This document shows positions 1 through 64,000 of a stretch of 64,000 bases of DNA, one piece after another (the stretch's first letter is position 1; every line of letters begins with the position of its first letter). The notes below the pieces were generated by a model that saw nothing but the letters and a program-made list of their open reading frames with translations, was not told the DNA's origin and made no database searches. A program made the translations under genes and the position numbers. The DNA comes from a bacterium (lineage in GTDB: Bacteria; SZUA-79; Acidulodesulfobacterales; Acidulodesulfobacteraceae), in the NCBI GenBank assembly GCA_021798875.1, contig JAJZBN010000005.1:1-64000 (forward strand), in the 5' to 3' direction.

Positions 1-2
1 AA

Positions 3-416
3 TTAGACGAAATAGATTATATTAACTTAGCGGAAGAGGTAAAAGACTTGGGAAAATCTGAATATTATAAGTTGGAAAGTTATTTTGCAAATCTTCTTTC
101 TCATATATATAAATGGGATAATCAGCCTGAGTTAAGAACTAAGATCTGGAAGGTTACTATTTTAAATTCCTTATTGCAAATTAAAGACGATATTCAAGAA
201 AATCCTGGTTTGAAATCTAAAATAAACGAAGCCTTTTACAGCTCTTGGCGTCAATCTGTAAATATTTTATCAAAAGATATAAAAGATGACGATATTATAG
301 ATTCTATTCCCTATGACAATCCATATTCTTTAAAGCAGGCTATTAATAAAGCATATGAAATAGTTTCCGATAAAATAGATAAAAAGGATATGCTTTTCCT
401 TAATAATATCTTTTAG
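3..416 (+). CDS. DUF29 family protein, 5' end cut by window
   Basis: The reading frame is open from base 3 to the stop at 416, so the true start lies outside the window; the TTG at 48 is internal to the conserved region. The visible protein has the DUF29 layout: an acidic start ending EEVKDLGKSE, then a helix with LLSHIYKW, then QPELRTKIW and a late NPYSLKQA segment. DUF29 proteins are small, largely helical proteins of unknown function, common in genomes rich in mobile elements. An IS3 remnant follows 15 bases after the stop, which suggests an accessory setting. Family assignment is from motif pattern only. Confidence 0.7.
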   Translation, partial: LDEIDYINLAEEVKDLGKSEYYKLESYFANLLSHIYKWDNQPELRTKIWKVTILNSLLQIKDDIQENPGLKSKINEAFYSSWRQSVNILSKDIKDDDIIDSIPYDNPYSLKQAINKAYEIVSDKIDKKDMLFLNNIF

Positions 417-430
417 TTAGTTAAAAATCC

Positions 431-655
431 TTGCATATTTGCGTTTTAAGGGCTTCTATTATTCGTTTAGGTATAAAAACCATTAACCTTTTTTCTCGTT
501 CTTATTCCACACGTTCAGGCTATGAAACGCTGAAAGACGCAAGAATCGGGATAGAAAAATATATCCATAAATATAACAACGATAGGCTTCATTCGGCGCT
601 TAATTACAGCATGCCGATGAAAGTTTACAGGCAATATTTTCAGATGGCGGCGTAA
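431..655 (+). pseudogene. IS3-family transposase C-terminal remnant
   Basis: The last ~45 codons match the end of an IS3/IS150-type DDE integrase (OrfB): a YETLKDA segment, a helix with IEKYIHKYN, the diagnostic NDRLHSALNY and a closing P-x-x-VYRQYF. The rest of the catalytic core, including the first two D residues, is absent, so this is a tail fragment only. The first ~25 codons do not resemble a transposase and are probably chance frame. The fragment ends two bases before the stop of the opposing AbrB gene, where a partner toxin might be expected. Confidence 0.7.
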
Positions 656-657
656 TT

Positions 658-921
658 TTATGCGCACTTTTGCTTATTCCTTGTTTCTTTTATAACCCTG
701 CCGACATCTTTGCGCTTTAGATTTAATTTTTTCGAAATTTCGTCACCCATAGCGATTAGATTTTTAAAATCTTTTATCTTTGGTTCTTCAATAGGCTTTA
801 AAAGTATATTGCTGCCGTCTTGACGTATAATTAGTTTGGAATTAGGCTTTAAGTTTAAGGCTTTCCTGATTTTATTCGGTATGACCACCTGTCCTTTAAC
901 GGACATGCTTGTAGTTTCCAT
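658..921 (-). CDS. AbrB/MazE-type antitoxin (SpoVT-AbrB domain), orphan
   Basis: The 87-residue protein starts with the swapped-hairpin AbrB DNA-binding domain (residues ~3-48): a TSMSVKGQVVIP strand, IRKALNLKP, then a second strand ending ILLKPI. The C-terminal half is a charged helical tail typical of antitoxins that bind a PIN-domain toxin. The start at 921 is chosen because a GGAGG lies 9 bases upstream; a longer upstream frame has no ribosome site. Such antitoxins normally sit directly upstream of their toxin. Here the downstream space is filled by an IS3 remnant, so the partner seems lost. It probably represses its own promoter. Confidence 0.75.
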   Translation of the reverse strand: METTSMSVKGQVVIPNKIRKALNLKPNSKLIIRQDGSNILLKPIEEPKIKDFKNLIAMGDEISKKLNLKRKDVGRVIKETRNKQKCA

Positions 922-978
922 AATAATAAACCTCCAAAATACGTAAGTATTTCTTACTTTTATTATAAAGGTAATCAA

Positions 979-1304
979 TTAAAAAATCAAGTTAAGATTT
1001 TTGTAAAATTAAAAAATCTGGAAAAAATACGGAATTTAAAAGCCCGTCCGATAGTAATACAATAATAAATGCTTAAATGCTGATATATTAAGAGGGCTCG
1101 CTTTGTCTGAACAAAGCTACCCCCCCCCCACCCCCCTTAAAAACCCCCAGCAAAATCGGGAATGCCATAGAAACCTGTTAAGCTTTACTGTGGTCTTTGC
1201 TCCCGCTGGTCGCATAGTTCTTTTTTTAGCGGTCATAGATATACTTTATATTATCAATTAATATTTAGATTGCCGTTCAAGGATTTGCGGTAGGTTTTCA
1301 ATAA
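979..1304. other. Intergenic stretch with hairpin and poly-C tracts
   Basis: No gene is seen here. A perfect 7-bp hairpin (GCTTTGT / ACAAAGC, CTGA loop) spans 1100-1117. It is followed at 1120-1136 by ten C residues, one A and six more C residues, and then by another short C run near 1144. In an AT-rich genome this tract stands out and is a likely slippage site or assembly weak point. The rest is unstructured and may be eroded mobile-element sequence, although no transposase is recognisable. Confidence 0.5.
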
Positions 1305-1514
1305 TTATTTTCTTATTAAATACATAATAATAGTCAATATTATGCTTGCTATTATGCTTAATCCCAATGGAAAATAAAAAGTAAAATTGCCTTTTTTAAT
1401 TATTATATCTCCAGGAAACTTGCTTATAGGCAGTTTATGAAAAACAATAAATAATAAACCTAAAATTATCAATGCTATTCCGGTTAATATAAGAATTCTG
1501 CCTAATCCATACAT
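1305..1514 (-). CDS. DUF2905 small membrane protein
   Basis: A 69-residue protein with two hydrophobic segments (residues ~6-26 and ~48-66) joined by the family signature: LPISKFPGDI followed by a short basic strand. Length and layout match DUF2905, a two-helix inner-membrane protein family of unknown function. It lies 40 bases downstream of the dinB stop on the same strand and could be read from the same transcript, but no functional link is known. Confidence 0.8.
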   Translation of the reverse strand: MYGLGRILILTGIALIILGLLFIVFHKLPISKFPGDIIIKKGNFTFYFPLGLSIIASIILTIIMYLIRK

Positions 1515-1554
1515 ACATTTAGCCTCTGCGTTTTTGAAATTAATTGATTAAAAT

Positions 1555-2790
1555 TTATACTTTTATATCCATAAGCGGCATAGAAAATATCCTGGCATGC
1601 CCGTATTTTAAAGAAGGTATGCTTGAAGCAAGATGAACGGAATTTCTTCCGAATTTTTTATTTATATCGTCTATAGAATCGTATATGCGTTTTATTTTAT
1701 CTATTTTAACCGTATCGTCAAAAAGCGAATACTGAATGTTGTCCGTAAGATGTAAAACTATTTCAGTCTGCCTATATGAATAGGCTTTTTCATATATGTA
1801 CCTAAAACCTTCTTCTAAAGCATCCATAAGCAGGGGCGGAAAAGCCGAAGGGGTCGTAAGTTTTATCTGTGCGCCGGACGTTTTGAAATCTTTGGTTTTT
1901 AAAAAAATAGAAATTTTTGCGGCGGATAATTTAAATCTTCTGGCTTTAGCGCAGGCATTTTCCAAATTTTTAGTAAGTTCGGAAAAAAGAAATGTCTCGT
2001 CGCTTGAGGGAGGATAAAAGCTTTTAGCCTTGCTAATAGTTTTATACGTTGATTTAGCGGACGGGTTTATTCCGAAAACTGAATTTCCCCTAAGTTCAAG
2101 CCAAGTTTCTTTATACGGTTTAGATAAATACTTATCGATAAAGGTTTCGTCTTTAACGGCGAAGTCTAAAGCCGAATTGATGCCGAATTTTTTCAAAAGA
2201 TACGCCGTATTGCTTCCTATGCCCCAGACGTCTTCTATATTTATATCGCGTAAAATATTTTGTATATTCCTGCCTTCTATTACGGCAAGTCCCTTTGGTT
2301 TTTTAAGTTTAGAAGCTATTTTTGCAAGCGTTTTCGTTATGCTTACGCCTATCGAAACGGTTATAGACAGCTCTTTCTCTACCGCAATCTGCATCTTTTT
2401 AGCAATTTCTTCGTAGGAGCAGGAAAACACTCTTCTTAATCCGCTTAAATCGACGAAAGCCTCGTCTATCGAATACTCTTCTACCTGCGGCGAAAAGTTT
2501 TTTATTATATTGAACATGCGTAAAGAAAAAAGAGAGTATGCTTCGTAATCCGATTCTATTACTATAAGCCCAGGACATATTTTTTTAGCTTCGAAAGACC
2601 TCATGCCGCGCTTTACGCCTCTTGCTTTAGCTTCATAGCTTAAAGCCGTTATAATACCCCGCTCTTTTCCTACCGCAACGCATTTTCCGTTTAAAGACGG
2701 ATTTAACGCGCGCTCGCATGCTACGAAAAAAGCGTCGGCATCTATGTGAGCGATAGCCTTCGGCCATGAATGTACGCAAAAATTAGTCAT
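1555..2790 (-). CDS. dinB: Y-family DNA polymerase IV (DinB)
   Basis: Translesion polymerase that copies damaged templates at low fidelity and without proofreading. The 411 residues begin with the catalytic HIDADAFFVACE motif (residues ~16-27), continue with the fingers (SYEAKARGVKRGM) and the second acidic motif YSIDEAFVDLSG near residue 105. Helix-hairpin-helix elements follow (IEDVWGIG), then a little-finger domain to the end. Length is slightly above the ~350 residues usual for Pol IV. No clear beta-clamp peptide was recognised at the C terminus. It follows a lexA-type repressor on the same strand after ~220 bases, fitting SOS control. Confidence 0.9.
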   Translation of the reverse strand: MTNFCVHSWPKAIAHIDADAFFVACERALNPSLNGKCVAVGKERGIITALSYEAKARGVKRGMRSFEAKKICPGLIVIESDYEAYSLFSLRMFNIIKNFSPQVEEYSIDEAFVDLSGLRRVFSCSYEEIAKKMQIAVEKELSITVSIGVSITKTLAKIASKLKKPKGLAVIEGRNIQNILRDINIEDVWGIGSNTAYLLKKFGINSALDFAVKDETFIDKYLSKPYKETWLELRGNSVFGINPSAKSTYKTISKAKSFYPPSSDETFLFSELTKNLENACAKARRFKLSAAKISIFLKTKDFKTSGAQIKLTTPSAFPPLLMDALEEGFRYIYEKAYSYRQTEIVLHLTDNIQYSLFDDTVKIDKIKRIYDSIDDINKKFGRNSVHLASSIPSLKYGHARIFSMPLMDIKV

Positions 2791-2980
2791 AATTTACCTT
2801 TTGCTATACCCTCTCTCTATATATATATCTTATCTATACTATATATGTTTGATGCTTTATATCTTCCTATTTATATCAGCCGTCCGCATTATTTATGAAT
2901 TAATTACTCTTCGCTTCGTTGGTTTTCGTCCGCCTATGCTTTATGCCTCCGCTAAATAATTAAAGGCGGATATATATACT

Positions 2981-3010
2981 TAACTTATGTTAACTTATGT
3001 TAACTTATGT
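2981..3010. repeat. Three exact tandem 10-bp repeats after lexA stop
   Basis: The decamer TAACTTATGT occurs three times without a break at 2981-2990, 2991-3000 and 3001-3010. Each junction creates the palindrome GTTAAC. The array touches the lexA stop codon and lies in the lexA-dinB gap. A 10-bp period matches one helical turn, so stacked binding of a protein is plausible. It could equally be a slippage product. It bears no resemblance to the lexA operator. Confidence 0.85.
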
Positions 3011-3657
3011 TACCGATATTTTCTTATAGTGCCCACTACTACTCCCGCAACCGTTAATTCCTGCTTGGGTGTTATAAGTCCGTACTTAGGGTTTGCCGGT
3101 TCAAGTATATATTTACCGCCATCCTTCCTGAGATATTTTATCGTCCAGTCGCCGTCCACGCGCGCTATTACTATATCCCCTTCTTTAGGCGTAAGCGATT
3201 TATCTACTACTACAAAATCTTTCGGCATAATGCCGGCGTTAATCATCGAATCTCCTGAAACTTCAAGCATAAAAGAAGAATTTGGATTTTTTATTAAAAG
3301 TTTATCGATGGAAATGCTGTCTAACAGCTCTTCTTCCGCCGGGCTGGGAAAACCCGCCTCGACGCTTCCGAGAAGTTTAAGAAGACCGCCGCCTGCGTAT
3401 GCGCCTGCCGCTGTAGAAACAGCAACCGCGTATGCATTAGGAGGCATAGCCGAATAACCGCCGTAAACCGGCAGTAAATATCCCTTGGAATCTTTTTTTA
3501 ATAAACCTCTTTCTATGAGTTTACCGACTATTTTAAAAACCGCATTTTTTGATTTCACTCCGAATAAATCCGTCATTTCGGAATATGTGGGCATTCTTCT
3601 GCTTTTAGCATAAAAACCATTTATAGAATCGAGCCTGCCTTTAAGTTTTATATCCAT
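3010..3657 (-). CDS. lexA: LexA-like repressor (S24 autoprotease)
   Basis: Predicted SOS repressor of 215 residues. Residues 1-63 form a winged-helix DNA-binding domain with the GV-x-SKNAVFKIVGKL recognition region. The cleavage site is Ala101-Gly102 inside VEAGFPSPAEEE, a UmuD/LexA-type context. The Ser/Lys dyad is Ser137 (SGDSM) and Lys174 (WTIKYL), so self-cleavage should work. The linker at residues ~69-92 is unusually rich in Ala, Gly and Tyr. The gene is preceded by a strong promoter with an embedded operator and followed by dinB. It could be a UmuD-like or phage-type repressor, but its DNA-binding domain and dinB partner favour LexA. Confidence 0.85.
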   Translation of the reverse strand: MDIKLKGRLDSINGFYAKSRRMPTYSEMTDLFGVKSKNAVFKIVGKLIERGLLKKDSKGYLLPVYGGYSAMPPNAYAVAVSTAAGAYAGGGLLKLLGSVEAGFPSPAEEELLDSISIDKLLIKNPNSSFMLEVSGDSMINAGIMPKDFVVVDKSLTPKEGDIVIARVDGDWTIKYLRKDGGKYILEPANPKYGLITPKQELTVAGVVVGTIRKYR

Positions 3658-3812
3658 ATTTAGAATTATAATAATTAATGAAATTAATGACGGAATTTAA
3701 ATTATAGATTATTAAATTATTTTAAATATTATTGAAATTATTTTGCGTTAACGTTATATATAGAAGAATAAGACGGCATACATATATAACGGAATATAAT
3801 GCCATACATATT

Positions 3813-3842
3813 ATAATATAGTAAACAATCGTTCACTGTCAA
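3813..3842 (-). promoter_or_regulatory. lexA promoter with embedded LexA-type operator
   Basis: On the minus strand a consensus -35 TTGACA (3842-3837) is followed after 18 bases by a -10 TATTAT (3818-3813). The spacer holds an almost perfect inverted repeat, GTGAACGATTGTTTAC (3836-3821). It is arranged as GTGAAC-N4-GTTTAC and is close to the GAAC-N4-GTTC core of Gram-positive-type LexA boxes. Bound repressor would cover both promoter elements. A second, divergent promoter for the DUF445 gene could also be affected. Confidence 0.7.
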
Positions 3843-3889
3843 GCAAAAAAATTATGTCAATACTATAAAATAATGATAAAATTAAAAAT

Positions 3890-5449
3890 ATGGATTTAAA
3901 AGCCAAAAATAAAATTATCGCAAATCTATTTCTTTTATTTGCTTTTTTAATTTTTTTAGCATCTTACCTTATCCGCGTCGATAACATCTGGGTATTTATA
4001 CTGCAAAGGGCTTCGGCGGCGGCGCTTATAGGCGGCATCGCCGACTGGTTTGCCGTCACGGCTTTATTTAAATATCCGCTCGGACTTCATATTCCGCACA
4101 CGAATACTATTAAAAACAACAAAGAAAAAATTATTAATGCGATAAGCAATACCGTCAACGATGTATGGCTCGGCAAAAACTATCTTGCGTCGGAAATAAG
4201 CGGCGTAAATTTTTCCGATATCCTGCTAAATATTATCAAAAAAGATAAAAATAAAAATAAATTAATGCTGTCTTTAAGAAAATTAATTTTAAAATCGGTT
4301 AATTATGCCAAAACGGATAAATTTAAAAATTTTTTAAATAAAAATATCGATAAAGCATTAGATAAAACGCTGTCCGACGACAGTATATCCAAAAATATAA
4401 TAAGCAAATTAACCTTATTTTTGGAGTCCGAAGATTCGGATTATATTTACGATAATTTAATTAATTATATAAGCGGATATATTAAAGCGTACAATGCGGA
4501 CGATCTGTCAAGAAAAATCTTGAACGCATATTCGGATGAAATTATAAAATCTATAAAATTTGCCGGAAATAAAATAATAGAAGAAAATTTCGCCTATATT
4601 ATATCCAATTTAAGCGACTTCGCAATATTGAACATAGAAGAAAACAGACCATATTTAAAACAGCAAATCGCCGAAATAATCGAAAAATATAAAAGCGGTT
4701 CAGCCGTAAAGAACATACTGATGTTTGTAGCGGAAAAGACAAATATCATAGACATAGACAGACTTTCCAACGAAATTATAGCAAAAATTATAGATTTTAT
4801 TAAAGATATAAAAAACAACGAAAATAACGAAGTCAGATTAAATATAAAAGATTATATTTTAAGCTCATTAAACGATATAGACAAAACTTCAAGGATTCAA
4901 ATTTTAAATACCGTCGAAACGATTATCGACGAAAATGCCGATAAAATAAAAGATTACATAATACATTATTTAAATAACGACGAACTGAAAAAAACAATTA
5001 AAAATAAACTTTCAAATTTTATTAATTCGGAGGGTTTGAATATTATAGTCCGTTTTAAAGACCGCTTAAAAAGCCTTGTACGCGACGCAATAATAAATTT
5101 TATTGGTTCAATACTTAAAAACAACAAAGATTATGTCGTTAATAAAAAAATGTTTAAAGAAAAATTTAATTATTTTTTTATTTTCATGGAAAATGAAATA
5201 TCCAAAAACACCGATAAAATTGATGTTTTTTTAAAAAGCAACATTATATATCTTATGAAAATCAATCATTCTGCAATAGGAAAACTTATAAGAAAAAATT
5301 TAGAAAATCTCGACGAAGATAAATTAGTCGGCCAAATCGAAGATAAAATCGGCAACGATTTACAGTATATAAGAATAAACGGCGCGATAACCGGCTCTTT
5401 TATCGGAATAGTTATAGCCATCCTGAGCCTTATTTTAAAGAAAATATAA
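3890..5449 (+). CDS. DUF445 membrane protein
   Basis: A 519-residue protein with an N-terminal membrane segment (residues ~10-30), then the family signature ALIGGIADWFAVTALFKYPLGLHIPHT near residues 45-70. A long helical, Lys/Asn-rich middle part follows, with a final membrane segment at the extreme C terminus. This matches the DUF445 (YjiN-like) family, which is anchored at both ends in the inner membrane with the bulk in soluble space; its function is not established. It is divergent from lexA. A TATAAA-type -10 lies about 20 bases before the ATG, but no ribosome site is obvious. Confidence 0.85.
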   Translation: MDLKAKNKIIANLFLLFAFLIFLASYLIRVDNIWVFILQRASAAALIGGIADWFAVTALFKYPLGLHIPHTNTIKNNKEKIINAISNTVNDVWLGKNYLASEISGVNFSDILLNIIKKDKNKNKLMLSLRKLILKSVNYAKTDKFKNFLNKNIDKALDKTLSDDSISKNIISKLTLFLESEDSDYIYDNLINYISGYIKAYNADDLSRKILNAYSDEIIKSIKFAGNKIIEENFAYIISNLSDFAILNIEENRPYLKQQIAEIIEKYKSGSAVKNILMFVAEKTNIIDIDRLSNEIIAKIIDFIKDIKNNENNEVRLNIKDYILSSLNDIDKTSRIQILNTVETIIDENADKIKDYIIHYLNNDELKKTIKNKLSNFINSEGLNIIVRFKDRLKSLVRDAIINFIGSILKNNKDYVVNKKMFKEKFNYFFIFMENEISKNTDKIDVFLKSNIIYLMKINHSAIGKLIRKNLENLDEDKLVGQIEDKIGNDLQYIRINGAITGSFIGIVIAILSLILKKI

Positions 5450-5637
5450 TATTTTATTTATTTTGCATAGTCTATTCTTTTAGAGACGAAGAAGAACGTA
5501 AAACAGTTTCAAAGATAACGCTTTCAAATATTAAAGCTTTTGCTTTGCCGGTCTTAACCTTGTCAAAAATAGAATGGGTAAATTTAAATGCGTAGGGGGG
5601 CAAAACAACTTTTTTTTAATTATTCTTAAAAAAATAA

Positions 5638-5982
5638 TTAAATAATGTCTAAATGTATTTTTATTGCTTTAACAATTTGCTCAAATAGAACTTCGGGCAG
5701 GTTTCCTATTCTTTCCTTAATTCTTTTTTTATCTACGGTTCTAATTTGGTTTGCTTTTGCTTTTGAATCGTCTTTTAAATTGGCTGTATTTTTTTCAATA
5801 AACACTTCAAAAGGATAAATATTCTCAGTGCTTGTCGTCAGCGGGACGATAGTAACGGTATCCGCAAATTTATTATTTATATCATTTGATACTATAACGG
5901 CAGGTCTCGTTTTCCCTATTTCTGAACCTTCCGTGGGATTAAGATTAATCCAATAAATATCGCCTCTTTTAAATAATTCCAT
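5638..5982 (-). CDS. mazF: MazF/PemK-type endoribonuclease toxin
   Basis: A 114-residue toxin that would cleave mRNA at short sequences. The family features are present: GDIYWINLNPTEGSEIGKTRPA at the start, with the conserved Arg-Pro, the VIVSND strand, the IVPLTTS segment with the conserved Thr, and the NQIRTVDKKRI motif near residue 80. It appears complete. It overlaps the upstream antitoxin gene by 14 bases, the usual coupling in such pairs. It is the only toxin in this part of the window that looks intact. Confidence 0.9.
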   Translation of the reverse strand: MELFKRGDIYWINLNPTEGSEIGKTRPAVIVSNDINNKFADTVTIVPLTTSTENIYPFEVFIEKNTANLKDDSKAKANQIRTVDKKRIKERIGNLPEVLFEQIVKAIKIHLDII

Positions 5983-6196
5983 CGCTGATTGTATGCTCCC
6001 ATTCGGCAGTTATTTTCTTATCCTCTTTTTTTGTAGCAATATATCCTTCTTGAAGTAATTTCGCAAGTTTTTGTTTTTTTTCTTTTTCCAAATATTCCTT
6101 TATGGCATTAGATATAAAAACAGACTTATTTTTTATGTCCTGTATATCATTAGCTACATCTAACGGCAAAGTTATATTAAATCTTTTTGTATTCAT
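5969..6196 (-). CDS. Ribbon-helix-helix antitoxin of the MazF pair
   Basis: A 75-residue protein with an N-terminal RHH/CopG-like strand (KRFNITLPLDVANDI) followed by two helices (SVFISNAIKEYLEKEK), which dimerise to bind operator DNA. The acidic C-terminal tail (EWEHTISDGI) would neutralise the toxin. Two adjacent ATG codons are possible; the second (6196) has better spacing from the GGAGG at 6203-6207. It is translated just before and overlaps mazF. A palindromic operator lies directly upstream. Confidence 0.85.
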   Translation of the reverse strand: MNTKRFNITLPLDVANDIQDIKNKSVFISNAIKEYLEKEKKQKLAKLLQEGYIATKKEDKKITAEWEHTISDGII

Positions 6197-6209
6197 CATA
6201 CACCTCCTT

Positions 6210-6247
6210 AATGTATTAATAATACATTATTATTTAATATTTGTAAA
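6210..6247 (-). promoter_or_regulatory. Toxin-antitoxin promoter with palindromic operator
   Basis: On the minus strand TTTACA (6247-6242), a 17-base spacer and TATTAT (6224-6219) form a good promoter. The -10 lies inside a 19-bp palindrome, AATGTATTAATAATACATT (6210-6228), with 9-bp arms around one central base. A dimeric RHH antitoxin binding there would block RNA polymerase, matching the usual autoregulation of such pairs. The ribosome site AAGGAGGTG follows immediately. Confidence 0.75.
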
Positions 6248-6383
6248 ATATTTTTCTTTAATTATCTATAAGCGAAGAACCGATTTCCAAAAAAATTAAA
6301 TTCCGTAAATATAGTCCGCCCATGAATAACACGGTATCTATGCCCTGTCCCACTATAAGCGACTCTTGTTTAAGTTCGTCTAT

Positions 6384-6533
6384 AATTAAATATCTGCATT
6401 CATTCTGTTCTCAAAATTGCCGATAGAAACCGTTAAAATGGCTTTAAACTATAATGAACACAAAAAAAATAAATAAAACAGCAATAAGGCATTTTATCAG
6501 GCAGAGCTGATTAATCAGGCATTATATCAGGCA
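6384..6533 (+). repeat. Dispersed island repeat, copy A
   Basis: About 150 bases closely match copy B at 8491-8643 and partly match copy C at 11101-11207. Shared landmarks in order are AATTAAATATCTG, ATAGAAACCGTTAAAAT, GCTTTAAACTAT, TGAACAC plus an A-run, GCAATAAGGCATT and three iterations of ATCAGGC. The copy sits between the fic gene and the mazEF-type pair. Immediately left of it, a coding-like minus-strand fragment (to about 6254) looks like an eroded gene end, but no family is recognised. The stretch from 6534 to 6650 shows nothing else. Confidence 0.8.
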
Positions 6534-6651
6534 ATATCTCTGTCGCCGAACGGCTCGTTGAAAATTATATTATTAATTTTATCCGCAACAAATTACGTAT
6601 TTTAAATTTTTATAATTTCACCAACTGTTGACATAAAACTATACAATACTT

Positions 6652-6690
6652 CCGCATAATCTGCGGAGAATAAATAAGCTTATCTCCGCA
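6652..6690. promoter_or_regulatory. Palindromic TGCGGAGA sites downstream of fic
   Basis: CCGCATAATCTGCGG (6652-6666) is an inverted repeat. It is followed by TGCGGAGA and its inverse TCTCCGCA (6683-6690), which form an 8-bp stem. The same words recur in the fic promoter at 7814-7853. There is no T-run after the stem in the fic reading direction, so a protein-binding site is a better reading than a terminator. Confidence 0.55.
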
Positions 6691-6706
6691 AAAATCATGC
6701 TATGCT

Positions 6707-7801
6707 CTATGTATTTATAACATAACGTGTACTTCGACCTGAACCTATTTTTTTTAGTATATTTTTTCCTGTTAAATCCGCTATATCTCTATTTGCGGAA
6801 TCCTGCGAAGATTTTGAAATTTTAGCCCATTTAGAAGAAGTAAGGTTGCCTTCAAATCCGTCAAGGAATCTGTTTAATACTTTTTTCTGTCTGTCATTAA
6901 AGGTTACCATAGAATATTTATGCCAGAAATTAGCTTTATTAAAGACGACGGAAAGAGTTTCTTCGGTATTTTCGATTGCTTTATGCAAACATTCAAGATA
7001 CCAGACAAGCCAGTTTGTTATATCCATATCTCCTTTTTGAGTTTTCTCGAGAATATCGTAATAAGCTTTCCTGTCTTTCCTAATTTGGGCGGAAACGCTG
7101 TAAAATCTTTGCTCGGTATTTTCCGCCTTAGCTAAAAGCATATCGGTTATTGCTCTGGCAATACGGCCGTTGCCGTCGTCGAAAGGATGTATCGTAACAA
7201 ACCATAAATGAGCAATTCCTGCAGCTAAAATGCCGCAAATTTCTTTAGAATTATTAATCCAGCCAAGAAAACGCGATACTTCAATGTCTAAAAACGATGC
7301 GTCAGGCGCTTGATAATGGACTTTCTCTTTTCCGATACGTCCGGAAACTACCTGCATTGGCCCATTTTTATCGTCACGAAATTTACCGACTTTAATTTTA
7401 TGCATGCCGCTATATCCTGTCGGAAACAGCGAGGCATGCCAACCAAAAAGTCTATGCTTAGTTAACGGTTTATCATAATGTCGCGTTGCATCCATCATCA
7501 TTTCGACAATGCCTTCAACGTTTCGTTCAACATTAATTCCACCGCCTACATCTAAACCCAAACGCCTGGCGATAGAAGACCGCACTTGCTCTTTATTGAG
7601 AGCTTCTCCTTCTATTTCACTGGATTTCAATACATCTTGGGTTAAAACATTAAGAACGGCTTCTTCTTTAAGCTCAAAACCTATTCCTTCCATTTTTCCG
7701 AGTAATAAGCCCTGTGAAAATTTAACCTCGGAAAGAAGTTTCAATACCTTTTCTTGATTCCATTTAAATTCCGGCCAGTTTGACCGTTGATAAATATACA
7801 T
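6707..7801 (-). CDS. Fic family protein (AMPylase-type) with C-terminal winged helix
   Basis: Fic enzymes transfer AMP or related groups from nucleotides to target proteins. The core motif HPFDDGNGRIAR is complete at residues 205-216, including the catalytic His. The N-terminal inhibitory helix motif S-x-x-x-E-G is present as SSEIEG at residues 60-65, which marks a class II, self-inhibited Fic. The first ~80 residues resemble the DUF4172 module found before such Fic domains. The last ~80 residues have a winged-helix look with an SSQDSANRDIADL recognition segment, so DNA binding is plausible. No separate antitoxin gene is present. Repeated TGCGGAGA sites on both sides suggest autoregulation. 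Confidence 0.88.
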   Translation of the reverse strand: MYIYQRSNWPEFKWNQEKVLKLLSEVKFSQGLLLGKMEGIGFELKEEAVLNVLTQDVLKSSEIEGEALNKEQVRSSIARRLGLDVGGGINVERNVEGIVEMMMDATRHYDKPLTKHRLFGWHASLFPTGYSGMHKIKVGKFRDDKNGPMQVVSGRIGKEKVHYQAPDASFLDIEVSRFLGWINNSKEICGILAAGIAHLWFVTIHPFDDGNGRIARAITDMLLAKAENTEQRFYSVSAQIRKDRKAYYDILEKTQKGDMDITNWLVWYLECLHKAIENTEETLSVVFNKANFWHKYSMVTFNDRQKKVLNRFLDGFEGNLTSSKWAKISKSSQDSANRDIADLTGKNILKKIGSGRSTRYVINT

Positions 7802-7813
7802 ATATATAATCTC

Positions 7814-7858
7814 CGCATATTATGCGTAGATTATAGCTCTTTTTCTCCGCAAAGTCAA
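7814..7858 (-). promoter_or_regulatory. fic promoter and palindromic operator
   Basis: The minus strand reads TTGACT (7858-7853), a 17-base spacer and TATAAT (7835-7830), a near-consensus promoter. CGCATATTATGCG (7814-7826) is an inverted repeat with 6-bp arms just after the -10, and TTTGCGGAGA lies in the spacer. These words match the sites downstream of fic, which suggests a regulator that binds both ends of the gene, perhaps Fic itself through its C-terminal winged helix. Confidence 0.7.
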
Positions 7859-7868
7859 AAAGTTTTCC

Positions 7869-7973
7869 TTAAAGTTTTCTTTTTTGAATTTTCTTTTTGG
7901 TATATAATTTTTTACCGTCTCTAAAATCTTCTTCCGCAATATTAAATAGTTCCTTAGCAGATTTTTTACTCAT
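7869..7973 (-). pseudogene. Truncated HEPN-domain partner of the MNT gene
   Basis: A 34-codon frame starts with an ATGA overlap on the stop of the nucleotidyltransferase gene, the usual coupling of MNT-HEPN pairs. Its first ~24 residues (SAKELFNIAEEDFRDGKKLY) resemble the opening helix of HEPN proteins. HEPN toxins are normally 110-140 residues and carry an R-x4-6-H catalytic motif; here the frame stops first and the sequence runs into the fic promoter. I read this as a toxin remnant cut by the junction with the fic module. Confidence 0.55.
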
Positions 7974-8317
7974 AAAGACATGCCTTCATTTAAAACATAA
8001 TAATCTAAATAACCGACGTCATGATTTTTTTCTTTCCATTTTTTTGTAGATGCAATAAAAATGTCGTTAGATGTTTTATTTGTTATAGCCAATCTTCTGC
8101 GGATTTTCACGGACATATCCCATTTTAATTGCTCTTCAATTTCTTTATCGGTAACGACAAAAAAATCCCAGTCGCTGTCTTCGTTAAAGTCTCCCCTTGC
8201 ACGCGAACCGAATAAATAAACGGATTCTACTTTGTATCCGTACTTTTCTATTTCTTCGGTTATTATGCTTTTGGCTGTTTTAAGTATGTCTGAATCTTCT
8301 TCTTTATAATATTGCAT
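7970..8317 (-). CDS. MNT-type minimal nucleotidyltransferase (antitoxin-like)
   Basis: A 115-residue protein with the nucleotidyltransferase motif GSRARGDFNEDSDWDFFV near residues 36-53, giving the G-S plus two Asp residues of the active site. Such proteins, paired with HEPN ribonucleases, act as antitoxins that modify the toxin with AMP. The C-terminal WKEKNHDVGYLDYYVLNEG segment is common in the family. No good ribosome site precedes the ATG. The HEPN partner is only a stub, so this may be an orphan. Confidence 0.85.
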   Translation of the reverse strand: MQYYKEEDSDILKTAKSIITEEIEKYGYKVESVYLFGSRARGDFNEDSDWDFFVVTDKEIEEQLKWDMSVKIRRRLAITNKTSNDIFIASTKKWKEKNHDVGYLDYYVLNEGMSL

Positions 8318-8328
8318 GTTTGTAGTGG

Positions 8329-8367
8329 AATAATAATATTTGTGTCTATTATTATCTTAGGTTTCAT
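8329..8367 (-). pseudogene. N-terminal stub of a PIN-domain toxin
   Basis: Thirteen codons from an ATG at 8367 read MKPKIIIDTNIII, the classic first strand of PIN-domain ribonucleases, with the catalytic Asp followed by Thr-Asn. After that the frame enters the start of the nucleotidyltransferase gene and loses any resemblance. The stub is short and could be chance, but the IIIDTNIII pattern is very typical. It may mark where one toxin-antitoxin module was replaced by another. Confidence 0.35.
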
Positions 8368-8490
8368 TTTTATATTTCAAAATAACTTTATAGTTTCTTA
8401 ATGCTGCTTAATTTTTATAATCTATAATCCCGCTTAATTATGCAAAATCTTATTATTAAGTAAATTATATGTAAATTATAACATATTATT

Positions 8491-8643
8491 AATTAAATAT
8501 CTGTATTCATTATATTCTCAAAATTGCAGATAGAAACCGTTAAAATAGCTTTAAACTATGATGAACACAAAAAAAAGAATAAATAAAACAGCAATAAGGC
8601 ATTATCAGGCAGACCTAATTAATCAGGCATTATATCAGGCTAA
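8491..8643 (+). repeat. Dispersed island repeat, copy B
   Basis: This copy matches copy A (6384-6533) along its whole length, with scattered substitutions and small indels, and carries the same three ATCAGGC iterations at its right end. It lies upstream of the MNT gene and the PIN stub. The following stretch, 8644-8980, is AT-rich and shows no gene, clear hairpin or promoter pair that I can support. Confidence 0.8.
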
Positions 8644-8980
8644 TAACTCCTACCATTAAATTATACCGGTCCCATTTTCAATTTTTTTTTATATTTTACA
8701 ATAATTTCAAAATATTGTATATTTATAACTAAGTTTAACGGAGCTAATACACATATGGAGGGGTTGTATTAATTTATAGTATCTATTCATAGATTTATTT
8801 TGTATTTCAATCTTAAACCCAAATCTCAATTTAGGATTTTAATATTCCTATTTATGCCCCTCAATTTTTCTTTTTAAAAAATTTATGCTGCATAAAATAA
8901 ATTTCTATGTAGATTAGATTTTTTTAAATAAATATATCATTATAGTTTATATAACATTATTTCAAGCTGTTTTAATAAAA

Positions 8981-9388
8981 TTACATTTTACCGATTTTTT
9001 TAGCTTTTTTTCTTATTTCTTCAAAATCTATTTTAGTAGTTTCATTTTTGTAGTTATGATTATTTACCTCTTCTAATATCATTTCGGAATTATAACATGC
9101 AAATTTACCGCTTGTATATTGTTCTTTTGAATGAAAATCTAAATAGTAAATAGTATTTTCTGGATATAAATCAGATAAATCAGATATTAAGTATCTTAAA
9201 TCATCTATTGTATTTAACATTGAAAATTCAAAAGTCAATAAACTTTTTGTTTTATTTATTTTTTCTATTTTATAATTACCTTTTGGGATTATATTTTCAT
9301 CGGGATCTAATATTTTATGGCATTCAGCATAATGATCTTTATTTTCAATGTAATTCTTATTAATTAAACTTTCAAGATCATCACTAAA
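8981..9388 (-). CDS. Unknown protein, probable 3' part of a frameshifted gene
   Basis: A TTG at 9238 would give an 85-residue protein, but the frame stays open upstream to 9388 with coherent, acidic coding-like sequence (FSDDLESLINKNYIENK and onward). That places its beginning inside the end of the next upstream gene, in another frame. No ATG or ribosome site exists in the open part. The simplest reading is that 8981-9388 is the C-terminal ~135 residues of the 9364-10068 protein, separated by a one-base shift in the T/A-rich stretch near 9385-9390. No domain is recognised. Confidence 0.5.
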   Translation of the reverse strand, partial: FSDDLESLINKNYIENKDHYAECHKILDPDENIIPKGNYKIEKINKTKSLLTFEFSMLNTIDDLRYLISDLSDLYPENTIYYLDFHSKEQYTSGKFACYNSEMILEEVNNHNYKNETTKIDFEEIRKKAKKIGKM

Positions 9389-10068
9389 TTATTAAAATCC
9401 GTGCAATATCTATTTAAAAAACCGTTTATATTTTTATTATCTAGTTCAACATATAATATAGCATTTATATTAACCATATTTGGATTTTTATATTCTCTAT
9501 TTTCTTTTATAGCCTCATCTAAATTATAACTATAACCGCAATCATCATATATTTTGCTTATTTCTTCTTCGTCTTTAGGATTTATTCTTTTCAAAACATT
9601 GAGTATGAGCTTGCCATTAAGATAAGCTATTGTGCCGACAAACCATCTGTTTATATCATACACAGTATCCTCTATTGTGCAATCTTTTAATATAGGATCT
9701 TCCGATAATTTTTTTAGAATTTGCCATGGTACGCCTGGGAATAATAAAAAAGCGTAATCGTCGTCTATCCTTGTTGCGTAAAAAGTTTTAATTTGCATTG
9801 AAATTATTTTATTGTCTTCATCGTAATTAAAATTATCTTCTTCGTCATGCGTTACTGTTTCGCAGTTGATAGAAGACCCCCAAATGTCATGTGTTTCAAA
9901 TAAATCATAATCATACGCAAAATCTTTTTTGTTATCTTTAGCTTTAATAACCTTTTCAAAATCAATGATATTTTCTTTTTTATCAATATACTTTTTATAA
10001 AATTTGTTTTTATTTTCTACCGATACATTTTTAATAGTAATATAATTATCAACGTCATCTAAAATCAT
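9364..10068 (-). CDS. Unknown acidic protein, probable 5' part of a frameshifted gene
   Basis: The 234-residue product is rich in Asp, Asn and Lys. A middle section with HDIWGSSIN followed by strands and FPGVPWQILKKLSEDP faintly recalls the YubB/DUF1281 ferredoxin-like fold of plasmid and phage proteins; this is a weak resemblance. After YCTDFNN the frame ends within a few codons, while another frame continues for ~135 codons, so the full protein was probably ~365 residues. It follows the HTH gene by 58 bases on the same strand and may share its transcript. Confidence 0.55.
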   Translation of the reverse strand: MILDDVDNYITIKNVSVENKNKFYKKYIDKKENIIDFEKVIKAKDNKKDFAYDYDLFETHDIWGSSINCETVTHDEEDNFNYDEDNKIISMQIKTFYATRIDDDYAFLLFPGVPWQILKKLSEDPILKDCTIEDTVYDINRWFVGTIAYLNGKLILNVLKRINPKDEEEISKIYDDCGYSYNLDEAIKENREYKNPNMVNINAILYVELDNKNINGFLNRYCTDFNNLVMILKV

Positions 10069-10126
10069 TTTGTTTGTCCTCTATTTAAAATCATTGTTAA
10101 ATAGCCTTTAGCTTTATATTATGATT

Positions 10127-10732
10127 TTATTTTATCCTCATAACGCCGAGACTTGATCCATCTAAGCCAAATTTCACCCATTCTTTTGTTATTTCAATGG
10201 TTGGATTATAATATGTTTTTGATACTTCTCCGTCGGGATATATTTGTATAGAAAAAAGACCAGGGAAATTAATAATACAATTAAAATTAGTTTTTTTAGA
10301 ATGATCTTTCGCTAACTCTATTGCCTCCTCTTCGGAAACCATTCTGCCAAAAGAATATGTTGCATATGCGGCTGGCATTAAACGGACTGTGCATGTAGAA
10401 ACATTTCTGGGAATTTTTAAAGCAGACTCATACTCTGCTTTATCTAATTCAAATAGTGATAAAAGAGTATCTAAATCTACGTCAATTGCCTGTAAATATT
10501 TTTTAGGAATCGGACTGGTAAGATCTTGCCAGTTTTTTAGATGCATTTTAAATTTATCAAGTTTAGTGTATCCTGAAGCGGCAGCAATATCTTTTATATC
10601 TTTACCTGATTTTTGATGCTGCGATAAAAGATAATCTTTTACGTGACGGCAATAAATATAATCTTCCACTTTGTTAGGCGAGTTACCGGTGAGATTTAAA
10701 TGTTGAAATGATAATTCTTGATTTTTGTCCAT
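10127..10732 (-). CDS. Helix-turn-helix protein with unknown C-terminal domain
   Basis: The start at 10732 is chosen because AGGAGG lies five bases upstream; a longer frame to 10780 has no such site. Residues ~30-70 hold a helical region with SGKDIKDIAAASGYTKLDKFKMHLKN, resembling an Xre-like helix-turn-helix. The remaining ~110 residues (two alpha-beta units with VRLMPAAYATYSFGRMV and FSIQIYPDGEVSKTYY) match nothing I recognise. An inverted repeat just upstream could be its own operator. Its neighbour downstream is the frameshifted unknown gene, so the pair may be one toxin-antitoxin or regulator module. Confidence 0.6.
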   Translation of the reverse strand: MDKNQELSFQHLNLTGNSPNKVEDYIYCRHVKDYLLSQHQKSGKDIKDIAAASGYTKLDKFKMHLKNWQDLTSPIPKKYLQAIDVDLDTLLSLFELDKAEYESALKIPRNVSTCTVRLMPAAYATYSFGRMVSEEEAIELAKDHSKKTNFNCIINFPGLFSIQIYPDGEVSKTYYNPTIEITKEWVKFGLDGSSLGVMRIK

Positions 10733-10745
10733 GATTTCCTCCTTG

Positions 10746-10764
10746 CCGGAACCTATAATTCCGG
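10746..10764. promoter_or_regulatory. Inverted repeat upstream of the HTH gene
   Basis: CCGGAA (10746-10751) and TTCCGG (10759-10764) form a 6-bp inverted repeat with a 7-base centre, placed immediately before the AGGAGG ribosome site of the HTH gene. It could be the binding site of that protein. Position and symmetry are seen; binding is inferred. Confidence 0.45.
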
Positions 10765-10788
10765 AAATAGTTAATTTCATTAGACCAA

Positions 10789-10824
10789 AAACCCCGTGAC
10801 TTAGGGAGCTAAGCCACGGGGTTT
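10789..10824 (-). terminator. Strong hairpin: terminator or IS200/IS605-type end
   Basis: AAACCCCGTG (10789-10798) pairs perfectly with CACGGGGTTT (10815-10824). After one mismatch a further CTTAG/CTAAG stem surrounds a GGAG loop. On the minus strand the hairpin ends in TTTTT, so it can act as a rho-independent terminator ahead of the HTH gene. The CCCCGTG-x-CTTAG...CACGGGG pattern also closely resembles the subterminal hairpins of IS200/IS605 elements. The minus-strand sequence feeding into it (to about 10960) could be an eroded tnpB tail with omega-RNA scaffold, but no TnpB protein is readable. The rest of 10830-11100 shows nothing firm. Confidence 0.6.
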
Positions 10825-11100
10825 AATTGGCTTTTTAGCATCTTGTTAAGGCGGCTGCAATATGCTCCTAAATCCCCCGCCGTTAAAAATCTTTGTAAAA
10901 TAAAACCGTGTTAATTAGCGTAGGCAGTATAACTCGCCAACGTTTTTAGCACATTTATTAAGCGATTGTATATTTCAAATTATTGCTTTTTATTTTTTAC
11001 TTATAAATATTTATTTTTAACTATATTTTATTACTAATTTTATAAAGTGTCAAGTGCGCGTAAAATTTATGCGTAAAATTTATTTTTATATTGCTATTAT

Positions 11101-11207
11101 TTAAATTATAGCTTTAAACTATATTGAACACAAAAAAAGATAAATAAATCAGCAATAAAGCATTTTATTAGGCAAATATGATTTATCAGACATCATATTA
11201 GGCAATT
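11101..11207 (+). repeat. Dispersed island repeat, copy C (shorter, diverged)
   Basis: This copy shares with copies A and B the GCTTTAAACTAT, TGAACAC plus A-run, CAGCAATAA-GCATTTTAT and A-GGCA iterations, but lacks the first ~50 bases and has more substitutions. It lies just after the methylase gene and before the HTH module. Same orientation as A and B. Confidence 0.7.
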
Positions 11208-11242
11208 TATTACCGCCTTTCAATTCTTTATTTGAAAAAGTT

Positions 11243-14200
11243 TTAATTAAGCTTTGGACTATATTGCTTCAAATCTCCTTCAATAATTTTTATTTCTTCT
11301 GGTTTAATATCGTAAAGTTTATAGACCATCTGGTTAATTTCGTATTCATATTCTTTAACTTTGGATTGTTTCAATGAACTATCTAAATAATTAGTTGTTT
11401 TTGTGATAGAAAGGATTTTATCAACAAGCTCAATAAATTTATCTTGTTCTGATAAGGATATATTTGGAATACCTATACAATTAAGCGCTGGAATAGTTAT
11501 CTGCCAGCCAAAAAATAATTTTGAATAAAAAAAATTGATCAAAAAAGAATTTAGTATTGCCAAAATAAACTTTAGTTTATAATTATTATTTTGCAATAGA
11601 CATACATAAGCAGTATTTAAACAATAATATTGTTCATTATCATAAGCACAACTTATCTTCATACTTTTCCTTGGCAAAATAATCTTTTCTTTAGCTAAGA
11701 ACAACCTTTCCTCGCGGGCTCTAAGTAGTTTATCTGTATAATGAATAAATTTATTTTCTCTTTTATTTTCCCAATTTATTAACCACTTTAAGACATCGCG
11801 ACCGTCTAAAACTTTTTTATAATTTTGGGTTTTCATATTATTTGCAAATACTTTTTCTTTTGTTTGACCCGAATAAATTATGCCTTGTTGTATTTCTAAA
11901 ATATTACTAATTAATGGCATTTTACTATTGAAAATTTTAAATACGATATGTTTTGAATAATTATCGAGATTCACTGTATACATATAAAATGGTAATTCGT
12001 CAAAAAAACTTTGCGATAAGAATATTATTTCTTTTTTGAGATCACGTATTACTGGGAATTCTCTAATAGATTCTTTATTTTTTTTAACACTAATTATTGA
12101 AGTATTTACGGCTGCATCAAAAACACGCTTTGTGAATAAGTTAATAAACAAAATATTTGTATTTTCAAGTAGATACTTCCGTATATATTTATATTCAACA
12201 TTTGAATATAAACCTTCTGGCAATATAAATGTTAGAATACCTCCATTTTTTAAAATCTTATTTCCTTTTTCAAGAAATAAAGTGAAAAGATTAAATCTGC
12301 CTCGTCCAGTTTCAAAATTATGACTAAATATATTTTTATCTGCTTGCCTAATCTCTTTGACACTTACATAAGGAGGATTTGCTATTACAATATCGAACCC
12401 TCCATTTTCAAAAACCTCTGCAAAATAAAGTCTCCAAGGAAAAAATGGTTTTATTTTATTTTGATTTATAAAATCTCTAAGTTGTTTCTCGATATTCTCC
12501 AAATCAAATTTTGTTTTTTTAGATATTTTTTGTTTTTCCTTGATAATAAATTCCTCTCTTATTTTATTATCAGGAATTAATACTGACTTTTTATTAATTT
12601 CTTTTAATTCAAGAGAATAATCAGCTCTTTGCTTTCTAATTCTAGTCTCTAACATTTTTATTAAAAGGTTCTCAATCTCCATTTTAAGAATTGCTTTTTT
12701 ATCTTTATTCGGTTCATCCTGAAAGTCTATTTTTTTTTGTTCAAATTCTTTAATAAAATCTTTATCTTCTGTAACAAAATCGAATTGAAATTGTGCATTT
12801 TCCTTTTGTCCATTATCAATATCAAAATCAATGCCCATAAACTCTGAAATTAAACTGTTACCCTGCATAATTTTAAAATCCAAATTAGGCAATGGCTGAA
12901 TATCCCAATTTGGTTTTGATTTGTCTATTTTTTCATCAACCAAAAGTGAAATAAAAAAACGAAGCTTTGCTATTTCAACTGCAATTTGTTGGATATCCAC
13001 ACCATAAATACATTTCTGGATTAAATATAACTTGCGACCATAATCTGCATTTTTATTCTTAAAAAAATCCTCGATCTGATTTTTAGCAATACTCCTTACA
13101 TTTGGGTCAGGTATATAATCCGTTGCTTTCAATTGTTCCTGTTTCCAGAGTTCATTACCTGGATCAATTTTATTAAGAATAAAAACCATTTTATTGAGTA
13201 ATCCCATAGGGAAAGCACCGGAACCCACAGCAGGGTCAACAATTCGCACATTTTCAAGCAGTCTCACCAGTTCTTTTGATTCTTCATCGCCAAATGGATT
13301 TTCATTCTCTTCTACAGCAAAAAGCTTGTTAATCTTTTCATCAATATTCTTAACTTCAGAAAGATGAGTTTTGAAATATTCTTTTAGCGACTCTGAAACC
13401 ATATAATCCACAATATCCCGTGGAGTATAATAACTGCCAGTAGCTTTACGAGCAGTTGTAGATGTTTCAGGATTAAAACTCGCAAGAAGATTTTCAAAAA
13501 CTTTACCCAAAAGTTCAGGGTCAAGAGCAATATCAGCATCATCAAGCGAATTTTCATCAATAGTAAAATTAAATGAAGATAAAATATTTAAAAGTCCTTG
13601 GACTCTATAAGTTTTATTTTGAGTTCCATAATAAGAATTTAGGTCAGTTTTTTCACTTTCGTTAAAAAAAAGGAAATTTGGTACTTCTGCCTGGTATTCT
13701 TTTTTTCTTTCAGTGAAGCCGTCTATATAAACGCCGTTTCTACCATCATCTAAACATTCAAATAAACCACCGTTTAGGAAAGGTATATCTCCAAAATAAT
13801 CTTTCATGTTCTCTGGAACTGCAAAAAAATCCTGGTAGCGATAAACATATTGATTGCCGAAATCCTTATTCCAACCCCTATTAAATCTTTTTTCATCACG
13901 GAATTCCCGTTCTTCTTTTTTAGTGTTTAACGTAGCAAAAAATAGATTTTGCAAAATTGCCTGATAATAAGAGGAACTATTTGGTTCAATATTTTTAAGA
14001 ATTTCAGAAATTTTCCTTTTATCGAATAATTCTTTTGGTATTAATCCGCGTTCACGCATAAACCAAACAAAAATCATCCTGGTTATAAGACGAATTATGG
14101 CAATATTTCTGCCGTTTTCTTCTTCTTCGGCATTTTTAGGGAAATGGCAATTTTCAACTGCCCAAAAGTACCAGTTTGCAATATCTTTGTAAAACTCCTT

Positions 14201-14704
14201 AGTAACTTTTTCAACAGAAAAAGCATCCTTTATCTTTTCCAACGAAGAAAAATTGCACTCGACAATTTGCCTCAGGAAAGTTTTATTGGTTAGTTCTTTG
14301 CTAGCAAAATACGTAAAACGCCGGAAATTATTCCAATCACGACTTTTTCCTAAATAATTAGCGTAAATCAGGCTGAACCTAAAATTGCCTTGTTCATCGT
14401 AAAAAATAAAAATACCGGCATCCGCCTGGCTATCCTTTAGAATTTTTTTGCCTTTTTCATATTGCGCTTTTTTGCCGGTTCGTTCAGATAGATGATGTTC
14501 TGCTCGAAAGGCACAAACCATCATTTTTTGGCCGTCTGAAAAATCAATTTCGCCAAGCTTAAGTCCGTTATTAAAATTATCATCGTTATAATAAGTAAAG
14601 TCTTCACTTAGCGTAGAAAAATTCCTATTTTTCTCTCTGAAAAATTTTATAAATTTATCCGGGGAAAATTCAGCAATAATGTTTTGTAATATTTCTTTAC
14701 TCAT
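11243..14704 (-). CDS. Eco57I-type restriction-modification methylase protein
   Basis: A large protein of 1153 residues. Residues ~48-120 (GEIDFSDGQKMMVCAFRAE and onward) resemble the N-terminal module of type IIG-like enzymes, perhaps with nuclease activity. The methylase core carries GSYYTPRDIVDYMV (~423-436), motif I VDPAVGSGAF (~489-498) and the catalytic NPPY in IANPPYVSV, which marks an N6-adenine methylase. The C-terminal ~300 residues look like a target-recognition region. It overlaps the helicase gene by four bases (ATGA), so the two are translationally coupled. The pair resembles PglX-like or type IIG defence systems, but none of the other BREX genes is present. Confidence 0.85.
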   Translation of the reverse strand: MSKEILQNIIAEFSPDKFIKFFREKNRNFSTLSEDFTYYNDDNFNNGLKLGEIDFSDGQKMMVCAFRAEHHLSERTGKKAQYEKGKKILKDSQADAGIFIFYDEQGNFRFSLIYANYLGKSRDWNNFRRFTYFASKELTNKTFLRQIVECNFSSLEKIKDAFSVEKVTKEFYKDIANWYFWAVENCHFPKNAEEEENGRNIAIIRLITRMIFVWFMRERGLIPKELFDKRKISEILKNIEPNSSSYYQAILQNLFFATLNTKKEEREFRDEKRFNRGWNKDFGNQYVYRYQDFFAVPENMKDYFGDIPFLNGGLFECLDDGRNGVYIDGFTERKKEYQAEVPNFLFFNESEKTDLNSYYGTQNKTYRVQGLLNILSSFNFTIDENSLDDADIALDPELLGKVFENLLASFNPETSTTARKATGSYYTPRDIVDYMVSESLKEYFKTHLSEVKNIDEKINKLFAVEENENPFGDEESKELVRLLENVRIVDPAVGSGAFPMGLLNKMVFILNKIDPGNELWKQEQLKATDYIPDPNVRSIAKNQIEDFFKNKNADYGRKLYLIQKCIYGVDIQQIAVEIAKLRFFISLLVDEKIDKSKPNWDIQPLPNLDFKIMQGNSLISEFMGIDFDIDNGQKENAQFQFDFVTEDKDFIKEFEQKKIDFQDEPNKDKKAILKMEIENLLIKMLETRIRKQRADYSLELKEINKKSVLIPDNKIREEFIIKEKQKISKKTKFDLENIEKQLRDFINQNKIKPFFPWRLYFAEVFENGGFDIVIANPPYVSVKEIRQADKNIFSHNFETGRGRFNLFTLFLEKGNKILKNGGILTFILPEGLYSNVEYKYIRKYLLENTNILFINLFTKRVFDAAVNTSIISVKKNKESIREFPVIRDLKKEIIFLSQSFFDELPFYMYTVNLDNYSKHIVFKIFNSKMPLISNILEIQQGIIYSGQTKEKVFANNMKTQNYKKVLDGRDVLKWLINWENKRENKFIHYTDKLLRAREERLFLAKEKIILPRKSMKISCAYDNEQYYCLNTAYVCLLQNNNYKLKFILAILNSFLINFFYSKLFFGWQITIPALNCIGIPNISLSEQDKFIELVDKILSITKTTNYLDSSLKQSKVKEYEYEINQMVYKLYDIKPEEIKIIEGDLKQYSPKLN

Positions 14705-17700
14705 AATGTCTGGTTTTCAATAGCAATTATAATTTCTTTAGATATATTTTTTCGCCTCGATTTTTCTTTTCGCAAATAATCCTCTCCAAGTTCTTTCTTT
14801 AAAGCCTTTATTTCAGAAGATGTCTTTTTTTGTTTCGCATCATCCCCGCTTTCCATATTTGCTATCCGACGCAAGGTAAAATCCGACAGAGTTCCGAAAT
14901 CCAAAATATCTTCCCTTAACATTCGTAAAAAGTCCTTATGCGGCATTATATATTCGGTATTAATCCGGTTAATCAAAGTTGCAAGGTTATTAAGCGCTTT
15001 TTGCTCAAGGCTTTGCTCTTTAGGCGTAAACATGCGATACTCTTTAAATTGCCTTATGTCCTGGTATGCTTCCCAGAAATTTTCAGATAGAGGCAATGCC
15101 TTTTCATTTTCAGAACAAGCTATTTTTTCAAATACGTCTCCAAAGGCCGCTTGATATACCTCAAACTTTTTTCCGCCGTTGTACTGAACGCCGTGAATAT
15201 ATAACCTGCCCTTCTTTATAAATACCAATAGCTCGCTTTCCGTTGATGTCTTAGACACTTTGATACGGGGAGGGTATTTATTTAAATTGGCAATCAATTC
15301 CGGATATGATTTTTTAATCTCGATAAATTCTTTCAGGACTTTGGTATATAAGCTTTCCTCTTCCTGTTTATCCGGATTTTCCTGTATCCTGTTGAATAAG
15401 CCTGAAGGCGTCGGCTCTTCGTCAATATCAAATATCTTAGCGTCCTCGCCAAGCGTATTATGTATAAGAAACATCTTATTAGCGGCAATTTCACGGGATT
15501 TGACAAGCTCTGCCCCTTTTTCGGTAGGAAAGAAGTTGACGATGTATAATTCGTTAAACACCTTCCGGCTTATACGGTTAATACGTCCTACCCGTTGAAT
15601 AACGCGGACAGGATTCCACGGAATATCGTAATTAACGACAAGTCCTGCACGGTTTAAGTTGAACCCTTCCGAAATCTTGTCTGATGCAAGCAAAATATCG
15701 TAATTATCGTCCTGGTCATCATAAGAAGCATCAAAATTCCTATTGATTTGCATTATCTTGTTTGCGGATAGGTCGCTTTCCACAACAAGAACCTTGCCGT
15801 TAAAGTTTTTCTCCAATATGGGAGCAAGATATTTAACAGTGTCGAGATACTCGGAAAATATAACTATCTTTCGCTTAGGCTCTCCTTTATCAGGTTTTTC
15901 TTTAATTTCACGCTTAATGTTTTCAAGAAGACATTCGGTTTTAGGATCACTCTCTACTAAGTCCAGTTTTGAAAGTTGTGTTAATATAATATCAAAAAGC
16001 TTAAGGTCGGATTCGATATCTGCGATAAAATCTTCCTTGTACTTAAAATCTTTAATCTTGTAAACCTTATGGTTTTTAGGATATTCCCCATTTTTAATTT
16101 TCTCGGTATAATCAGTTAAAGCTTTTTCAATATCGTCTAAATCTAAGTCGTAGATTTTCTCGAGGAGAGAACGATCAAGAATATACTCGCCTTTATAATA
16201 ATCCCCTTTGCCTGTCTTCTCAATAAACTCCAGTATTTTTTTCGTAATCCGCTTAAAATTTCTTATACTTTGCTCAAATGAACCGAATGAACTTTCGAAG
16301 CGCTTTACCAATAATCTGCGCATAAAATCGTATAAATTGCGCTGTTGCATAAACTGTCGGTTCTCTTTCTCAGAGAGTTTTTCTTCAGTAATATTTTTTC
16401 TTTCAATTTCGTATTCGAATGGCCGATAAATAGCTCCTTTAAATTCACCTCCGTTGTCCGGTTCGCCAAAATATCTGTCGATAACCATATCGTAAAATCC
16501 TGATTGCTCTTTTGTTAATTTATAAAACCATTCTTTAGGGTCGGCAATTTTGGAAAGGTTTTTAACCTCATCCTTGTAATAAGGATTATGCTGTAGGTCT
16601 AAGCGGTTGCGCCGGATAGTCACAGGCTCGATAACATCGCGTATCTGTTTAGCGAGATAATGGGAGCGCTTTTTAACTTTTCCCAAATTAATAACATCTT
16701 CGCCAAAAAATGTCCGATAATAGGATTCTGCTTTCTTACGTTTATTGACATCCGGTGAATTCCAATATTTTTTAATATATCCGAGACGTTCGAATGTTCC
16801 TTTGAACACCATAAATTTGCCGACAAGATTATCCTCAATGGTAATAGATGACTTCTTGGGAGCAATGAACAATTTCAATAGGGCTAATATGTCGCCAGGC
16901 CGATTATTGAAGGGAGTAGCGGTAAGTAAAATAACAATTTTATTGCGGCAGATATTCTTTAAGGTTTCATAGTCCTTGGTATCCTGGTTCCTAAAGCGAT
17001 GGGCTTCATCGATAATAACGACTTCAATATCGTTATATTTAGAAACAAAATCGGCAATACTTTCTAAATCCCCAAGCGACCTTACCTCCCAATCGTAAAG
17101 CTTAAATTCCTCTACATATTTCCTCCAGCCGGAATTTTTGTTTTTATCTCCGATAAGACCGGGAGGACATATAACAATACCTCGTTTTTTTATTTCTCTA
17201 GCCACGGCGCAGGCAATAATGCTCTTTCCCAATCCGACAACGTCAGCGATTATAGCTCCATTATTGCTCTCTATAATTGCCAATGCCTGTTTCACTGCAT
17301 CTATCTGATATTTGTAATTGGTATAACCGTTCTCTTCAAGTATTTTTAATAACGACCCGCCAACTTCTCGCGATTCAAACGAGTCTAAATATGTTTTAAG
17401 TACTATAACAAATGCCTCGAATGGAGATATTTCTTTTATAAGCGTTTCTTTTTCCACCACCTCGATTAGTTTCTTTTTAGATTCTTCGTACTCGGTTATC
17501 TTTACTGCTTCATCCCACAATTCGTCAAAGTATTTTTCCGCATCGTCAAAGCCAAAATCGCTTATCTCGACATTAAATTCATTCTGGGTTGATAAACCGG
17601 CCCTAGTTAAATTACTGCTGCCGGTAATGAACAGATTTTTTCTTCCCACCTGCCCTTCTTCTAATTTAAACAAATACAGTTTGGCATGATTAGGATTAAA

Positions 17701-18081
17701 TGTCTTCCTAATCACCAATTTTCCGTCACGGATTTCCTGAATAAAGAACTTTACCTGTTCGTAGAATTCCTGAGTATCAAAAGTTTCTGTATTTAATGAT
17801 TTTTTAATGGATTCGAAAAATTTGAAAATTCTTTCTTCATCGGACATATGATTATCTTCATATGCAAGTTCAACCATGCCGAAGTTTGTGATATCCACAT
17901 TCAAACCTACCAAGACCTTTACCTTCTGAAACGGATTTTTTTTGAGACCTTCATATAACTCTCTTATGCCAGAGAAATAGAAAAATCCAACCAAAAACTT
18001 AAGCTCTTCGCTTTTTTCTATGAGTTCGATTAAACGTTTCTTTAAATTTTCTGCACCGCTGTTTGTTATGAAGTTTTTCAT
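14701..18081 (-). CDS. PLD-nuclease and SNF2-type helicase fusion
   Basis: This 1126-residue protein joins two modules. Residues ~1-200 form a phospholipase D-like domain with H-x-K in NPNHAKLYLF (~129-138) and SSNLTRAGL-x-x-x-NE (~155-169), typical of PLD nucleases in restriction systems. Residues ~255-900 form a superfamily 2 helicase: GLGKS Walker A (~283-287), IDEAH (~357-361), LTATPFNN (~387-393) and RVGRINRI in the second lobe. The C-terminal part is helical and unassigned. It leads a two-gene operon with the Eco57I-type methylase. I infer a restriction-like defence role: methylase marks self, helicase plus nuclease attacks unmarked DNA. Confidence 0.85.
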   Translation of the reverse strand: MKNFITNSGAENLKKRLIELIEKSEELKFLVGFFYFSGIRELYEGLKKNPFQKVKVLVGLNVDITNFGMVELAYEDNHMSDEERIFKFFESIKKSLNTETFDTQEFYEQVKFFIQEIRDGKLVIRKTFNPNHAKLYLFKLEEGQVGRKNLFITGSSNLTRAGLSTQNEFNVEISDFGFDDAEKYFDELWDEAVKITEYEESKKKLIEVVEKETLIKEISPFEAFVIVLKTYLDSFESREVGGSLLKILEENGYTNYKYQIDAVKQALAIIESNNGAIIADVVGLGKSIIACAVAREIKKRGIVICPPGLIGDKNKNSGWRKYVEEFKLYDWEVRSLGDLESIADFVSKYNDIEVVIIDEAHRFRNQDTKDYETLKNICRNKIVILLTATPFNNRPGDILALLKLFIAPKKSSITIEDNLVGKFMVFKGTFERLGYIKKYWNSPDVNKRKKAESYYRTFFGEDVINLGKVKKRSHYLAKQIRDVIEPVTIRRNRLDLQHNPYYKDEVKNLSKIADPKEWFYKLTKEQSGFYDMVIDRYFGEPDNGGEFKGAIYRPFEYEIERKNITEEKLSEKENRQFMQQRNLYDFMRRLLVKRFESSFGSFEQSIRNFKRITKKILEFIEKTGKGDYYKGEYILDRSLLEKIYDLDLDDIEKALTDYTEKIKNGEYPKNHKVYKIKDFKYKEDFIADIESDLKLFDIILTQLSKLDLVESDPKTECLLENIKREIKEKPDKGEPKRKIVIFSEYLDTVKYLAPILEKNFNGKVLVVESDLSANKIMQINRNFDASYDDQDDNYDILLASDKISEGFNLNRAGLVVNYDIPWNPVRVIQRVGRINRISRKVFNELYIVNFFPTEKGAELVKSREIAANKMFLIHNTLGEDAKIFDIDEEPTPSGLFNRIQENPDKQEEESLYTKVLKEFIEIKKSYPELIANLNKYPPRIKVSKTSTESELLVFIKKGRLYIHGVQYNGGKKFEVYQAAFGDVFEKIACSENEKALPLSENFWEAYQDIRQFKEYRMFTPKEQSLEQKALNNLATLINRINTEYIMPHKDFLRMLREDILDFGTLSDFTLRRIANMESGDDAKQKKTSSEIKALKKELGEDYLRKEKSRRKNISKEIIIAIENQTL

Positions 18082-18113
18082 AAGTTTCCTTAAATCACCA
18101 TTATAAACTTAAA

Positions 18114-18179
18114 AACCACCTCAAGTTATTGTATAATATAGGTGTTAAGCAAGTAAAAACAATAACTCAAAAGGTGATT
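18114..18179. promoter_or_regulatory. Inverted repeat enclosing a plus-strand TATAAT
   Basis: The arm at 18114-18131 (AACCACCTCAAGTTATTG) and the arm at 18160-18179 are imperfect inverted copies sharing the AGTTATTG and CACCT blocks. Between them lies a plus-strand -10 TATAAT at 18132-18137. The 19 bases 18125-18143 are identical to the queA promoter at 30081-30099. A short GTG-started frame (18174 on, ~34 codons) follows on the plus strand but cannot be assigned. The structure could be an operator for the restriction operon or an old IS end. Confidence 0.4.
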
Positions 18180-18285
18180 TATAATATATTAAACCAAGTA
18201 TCTAATAATTTTATTACTAAATTTAAAAATGAGCAACGAAAAAATTACATCCTTCGGCAACAGTATAATTTTACTTAAGCATATT

Positions 18286-18570
18286 TTATAACTTTTTTTT
18301 ATCTATATTTATATCTATAACAGCATTTTTAAATTTATCAGGCAAAGATGGTATTTGTGTATCATTAAAATCTATATTTAATTTATCTACTTTCAAGAAT
18401 ATCTCATAAATCTTTTTGCTTCTGCCGTCTTCAAATTTTATAATTGCCGTATTAGAATAAAATCCTTTATTAATTTTATAAAAAAGCATACCCTCATTAC
18501 GAAATTCGTTTATGAGCCACAATGTTTGTTCTTTTGCTGTTTTACATGATATAGAACCAATATCCTCCAT
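18286..18570 (-). CDS. Hypothetical protein
   Basis: A 94-residue frame with an ATG at 18570. The predicted protein mixes short helices and strands (EQTLWLINEFRNEGMLFYKINKG, then AIIKFEDGRSKKIYEIFLKV), with no recognisable motif, signal or membrane segment. It is divergent from the recombinase gene (27-base gap), a position often held by small regulators or excision factors of integrative elements, but it has no visible helix-turn-helix. It may also be a remnant. Confidence 0.4.
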   Translation of the reverse strand: MEDIGSISCKTAKEQTLWLINEFRNEGMLFYKINKGFYSNTAIIKFEDGRSKKIYEIFLKVDKLNIDFNDTQIPSLPDKFKNAVIDINIDKKKL

Positions 18571-18596
18571 ACCTATAATTTTATAGTATTCTTTTA

Positions 18597-19571
18597 TTGC
18601 CCTATACTGTCTATGAGAAAATGCTGGCTAGCGGCGAAGATTTAAATGCTAAAAAGAACAATAACTTTACTTTTGAAGATTTAGTGAATAGATATATGGA
18701 ATCTGCTAAAACCTTAAAATCTTATTATAAGCTTAAAAGCTTTGTTAAAACTTTGCTAATTTTCTACGGAAAAAATAAAAAGGTTAATTTATTTACGACT
18801 GCTGACGTCGAACACTTAAAAAAACATATATTACAAGAAAAAGGATTATCAAAAGCTTATTTTAACCGTCTTTTTGTGATTTTAAAAATCATTATTAAAA
18901 AAGGTGAAGATTGGGAATTAGTCGATAAAAACGTACTACAAAAGCTTAAGAAAATAAGACTTGAAAAAGAGATCTCAAGAATCAGATTTTTAAGCGAAGA
19001 CGAAATAATTAAAATTTCAAAAGCTAAAAGCTATAAAGGCCAATCCAAAAATATCGTACTGGTTGCGCTTTTTACAGGAATGAGAAAAAACGAAATATTA
19101 TCGCTGAAATGGTCTGATATAGATTTTAATAATAAAATGATTAATATTAAAGCGGAAAATTCAAAAAATGCAGTCAGTAGATATATACCTTTACCTGAGC
19201 CGTTAAAAGAAATATTGCTTGAAATAAAAGAAAAGTCAAAAAGCGAATATGTATTTTATAACAAGAAGACTTTGAATAGACTTTATGACTTTAAAAAACC
19301 TTTTTGCTACATATTAAAACAAGCAAATATCGAAGATTTTCATTTTCACGATTTGAGGCATACTTTTGCGTCATATTTGGTAATGGCGGGGGTAGGAATT
19401 GCGGAAGTGCAGCAACTTTTGGGACATAAAGATATAAAAATGACAATGAGATATTCAAATTTATCGCATAAGCATTTAAGAAATGCTATAAGTATTTTTG
19501 ACAATAAAGAATATGAAAGCGATAAAGAGAAAGTAGAAAAGATAAAAGATATGTTTAAAATTCTGTTATAG
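18597..19571 (+). CDS. Tyrosine recombinase/integrase (island integrase)
   Basis: The catalytic residues of the family are all present: Arg in FTGMRKNEIL, His-x-x-Arg in HDLRHTFAS, His in LLGHKDIKMT and the nucleophile Tyr in MRYSNL. A SAM-like core-binding domain covers residues ~25-110. The usual N-terminal arm-binding domain of ~50 residues is missing: a stop lies 19 bases upstream and the frame starts at a poor TTG (18597), with an ATG at 18621 as alternative. The gene ends about 80 bases from the 3' end of tRNA-Thr, the usual position for an integrase that targets a tRNA gene. Confidence 0.88.
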   Translation: MPYTVYEKMLASGEDLNAKKNNNFTFEDLVNRYMESAKTLKSYYKLKSFVKTLLIFYGKNKKVNLFTTADVEHLKKHILQEKGLSKAYFNRLFVILKIIIKKGEDWELVDKNVLQKLKKIRLEKEISRIRFLSEDEIIKISKAKSYKGQSKNIVLVALFTGMRKNEILSLKWSDIDFNNKMINIKAENSKNAVSRYIPLPEPLKEILLEIKEKSKSEYVFYNKKTLNRLYDFKKPFCYILKQANIEDFHFHDLRHTFASYLVMAGVGIAEVQQLLGHKDIKMTMRYSNLSHKHLRNAISIFDNKEYESDKEKVEKIKDMFKILL

Positions 19572-19580
19572 CACAGAAAA

Positions 19581-19608
19581 AATTATTAGCACAATTATTA
19601 GCACAATT
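19581..19608. repeat. Tandem 12-bp repeats after integrase (possible att arm sites)
   Basis: AATTATTAGCAC occurs twice in a row (19581-19592 and 19593-19604), then starts a third time. A related TATAGCACAG lies just before at the integrase stop. Short direct repeats between an integrase stop and the target tRNA are typical arm-type binding sites of tyrosine recombinases. Function here is inferred from position. Confidence 0.5.
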
Positions 19609-19652
19609 TAAAAAATCAAAAAATTTATAACCTTGCAAACCCTTTTAAAAAC

Positions 19653-19727
19653 TGGAGCCGGCGATAGGAATCGAACCTACGACCCGCTGATTACGAATCA
19701 GCTGCTCTACCCCTGAGCCACGCCGGC
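19653..19727 (-). tRNA. tRNA-Thr (anticodon CGT)
   Basis: On the minus strand the 7-bp acceptor stem GCCGGCG/CGCCGGC, D arm GCTCAGGGGTAGAGC, anticodon stem GCTGA/TCAGC with loop TTCGTAA, and T arm GGTTCGATTCC form a complete cloverleaf. The anticodon is CGT, so it reads ACG (Thr). CCA is encoded at 19655-19653. Its 3' end faces the recombinase gene and is the probable integration site of the 5.6-19.6 kb island; no second copy of this end was found in the window. Confidence 0.95.
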
Positions 19728-19738
19728 ATGCGGAAGAT

Positions 19739-20470
19739 TTACGAATTTATAATTTTGTTAGCGGCAGTAATAAAATTAAGTCTTTCTTTCTTATTTTCTA
19801 TTTCTTGCGCTAAATTGTTAATTAAATTTTCTATATTGTCCCGATGAAAATTATTTGCGTTTTCGTTTAAATCTTTAAGCTTTTCGTCGAAAATAATGGA
19901 AGATATAGGTCCCAAATTTTCCGAAAAAATATCTTTAAGCGCTTCCATTTTATCCTTTGGAATTACTTCGCCGTAATTTATTTCACCTTCCGAAGTTCCG
20001 TTACTATTTAAGATGGAATTGAATGCAGCCTCGTTTTGATCAAAAAATGAGGCACTGCTTTCATTGCTTATAATACTGCCGCTTGTCTTTTTGGAATTAT
20101 CGGCGCTTATCGATTGATTCACTATTTTGACAAATTCGCTTTCGAGATAAGCAGTCTCCATCTTTAGAAGATTAACGTTAGAATTTCTCTTACTGAGAAT
20201 AAAAATAAATCCGCTTCCAAATCCGTTGACGATAATATTTCTGTCGTCGAAATTTAAGTAAAGAGAAGAAATTTCTATCGACGAAATAGAATATGATGCA
20301 AATAATTTACTTATTTCTCTTGATACTCTGTTTATTTGTTCTGATTGTATTTCGGGGTCGTTAGCCTCGAACTGCAAAACTTCGCCGTCTAAAGACGATA
20401 TTGCGCAAGCATCTACACCGGCAATTTTAAGTATCTTATATATAATGCTTTTATCGTCGTTTGAATTCAT
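19739..20470 (-). CDS. Roadblock/LC7-domain protein
   Basis: A 243-residue soluble protein. Residues ~10-115 fit a roadblock/LC7 fold: an opening helix, the strand DACAISSLDGEVLQF, a second helix and the paired strands ISSLYLNFDDRNIIVNGFGSGFIFIL. These proteins act with small GTPases (MglB-like) or in polarity and signalling. The C-terminal half has no recognisable domain and ends in a helical stretch. It lies 39 bases after a DUF4388/roadblock gene on the same strand, so the two probably form one operon. Confidence 0.65.
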   Translation of the reverse strand: MNSNDDKSIIYKILKIAGVDACAISSLDGEVLQFEANDPEIQSEQINRVSREISKLFASYSISSIEISSLYLNFDDRNIIVNGFGSGFIFILSKRNSNVNLLKMETAYLESEFVKIVNQSISADNSKKTSGSIISNESSASFFDQNEAAFNSILNSNGTSEGEINYGEVIPKDKMEALKDIFSENLGPISSIIFDEKLKDLNENANNFHRDNIENLINNLAQEIENKKERLNFITAANKIINS

Positions 20471-20509
20471 AAATTTATATTGTTAAACAGCAATATATTG
20501 AATTATTTT

Positions 20510-21202
20510 TTAATTTTCTTTAAGTAATTTAATAGCTTCCATCTGAGTCTTTAAAGCAGGGACTTCAGACGAAACTTTAAGACTGTATAAAACATTTTTA
20601 TTGTTAATAATTATCTTTTTATAATTATTGGCTTCGCATATCGCGCTTTTTAATTTATTAAAATTTAATATATCGCCTAATTCTTTTGACTGATTAAAAA
20701 GAAATAAAGCGTCGGCGGATTCAAAATCGGCATCGTCGATACCTTTCGAATACAATACTTCGCCGTCCTCTTTAACTGCAAGTATAGATTCTACTCCGGG
20801 TATAATAGATAAATTTTCTGCAATTTTAACTACTAAAGCAGGAGTATATTCCGCATTGTTTTTTATAATTTCAGAATCTGAACTTTTTGCGTCATCCGGT
20901 TTTTGATTTTTATCGGTATCGTTGCTTTTTTTGTTTATTTCTTCCAGAATTTCATCTAAATATTTATCAAGCGTAATTTCCGGAGCAGATTCTCCTATGC
21001 TGACCTGTATATTTATCGGAGCATCTAAGCCGTTTAATTCTTTAAATACATCTATATCCTGTTTTGTTCCTAAAAAAGCATGCAATATCTTTCCGCCGGA
21101 AAAATATATAGCGCCCTGCCTATTTAAAACTTCAAACGATAATTTTATATTTTCAAAACTATAAAATTGATCAAGCTGATATTTTATATCTTCAAGTACC
21201 AT
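20510..21202 (-). CDS. DUF4388 and roadblock domain protein
   Basis: The N-terminal ~90 residues show the DUF4388 (PATAN-like) pattern: FEVLNRQGAIYFSGGKILHAFLG, where a strand pair and the GGKI-x-HA turn are diagnostic. After a charged linker, residues ~115-225 form a roadblock/LC7-like domain with VESILAVKEDGEVLYSKG and strands KKIIINNKNVLYSL. Such two-domain proteins are common in deltaproteobacteria and accompany GTPase or motility signalling. No GTPase gene is near, so the partner is unknown. First gene of a two-gene operon. Confidence 0.65.
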   Translation of the reverse strand: MVLEDIKYQLDQFYSFENIKLSFEVLNRQGAIYFSGGKILHAFLGTKQDIDVFKELNGLDAPINIQVSIGESAPEITLDKYLDEILEEINKKSNDTDKNQKPDDAKSSDSEIIKNNAEYTPALVVKIAENLSIIPGVESILAVKEDGEVLYSKGIDDADFESADALFLFNQSKELGDILNFNKLKSAICEANNYKKIIINNKNVLYSLKVSSEVPALKTQMEAIKLLKEN

Positions 21203-21375
21203 TTGGTATTATATTAAAAATATTATTACTTCATTAAATATGTAATCATATTTTATACTATCAAAAAAAACAAGAATATGCAATGAAAAATAAATTATGA
21301 TTAAACGCCTTTAAGGTACAAAAGAATAAAATAATTTATTATAAATGTACCGTTAAAAAAAGAAATACTGGAAAG

Positions 21376-21452
21376 TGGCGTCCCCAACGGGATTCGAACC
21401 CGTGTTGCCGCCGTGAAAGGGCGATGTCCTGGGCCGGCTAGACGATGGGGAC
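21376..21452 (-). tRNA. tRNA-Glu (anticodon TTC)
   Basis: Minus strand: acceptor GTCCCCA/TGGGGAC, D arm, anticodon stem TCGCC/GGCGG around CTTTCAC (anticodon TTC) and T arm CGGGTTCGAATCCCG, with CCA encoded at the end (21378-21376). All stems are complete. It decodes GAA and GAG. Confidence 0.95.
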
Positions 21453-21536
21453 AATGTTTTTTAAATGCAGAAAGAATATTATGCCATATTTTTATAAGAA
21501 AAGCAAGAAAAAAATCTACGAAACCTATCTACAGAT

Positions 21537-22103
21537 TTAAAATCCCAGTTCCCCGAGAATTGAATTTACATCGTTTTGGGCCATTTTTTGATTGTCGGAC
21601 ACCATATCTTTTAATTTCCCGTATATTTCAGCCTTTTTTTCAGTCGGTATTTCTTTAGCCTCCACTTCTGAATCGACAAGCACTTTTATAAGTTTTGCTT
21701 TAGTTTCATTAAGCGTATTCTGTATCTTATAAAGTTTCTGTCCTGTTAAATCCTGAAAAGAAAGAAGCGAAAGAACGCCTAATATTTTATCTATATTTTT
21801 ATTATTAAGCTCTTTAAGGTTAATAAGACTTTCCCTTATTTTCTTAGTCGGGTTCAAATTTATAAGATCGACGAGCTGTTTATTCATATCGTTTGAATTT
21901 TCGTTTATCTCGTCCAGCAAATTCATTATGTTATTCGCCGCTTTTTCAGTTTCTTTGATGATATCGGAAATGCCTTCCTGCGCAATAGGTATATTATCGG
22001 AGCTTTCTTTGACCGGCGCCTTTAAATCGCCTATTTTTTTAGTCGCCTCGTCCACAACCTTTGCAAGGTCTTTCAACTCTCTCATCATGTCGTCTATAGC
22101 CAT
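21537..22103 (-). CDS. cheZ: CheZ-like CheY-P phosphatase
   Basis: The 188-residue helical protein carries the CheZ active-site motif SFQDLTGQKL near residues 115-125, where the Asp and the Gln of QDLTGQ act in CheY-P hydrolysis. Its last residues, QNDVNSILGELGF, match the C-terminal CheY-tethering peptide of CheZ. The N-terminal two thirds form long helices as in the CheZ four-helix bundle. It would switch off the chemotaxis response regulator in the cytoplasm. No other chemotaxis gene lies in the window. Slightly shorter than the E. coli protein (214 residues). Confidence 0.85.
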   Translation of the reverse strand: MAIDDMMRELKDLAKVVDEATKKIGDLKAPVKESSDNIPIAQEGISDIIKETEKAANNIMNLLDEINENSNDMNKQLVDLINLNPTKKIRESLINLKELNNKNIDKILGVLSLLSFQDLTGQKLYKIQNTLNETKAKLIKVLVDSEVEAKEIPTEKKAEIYGKLKDMVSDNQKMAQNDVNSILGELGF

Positions 22104-22226
22104 AACATCGTCCTATTTTTAATATTAAATAATTCATTATTTAGATTTTAAAACGCCAATCGATTTTCGATAATTAATTTTATACACTAAATATGATTAA
22201 AAAACAATAATAATTTTTATTTATTT

Positions 22227-22760
22227 TTAATTTATATTTAAAAGTTTATTTGTAATTCCGTAAAGCGCCCCTTTTGTTATCTCGCCTTCCCAATGAAACA
22301 TTATGCGTCCGCTTTTAGATATAAAAAAAGTTTGGGGTATTTCGTTAATTCCGCCGTAATTATTTATAACTTTCGATGTTGCATAAACTACCGGATAAGG
22401 AATGCCTATGTTTTTAATAAAAGACCTGACCCCTCCGAGATTGTTATTTACATTAATACCGACCACTATTACGCCGTTATTCTTTTCAGACTCGTAAAAT
22501 TTTTTAATCAGCGGTATTTCCGCTCTGCAAGGCGGACACCACGTTGCAAAAAAATTAACGATGACGACATGACCCCTGAAATTTTTAAGCGAAAAATTAT
22601 TATATCCCGATAAAATCGGATTAAGAACTTTTAAATTAAAATTATAAGCTTTTTTAGTCCTGGCTTCTGCATGTTTAATGCCGAAGGAAAAAATCAAAGC
22701 AAAAACAAATGCCATTATTAAAAGCGAGGATATAAAACTGCGTTTGCCGCAACCTTTCAT
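22227..22760 (-). CDS. TlpA/ResA-like thiol-disulfide oxidoreductase
   Basis: Residues ~10-33 form a hydrophobic signal or anchor segment, so the protein works outside the inner membrane. The thioredoxin fold follows, with NFFATWCPPCRAEIP giving the redox pair Cys-x-x-Cys at residues ~75-78, and the cis-proline in EIPQTFFI. This pattern fits TlpA/ResA-type reductases that keep periplasmic thiols reduced, often for cytochrome c maturation. No cytochrome genes are adjacent, so the client is unknown. A GGAGC ribosome site precedes the ATG. Confidence 0.85.
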   Translation of the reverse strand: MKGCGKRSFISSLLIMAFVFALIFSFGIKHAEARTKKAYNFNLKVLNPILSGYNNFSLKNFRGHVVIVNFFATWCPPCRAEIPLIKKFYESEKNNGVIVVGINVNNNLGGVRSFIKNIGIPYPVVYATSKVINNYGGINEIPQTFFISKSGRIMFHWEGEITKGALYGITNKLLNIN

Positions 22761-22840
22761 TTAGATATACGCTCCTTCTTTTATTAAATTTTTATTTAAC
22801 GTGTATTATAATATAATAATTAAAAAAAATAAATTCTATT

Positions 22841-23323
22841 TTAACGATTTAACGACCTGCTTTTAATTGCCCTTTCTACCTCTCTTTTATTTTCTTTTTC
22901 CTTAATGGAAGCTCTTTTGTCATAATTCTTTTTTCCTTTTACCAATGCTATTTCTACTTTTGCCCTGCCTGCTTTTAGATACATTTTTAGAGGAACTACC
23001 GTTAAGTTTTTTTCTTTTATTTTACCTAACAGTTTTAAAATTTCGTGTTTATGCAAAAGCAAAACTCTCGTTCTTAAGGGATCCTTGTTTTCCCTGTTTG
23101 CCTTTTCGTAAGGACTTATATGCACGTTCAATAAAAGCGCTTCTCCGTCTTTTATGACTACGTAACCGTCGGAAATATTTGCTTTGCCGGCTTTTATAGA
23201 TTTTATTTCAGGACCGTAAAGGGATATTCCTGCTTCATACTTTTCGATAATTTCATAAAGAAAAGAAGCTTTTCTGTTATCTGCGACAATTTTTATTTTT
23301 TGTCCGGCAAGCGGATTCGACAT
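22841..23323 (-). CDS. smpB: SsrA-binding protein SmpB
   Basis: The 160-residue protein has the SmpB beta-barrel sequence: VADNRKASFLYEI, GPEIKSIKAGKANISDGYV, and VPLKMYLKAGRAKVEIALVKGKKNYDKRASIKEK, ending in the basic helical tail needed for trans-translation. It carries tmRNA into stalled ribosomes. The tmRNA gene itself lies 84 bases upstream on the same strand, so the two partners are encoded together. Confidence 0.95.
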   Translation of the reverse strand: MSNPLAGQKIKIVADNRKASFLYEIIEKYEAGISLYGPEIKSIKAGKANISDGYVVIKDGEALLLNVHISPYEKANRENKDPLRTRVLLLHKHEILKLLGKIKEKNLTVVPLKMYLKAGRAKVEIALVKGKKNYDKRASIKEKENKREVERAIKSRSLNR

Positions 23324-23407
23324 ATATTAATTTAGGTATTACCGGACATAAATCCGGCATTGCGTTACATTTATTTGTATATTGTATAATGAATATTTAA
23401 AAAATAA

Positions 23408-23760
23408 TGGTGGAGGCGGCGGGAGTCGAACCCGCGTCCGAAGATTTAAAACTAAAGCTTCTACATGCTTAGTTTATTCTTTAAATACGGCTTACGAAAG
23501 CAAAGAATAAACAAAACCTTTCTTCGCCGTCCTTTTAAAGGTTCTAGTTTGACGAAAAGGAAACGCCAAACTTATAACCTGCAGTTGTCGCCTTTGAATT
23601 TTGCAGGTAGAAATTTCAAAGACGTTAGCCGATTAAGCGGCTAATGCGTAATCGTAGTTGTCTGCGATTATGTTTTGCTTTGAATGATTAACGAGCCTAC
23701 AAAGCGTCCTCGGCATGCGGCTTAAAGCCCTAATATCACCGTCGAAACCGTTGCGCCCCC
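23408..23760 (-). ncRNA. ssrA: tmRNA (SsrA)
   Basis: The minus-strand RNA starts GGGGGCGCAACGGTTTCGAC, the classic tmRNA 5' end, and finishes with a tRNA-like T arm and ...CCTCCACCA; acceptor ends pair over seven positions with one G-U. The tag reading frame is GCA GAC AAC TAC GAT TAC GCA TTA GCC GCT TAA, giving the degradation tag ADNYDYALAA. Hairpins after the stop fit pseudoknots. Length about 353 bases. A TATAAT lies just upstream of the 5' end. Confidence 0.95.
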
Positions 23761-23906
23761 ATTATATTATAGAAATTACATCAAACAATTTTTGATACTT
23801 TTACATTAACTGTTATTAACTGCCTATAACAATATATAAAATATAAAAACGTATAAATATTATACCACATTTATAAAAAAAAATATTTATTATTTATCTA
23901 ATATTT

Positions 23907-24887
23907 TTATTTATGACTCTTTAAAAACAGCATGGAATTTAACAGATATCTGTCAAGCGGTTTTGAATACTGGCTCCATAAAGCGTTATCCCCGTTTTCT
24001 ATAAAATCCGCAATCTGATTGACCTTAGAATCCATGTTGTCTATATAATGAAGAAGAAATGCTTCCGTAGTCTTCGGCCTTTTAGGGGAACCGTATTCCA
24101 TTTCTCCGTGATGCGATATTATACTGTGGATTAAAATAAGTTTTAAATTTTCGGGAAATCCTTTTATTTCGGATATTCTTCTTTCTACCGCAGACGAACC
24201 TAATACTATATGTCCCAAAAGCCTGCCTTCATCCGAATATTCTATTACGTTGTTCTTGATTTTAAGTTCTTCTATTTTACCTGCGTCGTGAAGAAATATA
24301 GCCGCCAGCAGAACATCCTTTATAACGTATTTTTTATAATGCTCGGCAAGGAAAACACCTATTTTAACCATGCTTAAAGTATGCTCGAGAAGCCCGCCTA
24401 TATATGCGTGATGTATAGATTTTGCGGCCGGAAGCGTTTTTAAAAGTTTTACGTAATGTTCGTCTTCTAAAAATTTATCGACGAGCCGTATAATATATTC
24501 ATCGGTTAAATTTTCTTTTAACACGGTTTTTAAATCGTTATACATAGATTCTATATCGTTCTTCGAGGACTTAAAAAAAAGGGCGGCGTCTTCTGCGGCA
24601 ATATTTTTCAAATCTATTTTTTCTATTTCCGTAATGCTTAACTGAAGTTCGTTTTGAAACAGCGAACTTTTCGATTTTACTTTTATTATATCACCTGTTT
24701 CAAAAAGCGGCGCAAGTTTATCGACGTTATCCCAAATATATCCCTTTATTTCTCCTGCTTTATCGGACAACTTTAAATAAACGTAAGGTTTTCCGGTTTT
24801 ACCCATAGCCTGAGATTTGCTTTTTACAAGAAAAGTCGAATCTACTTTTTGATTTTCGGTAATTTCCGAAACTAAAATTTTTTCCAT
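23907..24887 (-). CDS. YhaM-like 3'-5' exoribonuclease (OB fold and HD domain)
   Basis: The first ~95 residues form an OB-fold nucleic-acid binding domain (GKPYVYLKLSDKAGEIKGYIW). An HD hydrolase domain follows, with the metal ligands in GLLEHTLSM, FLHDAGKIEEL and the later HHGEME motif. This order is that of YhaM, a 3'-5' exoribonuclease of ~314 residues; this protein has 326. It lies 15 bases after the TatD/radical SAM gene at the end of the holB operon. The exact substrate cannot be read from sequence. Confidence 0.85.
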   Translation of the reverse strand: MEKILVSEITENQKVDSTFLVKSKSQAMGKTGKPYVYLKLSDKAGEIKGYIWDNVDKLAPLFETGDIIKVKSKSSLFQNELQLSITEIEKIDLKNIAAEDAALFFKSSKNDIESMYNDLKTVLKENLTDEYIIRLVDKFLEDEHYVKLLKTLPAAKSIHHAYIGGLLEHTLSMVKIGVFLAEHYKKYVIKDVLLAAIFLHDAGKIEELKIKNNVIEYSDEGRLLGHIVLGSSAVERRISEIKGFPENLKLILIHSIISHHGEMEYGSPKRPKTTEAFLLHYIDNMDSKVNQIADFIENGDNALWSQYSKPLDRYLLNSMLFLKSHK

Positions 24888-24902
24888 TTTGTTTTTTCCT
24901 TA

Positions 24903-26360
24903 TTAACCTACGTTATTATAGTGTCTGAGTTTAAAATTGACTCCAAGATTTTTTGCAAGATTTTCAATAAACGCGATATCGACTTCAGGAAGGTCTATAG
25001 CCGTCACTGTTACGTTTTTAATATATTTCTTAGATTCTTTTACGAAATCTATAACCGCATTATAAGGATTTATTCCCTTTGAAGCAAGTTTAGGATCGCA
25101 TATAGCGGCATATATTTCGGAACTCTGGGCATTTAAGCTTATGCTTACGGAATCTATAATATTTTCAAGTTCTGCGGCTATATTGCGTCCGTAAACGGCA
25201 TTTGCAAGTCCATCGGTATCGAGTCTTATTTTTATATCCGACGAATCCGTTCTATAGGAGCCTTTTTTAATTGCGGCGGCAGTTTCCTTCAAGGTTTCTA
25301 TGCGCAAAGTAGGTTCTCCAAGTCCGCAGAATACTATCTCTTTGAAATCGTAATAACGAAAAATAGAGGATAAAACTTCGCTCACGGAAGGTTCTTTTTT
25401 CAGTTTAAGATTGTATCCCTGCACGCAGAAATTGCTTTTGCCGCCCTGATATTTAGGGCAGAAAGTACATCTGTTGGTGCATTTATTCGTAAGATTTACG
25501 TAAACGGAGTTTCTTATTTTATACGCTACTGCAGGATAAAATCCGTCAACGCTTTCAAGAGAAAAAAGATTAACGGTATTCTGGACGGTTAAATCGTCCA
25601 TTGCTTTTAGTTCTACGCGTTTTTGAGCCGCAACTGTTTCCAAAACCAGCCGCACGTAAGAAGGTTCGTTTCTTTTCCCCCTGAAAGTTTGAGGCGCAAG
25701 AAACGGACTGTCGGTTTCTATAAGTATTTTTTCGGAAGGTATTATTTTAGATACTTCTCTTAATCCTTCGTTTTTTTTGTATGTTATATTTCCTGAAAAG
25801 GAAATAAAAAAACCCATTTTTATTAATTCATCGGCTAACGTCTTATCGGAAGAGGAAAAACAGTGTATAACTCCGCCGAAAAAACCGTCCTGATTTTTTG
25901 CATATTCTTTTAAAATCTCCATTGCGTCCTCATATGCGTCTCTTATGTGAATTATAACCGGCAAGCCCTTGGACGACGCAATTTTAAGCTGAAATTTAAA
26001 AAGTTCTTTCTGTTTTATTTTAATTTCTTCTATGTCTTCTTTGGATGTTTCGGGCAGAAAATAATCTAATCCGATTTCACCTACGGCTACGATTTTATTT
26101 TTATTGCCTGAATAATATTTTTCAAATTTTTCCTCTATATCGGCAATATCTCGGTAAGGGCTTTTTGGATGGACGCCAAGCGTAGTAAATATATTGCCGT
26201 AATAATTAATTATTTCTATAGTTTTATCGATTCTTTCGTGCTGAGCCAAAGAGCCGATAGAAACTGCATGCGTTACGCCGTTTTCGGACATTCTCGACAA
26301 AACGCCGTTAAGATCGTCGTCAAATTCATGCATTTCAAGGTGACAGTGGGAATCTATCAT
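24903..26360 (-). CDS. TatD-family nuclease fused to a radical SAM domain
   Basis: Residues ~1-260 are a TatD-type metal-dependent DNase: MIDSHCHLEMHEFDDDL, GEIGLDYFLPE, IHIRDAYEDAMEIL, HCFSS and ETDSPFLAPQ supply the metal ligands. Residues ~285-485 are a radical SAM domain with the iron-sulfur motif CTNRCTFC (Cys-x3-Cys-x2-Cys) and the GLGEP motif. A free-standing TatD-associated radical SAM protein is known, so the fusion is credible. The frame is uninterrupted across the joint. It sits between metG and yhaM in one operon. The radical SAM substrate is unknown. Confidence 0.9.
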   Translation of the reverse strand: MIDSHCHLEMHEFDDDLNGVLSRMSENGVTHAVSIGSLAQHERIDKTIEIINYYGNIFTTLGVHPKSPYRDIADIEEKFEKYYSGNKNKIVAVGEIGLDYFLPETSKEDIEEIKIKQKELFKFQLKIASSKGLPVIIHIRDAYEDAMEILKEYAKNQDGFFGGVIHCFSSSDKTLADELIKMGFFISFSGNITYKKNEGLREVSKIIPSEKILIETDSPFLAPQTFRGKRNEPSYVRLVLETVAAQKRVELKAMDDLTVQNTVNLFSLESVDGFYPAVAYKIRNSVYVNLTNKCTNRCTFCPKYQGGKSNFCVQGYNLKLKKEPSVSEVLSSIFRYYDFKEIVFCGLGEPTLRIETLKETAAAIKKGSYRTDSSDIKIRLDTDGLANAVYGRNIAAELENIIDSVSISLNAQSSEIYAAICDPKLASKGINPYNAVIDFVKESKKYIKNVTVTAIDLPEVDIAFIENLAKNLGVNFKLRHYNNVG

Positions 26361-26382
26361 AGAATTATAAAAGATTAAACGA

Positions 26383-27969
26383 TTATTTTTTAATATTTTT
26401 ATCGGTATTTATTTTTGGGAACATAATTTCGGCTTTTTCGGCTATCCGCAATCCGTCCTTAAACAAGCCCTCGCAAACTTCCGAAATACTATCGACCCCC
26501 GCCGAAAAGCCGGGAGCGTCGAAAGGTTGAATATTAAATATATCGTTAATTTTTCGAGAAGTTTCCGGCATAAAAGGATATATTAAATAAGAAATATAAT
26601 AAATAGAAATTGAAGCCGTTCTAAGTATATTCAGCAGTTTTCTTTTTTGTTCCGGGTCGTCCGCGTTTAATTTCCACGGAGCAGAATCGTTAATATATTT
26701 ATTTAATATATTTATAAATTTAAATATATCTTCCAATATTTTAGCAAAGCCGTATTCGTCGTATCTTTTATCTAAATTTTTTAATATATCGGCGCACGTT
26801 TTCAATATGCCGTCGTCTTCGGATGCCGAATCCGTTCCTGGAACATTGCCTCCAGTATATTTATTTAGCATTGCGGCGGTTCTCGAAACTAAGTTTCCAA
26901 GATCGTTCGCAAGAGCGGAATTATATCTGAGTATAAAATTATCGGCATTAAAATCTCCGTCCAAACCAAGCGTTATTTCGCTCAAAAGATAGAAACGGAG
27001 CGGATCTGATCCGTATGTTTCTATCAATGATATAGGATCGACCGCGTTTCCGGCAGATTTAGACATTTTTCTGCCTTCGGTAAGCCACCAGCCGTGGGCG
27101 GTAACCGACTTCGGCGGTTCTATCCCAAGAGAGAAAAGCATAATAGGCCAGTAAACTGCATGAAATCTTAATATATCTTTGCCTACGATATGGTTTGCCG
27201 TTTTAAAAAAAAGCGGAAAATCCGGATTTTTACCGTTAAGATAATCTTCATATCCTATACCGGTCAGGTAATTTAAAAGAGCGTCGAACCATACGTATAT
27301 AACGTGCTTTTCGTCGCCTGGAACCGGAATCCCCCATTTAAAAGACGTTCTAGAAATGCTTAAATCTTCCAAGCCTTCCTTGACAAAAGATAAAACTTCG
27401 TTTCTTCTAAAATCCGGTTTTATAAAATCGGGGTTTTTTTCTATATAATCAAGAAGCTGTTTTTCATATTTTTTTAATTTTAAATAGTAGGTTTTTTCTT
27501 TTACTTTTGAAGTAGGTCTTCCGCACTGAGGACATTTTTCACCCTCCATAAGCGATTTTTCCGTAATGAAAGTCTCGCAAGGAGTGCAGTACCATCCTTC
27601 ATATTCGGAAAGATATACGTCTCCGTTTGCCGCCATTTTTTTAAAAGCAATCTGCACGGTTCTTATATGGTCTTCATCCGTCGTCCTGATGAATCTGTCG
27701 AAAGATATGTCTATAGCGTTAAAAAGTTCTTTAAATTTTATATGAACGGAATCCGCAAGCTGTTTAGGCGTTATCCCTCTGGAGTCGGCTTCTTTTTCTA
27801 TTTTTAAACCATGTTCGTCCGTTCCCGTTAAAAAAAACGTTTTATATCCGCATAATCTTTTATACCTTGCTATAGTATCGGCTATGATAGTAGAATATGC
27901 ATGTCCTATATGCGGTTTATCGTTTACGTAATAAATAGGAGTGGTAACGTAAAAATAATCGTTTTTCAT
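26383..27969 (-). CDS. metG: Methionyl-tRNA synthetase
   Basis: Charges tRNA-Met with methionine. The class I signature HIGH is present in KPHIGHAYS near residue 20, and KMSKS in GRKMSKSAGN near residue 305. The zinc knuckle is formed by CTPCETF and CPQCGRP at residues ~127-150. The 528-residue length fits the short form without the C-terminal EMAP dimerisation domain. It lies between ricT and the TatD fusion in the same operon, an order shared with many bacteria. Confidence 0.95.
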   Translation of the reverse strand: MKNDYFYVTTPIYYVNDKPHIGHAYSTIIADTIARYKRLCGYKTFFLTGTDEHGLKIEKEADSRGITPKQLADSVHIKFKELFNAIDISFDRFIRTTDEDHIRTVQIAFKKMAANGDVYLSEYEGWYCTPCETFITEKSLMEGEKCPQCGRPTSKVKEKTYYLKLKKYEKQLLDYIEKNPDFIKPDFRRNEVLSFVKEGLEDLSISRTSFKWGIPVPGDEKHVIYVWFDALLNYLTGIGYEDYLNGKNPDFPLFFKTANHIVGKDILRFHAVYWPIMLFSLGIEPPKSVTAHGWWLTEGRKMSKSAGNAVDPISLIETYGSDPLRFYLLSEITLGLDGDFNADNFILRYNSALANDLGNLVSRTAAMLNKYTGGNVPGTDSASEDDGILKTCADILKNLDKRYDEYGFAKILEDIFKFINILNKYINDSAPWKLNADDPEQKRKLLNILRTASISIYYISYLIYPFMPETSRKINDIFNIQPFDAPGFSAGVDSISEVCEGLFKDGLRIAEKAEIMFPKINTDKNIKK

Positions 27970-28023
27970 ATCGTTATTAAATAATTAAAAGCAGTCTCTA
28001 TCCTTTATATTATTGTTATTTAT

Positions 28024-28761
28024 TTATATTTTTTTAGAATCCGGCGGATTATCGGAACTGCCCGAAACGGAAGCGCTTTCAGCCAGTTTTTCCAAAGATT
28101 GTTTTTCATCCCCGCCGCATTCGCATTCCGTAGGCGGGTCGAATGCAAGACAGCACAGTAGTCGGCCGCAATAGCCTACAAATTTGCTTGTATTTTGGCA
28201 CTGCAGTTTAGTAATTTTAGAAGTTACCGGATTCATTTCTCCTATTACGGAAACGCAGCAGCAAATTCTTCCGCAAATGCCTATTCCGCCTAATATTTTA
28301 CATTCGTCGCGGATATTAATCTGGCGCATTTCTATTCTTATGTGAAATTTGGAAGCCAGAATCTTAACTAATTCCCTGAAATCTACCCTTTCGTCTGCGC
28401 TGTAATAAAATATAAGTTTATTGTCTGCGGCGGCATACTTCACTTTCAGCAGTTTCATTTCTAATCCGAGCTGTTCGGCATTCTTCTTGCAAAAATAGTA
28501 GCCTTCTTTTTCGGTTTTATAAGATATAAATTTATCGCCCGTTTCGAAAGGAAAAAGTTTTCTTATTATAAAAGAAGACGGTTTCTGGGGTAAGGCGGCG
28601 CTATCTTCCGTAAATACTTTAGTTTCTCCCGTTACGGTTCCTATGCGAATATTTCCATCCGAATCTATTACAACCTTATCTTCGGGTATAAGATTTGGAA
28701 TTCTGGAAATACACTCTATAGTATCGCCTGTATTAAATATTTTTACTTCTACGGTTCTCAT
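28024..28761 (-). CDS. RicT/YaaT-like PSP1-domain protein
   Basis: The 245-residue protein carries the PSP1 C-terminal domain and the Cys-rich centre of YaaT/RicT: GGIGICGRICCCV followed by CGRLLCCLAFD. In Bacillus these Cys residues help bind iron-sulfur clusters in the Ric complex that assists RNase Y; the role in Gram-negatives is unclear. Neighbours holB and metG give the conserved holB-ricT-metG order. The last ~30 residues are a low-complexity tail rich in Ser, Glu and Asp. Confidence 0.85.
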   Translation of the reverse strand: MRTVEVKIFNTGDTIECISRIPNLIPEDKVVIDSDGNIRIGTVTGETKVFTEDSAALPQKPSSFIIRKLFPFETGDKFISYKTEKEGYYFCKKNAEQLGLEMKLLKVKYAAADNKLIFYYSADERVDFRELVKILASKFHIRIEMRQINIRDECKILGGIGICGRICCCVSVIGEMNPVTSKITKLQCQNTSKFVGYCGRLLCCLAFDPPTECECGGDEKQSLEKLAESASVSGSSDNPPDSKKI

Positions 28762-28786
28762 ATTGTATTGGTTTAGTTTTATTAAT

Positions 28787-29923
28787 TCAAGCAGATATAA
28801 GGTTTGAGAAGTACGAGTCTATAGATATCGATTTATTTAAATTATAACTATTTATTTTTTCTATATGCAAAATCGTAGTTTCTATCATATGCCTTATATC
28901 CTCGGGAGAAGCTCCGCTTTCGAGAGCAAATTTTTTTATTTCTCCTGCAATGTCTTCATTATACAATATTTCTTCATCTTTTAACAAACTATAAATATAA
29001 ATATCTCGCAATATAAATAAAATAAGTTCAAAAATTAATGTTTTGTCATTATCTTCATCTTCATCCAGAGCAGCGTCTTTCGCTTCGGCATCTATAACTC
29101 CGTTTTTTTTCTTTGCGTTTTTGCTTTTGGAACCCTTTTCCTGAAACGTAAATTTTGCCGCAAATTCTGAGGAAATACCGTAAATATCTCCATTTTTTTT
29201 AAATTCTGAAAAAAGTTTATCGAACACTCTGCTAATCAAAAAATCTCTTTTTTCTAAATATCCGCCTTCTATAAGCCTTATAAAACCGGAATAGCTTCCT
29301 CCTGCGAGTTTTAAAAAAATCTTAATTTTATCGTCTTTGATATCCGGATATATTGATTTAACCGCTCCGGATAAAATGTCGTCGGCGATGGGAGCGAAAC
29401 CGAGCAAAATACATCGGGATATAATCGTAGGAGCAAGTGCGCCGGGGCTTGACGTTATAAGAATAAAAACAGTTTTTTCCTGCGGTTCTTCAAGTATTTT
29501 AAGGAGCGCATTGGATGCCGACGGGTTCATAGCCGAAGCGTCGTTTATGATTATAAACCTGTGGGTCGGATAGTGCGGCTTAAGAGCCAAAAAAGACGTG
29601 ATTTGATGAATTGTTTCTATTTTTATAACATTGCCTGACGACTCTACCCTGAAAATATTTTGATTCATACCGTTTAAAACGGATAGACAGGACGGACATT
29701 TACCGCAAAAATTCAAAGACGAAGAAGCGGTTTTAAAATTTTCCGCGTAATCGCCGCATAAAACCGAAGCGGCAAACGACAGCGCCGTAATATTTTTTCC
29801 TATATTCTTTTGCCCGTAAAACAAGAGTCCCGACGGCATCCTTTGCGAAGTATAAAGCCCTCTTAAAAAATCTATCTGTTTTTTATGTCCGATTATTTCG
29901 GACAAATTATAGTTTAAAGCCAT
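28787..29923 (-). CDS. holB: DNA polymerase III delta' subunit
   Basis: A clamp-loader AAA+ protein of 378 residues. The P-loop is altered (GQKNIGKN instead of GxxxxGKT), as is usual for the non-hydrolysing delta' subunit. The zinc module is CGKCPSCLSV with an upstream Cys. The sensor-1 region TIISRCILLGF carries the SRC arginine finger, and NALLKILEEP is the characteristic helix. A charged Lys/Asp-rich insertion is present near residues 250-285. First gene of the holB-ricT-metG-tatD-yhaM operon, divergent from queA. Confidence 0.88.
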   Translation of the reverse strand: MALNYNLSEIIGHKKQIDFLRGLYTSQRMPSGLLFYGQKNIGKNITALSFAASVLCGDYAENFKTASSSLNFCGKCPSCLSVLNGMNQNIFRVESSGNVIKIETIHQITSFLALKPHYPTHRFIIINDASAMNPSASNALLKILEEPQEKTVFILITSSPGALAPTIISRCILLGFAPIADDILSGAVKSIYPDIKDDKIKIFLKLAGGSYSGFIRLIEGGYLEKRDFLISRVFDKLFSEFKKNGDIYGISSEFAAKFTFQEKGSKSKNAKKKNGVIDAEAKDAALDEDEDNDKTLIFELILFILRDIYIYSLLKDEEILYNEDIAGEIKKFALESGASPEDIRHMIETTILHIEKINSYNLNKSISIDSYFSNLISA

Positions 29924-30080
29924 ACACGTAAATTAAAAAAATAAATTTAAAAATTAAACTTTATTAATTATATACCTGTTTTAAACGATTTAATAATTTT
30001 ACCATATAATCCGTCATAATAATAAATTAAATTTGCGAATGCGACGGAATATAAAATATTTCTTTCCAATTTTTCAGAAA

Positions 30081-30099
30081 GTTATTGTATAATATAGGT
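30081..30099 (+). promoter_or_regulatory. queA promoter core
   Basis: GTTATTGTATAATATAGGT contains TATAAT at 30088-30093, only ten bases before the queA ATG at 30104. A start site seven bases after the -10 would leave a leader of just a few bases, so the transcript may be nearly leaderless; AGG at 30096-30098 is the only Shine-Dalgarno-like sequence. The same 19 bases occur at 18125-18143. No good -35 is visible. Confidence 0.5.
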
Positions 30100-30103
30100 T
30101 TAT

Positions 30104-31168
30104 ATGAAAATAGATCTGTTCGATTACAAATTTGACGCGGAAAAAATAGCAAAATATCCGAAAACAAACAGAGAAGAAGCCAACCTTATGGCGGTCGACG
30201 TAAAAAATTTTAAAATAACGCATAAAAAATTTTACGAAATAACCGATTTTATCGAAAAAGGTGACGTCGTGGTCGTCAATAATTCCGGCGTAAAAAAAGC
30301 TAGGATTTTCGGAAAAAGGGGTTCAGGCGGCAAAGTCGAAATATTTATTACGGAATTCCCGGCGGATATTTCTTTTCCTTTAAAACTTAAATCTCTCGTA
30401 AAGGCGCACAAGACCGTAAAAGAAAATGAAAAAATAGAAATAGCCGAAAAAATTTATATTACGGCGGAAAAAAATTTCGGCGGAGGGCTATATCAAATAT
30501 CGATAGAAACTAAAAACGATTACGATTATATTTTCGAAAAATGTGCCGCAATTCCTCTGCCGCCTTACATAAAACGGCCGGCGGACGAAAAAGACGACAT
30601 ATACTACCAAACCGTTTACGCAGACGATTCCGCCGGTTTATCGGTAGCAGCGCCTACAGCTGGACTGCATTTTACCGAAAAAATCATAAATTCAATAAAA
30701 GAAAAAGGCGGTATTTTTACTAACGTTTCGCTAAATATAGGCCTCGGCACTTTTTTACCGGTAAGGACAAAAGATGTAAGGGACCACGAAATACATAAGG
30801 AAACTTATACTATAACAAAAAAAACTGCCGATATAGTTAACGGGGCGATAAAATCCGGAAACAAAGTAATAATTACTGGAACTTCGGCTGTAAGGTCGCT
30901 GGAATCGGCTGCAGTCGAAAATAAAGACGGCGGCTGTTTTATAAATCCGGTTAAAAACGAAGAAACGTCTTTATATATATATCCGGGTTATAAATTTAAA
31001 GCAACTAAAAATCTGATAACTAATTTTCATCAGCCTAAATCGTCGCTTTATATTATGATATGCGCGCTAATAGGCATAGACAAAACAAAAGCCGTTTACG
31101 AGGAAGCTTTAAGAAAGGATTATTCCCTGTTCAGCTACGGAGACGCGATGTATCTTTACAATATATAA
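30104..31168 (+). CDS. queA: S-adenosylmethionine:tRNA ribosyltransferase-isomerase
   Basis: Makes epoxyqueuosine on tRNA from the preQ1 base by transferring the ribosyl part of S-adenosylmethionine. The 354-residue protein has the family start FDYKFDAEKIAKYP, the PLPPYIKR segment and the signature GLSVAAPTAGLHFTEKI, followed by LNIGLGTFLPV and the closing NFHQPKSSLYIMI. Length is typical. It is followed 30 bases later by tgt, which performs the preceding step, so both queuosine genes share one operon with the Sec genes. Confidence 0.95.
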   Translation: MKIDLFDYKFDAEKIAKYPKTNREEANLMAVDVKNFKITHKKFYEITDFIEKGDVVVVNNSGVKKARIFGKRGSGGKVEIFITEFPADISFPLKLKSLVKAHKTVKENEKIEIAEKIYITAEKNFGGGLYQISIETKNDYDYIFEKCAAIPLPPYIKRPADEKDDIYYQTVYADDSAGLSVAAPTAGLHFTEKIINSIKEKGGIFTNVSLNIGLGTFLPVRTKDVRDHEIHKETYTITKKTADIVNGAIKSGNKVIITGTSAVRSLESAAVENKDGGCFINPVKNEETSLYIYPGYKFKATKNLITNFHQPKSSLYIMICALIGIDKTKAVYEEALRKDYSLFSYGDAMYLYNI

Positions 31169-31198
31169 ATATATAAAAAAAATAAAATAATTAAAACA

Positions 31199-32302
31199 AT
31201 GACTTTTAAAATAACCGCAAAAGATACGGCAACAAAAGCAAGAACCGGGTTGCTGGAAACTAAAAACGAAACGATAGAAACACCGGTCTTTATGCCGGTA
31301 GGAACAATCGGAACGGTCAAATCAATTTCTCCTTTCGAATTATACGACGAAGGCTTTAAAATTATGCTTTCAAATACGTATCATTTATTCTTAAGACCGG
31401 GAACGGACGTTATCGAAAAATTCGGCTCTTTAAGAAATTTTACTAAGTATAAAGGTTCTATATTGACGGATTCCGGGGGATTTCAGATTTTCAGCCTTGC
31501 AAAATTTGCTAAAATAAAAGATGACGGCGTTGAATTCATGTCGCATATAGACGGCGAAACTCACTTTTTTACGCCGGAACGGGTAATAGAAATACAGAGT
31601 ATTCTTGATTCCGATATTATGATGCAGCTTGACGTTTTTTCGGGACCAGGCGTAAAAAAAGAAAAGGCGGAAAAGGATTTAGAAATTACGCTGGAATGGG
31701 CAGGAAAATCTATAGAAGCTAAAAAAAATTACCGGCGGGATAATCTGCTTTTTCTTATAACGCAGGGTAATTTCTTTGAAGATTTAAGGGAGAAATCCGC
31801 CGGCGCGATGTCGGACTTAAACGCCGACGGTTATGCGGTAGGAGGTTTGGCCGTAGGCGAATCTAATGAAACTATGCTGAAAATGCTTGAAATTTCAGCA
31901 TCTAATCTACCGGAAAACAAACCCCGCTATCTTATGGGCGTTGGTACTCCTTCGGATATCGTTAATGCCGTGTCGCTGGGTATAGATATGTTCGACTGCG
32001 TACTGCCGACGAGGAACGCCAGAAACGGTTTCATTTTTACTTCTAAAGGAACCGTAAATATCAAAAATTCGGCATATAAATCGGATACTTCGCCAATAGA
32101 CCCTGAATGCGGATGTTTTTGCTGTAAAAATTTCAGCGCGGCTTACGTAAGACACGCTTTCATGAGTAAAGAAATATTTGCCCAGAGGCTTTTAACCCTA
32201 CATAATCTGCATTATTATCAATATCTAATAGCCAAGATTAGAAATGCCGTTAAAAACGGCGATTTCTGCGATTTATTAAAAAAATATTCATCTTTGTTTT
32301 GA
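31199..32302 (+). CDS. tgt: Queuine tRNA-ribosyltransferase
   Basis: Exchanges guanine 34 of certain tRNAs for preQ1. Recognisable blocks are NTYHLFLRPG, the substrate-binding LTDSGGFQIFSL, GGLAVGE, the catalytic region in MFDCVLPTRNARNG, and the zinc ligands CGCFCC with the later His. At 367 residues it matches the bacterial enzyme. Placed between queA and yajC. Confidence 0.95.
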   Translation: MTFKITAKDTATKARTGLLETKNETIETPVFMPVGTIGTVKSISPFELYDEGFKIMLSNTYHLFLRPGTDVIEKFGSLRNFTKYKGSILTDSGGFQIFSLAKFAKIKDDGVEFMSHIDGETHFFTPERVIEIQSILDSDIMMQLDVFSGPGVKKEKAEKDLEITLEWAGKSIEAKKNYRRDNLLFLITQGNFFEDLREKSAGAMSDLNADGYAVGGLAVGESNETMLKMLEISASNLPENKPRYLMGVGTPSDIVNAVSLGIDMFDCVLPTRNARNGFIFTSKGTVNIKNSAYKSDTSPIDPECGCFCCKNFSAAYVRHAFMSKEIFAQRLLTLHNLHYYQYLIAKIRNAVKNGDFCDLLKKYSSLF

Positions 32303-32374
32303 CTTTCTTTTAATATAAATATAATATATAAAATTGCGAAATAAATTTAAAAAAATAAAGTCAAAGGAGTTAGA

Positions 32375-32740
32375 ATGAAAATTTTATCAGTTTTATCCGA
32401 TTTATTAAATGTTTTAAAAGTTAAATCTGCTTATGCCGCAGGAAGCGCGCCGGCAAAAACGGGCGGCGGATGGGAATCGACGCTGGAAAGTTTTGCGCCG
32501 CTTATTGCCATAGTAGCTATTTTTTATTTATTGGTAATACTTCCACAGCAAAAAAGAACCAAAGAGCATAAAAAGATGATAGAATCTCTTAAAGTAGGCG
32601 ACGAAGTATTGACTACGGGGGGCATATTCGGAGTTATTACCGGAATAGCCGACCAGCTTTTTACTATAGAAATAGCAAAAGACGTTAAGATAAAAATTAC
32701 AAAAAGCGCGATTGCTACCAAAACCGTAAATAAGCAGTAA
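32375..32740 (+). CDS. yajC: Preprotein translocase subunit YajC
   Basis: A 121-residue inner-membrane protein with one membrane helix (residues ~43-62, APLIAIVAIFYLLVILPQQ) followed by the QQKRTKEHKKMIESLKVGDEVLTTGG block that defines YajC. The N-terminal ~35 residues are longer than usual and end in an AYAAG stretch that looks like a signal sequence. It works with SecDF, encoded next. AAAGGAG precedes the ATG. Confidence 0.92.
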   Translation: MKILSVLSDLLNVLKVKSAYAAGSAPAKTGGGWESTLESFAPLIAIVAIFYLLVILPQQKRTKEHKKMIESLKVGDEVLTTGGIFGVITGIADQLFTIEIAKDVKIKITKSAIATKTVNKQ

Positions 32741-32881
32741 TATATAAAAATATATAATTCTTAAACTTTCTATTATTAATTTACTTATTATATTATATAA
32801 GTATATTATATATATTTTGATTTATTATTAATTAAATTTTTTAATTTTAAATATTAACGATTATGTTTATGGTGAGGCTTG

Positions 32882-34459
32882 ATGAAACCAGTTAAAACCA
32901 GAGTTATTTTAATATCGGTATTAATTCTGATATCCGTCTTTTCTATAATACCGTCCGTCTATCAAAATACGCCGGGATGGTGGAAAGCGATAATAGGTAA
33001 TGCAGAAATGCATCTTGGACTAGATCTCCAGGGGGGCGTTTATCTCGTAGAAAAAGTAGAAACCGGAAAAGCCGTGCAAGAAAAACTTTACAAAGACTAT
33101 GCCGATATAAAATCTTTCGTCAAAGCAAAAAAAATCGGCAAAACATCCGATTTAACTTTTAAAAATAATTATATAGTATTAAGCGGTCATATTCTTAAGA
33201 ATAAATCCGGCTTATCCGCTCTTAAAAGATATATTAAAAATCATCATGTATCGCTAAATTTATCTAACGATATAATCAGCTTTAAACCGTCGGCGCTTTC
33301 TTTGTATAAAAAAGAAGCGGTAAGCGGAGCCGTGGAAGTAATGAGAAACAGAATAGACCAGTTTGGACTAGTAGCACCGAAAATAGCAAGGCAGGGAAAG
33401 AATTTAATAGTAGTAGAACTTCCCGGTGTTAAAAACGTCAAACAGGCTATTAAATTAATAGGAAAAACGGCAAGGCTTACTTTTAAATTGGTCGACGACA
33501 AACACAGCATAGTAAAAGCGTTGAACGGTAAAATACCTAAGGGCGACGAAATCTTATATCATATCAGATATAATAAATACACTCATAAAACTACCAAAAT
33601 ACCCTACCTTTTAAATAAAACGGTATTGATGGACGGCTCCGCAATTTCAAGCGCCAACGTTCAGATGAATCAGTATAACCAGCCTGAAGTGGGAGTTTCT
33701 TTAAATTCGGCGGGAACCAGGCTTTTCGCAAAAATTACTACAAAATATACGGGAAAAAGACTTGCTATTATATTGGACCATAACGTTATATCCGCTCCGG
33801 TAATAGATGAACCTATACTCGGAGGCAATGCGTCTATTTCGGGTCATTTTACTATAGCTCAGGCAAATAATCTTGCGATAGCTTTGCGTTCCGGCGCACT
33901 TCCCGCTCCGGTTAAAATAATACAGAACAATACCGTCGGACCCACACTTGGCGCAGACTCTATTCACGACGGGATACTTGCGGCGATAGTAGGCACCATA
34001 TTGGTTATAGTGTTTATGGTATTTTATTATAAATTCTCAGGCTTAATTGCGGATTTTGCTTTATTGGAAAACGTTCTTTTTCTTATGGCGGCGCTTTCGC
34101 TTTTCGGAGCGACTCTCACGCTGCCAGGTATAGCCGGTATTATACTTACGATAGGTATGTCGGTCGATTCAAACGTCCTTATATTTGAAAGGATACGGGA
34201 AGAATTAAGGGAAGGCAAACCCGTAGTAATAGCTATAGAAAACGGATACAACAAAGCATTTTTTACTATATTAGATTCTCACGTAACCGCTCTTATTACC
34301 GCCGCTGTTCTTTTCTATTTCGGTTCCGGTCCTGTAAAAGGTTTTGCGGTAACGCTTTCTCTTGGCATAATGATAAATCTGTTCACTTCATTAGTCGGTA
34401 CAAAAGTTATATTCGATATAATTTCTAACAAAAAAGAGCTTAATAAATTAAGTATTTAA
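32882..34459 (+). CDS. secD: Protein translocase subunit SecD
   Basis: Uses the proton gradient to pull secreted proteins across the membrane with SecF. An N-terminal helix is followed by LGLDLQGGVYLV, the periplasmic P1 domain with EVMRNRIDQFGL and NLIVVELPG, then a five-helix RND-type block with GADSIHDGI and GMSVDSNVLIFERIREELREG near the C terminus. The ATG at 32882 follows GGTGAGG by four bases; a TTG one codon earlier is less likely. About 525 residues. Confidence 0.95.
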   Translation: MKPVKTRVILISVLILISVFSIIPSVYQNTPGWWKAIIGNAEMHLGLDLQGGVYLVEKVETGKAVQEKLYKDYADIKSFVKAKKIGKTSDLTFKNNYIVLSGHILKNKSGLSALKRYIKNHHVSLNLSNDIISFKPSALSLYKKEAVSGAVEVMRNRIDQFGLVAPKIARQGKNLIVVELPGVKNVKQAIKLIGKTARLTFKLVDDKHSIVKALNGKIPKGDEILYHIRYNKYTHKTTKIPYLLNKTVLMDGSAISSANVQMNQYNQPEVGVSLNSAGTRLFAKITTKYTGKRLAIILDHNVISAPVIDEPILGGNASISGHFTIAQANNLAIALRSGALPAPVKIIQNNTVGPTLGADSIHDGILAAIVGTILVIVFMVFYYKFSGLIADFALLENVLFLMAALSLFGATLTLPGIAGIILTIGMSVDSNVLIFERIREELREGKPVVIAIENGYNKAFFTILDSHVTALITAAVLFYFGSGPVKGFAVTLSLGIMINLFTSLVGTKVIFDIISNKKELNKLSI

Positions 34460-34492
34460 CTGTTATAAATAAAAACGGAAAAGGAGTAAAAA

Positions 34493-35404
34493 TTGGAATT
34501 TATAAAAAATACCCATTACAATTTTATAGGCAAAAGAAAATATTCCTTTGTTCTTTCGTCCATTCTGGTTATATTCGGCATTATCGAAATAATAACTATG
34601 ATAGCCGGCACGGCAAGGATAGGAATAGATTTCACGGGCGGATTATCCATGCAGCTTGCGTTCAAACATAAAATATCGATTTCCTCCGTTAGAAAAGTCT
34701 TAATACCTGCCGGTTTTAAAGACGTCAAGATAGTAAAAATAAAAGGAAAGAACGATATTATCATTCAGACTAAAGCTATGGCAAAAGATTTAAACGCATA
34801 TACCGCTAAAATTAAAAAAGTAATAAAAAAATCTTTCGTAAAAAATCCTCCAAAAGTAGTCAGCAGCGAAATGATAGGTCCTTCGGTAGGAAAAAAACTT
34901 GCCAAAGATGCGGTTATAGCAATTATTATATCTATAATAGCCATAATATTATATATAACTTGGCGTTTTGAATTCAGATTCGGCTTAGCGGCGGCAATAG
35001 GTCTTGGACACGACGTACTAGCTTTGCTGGGAGTAATATTTATCTTCCAGAAAGAGATAACTCTGCTGGTCATAACCGCCGTGCTTACGGTTGCAGGATA
35101 TTCCCTTACGGACAAGGTGGTCGTATTCGACAGAATAAGGGAAAATCTAAAAATAGAAACCGAAAAAACTAAACATATAGATCTAAAGGGCTTAGTTAAT
35201 ATAAGTATCAACGAGGTCTTGACAAGGACTGTGGTTACCTCTCTTACAGTAGTATTGGTGGTATTGTCGCTATTTTTCCTTGGAGGCATAGTTCTTCACG
35301 ATTTTGCCTTTACTCTGCTTCTTGGGGTTTTAATAGGAACTTATTCGTCGATATTTATAGCAAGTCCGATTATGGTTATTCTAAACGAGAAACATTATAA
35401 GTAA
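34493..35404 (+). CDS. secF: Protein translocase subunit SecF
   Basis: Partner of SecD, 303 residues. The GIDFTGGLSMQL motif follows the first helix, and the C-terminal RND-type block carries YSLTDKVVVFDRIRENL and the ISINEVLTRTVVTSLT segment. The start is a TTG preceded by AAAGGAG. It lies 33 bases after secD and 34 before recJ. Confidence 0.95.
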   Translation: MEFIKNTHYNFIGKRKYSFVLSSILVIFGIIEIITMIAGTARIGIDFTGGLSMQLAFKHKISISSVRKVLIPAGFKDVKIVKIKGKNDIIIQTKAMAKDLNAYTAKIKKVIKKSFVKNPPKVVSSEMIGPSVGKKLAKDAVIAIIISIIAIILYITWRFEFRFGLAAAIGLGHDVLALLGVIFIFQKEITLLVITAVLTVAGYSLTDKVVVFDRIRENLKIETEKTKHIDLKGLVNISINEVLTRTVVTSLTVVLVVLSLFFLGGIVLHDFAFTLLLGVLIGTYSSIFIASPIMVILNEKHYK

Positions 35405-35438
35405 AGGGTATCGCATACATAAATCAATAAATTAAAAT

Positions 35439-37367
35439 ATGGAAAAAGAATATGTATATAGATATTTAAAAGAACATTTGCCTTTATACCTTAGCGGTAC
35501 TGCATCTTCGCTTATATCAAAAAGAATAATTTCACAGTTAAATTCCGACCCGTTTTATAAAGAAAAAAACACCGAAAAAGAGGATTGCGGCGATATCTTA
35601 ATAACCGGCTTATCCTCTTTTATAGATAACTATCTTAATCCGTCTTTAAAATATCTAAACGACCCTTTTCTTATATCCGACATGGATAAAGCCGTTAAAC
35701 GCATTATAAAAGCGCTTTTGGAGGACGAATCTATCTGCATATACGGCGATTATGACGTGGACGGAATAACGGCTACTTCTTTTCTTGTTTCTTTTCTAAG
35801 AGAATTAAAAAAAATATTAAAAAAAAACGCGGATACCGATAACCGTTCCGTTTTTTACAAACTTCCCGATAGAATTAAAGACGGCTACGGTCTCGGAATA
35901 GACCCTATAAACGAAATATATTCGGAGATAAACGATAAGGGCAGCAAACCGCTGTCGCTTATTATAGCCGTGGATCTTGGAATAACGGGGGTTAAAGAGG
36001 TTGCATATGCAAATTCCAAAAATATCGACGTAATAATATGCGACCACCATGAAGTGCCTTTAAACGGAGAAGAAGAAATCCTTCCGCCTGCATTCGCCGT
36101 ATTAAATCCAAAACGTAAAGGAGATAGGTTTCCTTTTAAATTTTTACCCGGAGTCGGTATAGCCTTTAACCTAGGAATTGCTATAAGAAAAATTTTAGTA
36201 AAAGAAAAATTGCTTGATCGCTATCCGAACCTAAAAGATTATCTCGATATAGTCTGCCTCGGCATAGTAGCGGATATAGTTCCTATGTACGGCGACAACA
36301 GAATCCTAACCCGCTACGGACTGCAGATATTAAATGAAAACCCCAGACCAGGCATAAAGGAATTGAGACGTATATGCGGTCTGCATTTCGATAACGTAAA
36401 CGAGTCAGACATAGCATGGAAAATCGCTCCGAAAATTAATGCTGCCGGCAGAGTCGGCGACCCTTCCGTAGCCGTAGAACTTTTAACGCAAAACGATCAA
36501 AAAACCGCTTTTAACCTTGCTCAGGAGCTTGAATCTTTTAACAGAAAAAGACAGCAGCTTGAAGATGCATGCTTTACGGAAGCCATGAATTTAATAGAAG
36601 AAAAATCCAAAATATCTGAAAAGTCGCTTCCTATAATAATGCTGAAAGGCGAATTATGGCATCCTGGAGTAATAGGAATTGTTTCCTCCAAAATTTCCGA
36701 TTATTTCAAAAAACCGGTTCTACTTCTTACGGGCTATAAAGAAAAAGTATATATAGGGTCCGCCAGGTCATGCGGTGATATAGATATTTACGCTTTTCTA
36801 AAGCAATATGAATCTTTTTTTATAAAATTCGGCGGACATAAAATGGCCTGCGGACTTACTTTAAAAAAAGGATCCGATACGGAAAATTTTATCGCAGCGG
36901 TCGTAAATAACGCTCCCGAATATAATAAGACGGAAAACAGCGGCGATCTCAAGATGGAAAAAACCGCATCGCTATACAGCTACGACGAGGAAATAAATAT
37001 AGATCTGCTTTCAGGCAGGGAACTGTCTGAAATAATAAAAATAATATCTCCATGCGGACCTTTAAATGAACAACCTAAATTTTTATTGAGAGATATCAAC
37101 CTTTTAGATATAAACAAACGCGAATTTAAAAACAAAAATTCAAAAAACAAAGGCTATTTAAACTGCTATTTTACTCTTAATATTTCTATAAATTCACTTG
37201 ATAAGGAAAAAGATGCGCCGAAACACAAGGCTATGGTATTCAACAGGCAGAAATCTATAGTGGATATTTTGAACAACTGTGTAAACTGTACGGACAATGC
37301 AATAAAAGTGAACGGCATAATATTTGAATTATTTAACGGTTATATAAAAATATTAGATTTTATTTAG
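35439..37367 (+). CDS. recJ: Single-stranded DNA exonuclease RecJ
   Basis: A 5'-3' exonuclease of recombination and repair. The DHH-family motifs are all visible: IYGDYDVDGITATSF near residue 104, AVDLGI, CDHHEVP, then APKINAAGR and the DHHA1 motif FGGHKMACGLT. The C-terminal OB-like domain follows. At 642 residues it is slightly longer than E. coli RecJ (577), mostly through insertions in the N-terminal half. Last gene of the plus-strand operon; tatC converges on it. Confidence 0.93.
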   Translation: MEKEYVYRYLKEHLPLYLSGTASSLISKRIISQLNSDPFYKEKNTEKEDCGDILITGLSSFIDNYLNPSLKYLNDPFLISDMDKAVKRIIKALLEDESICIYGDYDVDGITATSFLVSFLRELKKILKKNADTDNRSVFYKLPDRIKDGYGLGIDPINEIYSEINDKGSKPLSLIIAVDLGITGVKEVAYANSKNIDVIICDHHEVPLNGEEEILPPAFAVLNPKRKGDRFPFKFLPGVGIAFNLGIAIRKILVKEKLLDRYPNLKDYLDIVCLGIVADIVPMYGDNRILTRYGLQILNENPRPGIKELRRICGLHFDNVNESDIAWKIAPKINAAGRVGDPSVAVELLTQNDQKTAFNLAQELESFNRKRQQLEDACFTEAMNLIEEKSKISEKSLPIIMLKGELWHPGVIGIVSSKISDYFKKPVLLLTGYKEKVYIGSARSCGDIDIYAFLKQYESFFIKFGGHKMACGLTLKKGSDTENFIAAVVNNAPEYNKTENSGDLKMEKTASLYSYDEEINIDLLSGRELSEIIKIISPCGPLNEQPKFLLRDINLLDINKREFKNKNSKNKGYLNCYFTLNISINSLDKEKDAPKHKAMVFNRQKSIVDILNNCVNCTDNAIKVNGIIFELFNGYIKILDFI

Positions 37368-37388
37368 AAATGCATAAATATTACTTTT

Positions 37389-38261
37389 TTAGGCTGTTAA
37401 ACCGTCCCGTTTTTTAAACATCCATATAAAAGAAGATATAAGAATGCTGATTTCGTACATAGAATAAAGAGGTACAGCTATAAAAAACATAGTAACGATA
37501 TCGGCATGAAAAGCCGCTATTACAAGACTTACAAGCAGCGCATATTTACGGTATTTTTTTAAAAACTTAGGCTTCAATATACCGGCAAGAGAAAACAGAG
37601 CGGAAACAAGCGGCAGTTCGAATATCAAACCGAATATTAAACCAAGCCTCAGCGCAAAATTAATATAATGAGTAAGGTTAATTAACGGCGAAAGATTAGG
37701 GCTTTGATAGCTTAAAGAAAAATTAATAACTGCAGGCCATATATAAAAAACCATAAAAACTACGCCTGAAATAAAAAAAAGGGTCCCGAAAAATAAAAAA
37801 GGTAAAAGATACATTTTTTCTTTTCTTAAAAGCCCCGGTTTTATAAACTGCCAGAACTCAAACAGAATAAAAGGAAATGCAATCATAAGTCCCAGAATAA
37901 GAGAAACCTTGACCTGCATAAAAAACGGCTCAAGCGGTTTTGAATAGTGGAGAATATGTTTTTGAAATTTTTTAGGAGTTTTATTTAATCCGAACGAATA
38001 ATAAACAAAGGGTATTTTTTTCTTTATAATTTTTTTTGCGTATCCGGCAAAATATGTTATATATGTAGGCTTTTCCAAAGGAGTTTCTATAATATTTATA
38101 GCCTTATACGATAAATGCCATGAAAAACCCATACAGATTACTATTGCTATAAATACATAAATAATTCTCTTTCTAAGTTCGGAAAAATGTTCAACGAAAG
38201 ACATTCTTCCTGCTTCGTTAAGTTTGGAAGGTTCTTTATTATTATTGTTTTTATTAGACAT
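37389..38261 (-). CDS. tatC: Sec-independent translocase TatC
   Basis: Six-helix receptor of the twin-arginine pathway. The family start SFVEHFSELRKRIIYVFIAI is at residues ~22-41, and the core includes FWQFIKPGLLRKEK and GLIFELPLVSALFS. A Asn/Lys-rich N-terminal tail of ~20 residues and a charged periplasmic loop make it 290 residues, above the usual ~250. No tatA or tatB gene is adjacent. Reads toward recJ. Confidence 0.92.
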   Translation of the reverse strand: MSNKNNNNKEPSKLNEAGRMSFVEHFSELRKRIIYVFIAIVICMGFSWHLSYKAINIIETPLEKPTYITYFAGYAKKIIKKKIPFVYYSFGLNKTPKKFQKHILHYSKPLEPFFMQVKVSLILGLMIAFPFILFEFWQFIKPGLLRKEKMYLLPFLFFGTLFFISGVVFMVFYIWPAVINFSLSYQSPNLSPLINLTHYINFALRLGLIFGLIFELPLVSALFSLAGILKPKFLKKYRKYALLVSLVIAAFHADIVTMFFIAVPLYSMYEISILISSFIWMFKKRDGLTA

Positions 38262-38605
38262 CTATCTTCTATAACTGTAACGTTTAGCAAAAACAAGCAA
38301 GTTTTAAAATAAAAATAAGGGATATAAAACGATAATGATGATAAATATTTAGTACGGTGCATGAATCAAATTCCGGCACCGTACTAAAAAAGTGGAATCG
38401 CAAAACAAAACCGCCTTTAGATATAAATCGTAAGGCGAACTACCGCACTCTTTCGGACGGAGTTTCCTTTAATCCGCAACAACCTCAAATGTCTTTAAAG
38501 TTTAATTTATATGTACGGACTCCAAATTGCGCTTTTAAATCAAGTTAAAACAATACTTTATTAAAAGCTTCATCAAAAAGCTGTTTTGGCGGCTTAAACG
38601 CATAT
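38262..38605. other. Intergenic stretch with a 13-bp stem hairpin
   Basis: TTTAGTACGGTGC (38348-38360) pairs perfectly with GCACCGTACTAAA (38376-38388) around a 15-base loop. It is followed by shorter stems (CGCCTT...AAGGCG near 38411-38435 and ACTC...GAGT near 38448). No protein family is evident in the one short plus-strand frame here. The long stem is not followed by a T-run in either direction, so it is not a standard terminator; a structured RNA or an IS footprint is possible. Confidence 0.45.
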
Positions 38606-38839
38606 TTAAGATTTCTGGACGTAAAATTTGAATTTTCCGCCTTCTTCGGAAGATTCCAGCAGTTTATTTCCAGTCCTATTGCACCACGCCACCATATCGT
38701 TTTTTGAACCGGGATCGGTAGAGATTACCTCAAGAACCTGCCCCGAAGACATTGTGTCGATTTCTTTTTTTGTTTTAACGATAGGAAGGGGGCATGATAA
38801 CCCGCTCGCATCAAGTGTTTTGTTTGACGATACTGCCAT
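38606..38839 (-). CDS. TusA-family sulfur carrier protein
   Basis: A 77-residue protein with the TusA/SirA signature: DASGLSCPLPIVKTKKEIDTM, with Cys-Pro-x-Pro carrying the sulfur, then GQVLEVISTDPGSKNDMVAWC and a final strand. Such proteins pass persulfide sulfur to tRNA modification or to sulfur oxidation and reduction pathways. A second Cys (AWCNRTG) is present. The adjacent genes do not tell which pathway is served. A well-placed GGAGG precedes the ATG. Confidence 0.9.
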   Translation of the reverse strand: MAVSSNKTLDASGLSCPLPIVKTKKEIDTMSSGQVLEVISTDPGSKNDMVAWCNRTGNKLLESSEEGGKFKFYVQKS

Positions 38840-39006
38840 AATGTTACCTCCTTATAAATAAAATAATTTTGCATTATACATCTTTACGGTTAAATAAACG
38901 GAAATGTATAATACTTAGATTTATTTAGCTTATTACTTAACGACAAAAAAGTCAATAAAGATTTTTATATCATTTTTTTAAAAAACTTTGATATAATCTA
39001 TATATT

Positions 39007-39750
39007 ATGAATTTCAGCATTTTAATATTTATAGTCGTATTTTCAGTTGCAATAGTAGAACTTAGCGAAGTGTCGGCAATAGTTTTTATAGTCGGAGAAG
39101 ACGTCGGGCTTTCCAGCGCATTAGCCGGAGCGCTGATAGGTTTCGTCGGAACGCTGTTCGTTCTTTTCATAGGCGGAATAACTATAATTAAAACCGTACC
39201 TATAACTACCGTCAAATTAATAATAGGCGGAATACTTTTAGCCGTAGGCTTATACTTTTCGTATAAACTGATAAGTTTTGTATTTTATTTAACTCCGTTT
39301 TCAAAAAAAATAGGGGAAAAACCGCTTTTTAAAAAAGCTGAAAGCGCTATCTTAAAACATCAAAAATGTTCTTTCAAATCTTTCATCGTTGCGCTTAATG
39401 CCGTAATAATAGAAGCTTTCGAAGTAGCGGTTGTAGCGGTTCCTTTTGCCGTTACGGATAAACAGTGGCTTTCGGTAATATCGGCTCTTGCTTTAAGTTC
39501 AATAATAGTTATACTGCTCTCTGTTTATTTAAGAAAATATTTTAAGAAAATACCTTCGCACTGGATGAAAGGGCTGGCCTCCGTTCTGCTCTTGAGTTTT
39601 GGAATTTACTGGGGTTTGCAGGGATTTAACGTAAATATGGAAGACTATGATCTTGCACTGATTATAGCCGGAATAGGAATAATTTTATTTATGCTTACTT
39701 TTATATTCGATAAAATAGGCTATATTTCTAAAAGCAGGAAAAATATATAA
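39007..39750 (+). CDS. Polytopic membrane protein with internal repeat (possible exporter)
   Basis: About seven hydrophobic segments in 247 residues. Two similar acidic helix motifs, VAIVELSEVSAIVF (residues ~11-24) and AVIIEAFEVAVVAV (~127-140), suggest an internal duplication with E-x-x-E motifs, as in LysE/UPF0016-type cation exporters; it also fits the COG4280 class of predicted membrane proteins. The substrate cannot be assigned. It stands alone between the tusA-like gene and the convergent rodZ-like gene. Confidence 0.6.
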   Translation: MNFSILIFIVVFSVAIVELSEVSAIVFIVGEDVGLSSALAGALIGFVGTLFVLFIGGITIIKTVPITTVKLIIGGILLAVGLYFSYKLISFVFYLTPFSKKIGEKPLFKKAESAILKHQKCSFKSFIVALNAVIIEAFEVAVVAVPFAVTDKQWLSVISALALSSIIVILLSVYLRKYFKKIPSHWMKGLASVLLLSFGIYWGLQGFNVNMEDYDLALIIAGIGIILFMLTFIFDKIGYISKSRKNI

Positions 39751-39767
39751 GATATAATCTTGAAATA

Positions 39768-40544
39768 TTACCGCTGCTTTTTATTTTTAGGAGGAAAAAA
39801 CAAGGTAACAACCTGCCCTTCTTTGCCTGGCTTTCCGATATCTTTGCCATTATAATTCAATATAATACCGCCGGCGTTTCCTATTTTAATTCTTAATCTC
39901 TTGTTCGCTTTCCAAATCTTAGACTCTCCCGGATAAAGCATAAATGTTTTTATATGCCTTTCGTCTATTTTAACCGCTACCCACGTCTTTTTTACTATTT
40001 TCCCCTTGAGCAGTACGGCGTATTTCTTTTGAGAACCGTTTATCTTGTTATGTTTTTTTTTAAAAGGATTCGCGGCAGTTGAAGAATTAAGTGACGTAGA
40101 AACGTTATGCTTTTCGTCTCTTAATGTTTTTATATAGCCGTATAATTTTAACGAAACATAAGATAAAATAATAATTAAAATTCCGCCTAATAATATAAAT
40201 AAAAATTTTCTGCGGAAATTTTGAGATATCTTTATTTCTTCTTTAAATTTTTCTCCGACTATATCTTCTACTACTTTACCGGTAAAATTGCTTTTTAATT
40301 CCGTTTCTAACAAAGAAACAGCTTTTTTTTCATCGGCATTTACCGTTTTTGCAAAAAGTTTAACGTACCCCTTAAGCAGTTGCGGAGAAGAAAATAAAGA
40401 AAAATCGTCGTTTTCTATAGATTCTATATAAGACGCGTTGATTTTGGTTATTTTTGAAATTTCCGCCGTTTCAAGTCCGCAAGACTTCCTGCTTGCTTTT
40501 AGATATTCTCCTACTGTTTCGTAATAGGAATCTTCGTTTTCCAT
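39768..40544 (-). CDS. RodZ-like protein (HTH, one TM, DUF4115)
   Basis: Residues ~8-75 form a helix-turn-helix of the RodZ type (TVGEYLKASRKSCGLETAEISKITKINASYIESIE). A single membrane helix lies at ~108-130, followed by a Ser/Asn/Lys linker and a DUF4115 domain with VKIDERHIKTFMLYPGESKIWKA. RodZ links the membrane to MreB and cell shape, with the HTH inside and DUF4115 outside. It is 11 bases downstream of a TPR lipoprotein gene. No mreB is in the window. Confidence 0.8.
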   Translation of the reverse strand: MENEDSYYETVGEYLKASRKSCGLETAEISKITKINASYIESIENDDFSLFSSPQLLKGYVKLFAKTVNADEKKAVSLLETELKSNFTGKVVEDIVGEKFKEEIKISQNFRRKFLFILLGGILIIILSYVSLKLYGYIKTLRDEKHNVSTSLNSSTAANPFKKKHNKINGSQKKYAVLLKGKIVKKTWVAVKIDERHIKTFMLYPGESKIWKANKRLRIKIGNAGGIILNYNGKDIGKPGKEGQVVTLFFPPKNKKQR

Positions 40545-40555
40545 AAATATAAACT

Positions 40556-41356
40556 CTATTTATTTAATAAGATAAGGATTCTTTTAATATATTTTAAAGA
40601 TCCTGCTCCGTATTTATCAGCCTTATCGGCATTATATACCGAAGAAAATATATATTTTGCTTTATTATATCTTTTTTGCTTAAAATAAATCAAGCCTTCG
40701 TAATATTTTGCAGGAACAAAAAACATGTTTACATCCAATGTTTTCTTAAAATAATAGAGCCCTGCAGGCAGATTGTTTTCTAAAAGCATACATTTTCCCA
40801 AATAATAATAAGTCAAAAAATAATTTTTATCGAGAAGCATAGACACCGTCAATATTTTTTCCGCTTTTTTAATTTTATTTTCGGCAATATATATCTTTGC
40901 AAGCTGAGTATAGCTTTCGTAAGGTTTGTTGTAAAAGGGGTTTTTCAATGCTTTTCTTAGGAATATTTCTGCCTGCCGGTAATTTTTCTTTTTTATGTAT
41001 ATTAAACCTAGATTATAATATGCATCCGAAAATTTAGGATTTATTTTTACGGCTTGCTTAAAGTTTTTTACGGCTCTGTTCTCGCGGGCGGTTTTCATAT
41101 ATATTATGCCTATAGCGTTATAATTTCTAGCGGAATATGGATAAAGCATTTTCGCCCTTATAAATTCCTGCATTGCTTTTATATAATTGCCGTTCTGATA
41201 AAAACCTACGCCGAGTCTGTAATAAAGATTTGATTTGAGTTTGTTTTTTTTGGAAACCGCCGACATGCCGCAACCGGACAGTAAAGGAAAAATTACCGCA
41301 GCAATTAATAATAAGACCGCAAACTTTAAAAAGCTTTTTTTACCGGTGTATTCCAT
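40556..41356 (-). CDS. TPR-repeat lipoprotein (PilF-like)
   Basis: A signal sequence ends in the lipobox LLSGC (Cys ~29), so the protein should be lipid-anchored. At least five tetratricopeptide repeats follow (YYRLGVGFYQNGNYIKAMQEF, NAIGIIYMKTARENRAVKNF, YYNLGLIYIKKKNYRQAEIF and so on). Size (266 residues) and layout resemble PilF/PilW, the pilotin of type IV pili, but generic TPR lipoproteins look the same. Cotranscribed with the rodZ-like gene. Confidence 0.75.
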   Translation of the reverse strand: MEYTGKKSFLKFAVLLLIAAVIFPLLSGCGMSAVSKKNKLKSNLYYRLGVGFYQNGNYIKAMQEFIRAKMLYPYSARNYNAIGIIYMKTARENRAVKNFKQAVKINPKFSDAYYNLGLIYIKKKNYRQAEIFLRKALKNPFYNKPYESYTQLAKIYIAENKIKKAEKILTVSMLLDKNYFLTYYYLGKCMLLENNLPAGLYYFKKTLDVNMFFVPAKYYEGLIYFKQKRYNKAKYIFSSVYNADKADKYGAGSLKYIKRILILLNK

Positions 41357-41434
41357 AATAAATAAGATGAATATAAAAATTAAAAGGTTAATTAAATTTA
41401 ACTAAGTAAATAAAAAATATAACTGCAAGAATGT

Positions 41435-42346
41435 TTATGCGTTAAGTTCTTCAAAATATGTCATCTCCCTAAATTTTTTAAATCTTTCTTTAATTTCGTC
41501 CATCCTTATAGTTAAAAATCTGTTTACGGAAAAACCTTCGACTGCAAACGAAGCCATAATATTTCCAAACACAAGCGCCTTTTTAAGATTCTCAAAAGAC
41601 ATATCTCCGGTATTATCCATATAACCGAGAAAACCGCCGGCAAAAGAATCTCCGGCTCCCGTAGGATCGACGACATTTTCCAAAGGATATGCCGGAACCA
41701 TAAAAAATTTATTTTCAAAAAACATCGTGGCGCCGTATGCTCCTCTTTTTAAAATTAATATCTTTGCGCCGTATTTAAAAATAGTTTCGGCGCAGTCGAA
41801 AATTGACGATTTACCTGTTAAAAGCCTTGCCTCTGATTCGTTGATTATAAATATATCGGTTAGTTTAAGAACTTTTATAAGTTTTTCTTTTTTACAGTCT
41901 ATCCAAAAATTCATAGTATCGAGAGCCGAAAGTTTAGGAGAATTCATCTGTTTAAGCGCATCAAGCTGTATTTCGGGATCTATATTTGCAAGAAATATCA
42001 TATCGTTTTTAGAATTATGAGGAACAACCGGTTTAAATGAAGAAAATACTCCAAGTTCTGTCATTATAGTTTCGGGGTCGGACATATCGTAACCGTATCT
42101 GCCTTTCCACCTGAAAGTTTTACCGTCCTCGGTCTTAATATTTTTAATATCTATAGCCCTGTTCTTGAAAACGTTTAAGTGTTTTTTGTCGAAATCATTG
42201 CCGACCGTTCCAATAATTTTTACGTCGGTTAAAAACGACGCCGCCATAGAAAAATATGTCGCCGAACCGCCGAGAATATCTCCGGTTTTTTCGAAAGGCG
42301 TTTCGATGTCGTCAATTGCTATGGAACCTATAACGGTAATTGCCAT
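41435..42346 (-). CDS. PfkB-family sugar or nucleoside kinase
   Basis: A ribokinase-fold protein of 303 residues. The N-terminal signature GGSATYFSMAASFLTDVKIIGTVGND binds the sugar, and the C-terminal VVDPTGAGDSFAGGFLGYM holds the catalytic Asp and anion hole. Substrate cannot be read from sequence; nucleosides and adenosine-like compounds are possible given the nearby purine genes, but they lie on the other strand. Confidence 0.85.
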   Translation of the reverse strand: MAITVIGSIAIDDIETPFEKTGDILGGSATYFSMAASFLTDVKIIGTVGNDFDKKHLNVFKNRAIDIKNIKTEDGKTFRWKGRYGYDMSDPETIMTELGVFSSFKPVVPHNSKNDMIFLANIDPEIQLDALKQMNSPKLSALDTMNFWIDCKKEKLIKVLKLTDIFIINESEARLLTGKSSIFDCAETIFKYGAKILILKRGAYGATMFFENKFFMVPAYPLENVVDPTGAGDSFAGGFLGYMDNTGDMSFENLKKALVFGNIMASFAVEGFSVNRFLTIRMDEIKERFKKFREMTYFEELNA

Positions 42347-42459
42347 AAAATTTCTCCATTAAATTAATATTCATAAAGCGGTTAATATTGTTGCACTGCC
42401 GTACATAACGGATTACGCTGCTAATTTTATTAAAATCCCATTCGTTAATTTTGTTTTTG

Positions 42460-42621
42460 TCACTTTTTTGTAACGGGAGACTGCACTCCGTATCCCTGCT
42501 TTGCCGCTAAATATCCGGTGGTCCCCGCAAGTCCGCCTACAACCAAAAGCGCACATCCGCTTAAAAAATTAATTGCGATTAAAAGTATAAATGCAAGAAC
42601 GGCAAGTTTTATTTTTTTCAT
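42460..42621 (-). CDS. Small predicted lipoprotein
   Basis: A 53-codon frame with an ATG at 42621 and AGAGG a few bases upstream. The product starts MKKIKLAVLAFILLIAINF and has the lipobox LSGC (Cys 23), followed by a short Gly/Ala-rich part (LLVVGGLAGTTGYLAAKQGYG). It should be exported and lipid-anchored. The mature part resembles the DUF3568-like Gly-rich small lipoproteins only loosely. It stands alone between the PfkB kinase and purH. The remaining intergenic sequence on both sides shows nothing else. Confidence 0.7.
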   Translation of the reverse strand: MKKIKLAVLAFILLIAINFLSGCALLVVGGLAGTTGYLAAKQGYGVQSPVTKK

Positions 42622-42763
42622 TAAAACCTCTCATCTCCCCAAATTATTATTTATATTGAAATATATGACAAAAATTAGTAGAATATAATAAATTTTTTCT
42701 TCTATTCTAATATATAAAATATATATTTTAAAATCAAATTAAAATTAAAAAGGTATTCAAATA

Positions 42764-44356
42764 ATGCAAAAAACTAAATATGCCCTTATTTCCGTTTACG
42801 ATAAAACAAAAATAACGGAGCTTGCGACTCATTTAGAAATTGCAGGCTATACGGTAATAGCAACCGGAAATACTTATAAATTTTTAAAATCGGCAGGAAT
42901 TACGAAATTAAAAAAAATTGAAGAAATTACCGGTTTTCCCGAAATTTTGGACGGAAGAGTAAAAACTCTGCATCCTGCCGTTTTCGGCGGCATATTATCC
43001 ATAAGAAACAACGAAAGCCACATGGACGATATGATAAAAAACGGAATAACCCCTATAGATTTTGTAATAGTAAATCTTTATCCTTTCAAAGAAATGAAAG
43101 AAAAAGATATAGCATTCGACGAAAAACTTGAATTCATAGACATAGGCGGCGTCTCGCTTTTAAGAGCCGCTGCAAAAAATTTTCAAGACGTAACGGTGGT
43201 AATTAATCCTTCATTTTATGAAGCTATAATTACTTTCCTTAAGAATAAGGAAAAAATTCCTTTGGAACTTAGAAAACTTTACGCCTATGAAACGTTCAAA
43301 CTAACCTCGGAATATGATTCGGCTATAGCCGGCTTTTTAAATCAGGATGCCGAATCGCAATCTTCCGCAGTCGATACGGATTTTTACAAAGAAAATAAAG
43401 AAGAAATTAATATAAGCATAAAAAAAATTTTTAACCTGCGATACGGCGAAAACCCGCATCAAAAAGCTGCTTTTTTTTCAAAAGACCGTTCAATGCCTTT
43501 TGAAAAACTTTCAGGCAAAGAAATATCTTATAATAATTTATTGGACATCGATTCAGCTCTCGGAATTATTAAAGATTTTGAAGGTCATAAGAAAAAAGAG
43601 TTTTTTTCCGCCATCATTAAACATACCAATCCATGCGGAGCCGCTTTAAGTTCCGTCTCCCAAAAAGACGCATTTTTAAAAGCAAGAAAAACCGACGAAG
43701 TTTCTTCTTACGGCGGTATAATAGTATTCAATAAAAAATTAGATAAAGATACCGCTGCCGAAATTAAACCTTTTTTCGTGGAAATAATACTGGCGCCGGA
43801 TTACGACGAAGAGGCATTGAATATACTAGAAACAAAAAAGAATACTATAATAATTCGTTACGACAAAAAAATTACCGATAATTTTAAAGGCTATCCGTCT
43901 CTGAGAACGGCTTCGGGGGGAATATTGGTACAAGAAACCGACGACACATCGGACGATACATCTAATTTCAAAACGGTAACAGACGTTAAAATGCCCGAAT
44001 CGGTATTAAACGACCTTTTGTTCGCATGGAAAATCGCAAAACACGTTAAGTCTAACGCTATAGTATATGCGAAGAACGGCGCTACCGCCGGCATAGGAGC
44101 AGGACAGATGTCTAGAATCGACAGCGCTATTTTTGCCCGCGAAAAGATGAAAAATACATACGGCGAAATAAAAAATTTCGTTATGGCATCAGACGGCTTT
44201 TTCCCGTTTAAAGATTCGGTAGAGTATGCCGCAGAAATAGGCGTAAACGGAATAATACAGCCGGGAGGCTCTATCAGAGACGAAGAAGTCATAGAAGCGG
44301 CAAATAAATATAATATACCAATGATTTTTACCGGCATACGGCATTTTAAACATTAA
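42764..44356 (+). CDS. purH: Bifunctional AICAR formyltransferase/IMP cyclohydrolase
   Basis: Catalyses the last two steps of IMP synthesis. The N-terminal MGS-like cyclohydrolase domain has GRVKTLHPAVFGGIL and IDIGGVSLLRAAAKN. The transformylase domain carries LRYGENPHQKAAFF, IIKHTNPCGAA and the C-terminal SDGFFPFKDSVE and IIQPGGSIRDEEVI blocks. The 530-residue length is normal. The next gene, purD, follows after 22 bases. Confidence 0.95.
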   Translation: MQKTKYALISVYDKTKITELATHLEIAGYTVIATGNTYKFLKSAGITKLKKIEEITGFPEILDGRVKTLHPAVFGGILSIRNNESHMDDMIKNGITPIDFVIVNLYPFKEMKEKDIAFDEKLEFIDIGGVSLLRAAAKNFQDVTVVINPSFYEAIITFLKNKEKIPLELRKLYAYETFKLTSEYDSAIAGFLNQDAESQSSAVDTDFYKENKEEINISIKKIFNLRYGENPHQKAAFFSKDRSMPFEKLSGKEISYNNLLDIDSALGIIKDFEGHKKKEFFSAIIKHTNPCGAALSSVSQKDAFLKARKTDEVSSYGGIIVFNKKLDKDTAAEIKPFFVEIILAPDYDEEALNILETKKNTIIIRYDKKITDNFKGYPSLRTASGGILVQETDDTSDDTSNFKTVTDVKMPESVLNDLLFAWKIAKHVKSNAIVYAKNGATAGIGAGQMSRIDSAIFAREKMKNTYGEIKNFVMASDGFFPFKDSVEYAAEIGVNGIIQPGGSIRDEEVIEAANKYNIPMIFTGIRHFKH

Positions 44357-44378
44357 ATATTAAAAAAGAAGTAAAAAA

Positions 44379-45677
44379 ATGGAAAATAATAAAATGAAAA
44401 TATTAATAATCGGTTCCGGCGGCAGGGAAAATGCAATAACCTATGCCGTTAAAAAATCAAAAATAGAAAACGAAATTTACTGCGCGCCAGGAAACGGCGG
44501 AACCGAAACATATGCCGTTAACGTTCCTATTAAACAAGATGATGTAAAAGGGCTTCTTGATTTTGCTTTAAAAAATAAAATTGATTTAACCGTAGTAGGT
44601 CCAGAAATACCTTTATCGCTTGGCATTGTCGATGAATTTACGGCGGCAGGACTTAAAATATTCGGACCGGATAAAAAAGCGGCGCTTTTAGAATCGTCGA
44701 AAAAATTTTCTAAAGATTTTCTTAAAAAATATAATATTAAAACCGCCGGATACAAATCTTTCGACGATTTAATCGAAGCCGAAAATTACGTTAAAAATAA
44801 TTCGCATCCCTTAGTGATAAAAGCAAGCGGACTTGCCGCAGGAAAAGGCGTCTTCATTTCAAAAGACGTCGAGGAATCCAAAACAATACTGAAATCTATA
44901 TTTATAGACAAAATATTCGGCAAAAGCGGAGAGACGGTCGTTATAGAAGATTATTTAGAAGGATTTGAACTTTCCTATATGATAGTAACGGACGGAATAT
45001 CTTATAAACCGTTAATTACGAGCATGGATTACAAAAAAATCGGAGAGGGAGATGCAGGAGAAAATACCGGCGGCATGGGCGCCGTTACGCCGAACCCGTA
45101 TGTTTCCGAAAACTTAGTTAATAAAATAAACAAAAACATTATAGAACCGACGCTGGAAGGATTACAAAAAGAAGGGATAAAATATAAAGGGATACTTTAC
45201 GCCGGACTTATGATAAAGGGCGATGATATTTACGTTCTGGAATTTAACGTAAGATTCGGAGATCCAGAGACTCAGGCCGTACTTATAAGGCTTGAATCGG
45301 ATATAATAAAACTGTTTTTGAGCGTTATAAACGAAAATTTAAAAAATTATAAATTGATTTTCGACGATAATAAATCCATATGCCTCGTTCTTGCTTCAGG
45401 CGGATACCCTAAAGATTATAAAACCGGATACGAAATAATTTTCGATAAAAGTCTTCATGATACAGGACTTATCGATAAAAACGGCGTAGAATACTATATT
45501 TTTCACGCCGGAACAAAAAAAACCGCAGAAAAATACTTAACAGACGGCGGCAGAGTTTTAAACGTCTGCGCAAAAGGGAAAGGAAAAGATATAATACATG
45601 CGGTTTACGATATTGCGGAAAATATAGTTTTTAAAGATAAATATTACAGAAAAGATATAGGAAAAATTTTAAATTAA
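44379..45677 (+). CDS. purD: Phosphoribosylamine-glycine ligase
   Basis: Second step of purine synthesis. ATP-grasp enzyme of 432 residues with KILIIGSGGRENAI at the start, KASGLAAGKGVF in the ATP-binding region, MGAVTPNP and the metal-binding LEFNVRFGDPETQ. A second ATG (44394) is possible but the first follows an AAGAAG-type ribosome site. Together with purH and the later purE it forms a partial purine cluster. Confidence 0.95.
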   Translation: MENNKMKILIIGSGGRENAITYAVKKSKIENEIYCAPGNGGTETYAVNVPIKQDDVKGLLDFALKNKIDLTVVGPEIPLSLGIVDEFTAAGLKIFGPDKKAALLESSKKFSKDFLKKYNIKTAGYKSFDDLIEAENYVKNNSHPLVIKASGLAAGKGVFISKDVEESKTILKSIFIDKIFGKSGETVVIEDYLEGFELSYMIVTDGISYKPLITSMDYKKIGEGDAGENTGGMGAVTPNPYVSENLVNKINKNIIEPTLEGLQKEGIKYKGILYAGLMIKGDDIYVLEFNVRFGDPETQAVLIRLESDIIKLFLSVINENLKNYKLIFDDNKSICLVLASGGYPKDYKTGYEIIFDKSLHDTGLIDKNGVEYYIFHAGTKKTAEKYLTDGGRVLNVCAKGKGKDIIHAVYDIAENIVFKDKYYRKDIGKILN

Positions 45678-45719
45678 TTTTTTAAGCGATAATCACCAAA
45701 TAATCAATCAGTATAATTT

Positions 45720-46217
45720 ATGCCTTTAATTAAATTCAAACCTCAAGTGCTGTTTAATCTTTTAATAAGTATTTTAACCGGCGTTTTTGCGCAGTTATCC
45801 ATGAAATACGGAATGATAAAAATTAAAGGTTCTATAGGTTCGGCAAGAAGTTTAGTAGGAAAAAATTCTGCATCGATATCGCAAGCACATCCTTTAAAAT
45901 ATAAAAAATATGCATTAATATTTAAAGCGGTAAAGATACTTGCTGTTATTTTTATGAACAAGTTTGTTATATTAGGAATAATTCTTTATTTAATTTCCAT
46001 GTTTTTCTGGATAAAAACGCTTTCTAAAATCGACCTTTCGGTTGCATACCCTTTCGTCAGTATCGGCGTCGTATTGACGGTAATACTTGCCGCCGTTACG
46101 CTTGGCGAGCCTGTTCCTTTGATGAGATGGGTAGGGATTTTTATAACTCTTTTCGGCGTTTACGTAATAGTTTCATCCCACGAAGACGGCGAAAACAATA
46201 AAAACGGAGAAAAATAA
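45720..46217 (+). CDS. EamA/SMR-like small membrane transporter
   Basis: A 165-residue protein with about four hydrophobic segments. The second half (FWIKTLSKIDLSVAYPFVSIGVVLTVILAAVTLGEPVPLMRWVGIFITLFGVYVIV) is typical of the EamA/SMR group, as in ArnE-type flippase subunits. The loop between the first and second segments is longer than usual (~45 residues). Substrate unknown. Flanked by purD and a YrdC-type gene on the same strand. Confidence 0.7.
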   Translation: MPLIKFKPQVLFNLLISILTGVFAQLSMKYGMIKIKGSIGSARSLVGKNSASISQAHPLKYKKYALIFKAVKILAVIFMNKFVILGIILYLISMFFWIKTLSKIDLSVAYPFVSIGVVLTVILAAVTLGEPVPLMRWVGIFITLFGVYVIVSSHEDGENNKNGEK

Positions 46218-46296
46218 TTAGAAACAGACAAAGCCGTAAATTTTTAAATAAAGTATATATTAAATATTATAAAATATAAGGTATAAATTATAAGTT

Positions 46297-46962
46297 ATGG
46301 TAAGAATTTATGAATTCGACGCATTAACCGATAAAGACTATGATTTAATTAAAGAGCATCTTGAAAATTCCGGCATAATAATATATCCAACCGAAACATC
46401 TTACGCAATAGGCGGAAATGCTTTGAACGACAATGCGGTAAAAAAAATATACGCTTTTAAAGGCCGGAATTTTAAAAAGCCGCTTCCAATATTGGTTAAA
46501 GATTTAAAAATGCTTGTAGATATAGCAGATTTAAAGAGACCTGAAGAAAATTTAATATCAAAATTTTGGCCGGGGCCTCTTACGATTATCTTTAAATTAA
46601 AGAAAAAGATATTTTCAAAGAATTATTTATTTACCGGTGGTTTAGACTCGGTAGCCGCAAGAATTTCGCCGCATCCTTTTGCAGAAAGAATTTTCGAGAA
46701 AATCGATTTCCCTTTAATTTCTACAAGTGCAAATTCATCCGGTAAAGACAGTTTTGCGGATTTTAACGAACTAAATAAAATATTTTTATCCGTTATTCCG
46801 GATAAAGATGACGAAAATATTTTAGCGGTAAATGCCGGAGAGCTTGCAGGCGGTTCTTCTACGATAATAAGATTAGTTAAAAACGGTAAAAATATAGAAG
46901 TCGTCAGGGAAGGAGAAAACAATATCAAAAAAAGGCTTATGTGCTCGATTAAAAATAATTAA
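46297..46962 (+). CDS. Threonylcarbamoyl-AMP synthase (Sua5/YrdC/YciO)
   Basis: Residues ~15-190 form the YrdC domain: [44 protein letters not shown] and ISTSANSSG. This family makes the threonylcarbamoyl-AMP used to build t6A37 in tRNA; YciO paralogs share the fold and may act differently. At 221 residues it lacks the extra Sua5 C-terminal domain. Located directly before mtnP. Confidence 0.85.
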
Positions 46963-46993
46963 ACCAAATAATAAAATAAAAGAGGTAAAAAAT

Positions 46994-47887
46994 ATGAAAA
47001 ACGGTGAAAATTTAGAAAACAAAACGGATATTCTTGGAATAATAGGCGGAAGCGGATTATACCAAATGGAAGGACTGACTAACGTCAGAGAAGAATCGGT
47101 AGATACGCCTTTCGGAAGTCCTTCGGACAAGCTGGTATTCGGAGAAATAAACGGTAAAAAATTAGTTTTTTTGCCGAGACACGGAAAGGGACACAGAATT
47201 CTGCCCTCGGAAATAAATTACGCAGCTAACATATATGCATTGAAAGTTTCCGGCGTGAAAAAAGTTATTTCCGTCAGCGCCGTAGGAAGCCTTAAAAAAG
47301 ATATAAAACCTGGGGATATGGTTATAGTAGATCAATTTTTCGATTTTACCAAAAATAGAAAAAGCACTTTTTTCGGCGAGGGCATAGTAGCGCATGTTTC
47401 TATGGCGGAACCGGTCTGCCCGTACCTGCGCAAAATATTGATAGAATCCTGCAAAAATCTTAATGTCGCCTGCCATGAAGGAGGCTCTTATATATGCATC
47501 GAAGGACCTCAATTTTCAACGAAAGTCGAGTCCTTTTTTTATAAAAATAACGGTTTCGACGTCATCGGCATGACTAACGCCACTGAAGCCAAGTTTGCCA
47601 AAGAAGCCGAGTTATGTTACGCTACGATAGCTATGGCTACCGATTACGACTGCTGGCACGAAGAAGAAGAAAACGTCACCGCCGATATGATTATCAAAAT
47701 TCTTATCGAAAATGCGGAAAAAGCCAAGAAAATTATTAAAGAATCGGTATCTAAAATAGACTTTAATAAAAGCGGTTTATGTTCATGCGATTCATCGCTG
47801 CGCCAAGCCGTCGTAACGGCAAAAAAAGACGTACCCGACGAAACTTTAAAAAAATTGTCTATATTTAATTTATACGATAATAATTAA
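46994..47887 (+). CDS. mtnP: S-methyl-5'-thioadenosine phosphorylase
   Basis: Splits methylthioadenosine into adenine and methylthioribose-1-phosphate, feeding purine salvage and methionine recycling. It has the purine nucleoside phosphorylase fold with [57 protein letters not shown] and [10 protein letters not shown]; the last two blocks favour MTAP over inosine phosphorylase. AGAGGT precedes the ATG. 297 residues. Confidence 0.88.
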
Positions 47888-47915
47888 AAACAAAAATAAA
47901 AGGGGGGGTAACTTT

Positions 47916-48407
47916 ATGGATGTTTTGATTTTAACCGGTTCTAAAAACGATATAGACGACGTAGAAAACGCCGCTCAGACTCTTAAAAAATTTGGAATTT
48001 CTTACGAACTGCATGTATCGTCGGCGCACAGAACTTTAAAAAGAACCATGGAGCTTGTAGAATCCGCTGAAAAAAAAGGCGCAAAGATTATAATAGCGGC
48101 AGCGGGAATGAGCGCACATCTGCCGGGCGTCGTAGCGGCAATGACTATTCTTCCCGTAATAGGCGTTCCTCTTGACGCCTCATCCCTCAACGGGTTAGAC
48201 AGTCTTATGTCCATAGTCCAGATGCCTGGCGGAATACCCGTTGCAACTACTGCAATAGGCAAAAGCGGATGTGTCAATGCCGCCCTTTTAGCGGCATCTA
48301 TTCTTGCCTTATCGGATAAATCTCTGTCGGAAAAATTAAAACAGTACAGAAAAGATATGGCAGACTCGGTAATTAAAGCCGATGAAGAGATTAATTACGG
48401 CAAATAA
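47916..48407 (+). CDS. purE: N5-carboxyaminoimidazole ribonucleotide mutase
   Basis: Purine pathway enzyme of 163 residues. The start VLILTGSKNDIDDV corresponds to the usual GSxSD motif, SSAHRT binds the substrate phosphate, and AAAGMSAHLPGVVAA and VPLDASSLNGLDSLMSIVQMPGGIPVAT are diagnostic of class I PurE. A run of seven G residues 8 bases before the ATG provides the ribosome site. No purK is seen in the window. Confidence 0.95.
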   Translation: MDVLILTGSKNDIDDVENAAQTLKKFGISYELHVSSAHRTLKRTMELVESAEKKGAKIIIAAAGMSAHLPGVVAAMTILPVIGVPLDASSLNGLDSLMSIVQMPGGIPVATTAIGKSGCVNAALLAASILALSDKSLSEKLKQYRKDMADSVIKADEEINYGK

Positions 48408-48550
48408 CAAATAATTAGTTATAAAATATTATATACGGTCTTAGCCATAAATATCTCCTTATTTCAATTTATATTTTAATACAAATATATTATAATATAA
48501 TATTGAATATTTAATTTTTTCATTTCTATATAAATTCAAGCTATAATAAT

Positions 48551-50404
48551 ATGACAAAAATTAAAGATAAGCCTAAATCAGACCGTCCAAGAGAAAAGTT
48601 TATAAAAAATGGACCAGAAACGCTTTCTAAATCCGATCTTTTAGCAATAATGATAGGAAACGGAATAAAAGGCAAGAATGTACAAGAACTATCATCTAAT
48701 ATTATTAAAAAATTCGGCGGCAAATTTCTTGACGTTACCGTAGAAGAATTAACGGCGATAAACGGAATAGGAACGGCAAAAGCATTACAAATAGTTTCCG
48801 CAATATCATTATTTAAAAGATTATACGATGAAGTAAGACAAAAAGATATCGTTATACAAGATTATAAAAATGTCTTATCTTTAACTTACGATTTGCGGGA
48901 TAAAAAAAAAGAATACTTAGTTTGTTTATATATTAACGCTAGAAATGCACTGATAAAAAAAGAGGTTATAAGTATAGGAACTCTGGATAAAAGTTTGATT
49001 CATCCCAGAGAAGTTTTCAACCCCGGAATTAATTTAAACGCTTCTTCCATAATAGTAGTTCATAATCACCCGTCTGGAAATCCCGAACCAAGCGCAGAAG
49101 ACGAAAAAGTAATGGAAAGATTAATAAAAGCGGGAGAATTAATAGGAATTCCGATACTTGATTTTATAATTATAGGAGATAAAGATTGTTATAGTTTTCA
49201 TAAAAAGATAAAGGATTGCGAAAGCAATAATACATATGGGGGCTATGTAGCGGACGGCGAACAGTTAAATTTATTCGACATATTCGAAAATCAAAAAAAA
49301 TATTCTTCAATAAATACCGATAGTGTAAATAAAGATAAAGGCTATAACAATTTACATAGAAAAATAGGTTTTGCAAATATATTGACAAAATCTAATAACT
49401 CATCTGCTTATTTTCGTTTACATAATAGAAGATACCTCGGCAATAAATATAAATTATTGGGGTTTATCGAAGATATTATTTCCGAAAAATGCGGAATTAT
49501 AGAATCGTTTTGCGATATTTTTGCCGGCACCGGAGTTGTAGGTGAAAGATTTAACAGTCATGAAATTCAAATAATTTCCAACGATATTCTTTTCAGCAAT
49601 TATATATGCCTAAAAGCTTTTTTAGGCATGAATACGATTAAAACCGATCTTTACGAAAAAATAGATTACTTAAATAATTTAAATGCCGAAGATGATAATT
49701 ATTTTTCTTTGAATTTTGGCAACACATATTTTTCATTGGCAAACGCAAGAAAAATAGGCATGATTCGTGAAGAAATAGATAAAATAGCATTTAACGAAGA
49801 CGAAAAAAATATACTGCTCTGCTCTTTAATATATGCGACGGACAAAGTCGCCAATACGGTAGGCCATTATGACGCATTTCGTAAAAATATGGATACGATG
49901 CAATCGTTAAAACTTTTAACGCCTTATATAAACTTTTCAAACAACGACAATAATGTAATATACAAAAGCGACGCAAATATTTTAATTAGAAATATCTCTT
50001 GCGACGTACTTTATATAGACCCTCCATATAACTCCAGACAATATTCGGATGCCTATCATCTTTTAGAAAATTTAGCCGAATGGAAAAAACCAAAAGTTGA
50101 AGGTGTTGCAAAAAAAATGGATAGGTCGCACATAAAAAGCCTATACTGTCTGAAAAATGCAGGACTTGCTTTTGAAGACCTCATTATAAACGCAGATTGC
50201 AAACATATACTTGTATCCTACAACAATACCAAAGAATCAAAAGACGAACGCTCTAACGCAAGGATAAGCGACGATAAAATTATACAAACGTTAGAAAACA
50301 AAGGCAGCGTAGAAATTTTTGAAAAAAAATTCAAAGCTTTTAGTACAGGTAAAAGTTTTGATACGGGAAACATTGAACGAATTTTTTATTGCAAAGTGAA
50401 ATAA
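48551..50404 (+). CDS. RadC (MPN domain) fused to D12-class adenine methylase
   Basis: One uninterrupted 617-residue frame joins two families. Residues 1-224 are a complete RadC: helix-hairpin-helix ELTAINGIGTAKALQ (~66-80), then the MPN metalloprotease-like site HNHPSG (171-176) with Asp184. After a ~60-residue linker, residues ~287-617 are a D12-type N6-adenine methylase with RYLGNKYKLL (294-303), the AdoMet motif FAGTGVVGERF (324-334) and catalytic DPPYNSRQY (490-498). It is followed 16 bases later by an AlwI-like endonuclease. The methylase half is presumably one of two needed to protect an asymmetric site; the RadC half is unexplained. Confidence 0.88.
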   Translation: MTKIKDKPKSDRPREKFIKNGPETLSKSDLLAIMIGNGIKGKNVQELSSNIIKKFGGKFLDVTVEELTAINGIGTAKALQIVSAISLFKRLYDEVRQKDIVIQDYKNVLSLTYDLRDKKKEYLVCLYINARNALIKKEVISIGTLDKSLIHPREVFNPGINLNASSIIVVHNHPSGNPEPSAEDEKVMERLIKAGELIGIPILDFIIIGDKDCYSFHKKIKDCESNNTYGGYVADGEQLNLFDIFENQKKYSSINTDSVNKDKGYNNLHRKIGFANILTKSNNSSAYFRLHNRRYLGNKYKLLGFIEDIISEKCGIIESFCDIFAGTGVVGERFNSHEIQIISNDILFSNYICLKAFLGMNTIKTDLYEKIDYLNNLNAEDDNYFSLNFGNTYFSLANARKIGMIREEIDKIAFNEDEKNILLCSLIYATDKVANTVGHYDAFRKNMDTMQSLKLLTPYINFSNNDNNVIYKSDANILIRNISCDVLYIDPPYNSRQYSDAYHLLENLAEWKKPKVEGVAKKMDRSHIKSLYCLKNAGLAFEDLIINADCKHILVSYNNTKESKDERSNARISDDKIIQTLENKGSVEIFEKKFKAFSTGKSFDTGNIERIFYCKVK

Positions 50405-50420
50405 AAATATAAATAAATTT

Positions 50421-52235
50421 ATGAAAAAACCTTGGTCTATCAGCACTACTTTAAGAAATCCCGAAAGATTAAGAGACTTTTTGAAAGTCTTAAAACAACT
50501 TGAAAATAATGAATGGAATAAGGAAAATCAAAAAAAATACCAAATACTCCTAATTAAAGAAAGATTGTACGGTTACGGAAATAATCAGTTCTATAATGGA
50601 CTATCTCAAGACAATATCGATTTAATCGACAACCATCAAAAAGATATTTCATTCTATAAGGCAGAAGAAATATTCGAATCCAAAAAGTATAAAGACTCTC
50701 CAATGAGAGGCAGACAATCTATAAACCCGCTAAAAAAATTCGGATTCGTAATAATAAAAAATGGAAAAATCATTATCACCGATTTAGGGAAACTTTTTTT
50801 AAATGAAAAATTCGACATCGGGGAAATATTTTTTAAAAGTTTTTTAAAATGGCAAATACCTAATCCCGACAGTAATGACTACAGCTATGAAGAAGGATAC
50901 GATATAAAACCTTTCATAGGAGTTTTGCATCTTATCCGCCGTGTTAATGAGAAATATGCAGCGATAGGAAAAATAGAAAAAGGTATCAGCAGGAGCGAAT
51001 TTTCTTTATTCTGCCCTACATTGATTAATTATAAAGATATAGATTTATATGCCGAAAAAATCATTACTCTAAGAAAAAAGACCGAGGGAAAAAATAATAG
51101 GGAAAAAATAAATATTTTTAATAAATATAGTATAGGATTTGCCTCTGAATTTTTAGGAACTTCCGAAAATCAAGAAGTAAAAAAATTGTTAAATAATCTT
51201 AACGATTACGGAGACAATGCAATAAGGTATTTTCGCCTTACGCGTTTTATTTATATCAGAGGCGGAGGATATTATATCGATTTGGAACCGAGAAGATCTA
51301 TTGAAATAAATAAATTGTTAGATTTATATAACGGCAAGTCTCAAAATTTTAAATCAAAAGAATATTATAATGACTATATCTCCGATAATTCCAAACCGGA
51401 ATTGCCATGGGAAACTATAAAAGAACTTTCCGAAATATCAAATAAATTATTAGAAGAAACAATACTGCTTGAAAAAAAATTAAAATTATCTCGAAAATCA
51501 TTTCCTGATTTAAAAAAATTTGATAAAGAAAACATTAAAAAACTTATCGACGATTTAAGGGTTTATCGAAGAGAACTTCAAGAAAAAGAAAATTATCTAA
51601 AATCACAGGAAGTCGAACAAATTAAAAAATATATTGAAGAATTAAAAAACATAAACAAGCTCGATAATAAGTCTATTTTACTTGAAAAACTCATTTCCCT
51701 CGGACTAAACGCTTTAAATGACGCAATAGAAATAAAACCGAACTATCCGGTAGGAGACGATAATGAACCGACCTTTACCGCACCCGGAAATATGCCTGAT
51801 ATTGAATGTTTTTACGGACAACATAACGCAATATGCGAGGTTACGATGTTAACCGGACGTAATCAATGGTATTACGAAGGACAGCCTGTGATGAGGCATC
51901 TGCGGGATTTTGAAAATAAACATAATGATAAAAACACTTTTTGTTTATTTATTGCCCCAAAAATACATCGTGATACGATTAATACTTTCTGGATGGCAAT
52001 AAAATATGAATATGAAGGTAAAAAACAAAGAATTATCCCTCTATCCATAGATAATTTTATAGAACTTTTAAAAATACTAATAGAAATTAAGCAAAACGGA
52101 AATTTTTTGAAACACGATGAACTCTTTCGTTTATATAACAATGTCTTGGAAAAATCAGAAACTATGCCTAATTCTGATCAATGGCTGAAAGATATTCCGA
52201 AAATAATTGCTTCTTGGAAAAAAACCTTAACTTAA
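50421..52235 (+). CDS. AlwI-family type IIS restriction endonuclease
   Basis: The 604-residue protein opens with KPWSISTTLRNPERLRDFLKVLK, as in AlwI-type enzymes, which recognise GGATC or related sites. The nuclease centre is near residues 450-500: PDIECFYGQHNAICEVTMLTGRNQWYYEGQPVMRHL has the PD...E-x-T arrangement of a PD-(D/E)XK fold and the typical GRNQW...E...RHL continuation. It sits between two methylase genes with gaps of 16 and 11 bases, so all three form one restriction-modification operon. Target site is inferred from the family, not seen. Confidence 0.85.
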   Translation: MKKPWSISTTLRNPERLRDFLKVLKQLENNEWNKENQKKYQILLIKERLYGYGNNQFYNGLSQDNIDLIDNHQKDISFYKAEEIFESKKYKDSPMRGRQSINPLKKFGFVIIKNGKIIITDLGKLFLNEKFDIGEIFFKSFLKWQIPNPDSNDYSYEEGYDIKPFIGVLHLIRRVNEKYAAIGKIEKGISRSEFSLFCPTLINYKDIDLYAEKIITLRKKTEGKNNREKINIFNKYSIGFASEFLGTSENQEVKKLLNNLNDYGDNAIRYFRLTRFIYIRGGGYYIDLEPRRSIEINKLLDLYNGKSQNFKSKEYYNDYISDNSKPELPWETIKELSEISNKLLEETILLEKKLKLSRKSFPDLKKFDKENIKKLIDDLRVYRRELQEKENYLKSQEVEQIKKYIEELKNINKLDNKSILLEKLISLGLNALNDAIEIKPNYPVGDDNEPTFTAPGNMPDIECFYGQHNAICEVTMLTGRNQWYYEGQPVMRHLRDFENKHNDKNTFCLFIAPKIHRDTINTFWMAIKYEYEGKKQRIIPLSIDNFIELLKILIEIKQNGNFLKHDELFRLYNNVLEKSETMPNSDQWLKDIPKIIASWKKTLT

Positions 52236-52246
52236 CTTAGAAATTT

Positions 52247-53023
52247 ATGAAACTTAATATAATTTACAACGGCGACTGTATAGAAATATTAAACAGCGTA
52301 ATAGAAAAAAATTCAATAGACCTTATTTTTGCCGATCCCCCCTATAATTTGTCAGGTAATGCTCTAAAATGGGTTGGCAATAAAACAGGCGGCGACTGGA
52401 ATATGGTTAATGAAAATTGGGATAAGATTCCGGATGCCGAGTATTTAAAATTTACCAAAAACTGGATTGAAAGTTGTTATAATGTTTTAAAAAAATCGGG
52501 CTCAATTTGGATTGCTTCAAGTTATCACAATATAGCAGAAATTATAATGACTTTAAAACGGCTTAATTTTAAAATTAACAATATTATTACTTGGTATAAA
52601 ACAAATGCTATGCCTAATATGACAAAAAGAGTATTCACTCATTCGACCGAATTTATAGTCTGGGCAGTTAAGGGCTCAGGTTGGACTTTTAATTACGAGA
52701 CGGCAAAAGAAATAAATCCCGAAAAACAAAAAAACGGAGAAATAAAACAGATGCGGGATTTATGGGAAATGCCGCTTGTTCAGGGCAAGGAACGCATTAA
52801 GGGCGAAGGCGGAAAGGCTTTACATCCTACTCAAAAACCGGAAGAAATGTTAAAAAGAATTATTCTTATTTGCTCTAAAGAAGGAGATATAGTTTTAGAC
52901 CCTTTTTTGGGAAGCGGAACTACAGCAGTTATTGGACAAAGGTTCGGCAGGAAATGGATTGGAATAGAAAAAGAAAAAAAATACGTCGAAATTGCAGAAA
53001 AGCGGCTATGTATTAAAAAATAA
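52247..53023 (+). CDS. Beta-class DNA methyltransferase of the AlwI-like system
   Basis: A 258-residue enzyme with the catalytic motif FADPPYNLSGN near residue 30 and the AdoMet motif VLDPFLGSGTTAV near residue 225, the order of the beta class. HPTQKPEEM is the usual motif before it. The Asp-Pro-Pro-Tyr motif marks N6-adenine or N4-cytosine methylation; a GATC-related N6-adenine target is likely from the DpnA-like central part. It would protect the second strand of the asymmetric site while the RadC-fused methylase protects the first. Confidence 0.88.
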   Translation: MKLNIIYNGDCIEILNSVIEKNSIDLIFADPPYNLSGNALKWVGNKTGGDWNMVNENWDKIPDAEYLKFTKNWIESCYNVLKKSGSIWIASSYHNIAEIIMTLKRLNFKINNIITWYKTNAMPNMTKRVFTHSTEFIVWAVKGSGWTFNYETAKEINPEKQKNGEIKQMRDLWEMPLVQGKERIKGEGGKALHPTQKPEEMLKRIILICSKEGDIVLDPFLGSGTTAVIGQRFGRKWIGIEKEKKYVEIAEKRLCIKK

Positions 53024-53043
53024 AATTTAAAAGGGGCTATTAA

Positions 53044-53631
53044 ATGAAAAATACGATCGAAAAAAGATTTGCGGAAGCAAGAGCGCTCTTAGAGCTTACT
53101 TCAAATAACGAAGAGATTTTAAATACGGTGGAAGACATATCTAAAACAATTATTTCCGCATACGGTAACGGCGGAAAGGTTTTTATCGCCGGAAACGGCG
53201 GGTCGGCGGCGGACGCCCAGCATATCGCGGCGGAGCTTGTTTCGAGGTTTTATAAAGAAAGAAAAGCTCTCGCGGCGGAAAGCCTTACGGTTAATACGTC
53301 AAATCTCACGGCTATAGCAAACGATTACGATTTTTCGGTAGTTTTTTCCCGTCAGCTCGAAGCAAACGCACGCAAAGGCGACGTCTTCTGGGGAATATCT
53401 ACTTCGGGCAACTCCAAAAATATTTTAACCGCAATAAACACGGCAAAAAATATAGGCATGCAAATAATCGGTTTTACCGGCGGAAACGGCGGAAAAATGG
53501 CCGAACCTGGAATGTGCGGCCATCTTATTAAAATTCCGTCTAAAGATACGCCCAGAATCCAGGAAAACCACATTTTAATTGCCCATATAATATGCGAATT
53601 GGTCGAAAACAGCTTGTTTAACGGGGTTTAA
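53044..53631 (+). CDS. gmhA: Phosphoheptose isomerase
   Basis: Converts sedoheptulose-7-phosphate to the heptose phosphate used for the LPS core, a Gram-negative marker. SIS-fold protein of 195 residues with IAGNGGSAADAQHIAAELVSRF, LTAIANDYDF, WGISTSGNSKNI and the closing RIQENHILIAHIICELVE. It follows the restriction operon by 20 bases on the same strand, but the function is unrelated. Confidence 0.95.
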   Translation: MKNTIEKRFAEARALLELTSNNEEILNTVEDISKTIISAYGNGGKVFIAGNGGSAADAQHIAAELVSRFYKERKALAAESLTVNTSNLTAIANDYDFSVVFSRQLEANARKGDVFWGISTSGNSKNILTAINTAKNIGMQIIGFTGGNGGKMAEPGMCGHLIKIPSKDTPRIQENHILIAHIICELVENSLFNGV

Positions 53632-53666
53632 ACTGGATATCTTAGATAATAATCTAAATTAAACCC
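53624..53666. terminator. Possible bidirectional terminator between gmhA and gajB
   Basis: GGGTTTAA (53624-53631) pairs with TTAAACCC (53659-53666), and inside it TTAGAT (53642-53647) pairs with ATCTAA (53652-53657). The structure spans the stop codons of two convergent genes. There is no long T-run, so termination is plausible but not assured. Confidence 0.4.
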
Positions 53667-55579
53667 ATTTCATTCAAAAATTGCGAAGGATCTTCACGTT
53701 TTTTTTGTCCGCTATAAGTAATCCTATGCTTAGAACAACTTATAAATAATTTTTTTTTCGTCCTTGTTAATGCAACATAACAATTTCTTCTTTCTTCTTC
53801 AAGCATTCTAACAGATATGTCGTCATTTTTTAACGACCTGTAATCCGGCCATATTCCTTGATTTAATGAAACGATAAAAACATAATCAAATTCAAGTCCT
53901 TTAGAGGCATGACCTGTTAGTATTGCAACACCTTTTCCTCCGTTTTTTGAACTTAATGCAAGAAAATTTAAAAAATCGCGTAGATTATTGGAATAATACC
54001 CTTCCTTGACAAATCTGTCGTATACATTATCTATAAACTCTTTATCCTTTCTGAAGTTATCTTCATTTAAATCTTCTATAGATGAAAAAAATTCGCTTAA
54101 TTTATCGAAATACTCCTTATATTTTTTCTTCTCTTGGATAAACTCGGATAATATAGCGTAAATTTTATTATCCTTATTTCTATCAATGGTGTTTAATATT
54201 GCTTCTAAAAGACTATAACCGATATTTTTATCTTGTATTTCCTGATAATTGAAATTTAAAAACTCGCATATCTTAAAATAAGCCGTTTTATCATTTTCAT
54301 TAGAAATTAGTTTAAGTAAATTAATAATAAAATTCATTTCTCTGGTTGCTATTTTTTCCTGAAGCATTGGAACAAAATGAGGAATATTGGCTTCGTTCAA
54401 TTTATTATTAATTTCATCCAAAATGTATTTATTTCTTCCTATAACGCATATTAAATTATCCCTGCCGATATCGTTGTTTTTATCGGCTATCAAACTAACA
54501 ATTTTTTCTTTTACGAATCCGGCTTCTTCCGCTTGAGAATCAAATTCGTTAAACTCAAAAGAATCTTCATCTGAAATATCGTTACCTGAACATATAGGTT
54601 TTTTATTCTCTATTCTTATATTGTTATTTGCAATAAGTTTATTTGCAAGTTCTACAACTTTGGAAGGACATCTGAAACTTTCGTTAACCTGTAAAATTTT
54701 CATATCGTATTTTTTACGGAGTTCCAAAAGATATTCAAATTTTGCATCGTTCCATTCATATAATAACTGATCTTCGTCGGCAACTATAAACAAATTTTTA
54801 TAATTGTCCCCACAGATTATCTTTATCAATTCAAATTGCGCCCTATTTGTGTCCTGCCCCTCGTCTATCATAATATATTTATAAATTTGCCTTACATGCT
54901 CAATGATAAATTTTTTATGAAAAAGTTTATATGCTTTCAGTATAAGATCGGAAAAATCAAGTATATTAAGTTCTTTTAGAGTTTTTTCATATAATTTAAA
55001 AATTAATTTAAAATCATCCGAATAATTTTCTGTAATTTTACCGGTATTTATAGATTCCGAATCTATAAGTCTATTTTTTAATTTTATAAAAGCATAGTAA
55101 AAAGAAGGTATAGTGTTTTTTATAATATCGGCATTATAATATTTATCCAAAAGTACTGTAGGTTTATTTTCTCCTTTTCTTTCTTTATCGATTTCAATCT
55201 CAAGCGCATCCTCCAGCAAAGTTATTAAATCTTCGTTGTTATCGTATATTGTAAAATCGTTGCCGACGCCTATATGCTCTCCATATGAGATTAGCATATC
55301 ATAACAAAAACCGTGAAACGTTCCTATAAATGTTCTGTGGACTTCGTTTCCTACAAATTTTTCAACCCTATTTCTCATTTCTTTAGCAGCTTTGTTTGTA
55401 AAAGTAAGCGCTAATATTTTAAATCTTTCATTAATGCTATTACTCAATATATAGGCTATCTTACTGGTTAATACTAAGGTTTTACCAGCACCTGGACCGG
55501 CTAATACTAATAACGGTCTTTCATCATAAGTTATAGCTTCTTTCTGTGACTCCGAAAGCCCCTTTAATATGTCATCCAT
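53654..55579 (-). CDS. gajB: UvrD/Rep-type helicase, Gabija GajB-like
   Basis: Superfamily 1 helicase of 641 residues: Walker A LAGPGAGKT near residue 27, TFTNKAAKEMRNRV, GTFHGFCYDM, Walker B region MIDEGQDTNRAQFELI, VADEDQLLYEWNDA, and the C-terminal LTGHASKGLEFDYVFI and RRNCYVALTRTKK. Immediate linkage (45 bases) to an OLD-family ATPase with TOPRIM motifs identifies a Gabija defence pair, in which GajB acts with the GajA endonuclease. It is longer than the ~494-residue reference protein. This half of the pair looks intact. Confidence 0.85.
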   Translation of the reverse strand: MDDILKGLSESQKEAITYDERPLLVLAGPGAGKTLVLTSKIAYILSNSINERFKILALTFTNKAAKEMRNRVEKFVGNEVHRTFIGTFHGFCYDMLISYGEHIGVGNDFTIYDNNEDLITLLEDALEIEIDKERKGENKPTVLLDKYYNADIIKNTIPSFYYAFIKLKNRLIDSESINTGKITENYSDDFKLIFKLYEKTLKELNILDFSDLILKAYKLFHKKFIIEHVRQIYKYIMIDEGQDTNRAQFELIKIICGDNYKNLFIVADEDQLLYEWNDAKFEYLLELRKKYDMKILQVNESFRCPSKVVELANKLIANNNIRIENKKPICSGNDISDEDSFEFNEFDSQAEEAGFVKEKIVSLIADKNNDIGRDNLICVIGRNKYILDEINNKLNEANIPHFVPMLQEKIATREMNFIINLLKLISNENDKTAYFKICEFLNFNYQEIQDKNIGYSLLEAILNTIDRNKDNKIYAILSEFIQEKKKYKEYFDKLSEFFSSIEDLNEDNFRKDKEFIDNVYDRFVKEGYYSNNLRDFLNFLALSSKNGGKGVAILTGHASKGLEFDYVFIVSLNQGIWPDYRSLKNDDISVRMLEEERRNCYVALTRTKKKLFISCSKHRITYSGQKKREDPSQFLNEMGLI

Positions 55580-55624
55580 AGTTTTAAGTTATTATTATAT
55601 TTAAAATTAATATTGATTTATCTT

Positions 55625-57477
55625 TTATTCAGATTCTAATTTTATTTTATTAAAAAGCTCAATGATTTTATCAGGTATTTCTAAATTATTTTTTATAACG
55701 TGATCAGCCAAGTGATACGCAAACTCCGGTTTACCTTTAGAATCGATAAAACAATTTAAAGTAAAATCTTCTTCTTTATCGCTATATTTTTCATTTTCTA
55801 TTTTGTTATTTAACCATAAGTCATAATTCTTTTTGGAAAATTTTTCATATATAATTTCTTTTATTTTTTCTACGCCATAAAAAGAAATATAATACTTCTC
55901 GAAATCAAAATTATCCGGAAGAAAAATTATGCTGTTTTTCTCAGATTCATAATCTCCATAACCACAATTCGTAAGCGTATTATCAATTTGTTCTTTGGTG
56001 TCCTTTTCTGCATCCGAAAAAATCACCCATTTTAATCCGAGCGATTCTTTGTTGGAAATCTTCAGAAACGGACTATAGGTTTGCCCATCACATGATATTA
56101 CCGAAACGCCTAACCTACCAAATATTCTTTTATCTTTAAAATAATATGGCGCAATCTTTTCTATAAAAATCTTTTCGCTATCGCCTTCGCAAAGAATGAA
56201 AACGGAGGAAAATAATAGATCTGGATTTTTAAATTGAATATATCTTTTTATCATTATTTCTTCATCGTCAGTAAAAAATTTATTATTTTCATAAGCCTTT
56301 TTAGTAAGATTTGGTCTATAATTGAATGATGATTTGTAATACGGTACTCTTTTAATATCTGAAATACCGCCGTTAAGATTAAAAATAACATAATTATAAA
56401 TTTCGGATTGTTCAACTAAATATGGAGAGTGGGTTGAAATTATTTTCTGCCCCTTGATTTCTAATATCTCATGAAATAAAGATTTTTGTAAATGCGGATG
56501 AAGGTGCGCTTCCGGTTCTTCAATGCCTATTATAGGCGTAACATCTTTATTTTTCAAATAATTAGGCAGAATTATTTCTATGTACGCTTTAAAAATAAGC
56601 AGATACATAATATTCTGAATTCCTTAGCCGTGTTCTGAAATAGATATAGTTAAATTAGAATCTGGATTCTTTAAATAAATATCCAAATTTTCAAATAACT
56701 CCCATGTATTTTGTGGAAATGCATTTAAAAAAACAACATCGGATGATTTATTGGATATTTTTATATTATTTTTTATTTCTTTAAGGTTATCCAGCAACAT
56801 TTTAAAAGATTGATTATTGCTAAAATCTAAATTATGTATCTTATCCAACAAATCTTTTAATTCTATATTTTCTTCTTCTTTAAATTCGTTATTTAAATGA
56901 TTTTTTATTTTTCCCCAGAAAGATGTTTTAATAGAAAGTTCTTTTTTTATATCTCTGAGGGATTGAAGGTAAAAAATGGAACAAAAGTTGAATGTTTATA
57001 TGTAAAATCCGATGTTTGCGTTTTTTTAAATCTATTATTGCTTTTATCTACAAAATATCTATATTCTTTAAATTTGTTTTCAAACTCGTCAAAAGCGCAT
57101 TCATAGCAAATCCTAAAATATCTAAGCGGAACATCGCTGACGTCTTTTGTTAAATCTGATTCTTCTGTATTGAATAGTATGAATGTGCCGAATTCCTGAA
57201 TCACGCTTTCCGGAAATTTATCATCATTTCTTTCCGCGAATTCAGGTATAATTTTTATAGGTTCAGACTTTTTAGGATCACTACTGTTTGCATCGGCAAA
57301 AAAATCATTTTCGGTATAATATTGCCTATTGAAACCGATAACTAAATTGACCGCCTGCAAAAAAGAAGTTTTACCGGAATTATTAGGCCCGACAAGTAAA
57401 TTGTAATCCTTTGATAAGTTTACTTTAGTTTCTTTATGTCCTCTAAAATTGTAAATCTCTATTTTACTTATATTCAT
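55625..57477 (-). pseudogene. gajA: GajA-like OLD-family ATPase/TOPRIM nuclease, broken
   Basis: Three readable pieces make one protein. 57477-56947 holds the ATPase start (FRGHKETKVNL, Walker A GPNNSGKTS). A change of frame in the T6 run near 56975 is needed to continue as FYLQSLRDIKKELS. That frame runs to 56626, where an in-frame TAA interrupts EHG*GIQNIMYLLIFKAYIE. The same frame then continues to 55625 with IEEPEAHLHPHLQ (Walker B) and TOPRIM motifs ILCEGDSEKIFIEK and FSDAEKD. The restored length is ~615 residues. One frameshift and one nonsense codon make it a likely pseudogene, unless the sequence is in error. Confidence 0.8.
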
Positions 57478-57501
57478 TTATCGGCTCCATAATATTTCAA
57501 T

Positions 57502-57999
57502 TCATTTGAGTTTATTAAAACTTAGATTTAACCTTGTGCTCAAAACATATTTTTTGGGAATAGTTATAATAGAAAAATTTTGACTTTTTTGTTTGTTATC
57601 TTGAATCGCAATGTTATTATTTATCCTGACGACATAATTAGAGCCTAAATTTAGCAATACAAAAAATTTGCAAATAGTAGATTTTGTACCAATATAACAA
57701 TATTGGAAGGAAGTATTAGCAATGCTTCTTACCAATTTGATTTGATTATTCTTTGTATTTATCTTTTTTAAACTGTTCAGATATTTTTTAAATAAGATTT
57801 TATTCAATTTTATGGTAGAAAGTTTTTTTATATTGATTTTTTTATATTTTTTTGGCAGAACTAATTTGTAGAACTTAAGTCTCTCATTTTTTTTATATAA
57901 ATATTCAGCTAAATAATATTTTTTATTTTTGCTTAAATTCGTTAATCGAAAATCGCATTCATAATTTGATTGTTTTTTATTGTTGGCTTCAGATTTAAT
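57502..57999 (-). pseudogene. C-terminal continuation of the 7-TM protein after an in-frame TAA
   Basis: From the codon after the stop at 58002-58000 the same frame stays open for 165 codons to 57502. The sequence is basic (ECDFRLTNLSKNKKYYLAEYLY, later KKYVLSTRLNLSFNKLK) and has no start codon with a ribosome site at its head; a TTG at 57807 would be the first initiator. I read it as the tail of the upstream membrane protein cut off by a nonsense codon. It ends 24 bases before gajA. Confidence 0.5.
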
Positions 58000-59562
58000 T
58001 TATCTGCAATTTAATTCGTTTAATATAATCAGATCAGAATTTAAAAAATCTTTTCGTTTAATTTTTTCAAAGTAATTGTTGTTAATTACTAATTGAGAAT
58101 AATACGAGCCAATATGAACTTCTTTAAAAGTATTATTCAAAAAAGTATTGAAATTAAAAACTTTTAATAAAGACAATATGTATACAATGGAAATTGAGCC
58201 TACACCTATACTTATTATAAAAGTTTTAAAAAACTCTGAGTATATGTCCTTATTATATTTTTTTCGTTTATCTATAATGTATTTCCCTATAATTATATTC
58301 ATTGAGATAATAATAAAAGTAAAGATAGTTATATATAAAGACAACCATCCTATACTCTTACAAGAAAATATACTTCCAATGTTTATATGATTTTTACTTA
58401 CAAACGTATCAAAGGTTAAACTTATAATTAATAATATTATTAAGAAAAAAATACCATCTGTAAAAAATATATAAATATTTTTGTACCATGGTTTTTTCCA
58501 TATATTAAAATTTTTATTAAATGTTAATTTTGATATTACTGCTGGAATAAGATAGTTTTTAAATAAAGGATATATTATAAAAATTATAAATAAGATGATT
58601 AGTGGCAATATCACATTGCGCTCAGAAAAAGAAAACAATCTATCAAAACTGAGCATAAATAATATTGAGAAAAATATTAATGCAGTTCCTAAATTGATAA
58701 AATATATCGCTATATAATTTTCTTCTTTTATTGATTTAATTCTTAATTCATCATCTATAAGAAAATTATATAAAGGATAATAAAGTATAATTATAAAAGC
58801 AAATACAAGAAGCAAAGAGATTGAAAGCCCTAATGTCACTCCTAAGAAAGATAAGTCGTTTGCATTATTTGGAAACGGAATTTTATTTACATACAGATAT
58901 AATCCGAGCCAAACAACCCCTCCAATAAATGCTAAATATATTGCTTCTTTTTTAGAAATTGTTTTTATTATATTAGCTATAAAATTAAAAAATATCTCTG
59001 ACCCTTCATGTTTCAACACATTATTAACATTAAAGAAATTTTCGATCGTTTCATCGAGACTATTAAAATTCAAATATGTCTCGCATATATATGATTTACT
59101 TAAATCAATCAAATCGCAGTCTTTTATATTTTCACCGCAATCGGAAAAATAACCTAAATCTTTTAATAAAAATAGAGCATAAACAATTTCATGTTTGGAT
59201 ATATTTAAATCATTGGATAAGTCTGCAACTTTTAATTTTAAATCTTGAGCTTTTTCTATATTAAAATTTTCTTTAATTTTTTTCTGAATATGATATACAA
59301 TTGATTTTATATTTTTAAATATATCGTCTTCTGGCGCAATTAACCGCAAACCCAATAAAGTTATATGATTATCTTTAAACAACAGCTTGTTAATTTTTGA
59401 TTTGTCAAAACCTTTTGATTTCAATGCATCTATGTCGTCTTTTTTAATAATTCTTATATTTTCAAAATCATCTCGGTTATAACTATTAATTCTCAAAAGA
59501 ATCTTTTCCAGCCAAAATTTTTCGTATTCTGAAATATTAATCTTTGTAAATTTGAATTCCAT
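58000..59562 (-). CDS. Seven-TM protein with soluble N-terminal domain, next to Gabija
   Basis: The 520-residue product has a soluble part of ~200 residues (starting FTKINISEYEKFWLEKILLRINSYN), with a winged-helix-like stretch LKVADLSNDLNISKHEIVYALFLLKDLGYF near residues 110-140. About seven membrane helices follow between residues ~210 and ~485. No family is recognised. It heads a minus-strand set with gajA and gajB (24-base spacing after its tail), so it may be a defence accessory. Codon use and AT-richness fit the Gabija genes. The frame is interrupted by TAA at 58002-58000 and then continues. Confidence 0.6.
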   Translation of the reverse strand: MEFKFTKINISEYEKFWLEKILLRINSYNRDDFENIRIIKKDDIDALKSKGFDKSKINKLLFKDNHITLLGLRLIAPEDDIFKNIKSIVYHIQKKIKENFNIEKAQDLKLKVADLSNDLNISKHEIVYALFLLKDLGYFSDCGENIKDCDLIDLSKSYICETYLNFNSLDETIENFFNVNNVLKHEGSEIFFNFIANIIKTISKKEAIYLAFIGGVVWLGLYLYVNKIPFPNNANDLSFLGVTLGLSISLLLVFAFIIILYYPLYNFLIDDELRIKSIKEENYIAIYFINLGTALIFFSILFMLSFDRLFSFSERNVILPLIILFIIFIIYPLFKNYLIPAVISKLTFNKNFNIWKKPWYKNIYIFFTDGIFFLIILLIISLTFDTFVSKNHINIGSIFSCKSIGWLSLYITIFTFIIISMNIIIGKYIIDKRKKYNKDIYSEFFKTFIISIGVGSISIVYILSLLKVFNFNTFLNNTFKEVHIGSYYSQLVINNNYFEKIKRKDFLNSDLIILNELNCR

Positions 59563-59714
59563 AAAATAAAATTTTATAATTTAATTTATTTAATTTATTA
59601 TATAATACCACATAAATATTAAAAAAATAACAGCATCAATACTTACGGCTATTTTAAAATTCAAAATGAATATCAATGCAGATAGAAAATTTTTTTTAAA
59701 TAGTAATGCCCTAA

Positions 59715-61238
59715 TCACTGCGTTCTTGCATCAAACAGAGACGAATAAAGTTTCATCGCATACATATCCGTCATGCCGCTTATATAATCTGCGCACATCA
59801 CTTTAAAAGCGGGATTGCCGCTGCCGTCCTTTCCGAAAGAATCGTAAAATCCGAACTCGTAAAGTTCCTGAAAGTCGTCTGGATAAAGTTTGATATTGTT
59901 AATATCTGAAAAAACGGAAAAAAGCTTTCTGACGATATTTTCAGCCTTATACCTGTTTAAAAGAATTTCCCTGTTTTCCATAACGAGCCTGTAAGAAATC
60001 TGTTTGAGGGCGCTTATTTCCAAATCTACTCCGTTTTTCCATATCAAGCCGAATTTATATGAATCGTCGTTATAATCCAAAGGCATATCAAGTAAAAAAT
60101 TATCCGATTTAGATTTTAATTTTTTAACTGCGTCTTTTCTTTCTTCTAAATCTATATTTAAAATAAACTTTGAAATATAGTTGGAAAAGAACTCTTTAAG
60201 GTCGGTCTTGACTTTTATGTGATGCATAGTTTGGTCTTTTGATTCGTATTTATCGGCTGTTTCGTCTTGCATGATATAGTCTTTGCCGAAATCCGTCCGT
60301 CTTTCAAATCCGTCGTTTTCCGGAATGTTAAAAATATTCCTTAATTTAAAAAAGAAATCGTCGACCCGTTCGGTCATCGTATTAATAGTATCGATTGAAT
60401 CTTTTGTAAAACGCCCGCTTTCTTTAAGATATTTATTTACTTTAAAGCGGCCGCCTATGTCTATCAGCTTAGATTCTACTCCGTCTTCTATATCGTGCGT
60501 AGCGTAAGCTATATCGTCTGCGGCGTTTAATATCTGGCATTCCAAACACCTTGAAAATTCAAAAAATTTATTTTTGGAGGTTTTATTTTTTTTATCGTTA
60601 AAAAATGCCGAATATTTATTTAAATAATTTACAAAATCCATTCCATGAAGTTTTTCGAGTATAAATATATCGCCGTCGTAAATAAAATGCTTTTCTTTAT
60701 CGGACATGGAATACGGCATCTTATATTTTAAAATTCCGTCTATGGTCTTAAGGGAAGGATTAATACCGTATATTTTATTGTTTTTGGAATCGTAGAATTT
60801 TTTTTCCAAAAAATTAAGAATCCTTATGTTTTGGGCATTAGCCTCGAATCCAAGTTTCCCGTCCGTAGCTTTCTTTAATTCCTCGTTTATAATATATTCG
60901 CCGAGGTGGCCGAAAGGCGGATGTCCTATATCGTGAGCTAAAGAAACAGCTTCGATAAGGTCTAAATCTATACTTAAGCCGTATTTTTTATTTAAAATAG
61001 ATGTTACTGCTCTTGCTATTTGCGATACTTCTAGGGAATGGGTAAGTCTCGTCCTGTAATAATCTAAGGTAAAAACTCCGAAAACCTGGGTTTTATTCCT
61101 CATCCTCCTAAATGCGCTGGAATGAATTATCCTGTCTCTGTCTATTTGAAAAGGAGACCTTACCCCTTTTTCCTTTTTTTCCTTATCGGCATATCCGTAA
61201 TCGAATACTCTTTCTTCTATTCTCCTTTCTTCTGACAT
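59715..61238 (-). CDS. dgt: dGTPase-family dNTP triphosphohydrolase
   Basis: An HD-domain enzyme that removes triphosphate from dGTP or other dNTPs. The family block SAFRRMRNKTQVF-x-x-x-x-x-D-x-x-RTRLTHSLEVSQIAR is near residues 37-70, and the HD metal site is in SLAHDIGHPPFGHLGE. The second catalytic region NAADDIAYATHDIEDG is present. About 507 residues. The ATG at 61238 follows GGAGG by ten bases. Such enzymes control dNTP pools and some act against phage; here it lies upstream of the Gabija block but may simply be a core gene. Confidence 0.9.
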   Translation of the reverse strand: MSEERRIEERVFDYGYADKEKKEKGVRSPFQIDRDRIIHSSAFRRMRNKTQVFGVFTLDYYRTRLTHSLEVSQIARAVTSILNKKYGLSIDLDLIEAVSLAHDIGHPPFGHLGEYIINEELKKATDGKLGFEANAQNIRILNFLEKKFYDSKNNKIYGINPSLKTIDGILKYKMPYSMSDKEKHFIYDGDIFILEKLHGMDFVNYLNKYSAFFNDKKNKTSKNKFFEFSRCLECQILNAADDIAYATHDIEDGVESKLIDIGGRFKVNKYLKESGRFTKDSIDTINTMTERVDDFFFKLRNIFNIPENDGFERRTDFGKDYIMQDETADKYESKDQTMHHIKVKTDLKEFFSNYISKFILNIDLEERKDAVKKLKSKSDNFLLDMPLDYNDDSYKFGLIWKNGVDLEISALKQISYRLVMENREILLNRYKAENIVRKLFSVFSDINNIKLYPDDFQELYEFGFYDSFGKDGSGNPAFKVMCADYISGMTDMYAMKLYSSLFDARTQ

Positions 61239-61389
61239 CAAGAGCCGCCTCCGCTAAAAATTAAAATTACTATAATAAATAAATCAATCCGGCAGTCTGT
61301 TTTACCGGCATTTTTTAATCTTGCATTTATATTTAATTAAATATATACTATTCACACATTTTTGACAAATAATATCGGAGGTACCGCTT

Positions 61390-61869
61390 ATGAAAAATAC
61401 GAATAAAGAAAATATAGACGAACAATCGTTTTCAAAAGCCGAAATAGAATCGGCAAAAAAAGTACTAATAAAAATGAAAAAAGATATTTTTAAGGAAATA
61501 GACGCAGGCATTAAAGAAGGTTCGTCTAAAGATTCAACCGAATACCGCGGCGACAATTACGACATCGCTTCCAATGAAAGAGACCGTGAACTTATGTATA
61601 TGCTTGGAGACAGAGAAAGAAAAAAAGTGAGGGAAATAGACAATGCGCTTTTGAAAATTAAAGAAGGGACTTACGGGGTATGCGACGAATGCGGAGAACC
61701 TATTTCTAAAAAAAGATTAAAAATCATACCTTATTCCAACTTATGCATAAACTGCCAGTCTAAGGCGGAAGAAGAAGAAAAGAAACAGTTAAGCGAAGAT
61801 TATATCGACCACTTAAATACGCTTTCTTTAATAAATGACGACGACGGATTTAAAGATTCCGACGAGTAG
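61390..61869 (+). CDS. DksA/TraR-family zinc-finger protein
   Basis: A 159-residue protein with a helical coiled-coil first half and a C-terminal C4 zinc finger: CDECGEPISKKRLKIIPYSNLCINCQSKAE. A GTYGVCDECG entry is typical. DksA-type proteins bind RNA polymerase through the secondary channel and adjust transcription with ppGpp. The acidic tip residues cannot be confidently placed, so it might be a DksA paralog. GGAGG precedes the ATG by eight bases. Its 3' end overlaps the convergent ABC ATPase gene by 20 bases. Confidence 0.85.
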   Translation: MKNTNKENIDEQSFSKAEIESAKKVLIKMKKDIFKEIDAGIKEGSSKDSTEYRGDNYDIASNERDRELMYMLGDRERKKVREIDNALLKIKEGTYGVCDECGEPISKKRLKIIPYSNLCINCQSKAEEEEKKQLSEDYIDHLNTLSLINDDDGFKDSDE

Positions 61870-62662
61870 ATGTTAAAAAAGACATAGATTCAAGAAGAGA
61901 TCTAGAATAAGGATGCGACGGATTTTTAAAAAAATCGTCCGTTTCGGCAATCTCCATTATTTTTCCGCCATACATTACGCATACTCTGTCCGCAATGTGC
62001 CTGACCAATTTTAAATCGTGGGTAATAAATATATAGCTCATACCGGTTTCGTTTTTTAAATCCATAAGCAGATTTAAAATCTGAGCGGAAACCGAAACGT
62101 CAAGGGCAGAAACAGGCTCATCGAGTATAAGCAGTTCGGGACGAACCGACAAGCATCTTGCTATTCCCACTCTCTGCCTCTGTCCGCCGGAAAGCATATG
62201 CGGATAGTTTAAAGCCGTCGTTTCCGGCAATCCGACTATTTTAAGCTGTTCTAAGGCAAATTCCATTCTGTCTTTCTTTTTGTTCTTTATAATACCGTTT
62301 CTGACCGCGGGATAAGATATTATTTTATATATCTTCTTTTTTGGATTTAACGACGAATATGGATCTTGAAAAAGTATCTGTATCTTTTTCCTGAAATCTT
62401 TTTTTTTATTTTTATAATCCAGAAGTTCGCCTTTAAAATATATCTCGCCGGATGTTTTTTCCGTCAAGCCTAAAATCAACTTGGAAAGGGTCGATTTTCC
62501 GCATCCCGTTTCTCCTACTACTGCAAATACTTCATTTTTATACACCTCAAAAGAAACGCCGTCAACCGCTTTTATCACGTTCTTTTTTATATCGAATAAC
62601 GTTTTATAATACTTGTAATGTTTAGAAACGTCGGAAACCGATAAAATTACGTTATTTTCCAT
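61850..62662 (-). CDS. Oligopeptide/dipeptide ABC transporter ATPase (OppF/DppF-like)
   Basis: A 270-residue ATPase with Walker A GETGCGKST, Q-loop ILFQDPYSSLNPKKK, signature LSGGQRQRVGIAR, Walker B LLILDEPVSALD and ITHDLKLVRHIAD. The Opp/Dpp subfamily is shown by the Q-loop SSLNP and the HPYSRSLL end. It stops just after that point, so the usual ~50-residue C-terminal oligopeptide domain is missing. Works with the adjacent second ATPase; permeases are not in the window. Confidence 0.88.
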   Translation of the reverse strand: MENNVILSVSDVSKHYKYYKTLFDIKKNVIKAVDGVSFEVYKNEVFAVVGETGCGKSTLSKLILGLTEKTSGEIYFKGELLDYKNKKKDFRKKIQILFQDPYSSLNPKKKIYKIISYPAVRNGIIKNKKKDRMEFALEQLKIVGLPETTALNYPHMLSGGQRQRVGIARCLSVRPELLILDEPVSALDVSVSAQILNLLMDLKNETGMSYIFITHDLKLVRHIADRVCVMYGGKIMEIAETDDFFKNPSHPYSRSLLESMSFLTSTRRNL

Positions 62663-62668
62663 ATTTTT

Positions 62669-63697
62669 TTATTTTATGACGGCGTCGGAATTAAATTTTA
62701 CGCATCTTACGTCGCGCCGATATTTTCCTCCATTTTCGGCATCCCTAAAACTTCTTAAAGCTATATCGTTTAAACAGCCGTCGTCTCTCTTAAAACATCT
62801 GGAATAAAATCTGCATTTCCCTTTCTTGAAATCGTCTTTAGTCAAATAACCGCTTATATTAAAAAGCTTCTGCTTGGGAACGTAATCCGGAGAAAGAGAC
62901 GGAATACTTTTTATTAAAGAAACAGTATAAGGATGGGCGGGGTTGTTTATTATGTTTTCGGTATTGCCGGATTCCATTATCTGTCCTGCATAAAATACGT
63001 AAGTCCTGTCCGAAATGCTTCTTGCTACGGTAAGGTCGTGCGTTATAAAAATAATGCCGACGTTTGATTGCTCTTTTATTTCTTTAATTAATTTTAAAAC
63101 CTGAAGCGACGTCGTAACGTCTAAAGCCGTCGTTGGCTCGTCCGCTATCAAAAAACACGGATTAAGCACCATAGCCATAGCTATCATAACTCTCTGGCGC
63201 ATGCCGCCGGAAAGTTCGTACGGATAAGAATTAAATCTTGCAAGCCCGTCTATATTCATATAATTCAAATATTTAACGGCGATATCTTTTGCTTCTTTTT
63301 TTGAAATTTTTTTATGCACTAAAATTGCTTCGGTTATCTGCTCTCCTATTTTCATTACAGGATTTAAAGACGTATTGGGATCCTGAAATATCATAGATAT
63401 AATTTTTCCGCGCACATCCGTTAATTCGTCGGGCTTGAGTTTCAGAATATCCGCCTCGATATTCTGAGATTTACACTTTATTTTAATTTCTCCCGAAACT
63501 ATTCTTGAAACGCCCTGAGGATTAAGTTTTAAAATAGATAAGCCCAAAAAAGATTTGCCGCTGCCGGATTCGCCTACTATAGAAACGACTTCGCCTTCTT
63601 TGACGGATAAAAATAAAGTATCGACTACGTTGATACACTCGTTTTCGTCTTTGCCTGCGCATAATTCTACAGTTAAATTATTTATATCTAAACTCAT
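62669..63697 (-). CDS. Oligopeptide/dipeptide ABC transporter ATPase (OppD/DppD-like)
   Basis: Second ATPase of the pair, with Walker [11 protein letters not shown]-loop [19 protein letters not shown], signature [15 protein letters not shown], Walker [13 protein letters not shown] and the C-terminal Cys-containing oligo_HPY segment [16 protein letters not shown]. The start is placed at the ATG at 63697 ([11 protein letters not shown]), since the longer frame to 63766 would overlap argS and adds unconserved residues. Six bases separate it from the next ATPase gene. Confidence 0.87.
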
Positions 63698-63738
63698 ATA
63701 AAAACCCGTACGAAAATTTATATTTATATTTTTTACTT

Positions 63739-64000
63739 TTACATCTTTTCTAAAATCGGAATACATAACAGATTCAAAATAGAAACCAAAACCGTTTTAA
63801 CCGATACCAGCACTGCAATTCTGGGTTTGACATAATCATAATCCCTGCCTATAAGCCTGTGATTTTGATAATATTTATTAAAATGGGAAGCAAGGTCTAA
63901 AGCAAAGGAGCTTAATACCGACGGCTCGTTCTGTTCGACTGCCGAATGAAGCGCCGTTTTAAGTCCGTAAATTTGTTTGGCTATCAAAAAAATATCGTCA
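63739..64000 (-). CDS. argS: Arginyl-tRNA synthetase, C-terminal part (cut by window)
   Basis: Only the last ~87 residues are inside the window; the frame is open to base 64000. They match the ArgS anticodon-binding DALR domain: EQNEPSVLSSFALDLASHFNKYYQ, then RIAVLVSVKTVLVSILNLLCIPILEKM, the usual end of the enzyme. Methionine codons within are internal. The catalytic HIGH domain lies beyond the edge. Confidence 0.85.
   Translation of the reverse strand, partial: DDIFLIAKQIYGLKTALHSAVEQNEPSVLSSFALDLASHFNKYYQNHRLIGRDYDYVKPRIAVLVSVKTVLVSILNLLCIPILEKM

Follow-up and report, generated by a model that had tools for sequence, protein, structure and literature searches.

The function of RadC, whose gene is very common among bacteria, is unsettled, and in the stretch of 64,000 nucleotides analyzed here (the window) a complete RadC is joined to a methylase of a restriction operon. 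This raises the question of whether the fusion is real and, if so, what RadC does for a restriction methylase. The operon lies between purE and gmhA and consists of the following features, the evidence being given in parentheses.

47916-48407, + strand: purE
48551-50404, + strand: RadC-D12 methylase fusion gene, 617 aa (ORF, Pfam, NCBIfam, alignment, structure model)
48560-48784, + strand: UPF0758_N helix-hairpin-helix (HhH) region of RadC, residues 4-78 (Pfam PF20582)
48872-49204, + strand: RadC JAB/JAMM domain, residues 108-218, with the putative metal site E138, H171, H173 and D184, together with S181 (Pfam, alignment, match to 2qlc)
49208-49411, + strand: disordered linker, residues 220-287 (pLDDT < 50; dN/dS 0.25-0.31)
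49262-49276, + strand: QLNLF (QxxLF), residues 238-242, candidate beta-clamp-binding motif (alignment A1; identical to the Pol V motif)
49412-50401, + strand: D12-class N6-adenine methylase domain, residues 288-617, with FAGTG and DPPY motifs (Pfam; Dam-like fold)
50421-52235, + strand: AlwI / N.BspD6I-type restriction nuclease, 604 aa (RE_AlwI; aligned to N.BspD6I 2ewf across its catalytic region)
52247-53023, + strand: CcrM-like N6 methylase, 258 aa (N6_N4_Mtase)
53044-53631, + strand: gmhA

The initial annotation had described a full RadC running in frame into a D12 methylase, with an AlwI-type nuclease and a second methylase directly behind, and both parts of this description were borne out. 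The fusion matches UPF0758_N (residues 4-78, 77.6 bits), RadC (108-218, 131 bits) and MethyltransfD12 (295-547, 116 bits), all far over the Pfam cut-offs, and its N-terminal part matches the NCBIfam RadC equivalog NF000642 with 217 bits against a cut-off of 180. The JAMM ligands E138, H171, H173, S181 and D184 are intact, and are invariant in all the fusions aligned. The nuclease follows after 16 bases and the second methylase after a further gap of 11 bases. RE_AlwI (PF09491) is matched by the nuclease with 282.6 bits (cut-off 23.1), and the alignment with N.BspD6I (E 7e-40, residues 91-567) places E, D, E and E at the positions of N.BspD6I E418, D456, E469 and E482, which we take to be the catalytic residues. 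The second methylase matches N6_N4_Mtase with 208 bits, far over the Pfam cut-off, and presumably modifies the other strand of an asymmetric site. These assignments point to a type IIS (AlwI/BspD6I-like) restriction-modification system whose first methylase has an N-terminal RadC. The AlwI, BstNBI and N.BspD6I systems likewise have the RE_AlwI nuclease and the two adenine methylases expected for an asymmetric site, but the window's first methylase differs from theirs in its RadC and QxxLF linker, and its second methylase is CcrM-like; in plasmid and same-family relatives, that place is taken by another D12-type domain or gene. The system is a new variant of type II restriction-modification. 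Over 113 kb of sequence from the host, there was no signal of GGATC or GAGTC avoidance.

The initial annotation had named two findings that would speak against the fusion, a stop in the linker masked by a sequencing error and absence of the fusion from all relatives, and had proposed a search for other RadC-D12 fusions. That search found the fusion in 16 genomes including the window's, 59-88% identical to the window's copy and spread over several phyla according to kinship labels and record titles; many of the bearers are metagenome-assembled genomes. Because the fusion is in frame and without stops in many relatives, the hidden stop is excluded, and a sequencing or assembly artefact is ruled out on the same grounds. 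Five further bearers belong to the window's genus (G009, G010, G011, where the gene is split over two contigs, G013 and G014; 77-88% identity), and all have the fusion at the same purE-gmhA site. The others are a member of another genus of the family (G021, 67%), representatives of three further high-level groups (G142, 60%; G144, 61%; G636) and six Patescibacteria (G154-G157, G179, G257). The order of fusion, nuclease and second methylase is kept wherever the contig permits and nothing has been deleted. The viral contigs searched contained unfused D12 relatives only, and no RadC-methylase fusion was found in the phage and plasmid records. Long RadC frames from distant genomes (L125-L133) were rejected as candidates, since they end at most 23 residues past the RadC domain and their extra length is N-terminal, and the long-frame match in G833 is a stand-alone RadC whose N-terminus is slightly extended.

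In five operon-free members of the genus (G001, G003, G004, G008 and G012), purE and gmhA are approximately 30 bases apart, and in G005 remnants of both methylases lie between them. Given these empty sites and remnants, the operon behaves as an inserted cassette. Two bearers have lost parts of it. In G021 (L041 9541-11895), a deletion covers the greater part of the nuclease and reaches into the second methylase, whose start is gone, while RadC-D12 is intact, so that the fusion persists without its nuclease; in G013 (L036 5167-6306), the nuclease is shortened to 379 aa, and the fusion and the second methylase are intact.

The structure model consists of two folded halves with a disordered stretch between them (pLDDT < 50 at residues 223-230 and 233-284). 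The modelled RadC half matches RadC 2qlc with a TM of 0.90 by target, and the methylase half matches E. coli Dam. Among the fusions the linker varies in length and sequence (alignment A1), as a real disordered linker does. Within the genus, dN/dS by simple pairwise estimates with high dS was 0.055 for the JAMM domain, where constraint is strongest, 0.075 for the methylase and 0.104 for the HhH part. Most of the linker is free to vary (0.31), except the block around the motif (residues 232-246, 0.10). Purifying selection thus acts on every part of the fusion, and strongly on RadC.

The constrained block contains QxxLF, in which Q238, L241 and F242 do not vary among 13 fusions with identities as low as 59% (alignment A1). 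The motif reads QLNLF in the window and QLTLF, QLSLF, QGTLF, QGVLF, QETLF, QNSLF or QYSLF in relatives, and conserved residues flank it (Y232; a short helix at 241-243). It lies in the disordered stretch of the model, and short linear motifs often sit in such stretches. The consensus of beta-clamp-binding motifs is Q-phi-x-[L/M]-[F/L] with a tolerant position 2, and QLNLF is the clamp-binding motif of E. coli Pol V (PMC11139829). The window's QLNLF fits this consensus, and position 2 deviates from it in several relatives (G, E, N, Y, S). Motifs of the same form occur in the expected region of the hosts' own DnaE: QADLF in the window's host and G014, QVSLF in G155, QDSLF in G342, QIALF in G142 and QTSMF in G144; no motif of that form was seen in G021 DnaE.

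We considered whether QxxLF is a general tail of RadC, and this was rejected, as the approximately 45 stand-alone RadCs end about 4 residues past the JAMM domain and none has the motif. Nor was Q..[LM]F found in any nuclease or partner-methylase ORF checked. The motif does occur before D12 domains that have no RadC: QLPLF behind LexA (G303), QLELF behind a helix-turn-helix (HTH) domain on an Enterococcus plasmid, and QAPLF (G169) and QGALF (G358) in short extensions. Altogether it was present in 6 of 16 independent extensions against 0.2 expected from shuffles (P 9e-9), and in 4 of 14 against 0.19 (P 1.7e-5) when the RadC fusions were left out; both P values concern a motif first noticed in these data, while the idea of clamp binding predates the reading of the non-RadC extensions. 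Four further HTH-type extensions, sampled afresh from plasmids, contained no motif, so its presence ahead of the D12 domain is recurrent and not universal; QxxLF as a feature of all AlwI-type D12 methylases was rejected because several short and HTH-type extensions are without it. In the window's family, D12 methylases of about 697 aa with an AlwI-like nuclease next door (L044-L047) have a conserved QQSF[DN]F block in the N-terminal extension where QxxLF would otherwise stand; this may be a variant of the motif.

The same RadC lineage was also found, as a result new to this analysis, on a C5-cytosine methylase of an HpaII-type system. In G342, RadC and its tail, 53% identical to the window's over 263 residues, are fused to the C5 methylase and followed by an HpaII nuclease, and G831 has a gene of this type, which is 75% identical along its length and is followed by a similar gene. 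As in other HpaII-type systems, a RE_HpaII nuclease stands beside a C5 methylase, and the difference is that the methylase bears the RadC-tail module, with a recognizable HhH motif and with QSSLF (G342) or QGSLF (G831) in the tail. The total thus comes to at least 18 genomes with a RadC-methylase fusion. A tree of 63 RadC domains places all the methylase fusions in one clade (100/99) apart from the stand-alone RadCs, and the RadC-C5 fusion sits among the D12 fusions (98/99). Stand-alone RadC (UPF0758) shares the full HhH and JAMM domain with its ligands and superposes with the model as 2qlc, but has neither the tail nor the methylase. It would appear that one RadC lineage has moved between unrelated methylases and been kept there, which is hard to read as accident. 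A link between RadC and self/non-self marking, suggested in the initial annotation, is supported and strengthened by the 16 genomes, the purifying selection and the attachment to a C5 methylase.

A serine-recombinase-like gene, judged by eye, adjoins both RadC-C5 / HpaII operons (L088 4550-6256, L187 1600-3282), which suggests that they are on a mobile element. Another gene of the window's genus (G011:C78, L048 6522-8045) is a RadC fusion of a second kind, whose partner is the C-terminal portion of a type I HsdM (profile positions 498-809 of 810), and its neighbors are one HsdS-like gene and one HsdR-like gene, the latter short; its RadC is sister to the methylase-fusion clade, and the locus may be a decayed type I locus.

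How RadC could serve a methylase is suggested by the tail. With a probability of roughly 0.45, RadC and the QxxLF tail are a recruiting module that docks the methylase on the replication clamp and couples self-marking to the fork. QxxLF would dock the fusion protein on the DnaN sliding clamp, the HhH/JAMM part would engage a DNA structure there, and fresh daughter DNA, modified on one strand, would receive its methylation immediately after the fork has passed, before the host could be cut by the nuclease. The eukaryotic counterpart would be DNMT1, which PCNA holds, a precedent for clamp docking (PMC9690074) in which the proteins are unrelated and the likeness is in the would-be logic of tethering a methylase to the sliding clamp behind the fork. 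Clamp docking is supported by the invariant residues within an otherwise variable and disordered linker, by identity with the Pol V motif (PMC11139829) and likeness to the host DnaE motifs, by retention of the motif on the C5 methylase and its recurrence before D12 without RadC, and by its lack of a counterpart in stand-alone RadCs, nucleases and partner methylases. On the other hand, taken alone, a motif of five residues is weak evidence, position 2 is often not aliphatic, and the four fresh plasmid extensions, the operon's other methylase and, as far as seen, G021 DnaE are without it; clamp docking also gives no reason for the JAMM domain being the most constrained part. The wider proposal, that a mobile module of RadC and clamp-binding tail couples restriction self-marking to replication on both m6A and m5C methylases, is put forward slightly more tentatively.

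As far as the motif, which the initial annotation did not mention, can guide us, it makes recruitment to the clamp, rather than cleavage, the most economical role. The main rival is a control role for RadC, because the same place of the D12 methylase can also be taken by LexA or an HTH domain, so that it accepts several N-terminal modules, of which some are clearly regulatory. Metalloprotease or nuclease control had been raised as a possibility in the initial annotation. The JAMM domain would then be a metalloprotease, or a non-cleaving sensor, that times or switches the methylase or the nuclease as one of several exchangeable control modules, and cleavage could be directed at the fusion itself, the nuclease or another protein. 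We regard this as unlikely, though worth serious attention: it accords with the invariant ligands and strong constraint of the JAMM domain, and the fold comparison described in PMC11981726 places JAMM proteases nearest to the RadC-like domain, but the operon has no substrate or ubiquitin-like partner, no conserved cleavage-like site was seen in the linker, and the discussion of RadC-family JAB domains in PMC5512222 judges a groove for a ubiquitin tail improbable. The same fold comparison found metalloproteases and no nucleases (PMC11981726), which lowers the standing of another reading, that RadC processes DNA such as gaps, forks or single-stranded incoming DNA that the fusion also marks. RadC has been suggested to act as a nuclease (PMC5512222), which would suit the HhH and JAMM architecture; however, the passages on RadC in PMC5512222 and PMC11981726 report no nuclease activity, nor any established biochemical activity, and the operon already has a dedicated nuclease with intact residues, so that we consider this reading improbable.

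Marginally less probable again is that RadC merely adds DNA affinity through its HhH, which is recognizable in the C5 fusion too, and that QxxLF and its surrounding block lie against RadC or the methylase instead of the clamp. Y232 and the short helix 241-243 could pack locally, but the model has no confident local structure at the motif, which is moreover present where RadC is missing and next to unrelated methylase domains. That the fusion is neutral and was carried along by a selfish restriction-modification operon is very improbable. Such operons do move as cassettes, as the empty purE-gmhA sites and the remnant illustrate, yet a dN/dS of 0.055 in the JAMM domain, an intact RadC in 16 genomes and the same lineage on a C5 methylase argue against neutrality.

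Among the described relatives, RadC-like DinG and the RadC polyvalent proteins also have a RadC domain fused to a DNA-acting protein, the partner being a helicase or a conjugative-element protein and not a methylase in the accounts given of them in PMC11981726 and PMC5512222. Searches of open-licence papers turned up no RadC-methylase fusion or clamp-tethered restriction methylase. Whether the system embodies a new principle hinges on clamp binding. If clamp docking is true, this RadC lineage gains a defined role and bacteria an analogue of clamp-tethered maintenance methylation, which would show how some restriction systems spare freshly copied host DNA. A RadC lineage tied to two unrelated methylases is in any case a handle on RadC function, with methylation, restriction and self-damage as read-outs.

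Some other modules and neighbors were observed. In G303 (L086 5891-7585), a complete LexA repressor (DNA-binding domain and S24 peptidase, with the Ala-Gly site and Ser/Lys present) is fused to the same D12 methylase and precedes the same types of nuclease and second methylase; this would link restriction to the SOS response. Beside the operon in the window is a Gabija-like pair (53654-57477, - strand) with a full-length GajB of 641 aa, and it is probably broken because GajA seems to be divided between two ORFs (56947-57477 and 55625-56608, - strand). Elsewhere in the window's genome, a 628-aa protein (G000:C86, L049 6403-8289) has both D12 and N6_N4 methylase regions, and two short RadC genes of 137 and 143 aa (G000:C111, L050 285-698; G000:C108, L051 6899-7330) consist of the JAB domain without HhH, the former with a GajB-like helicase on the same contig.
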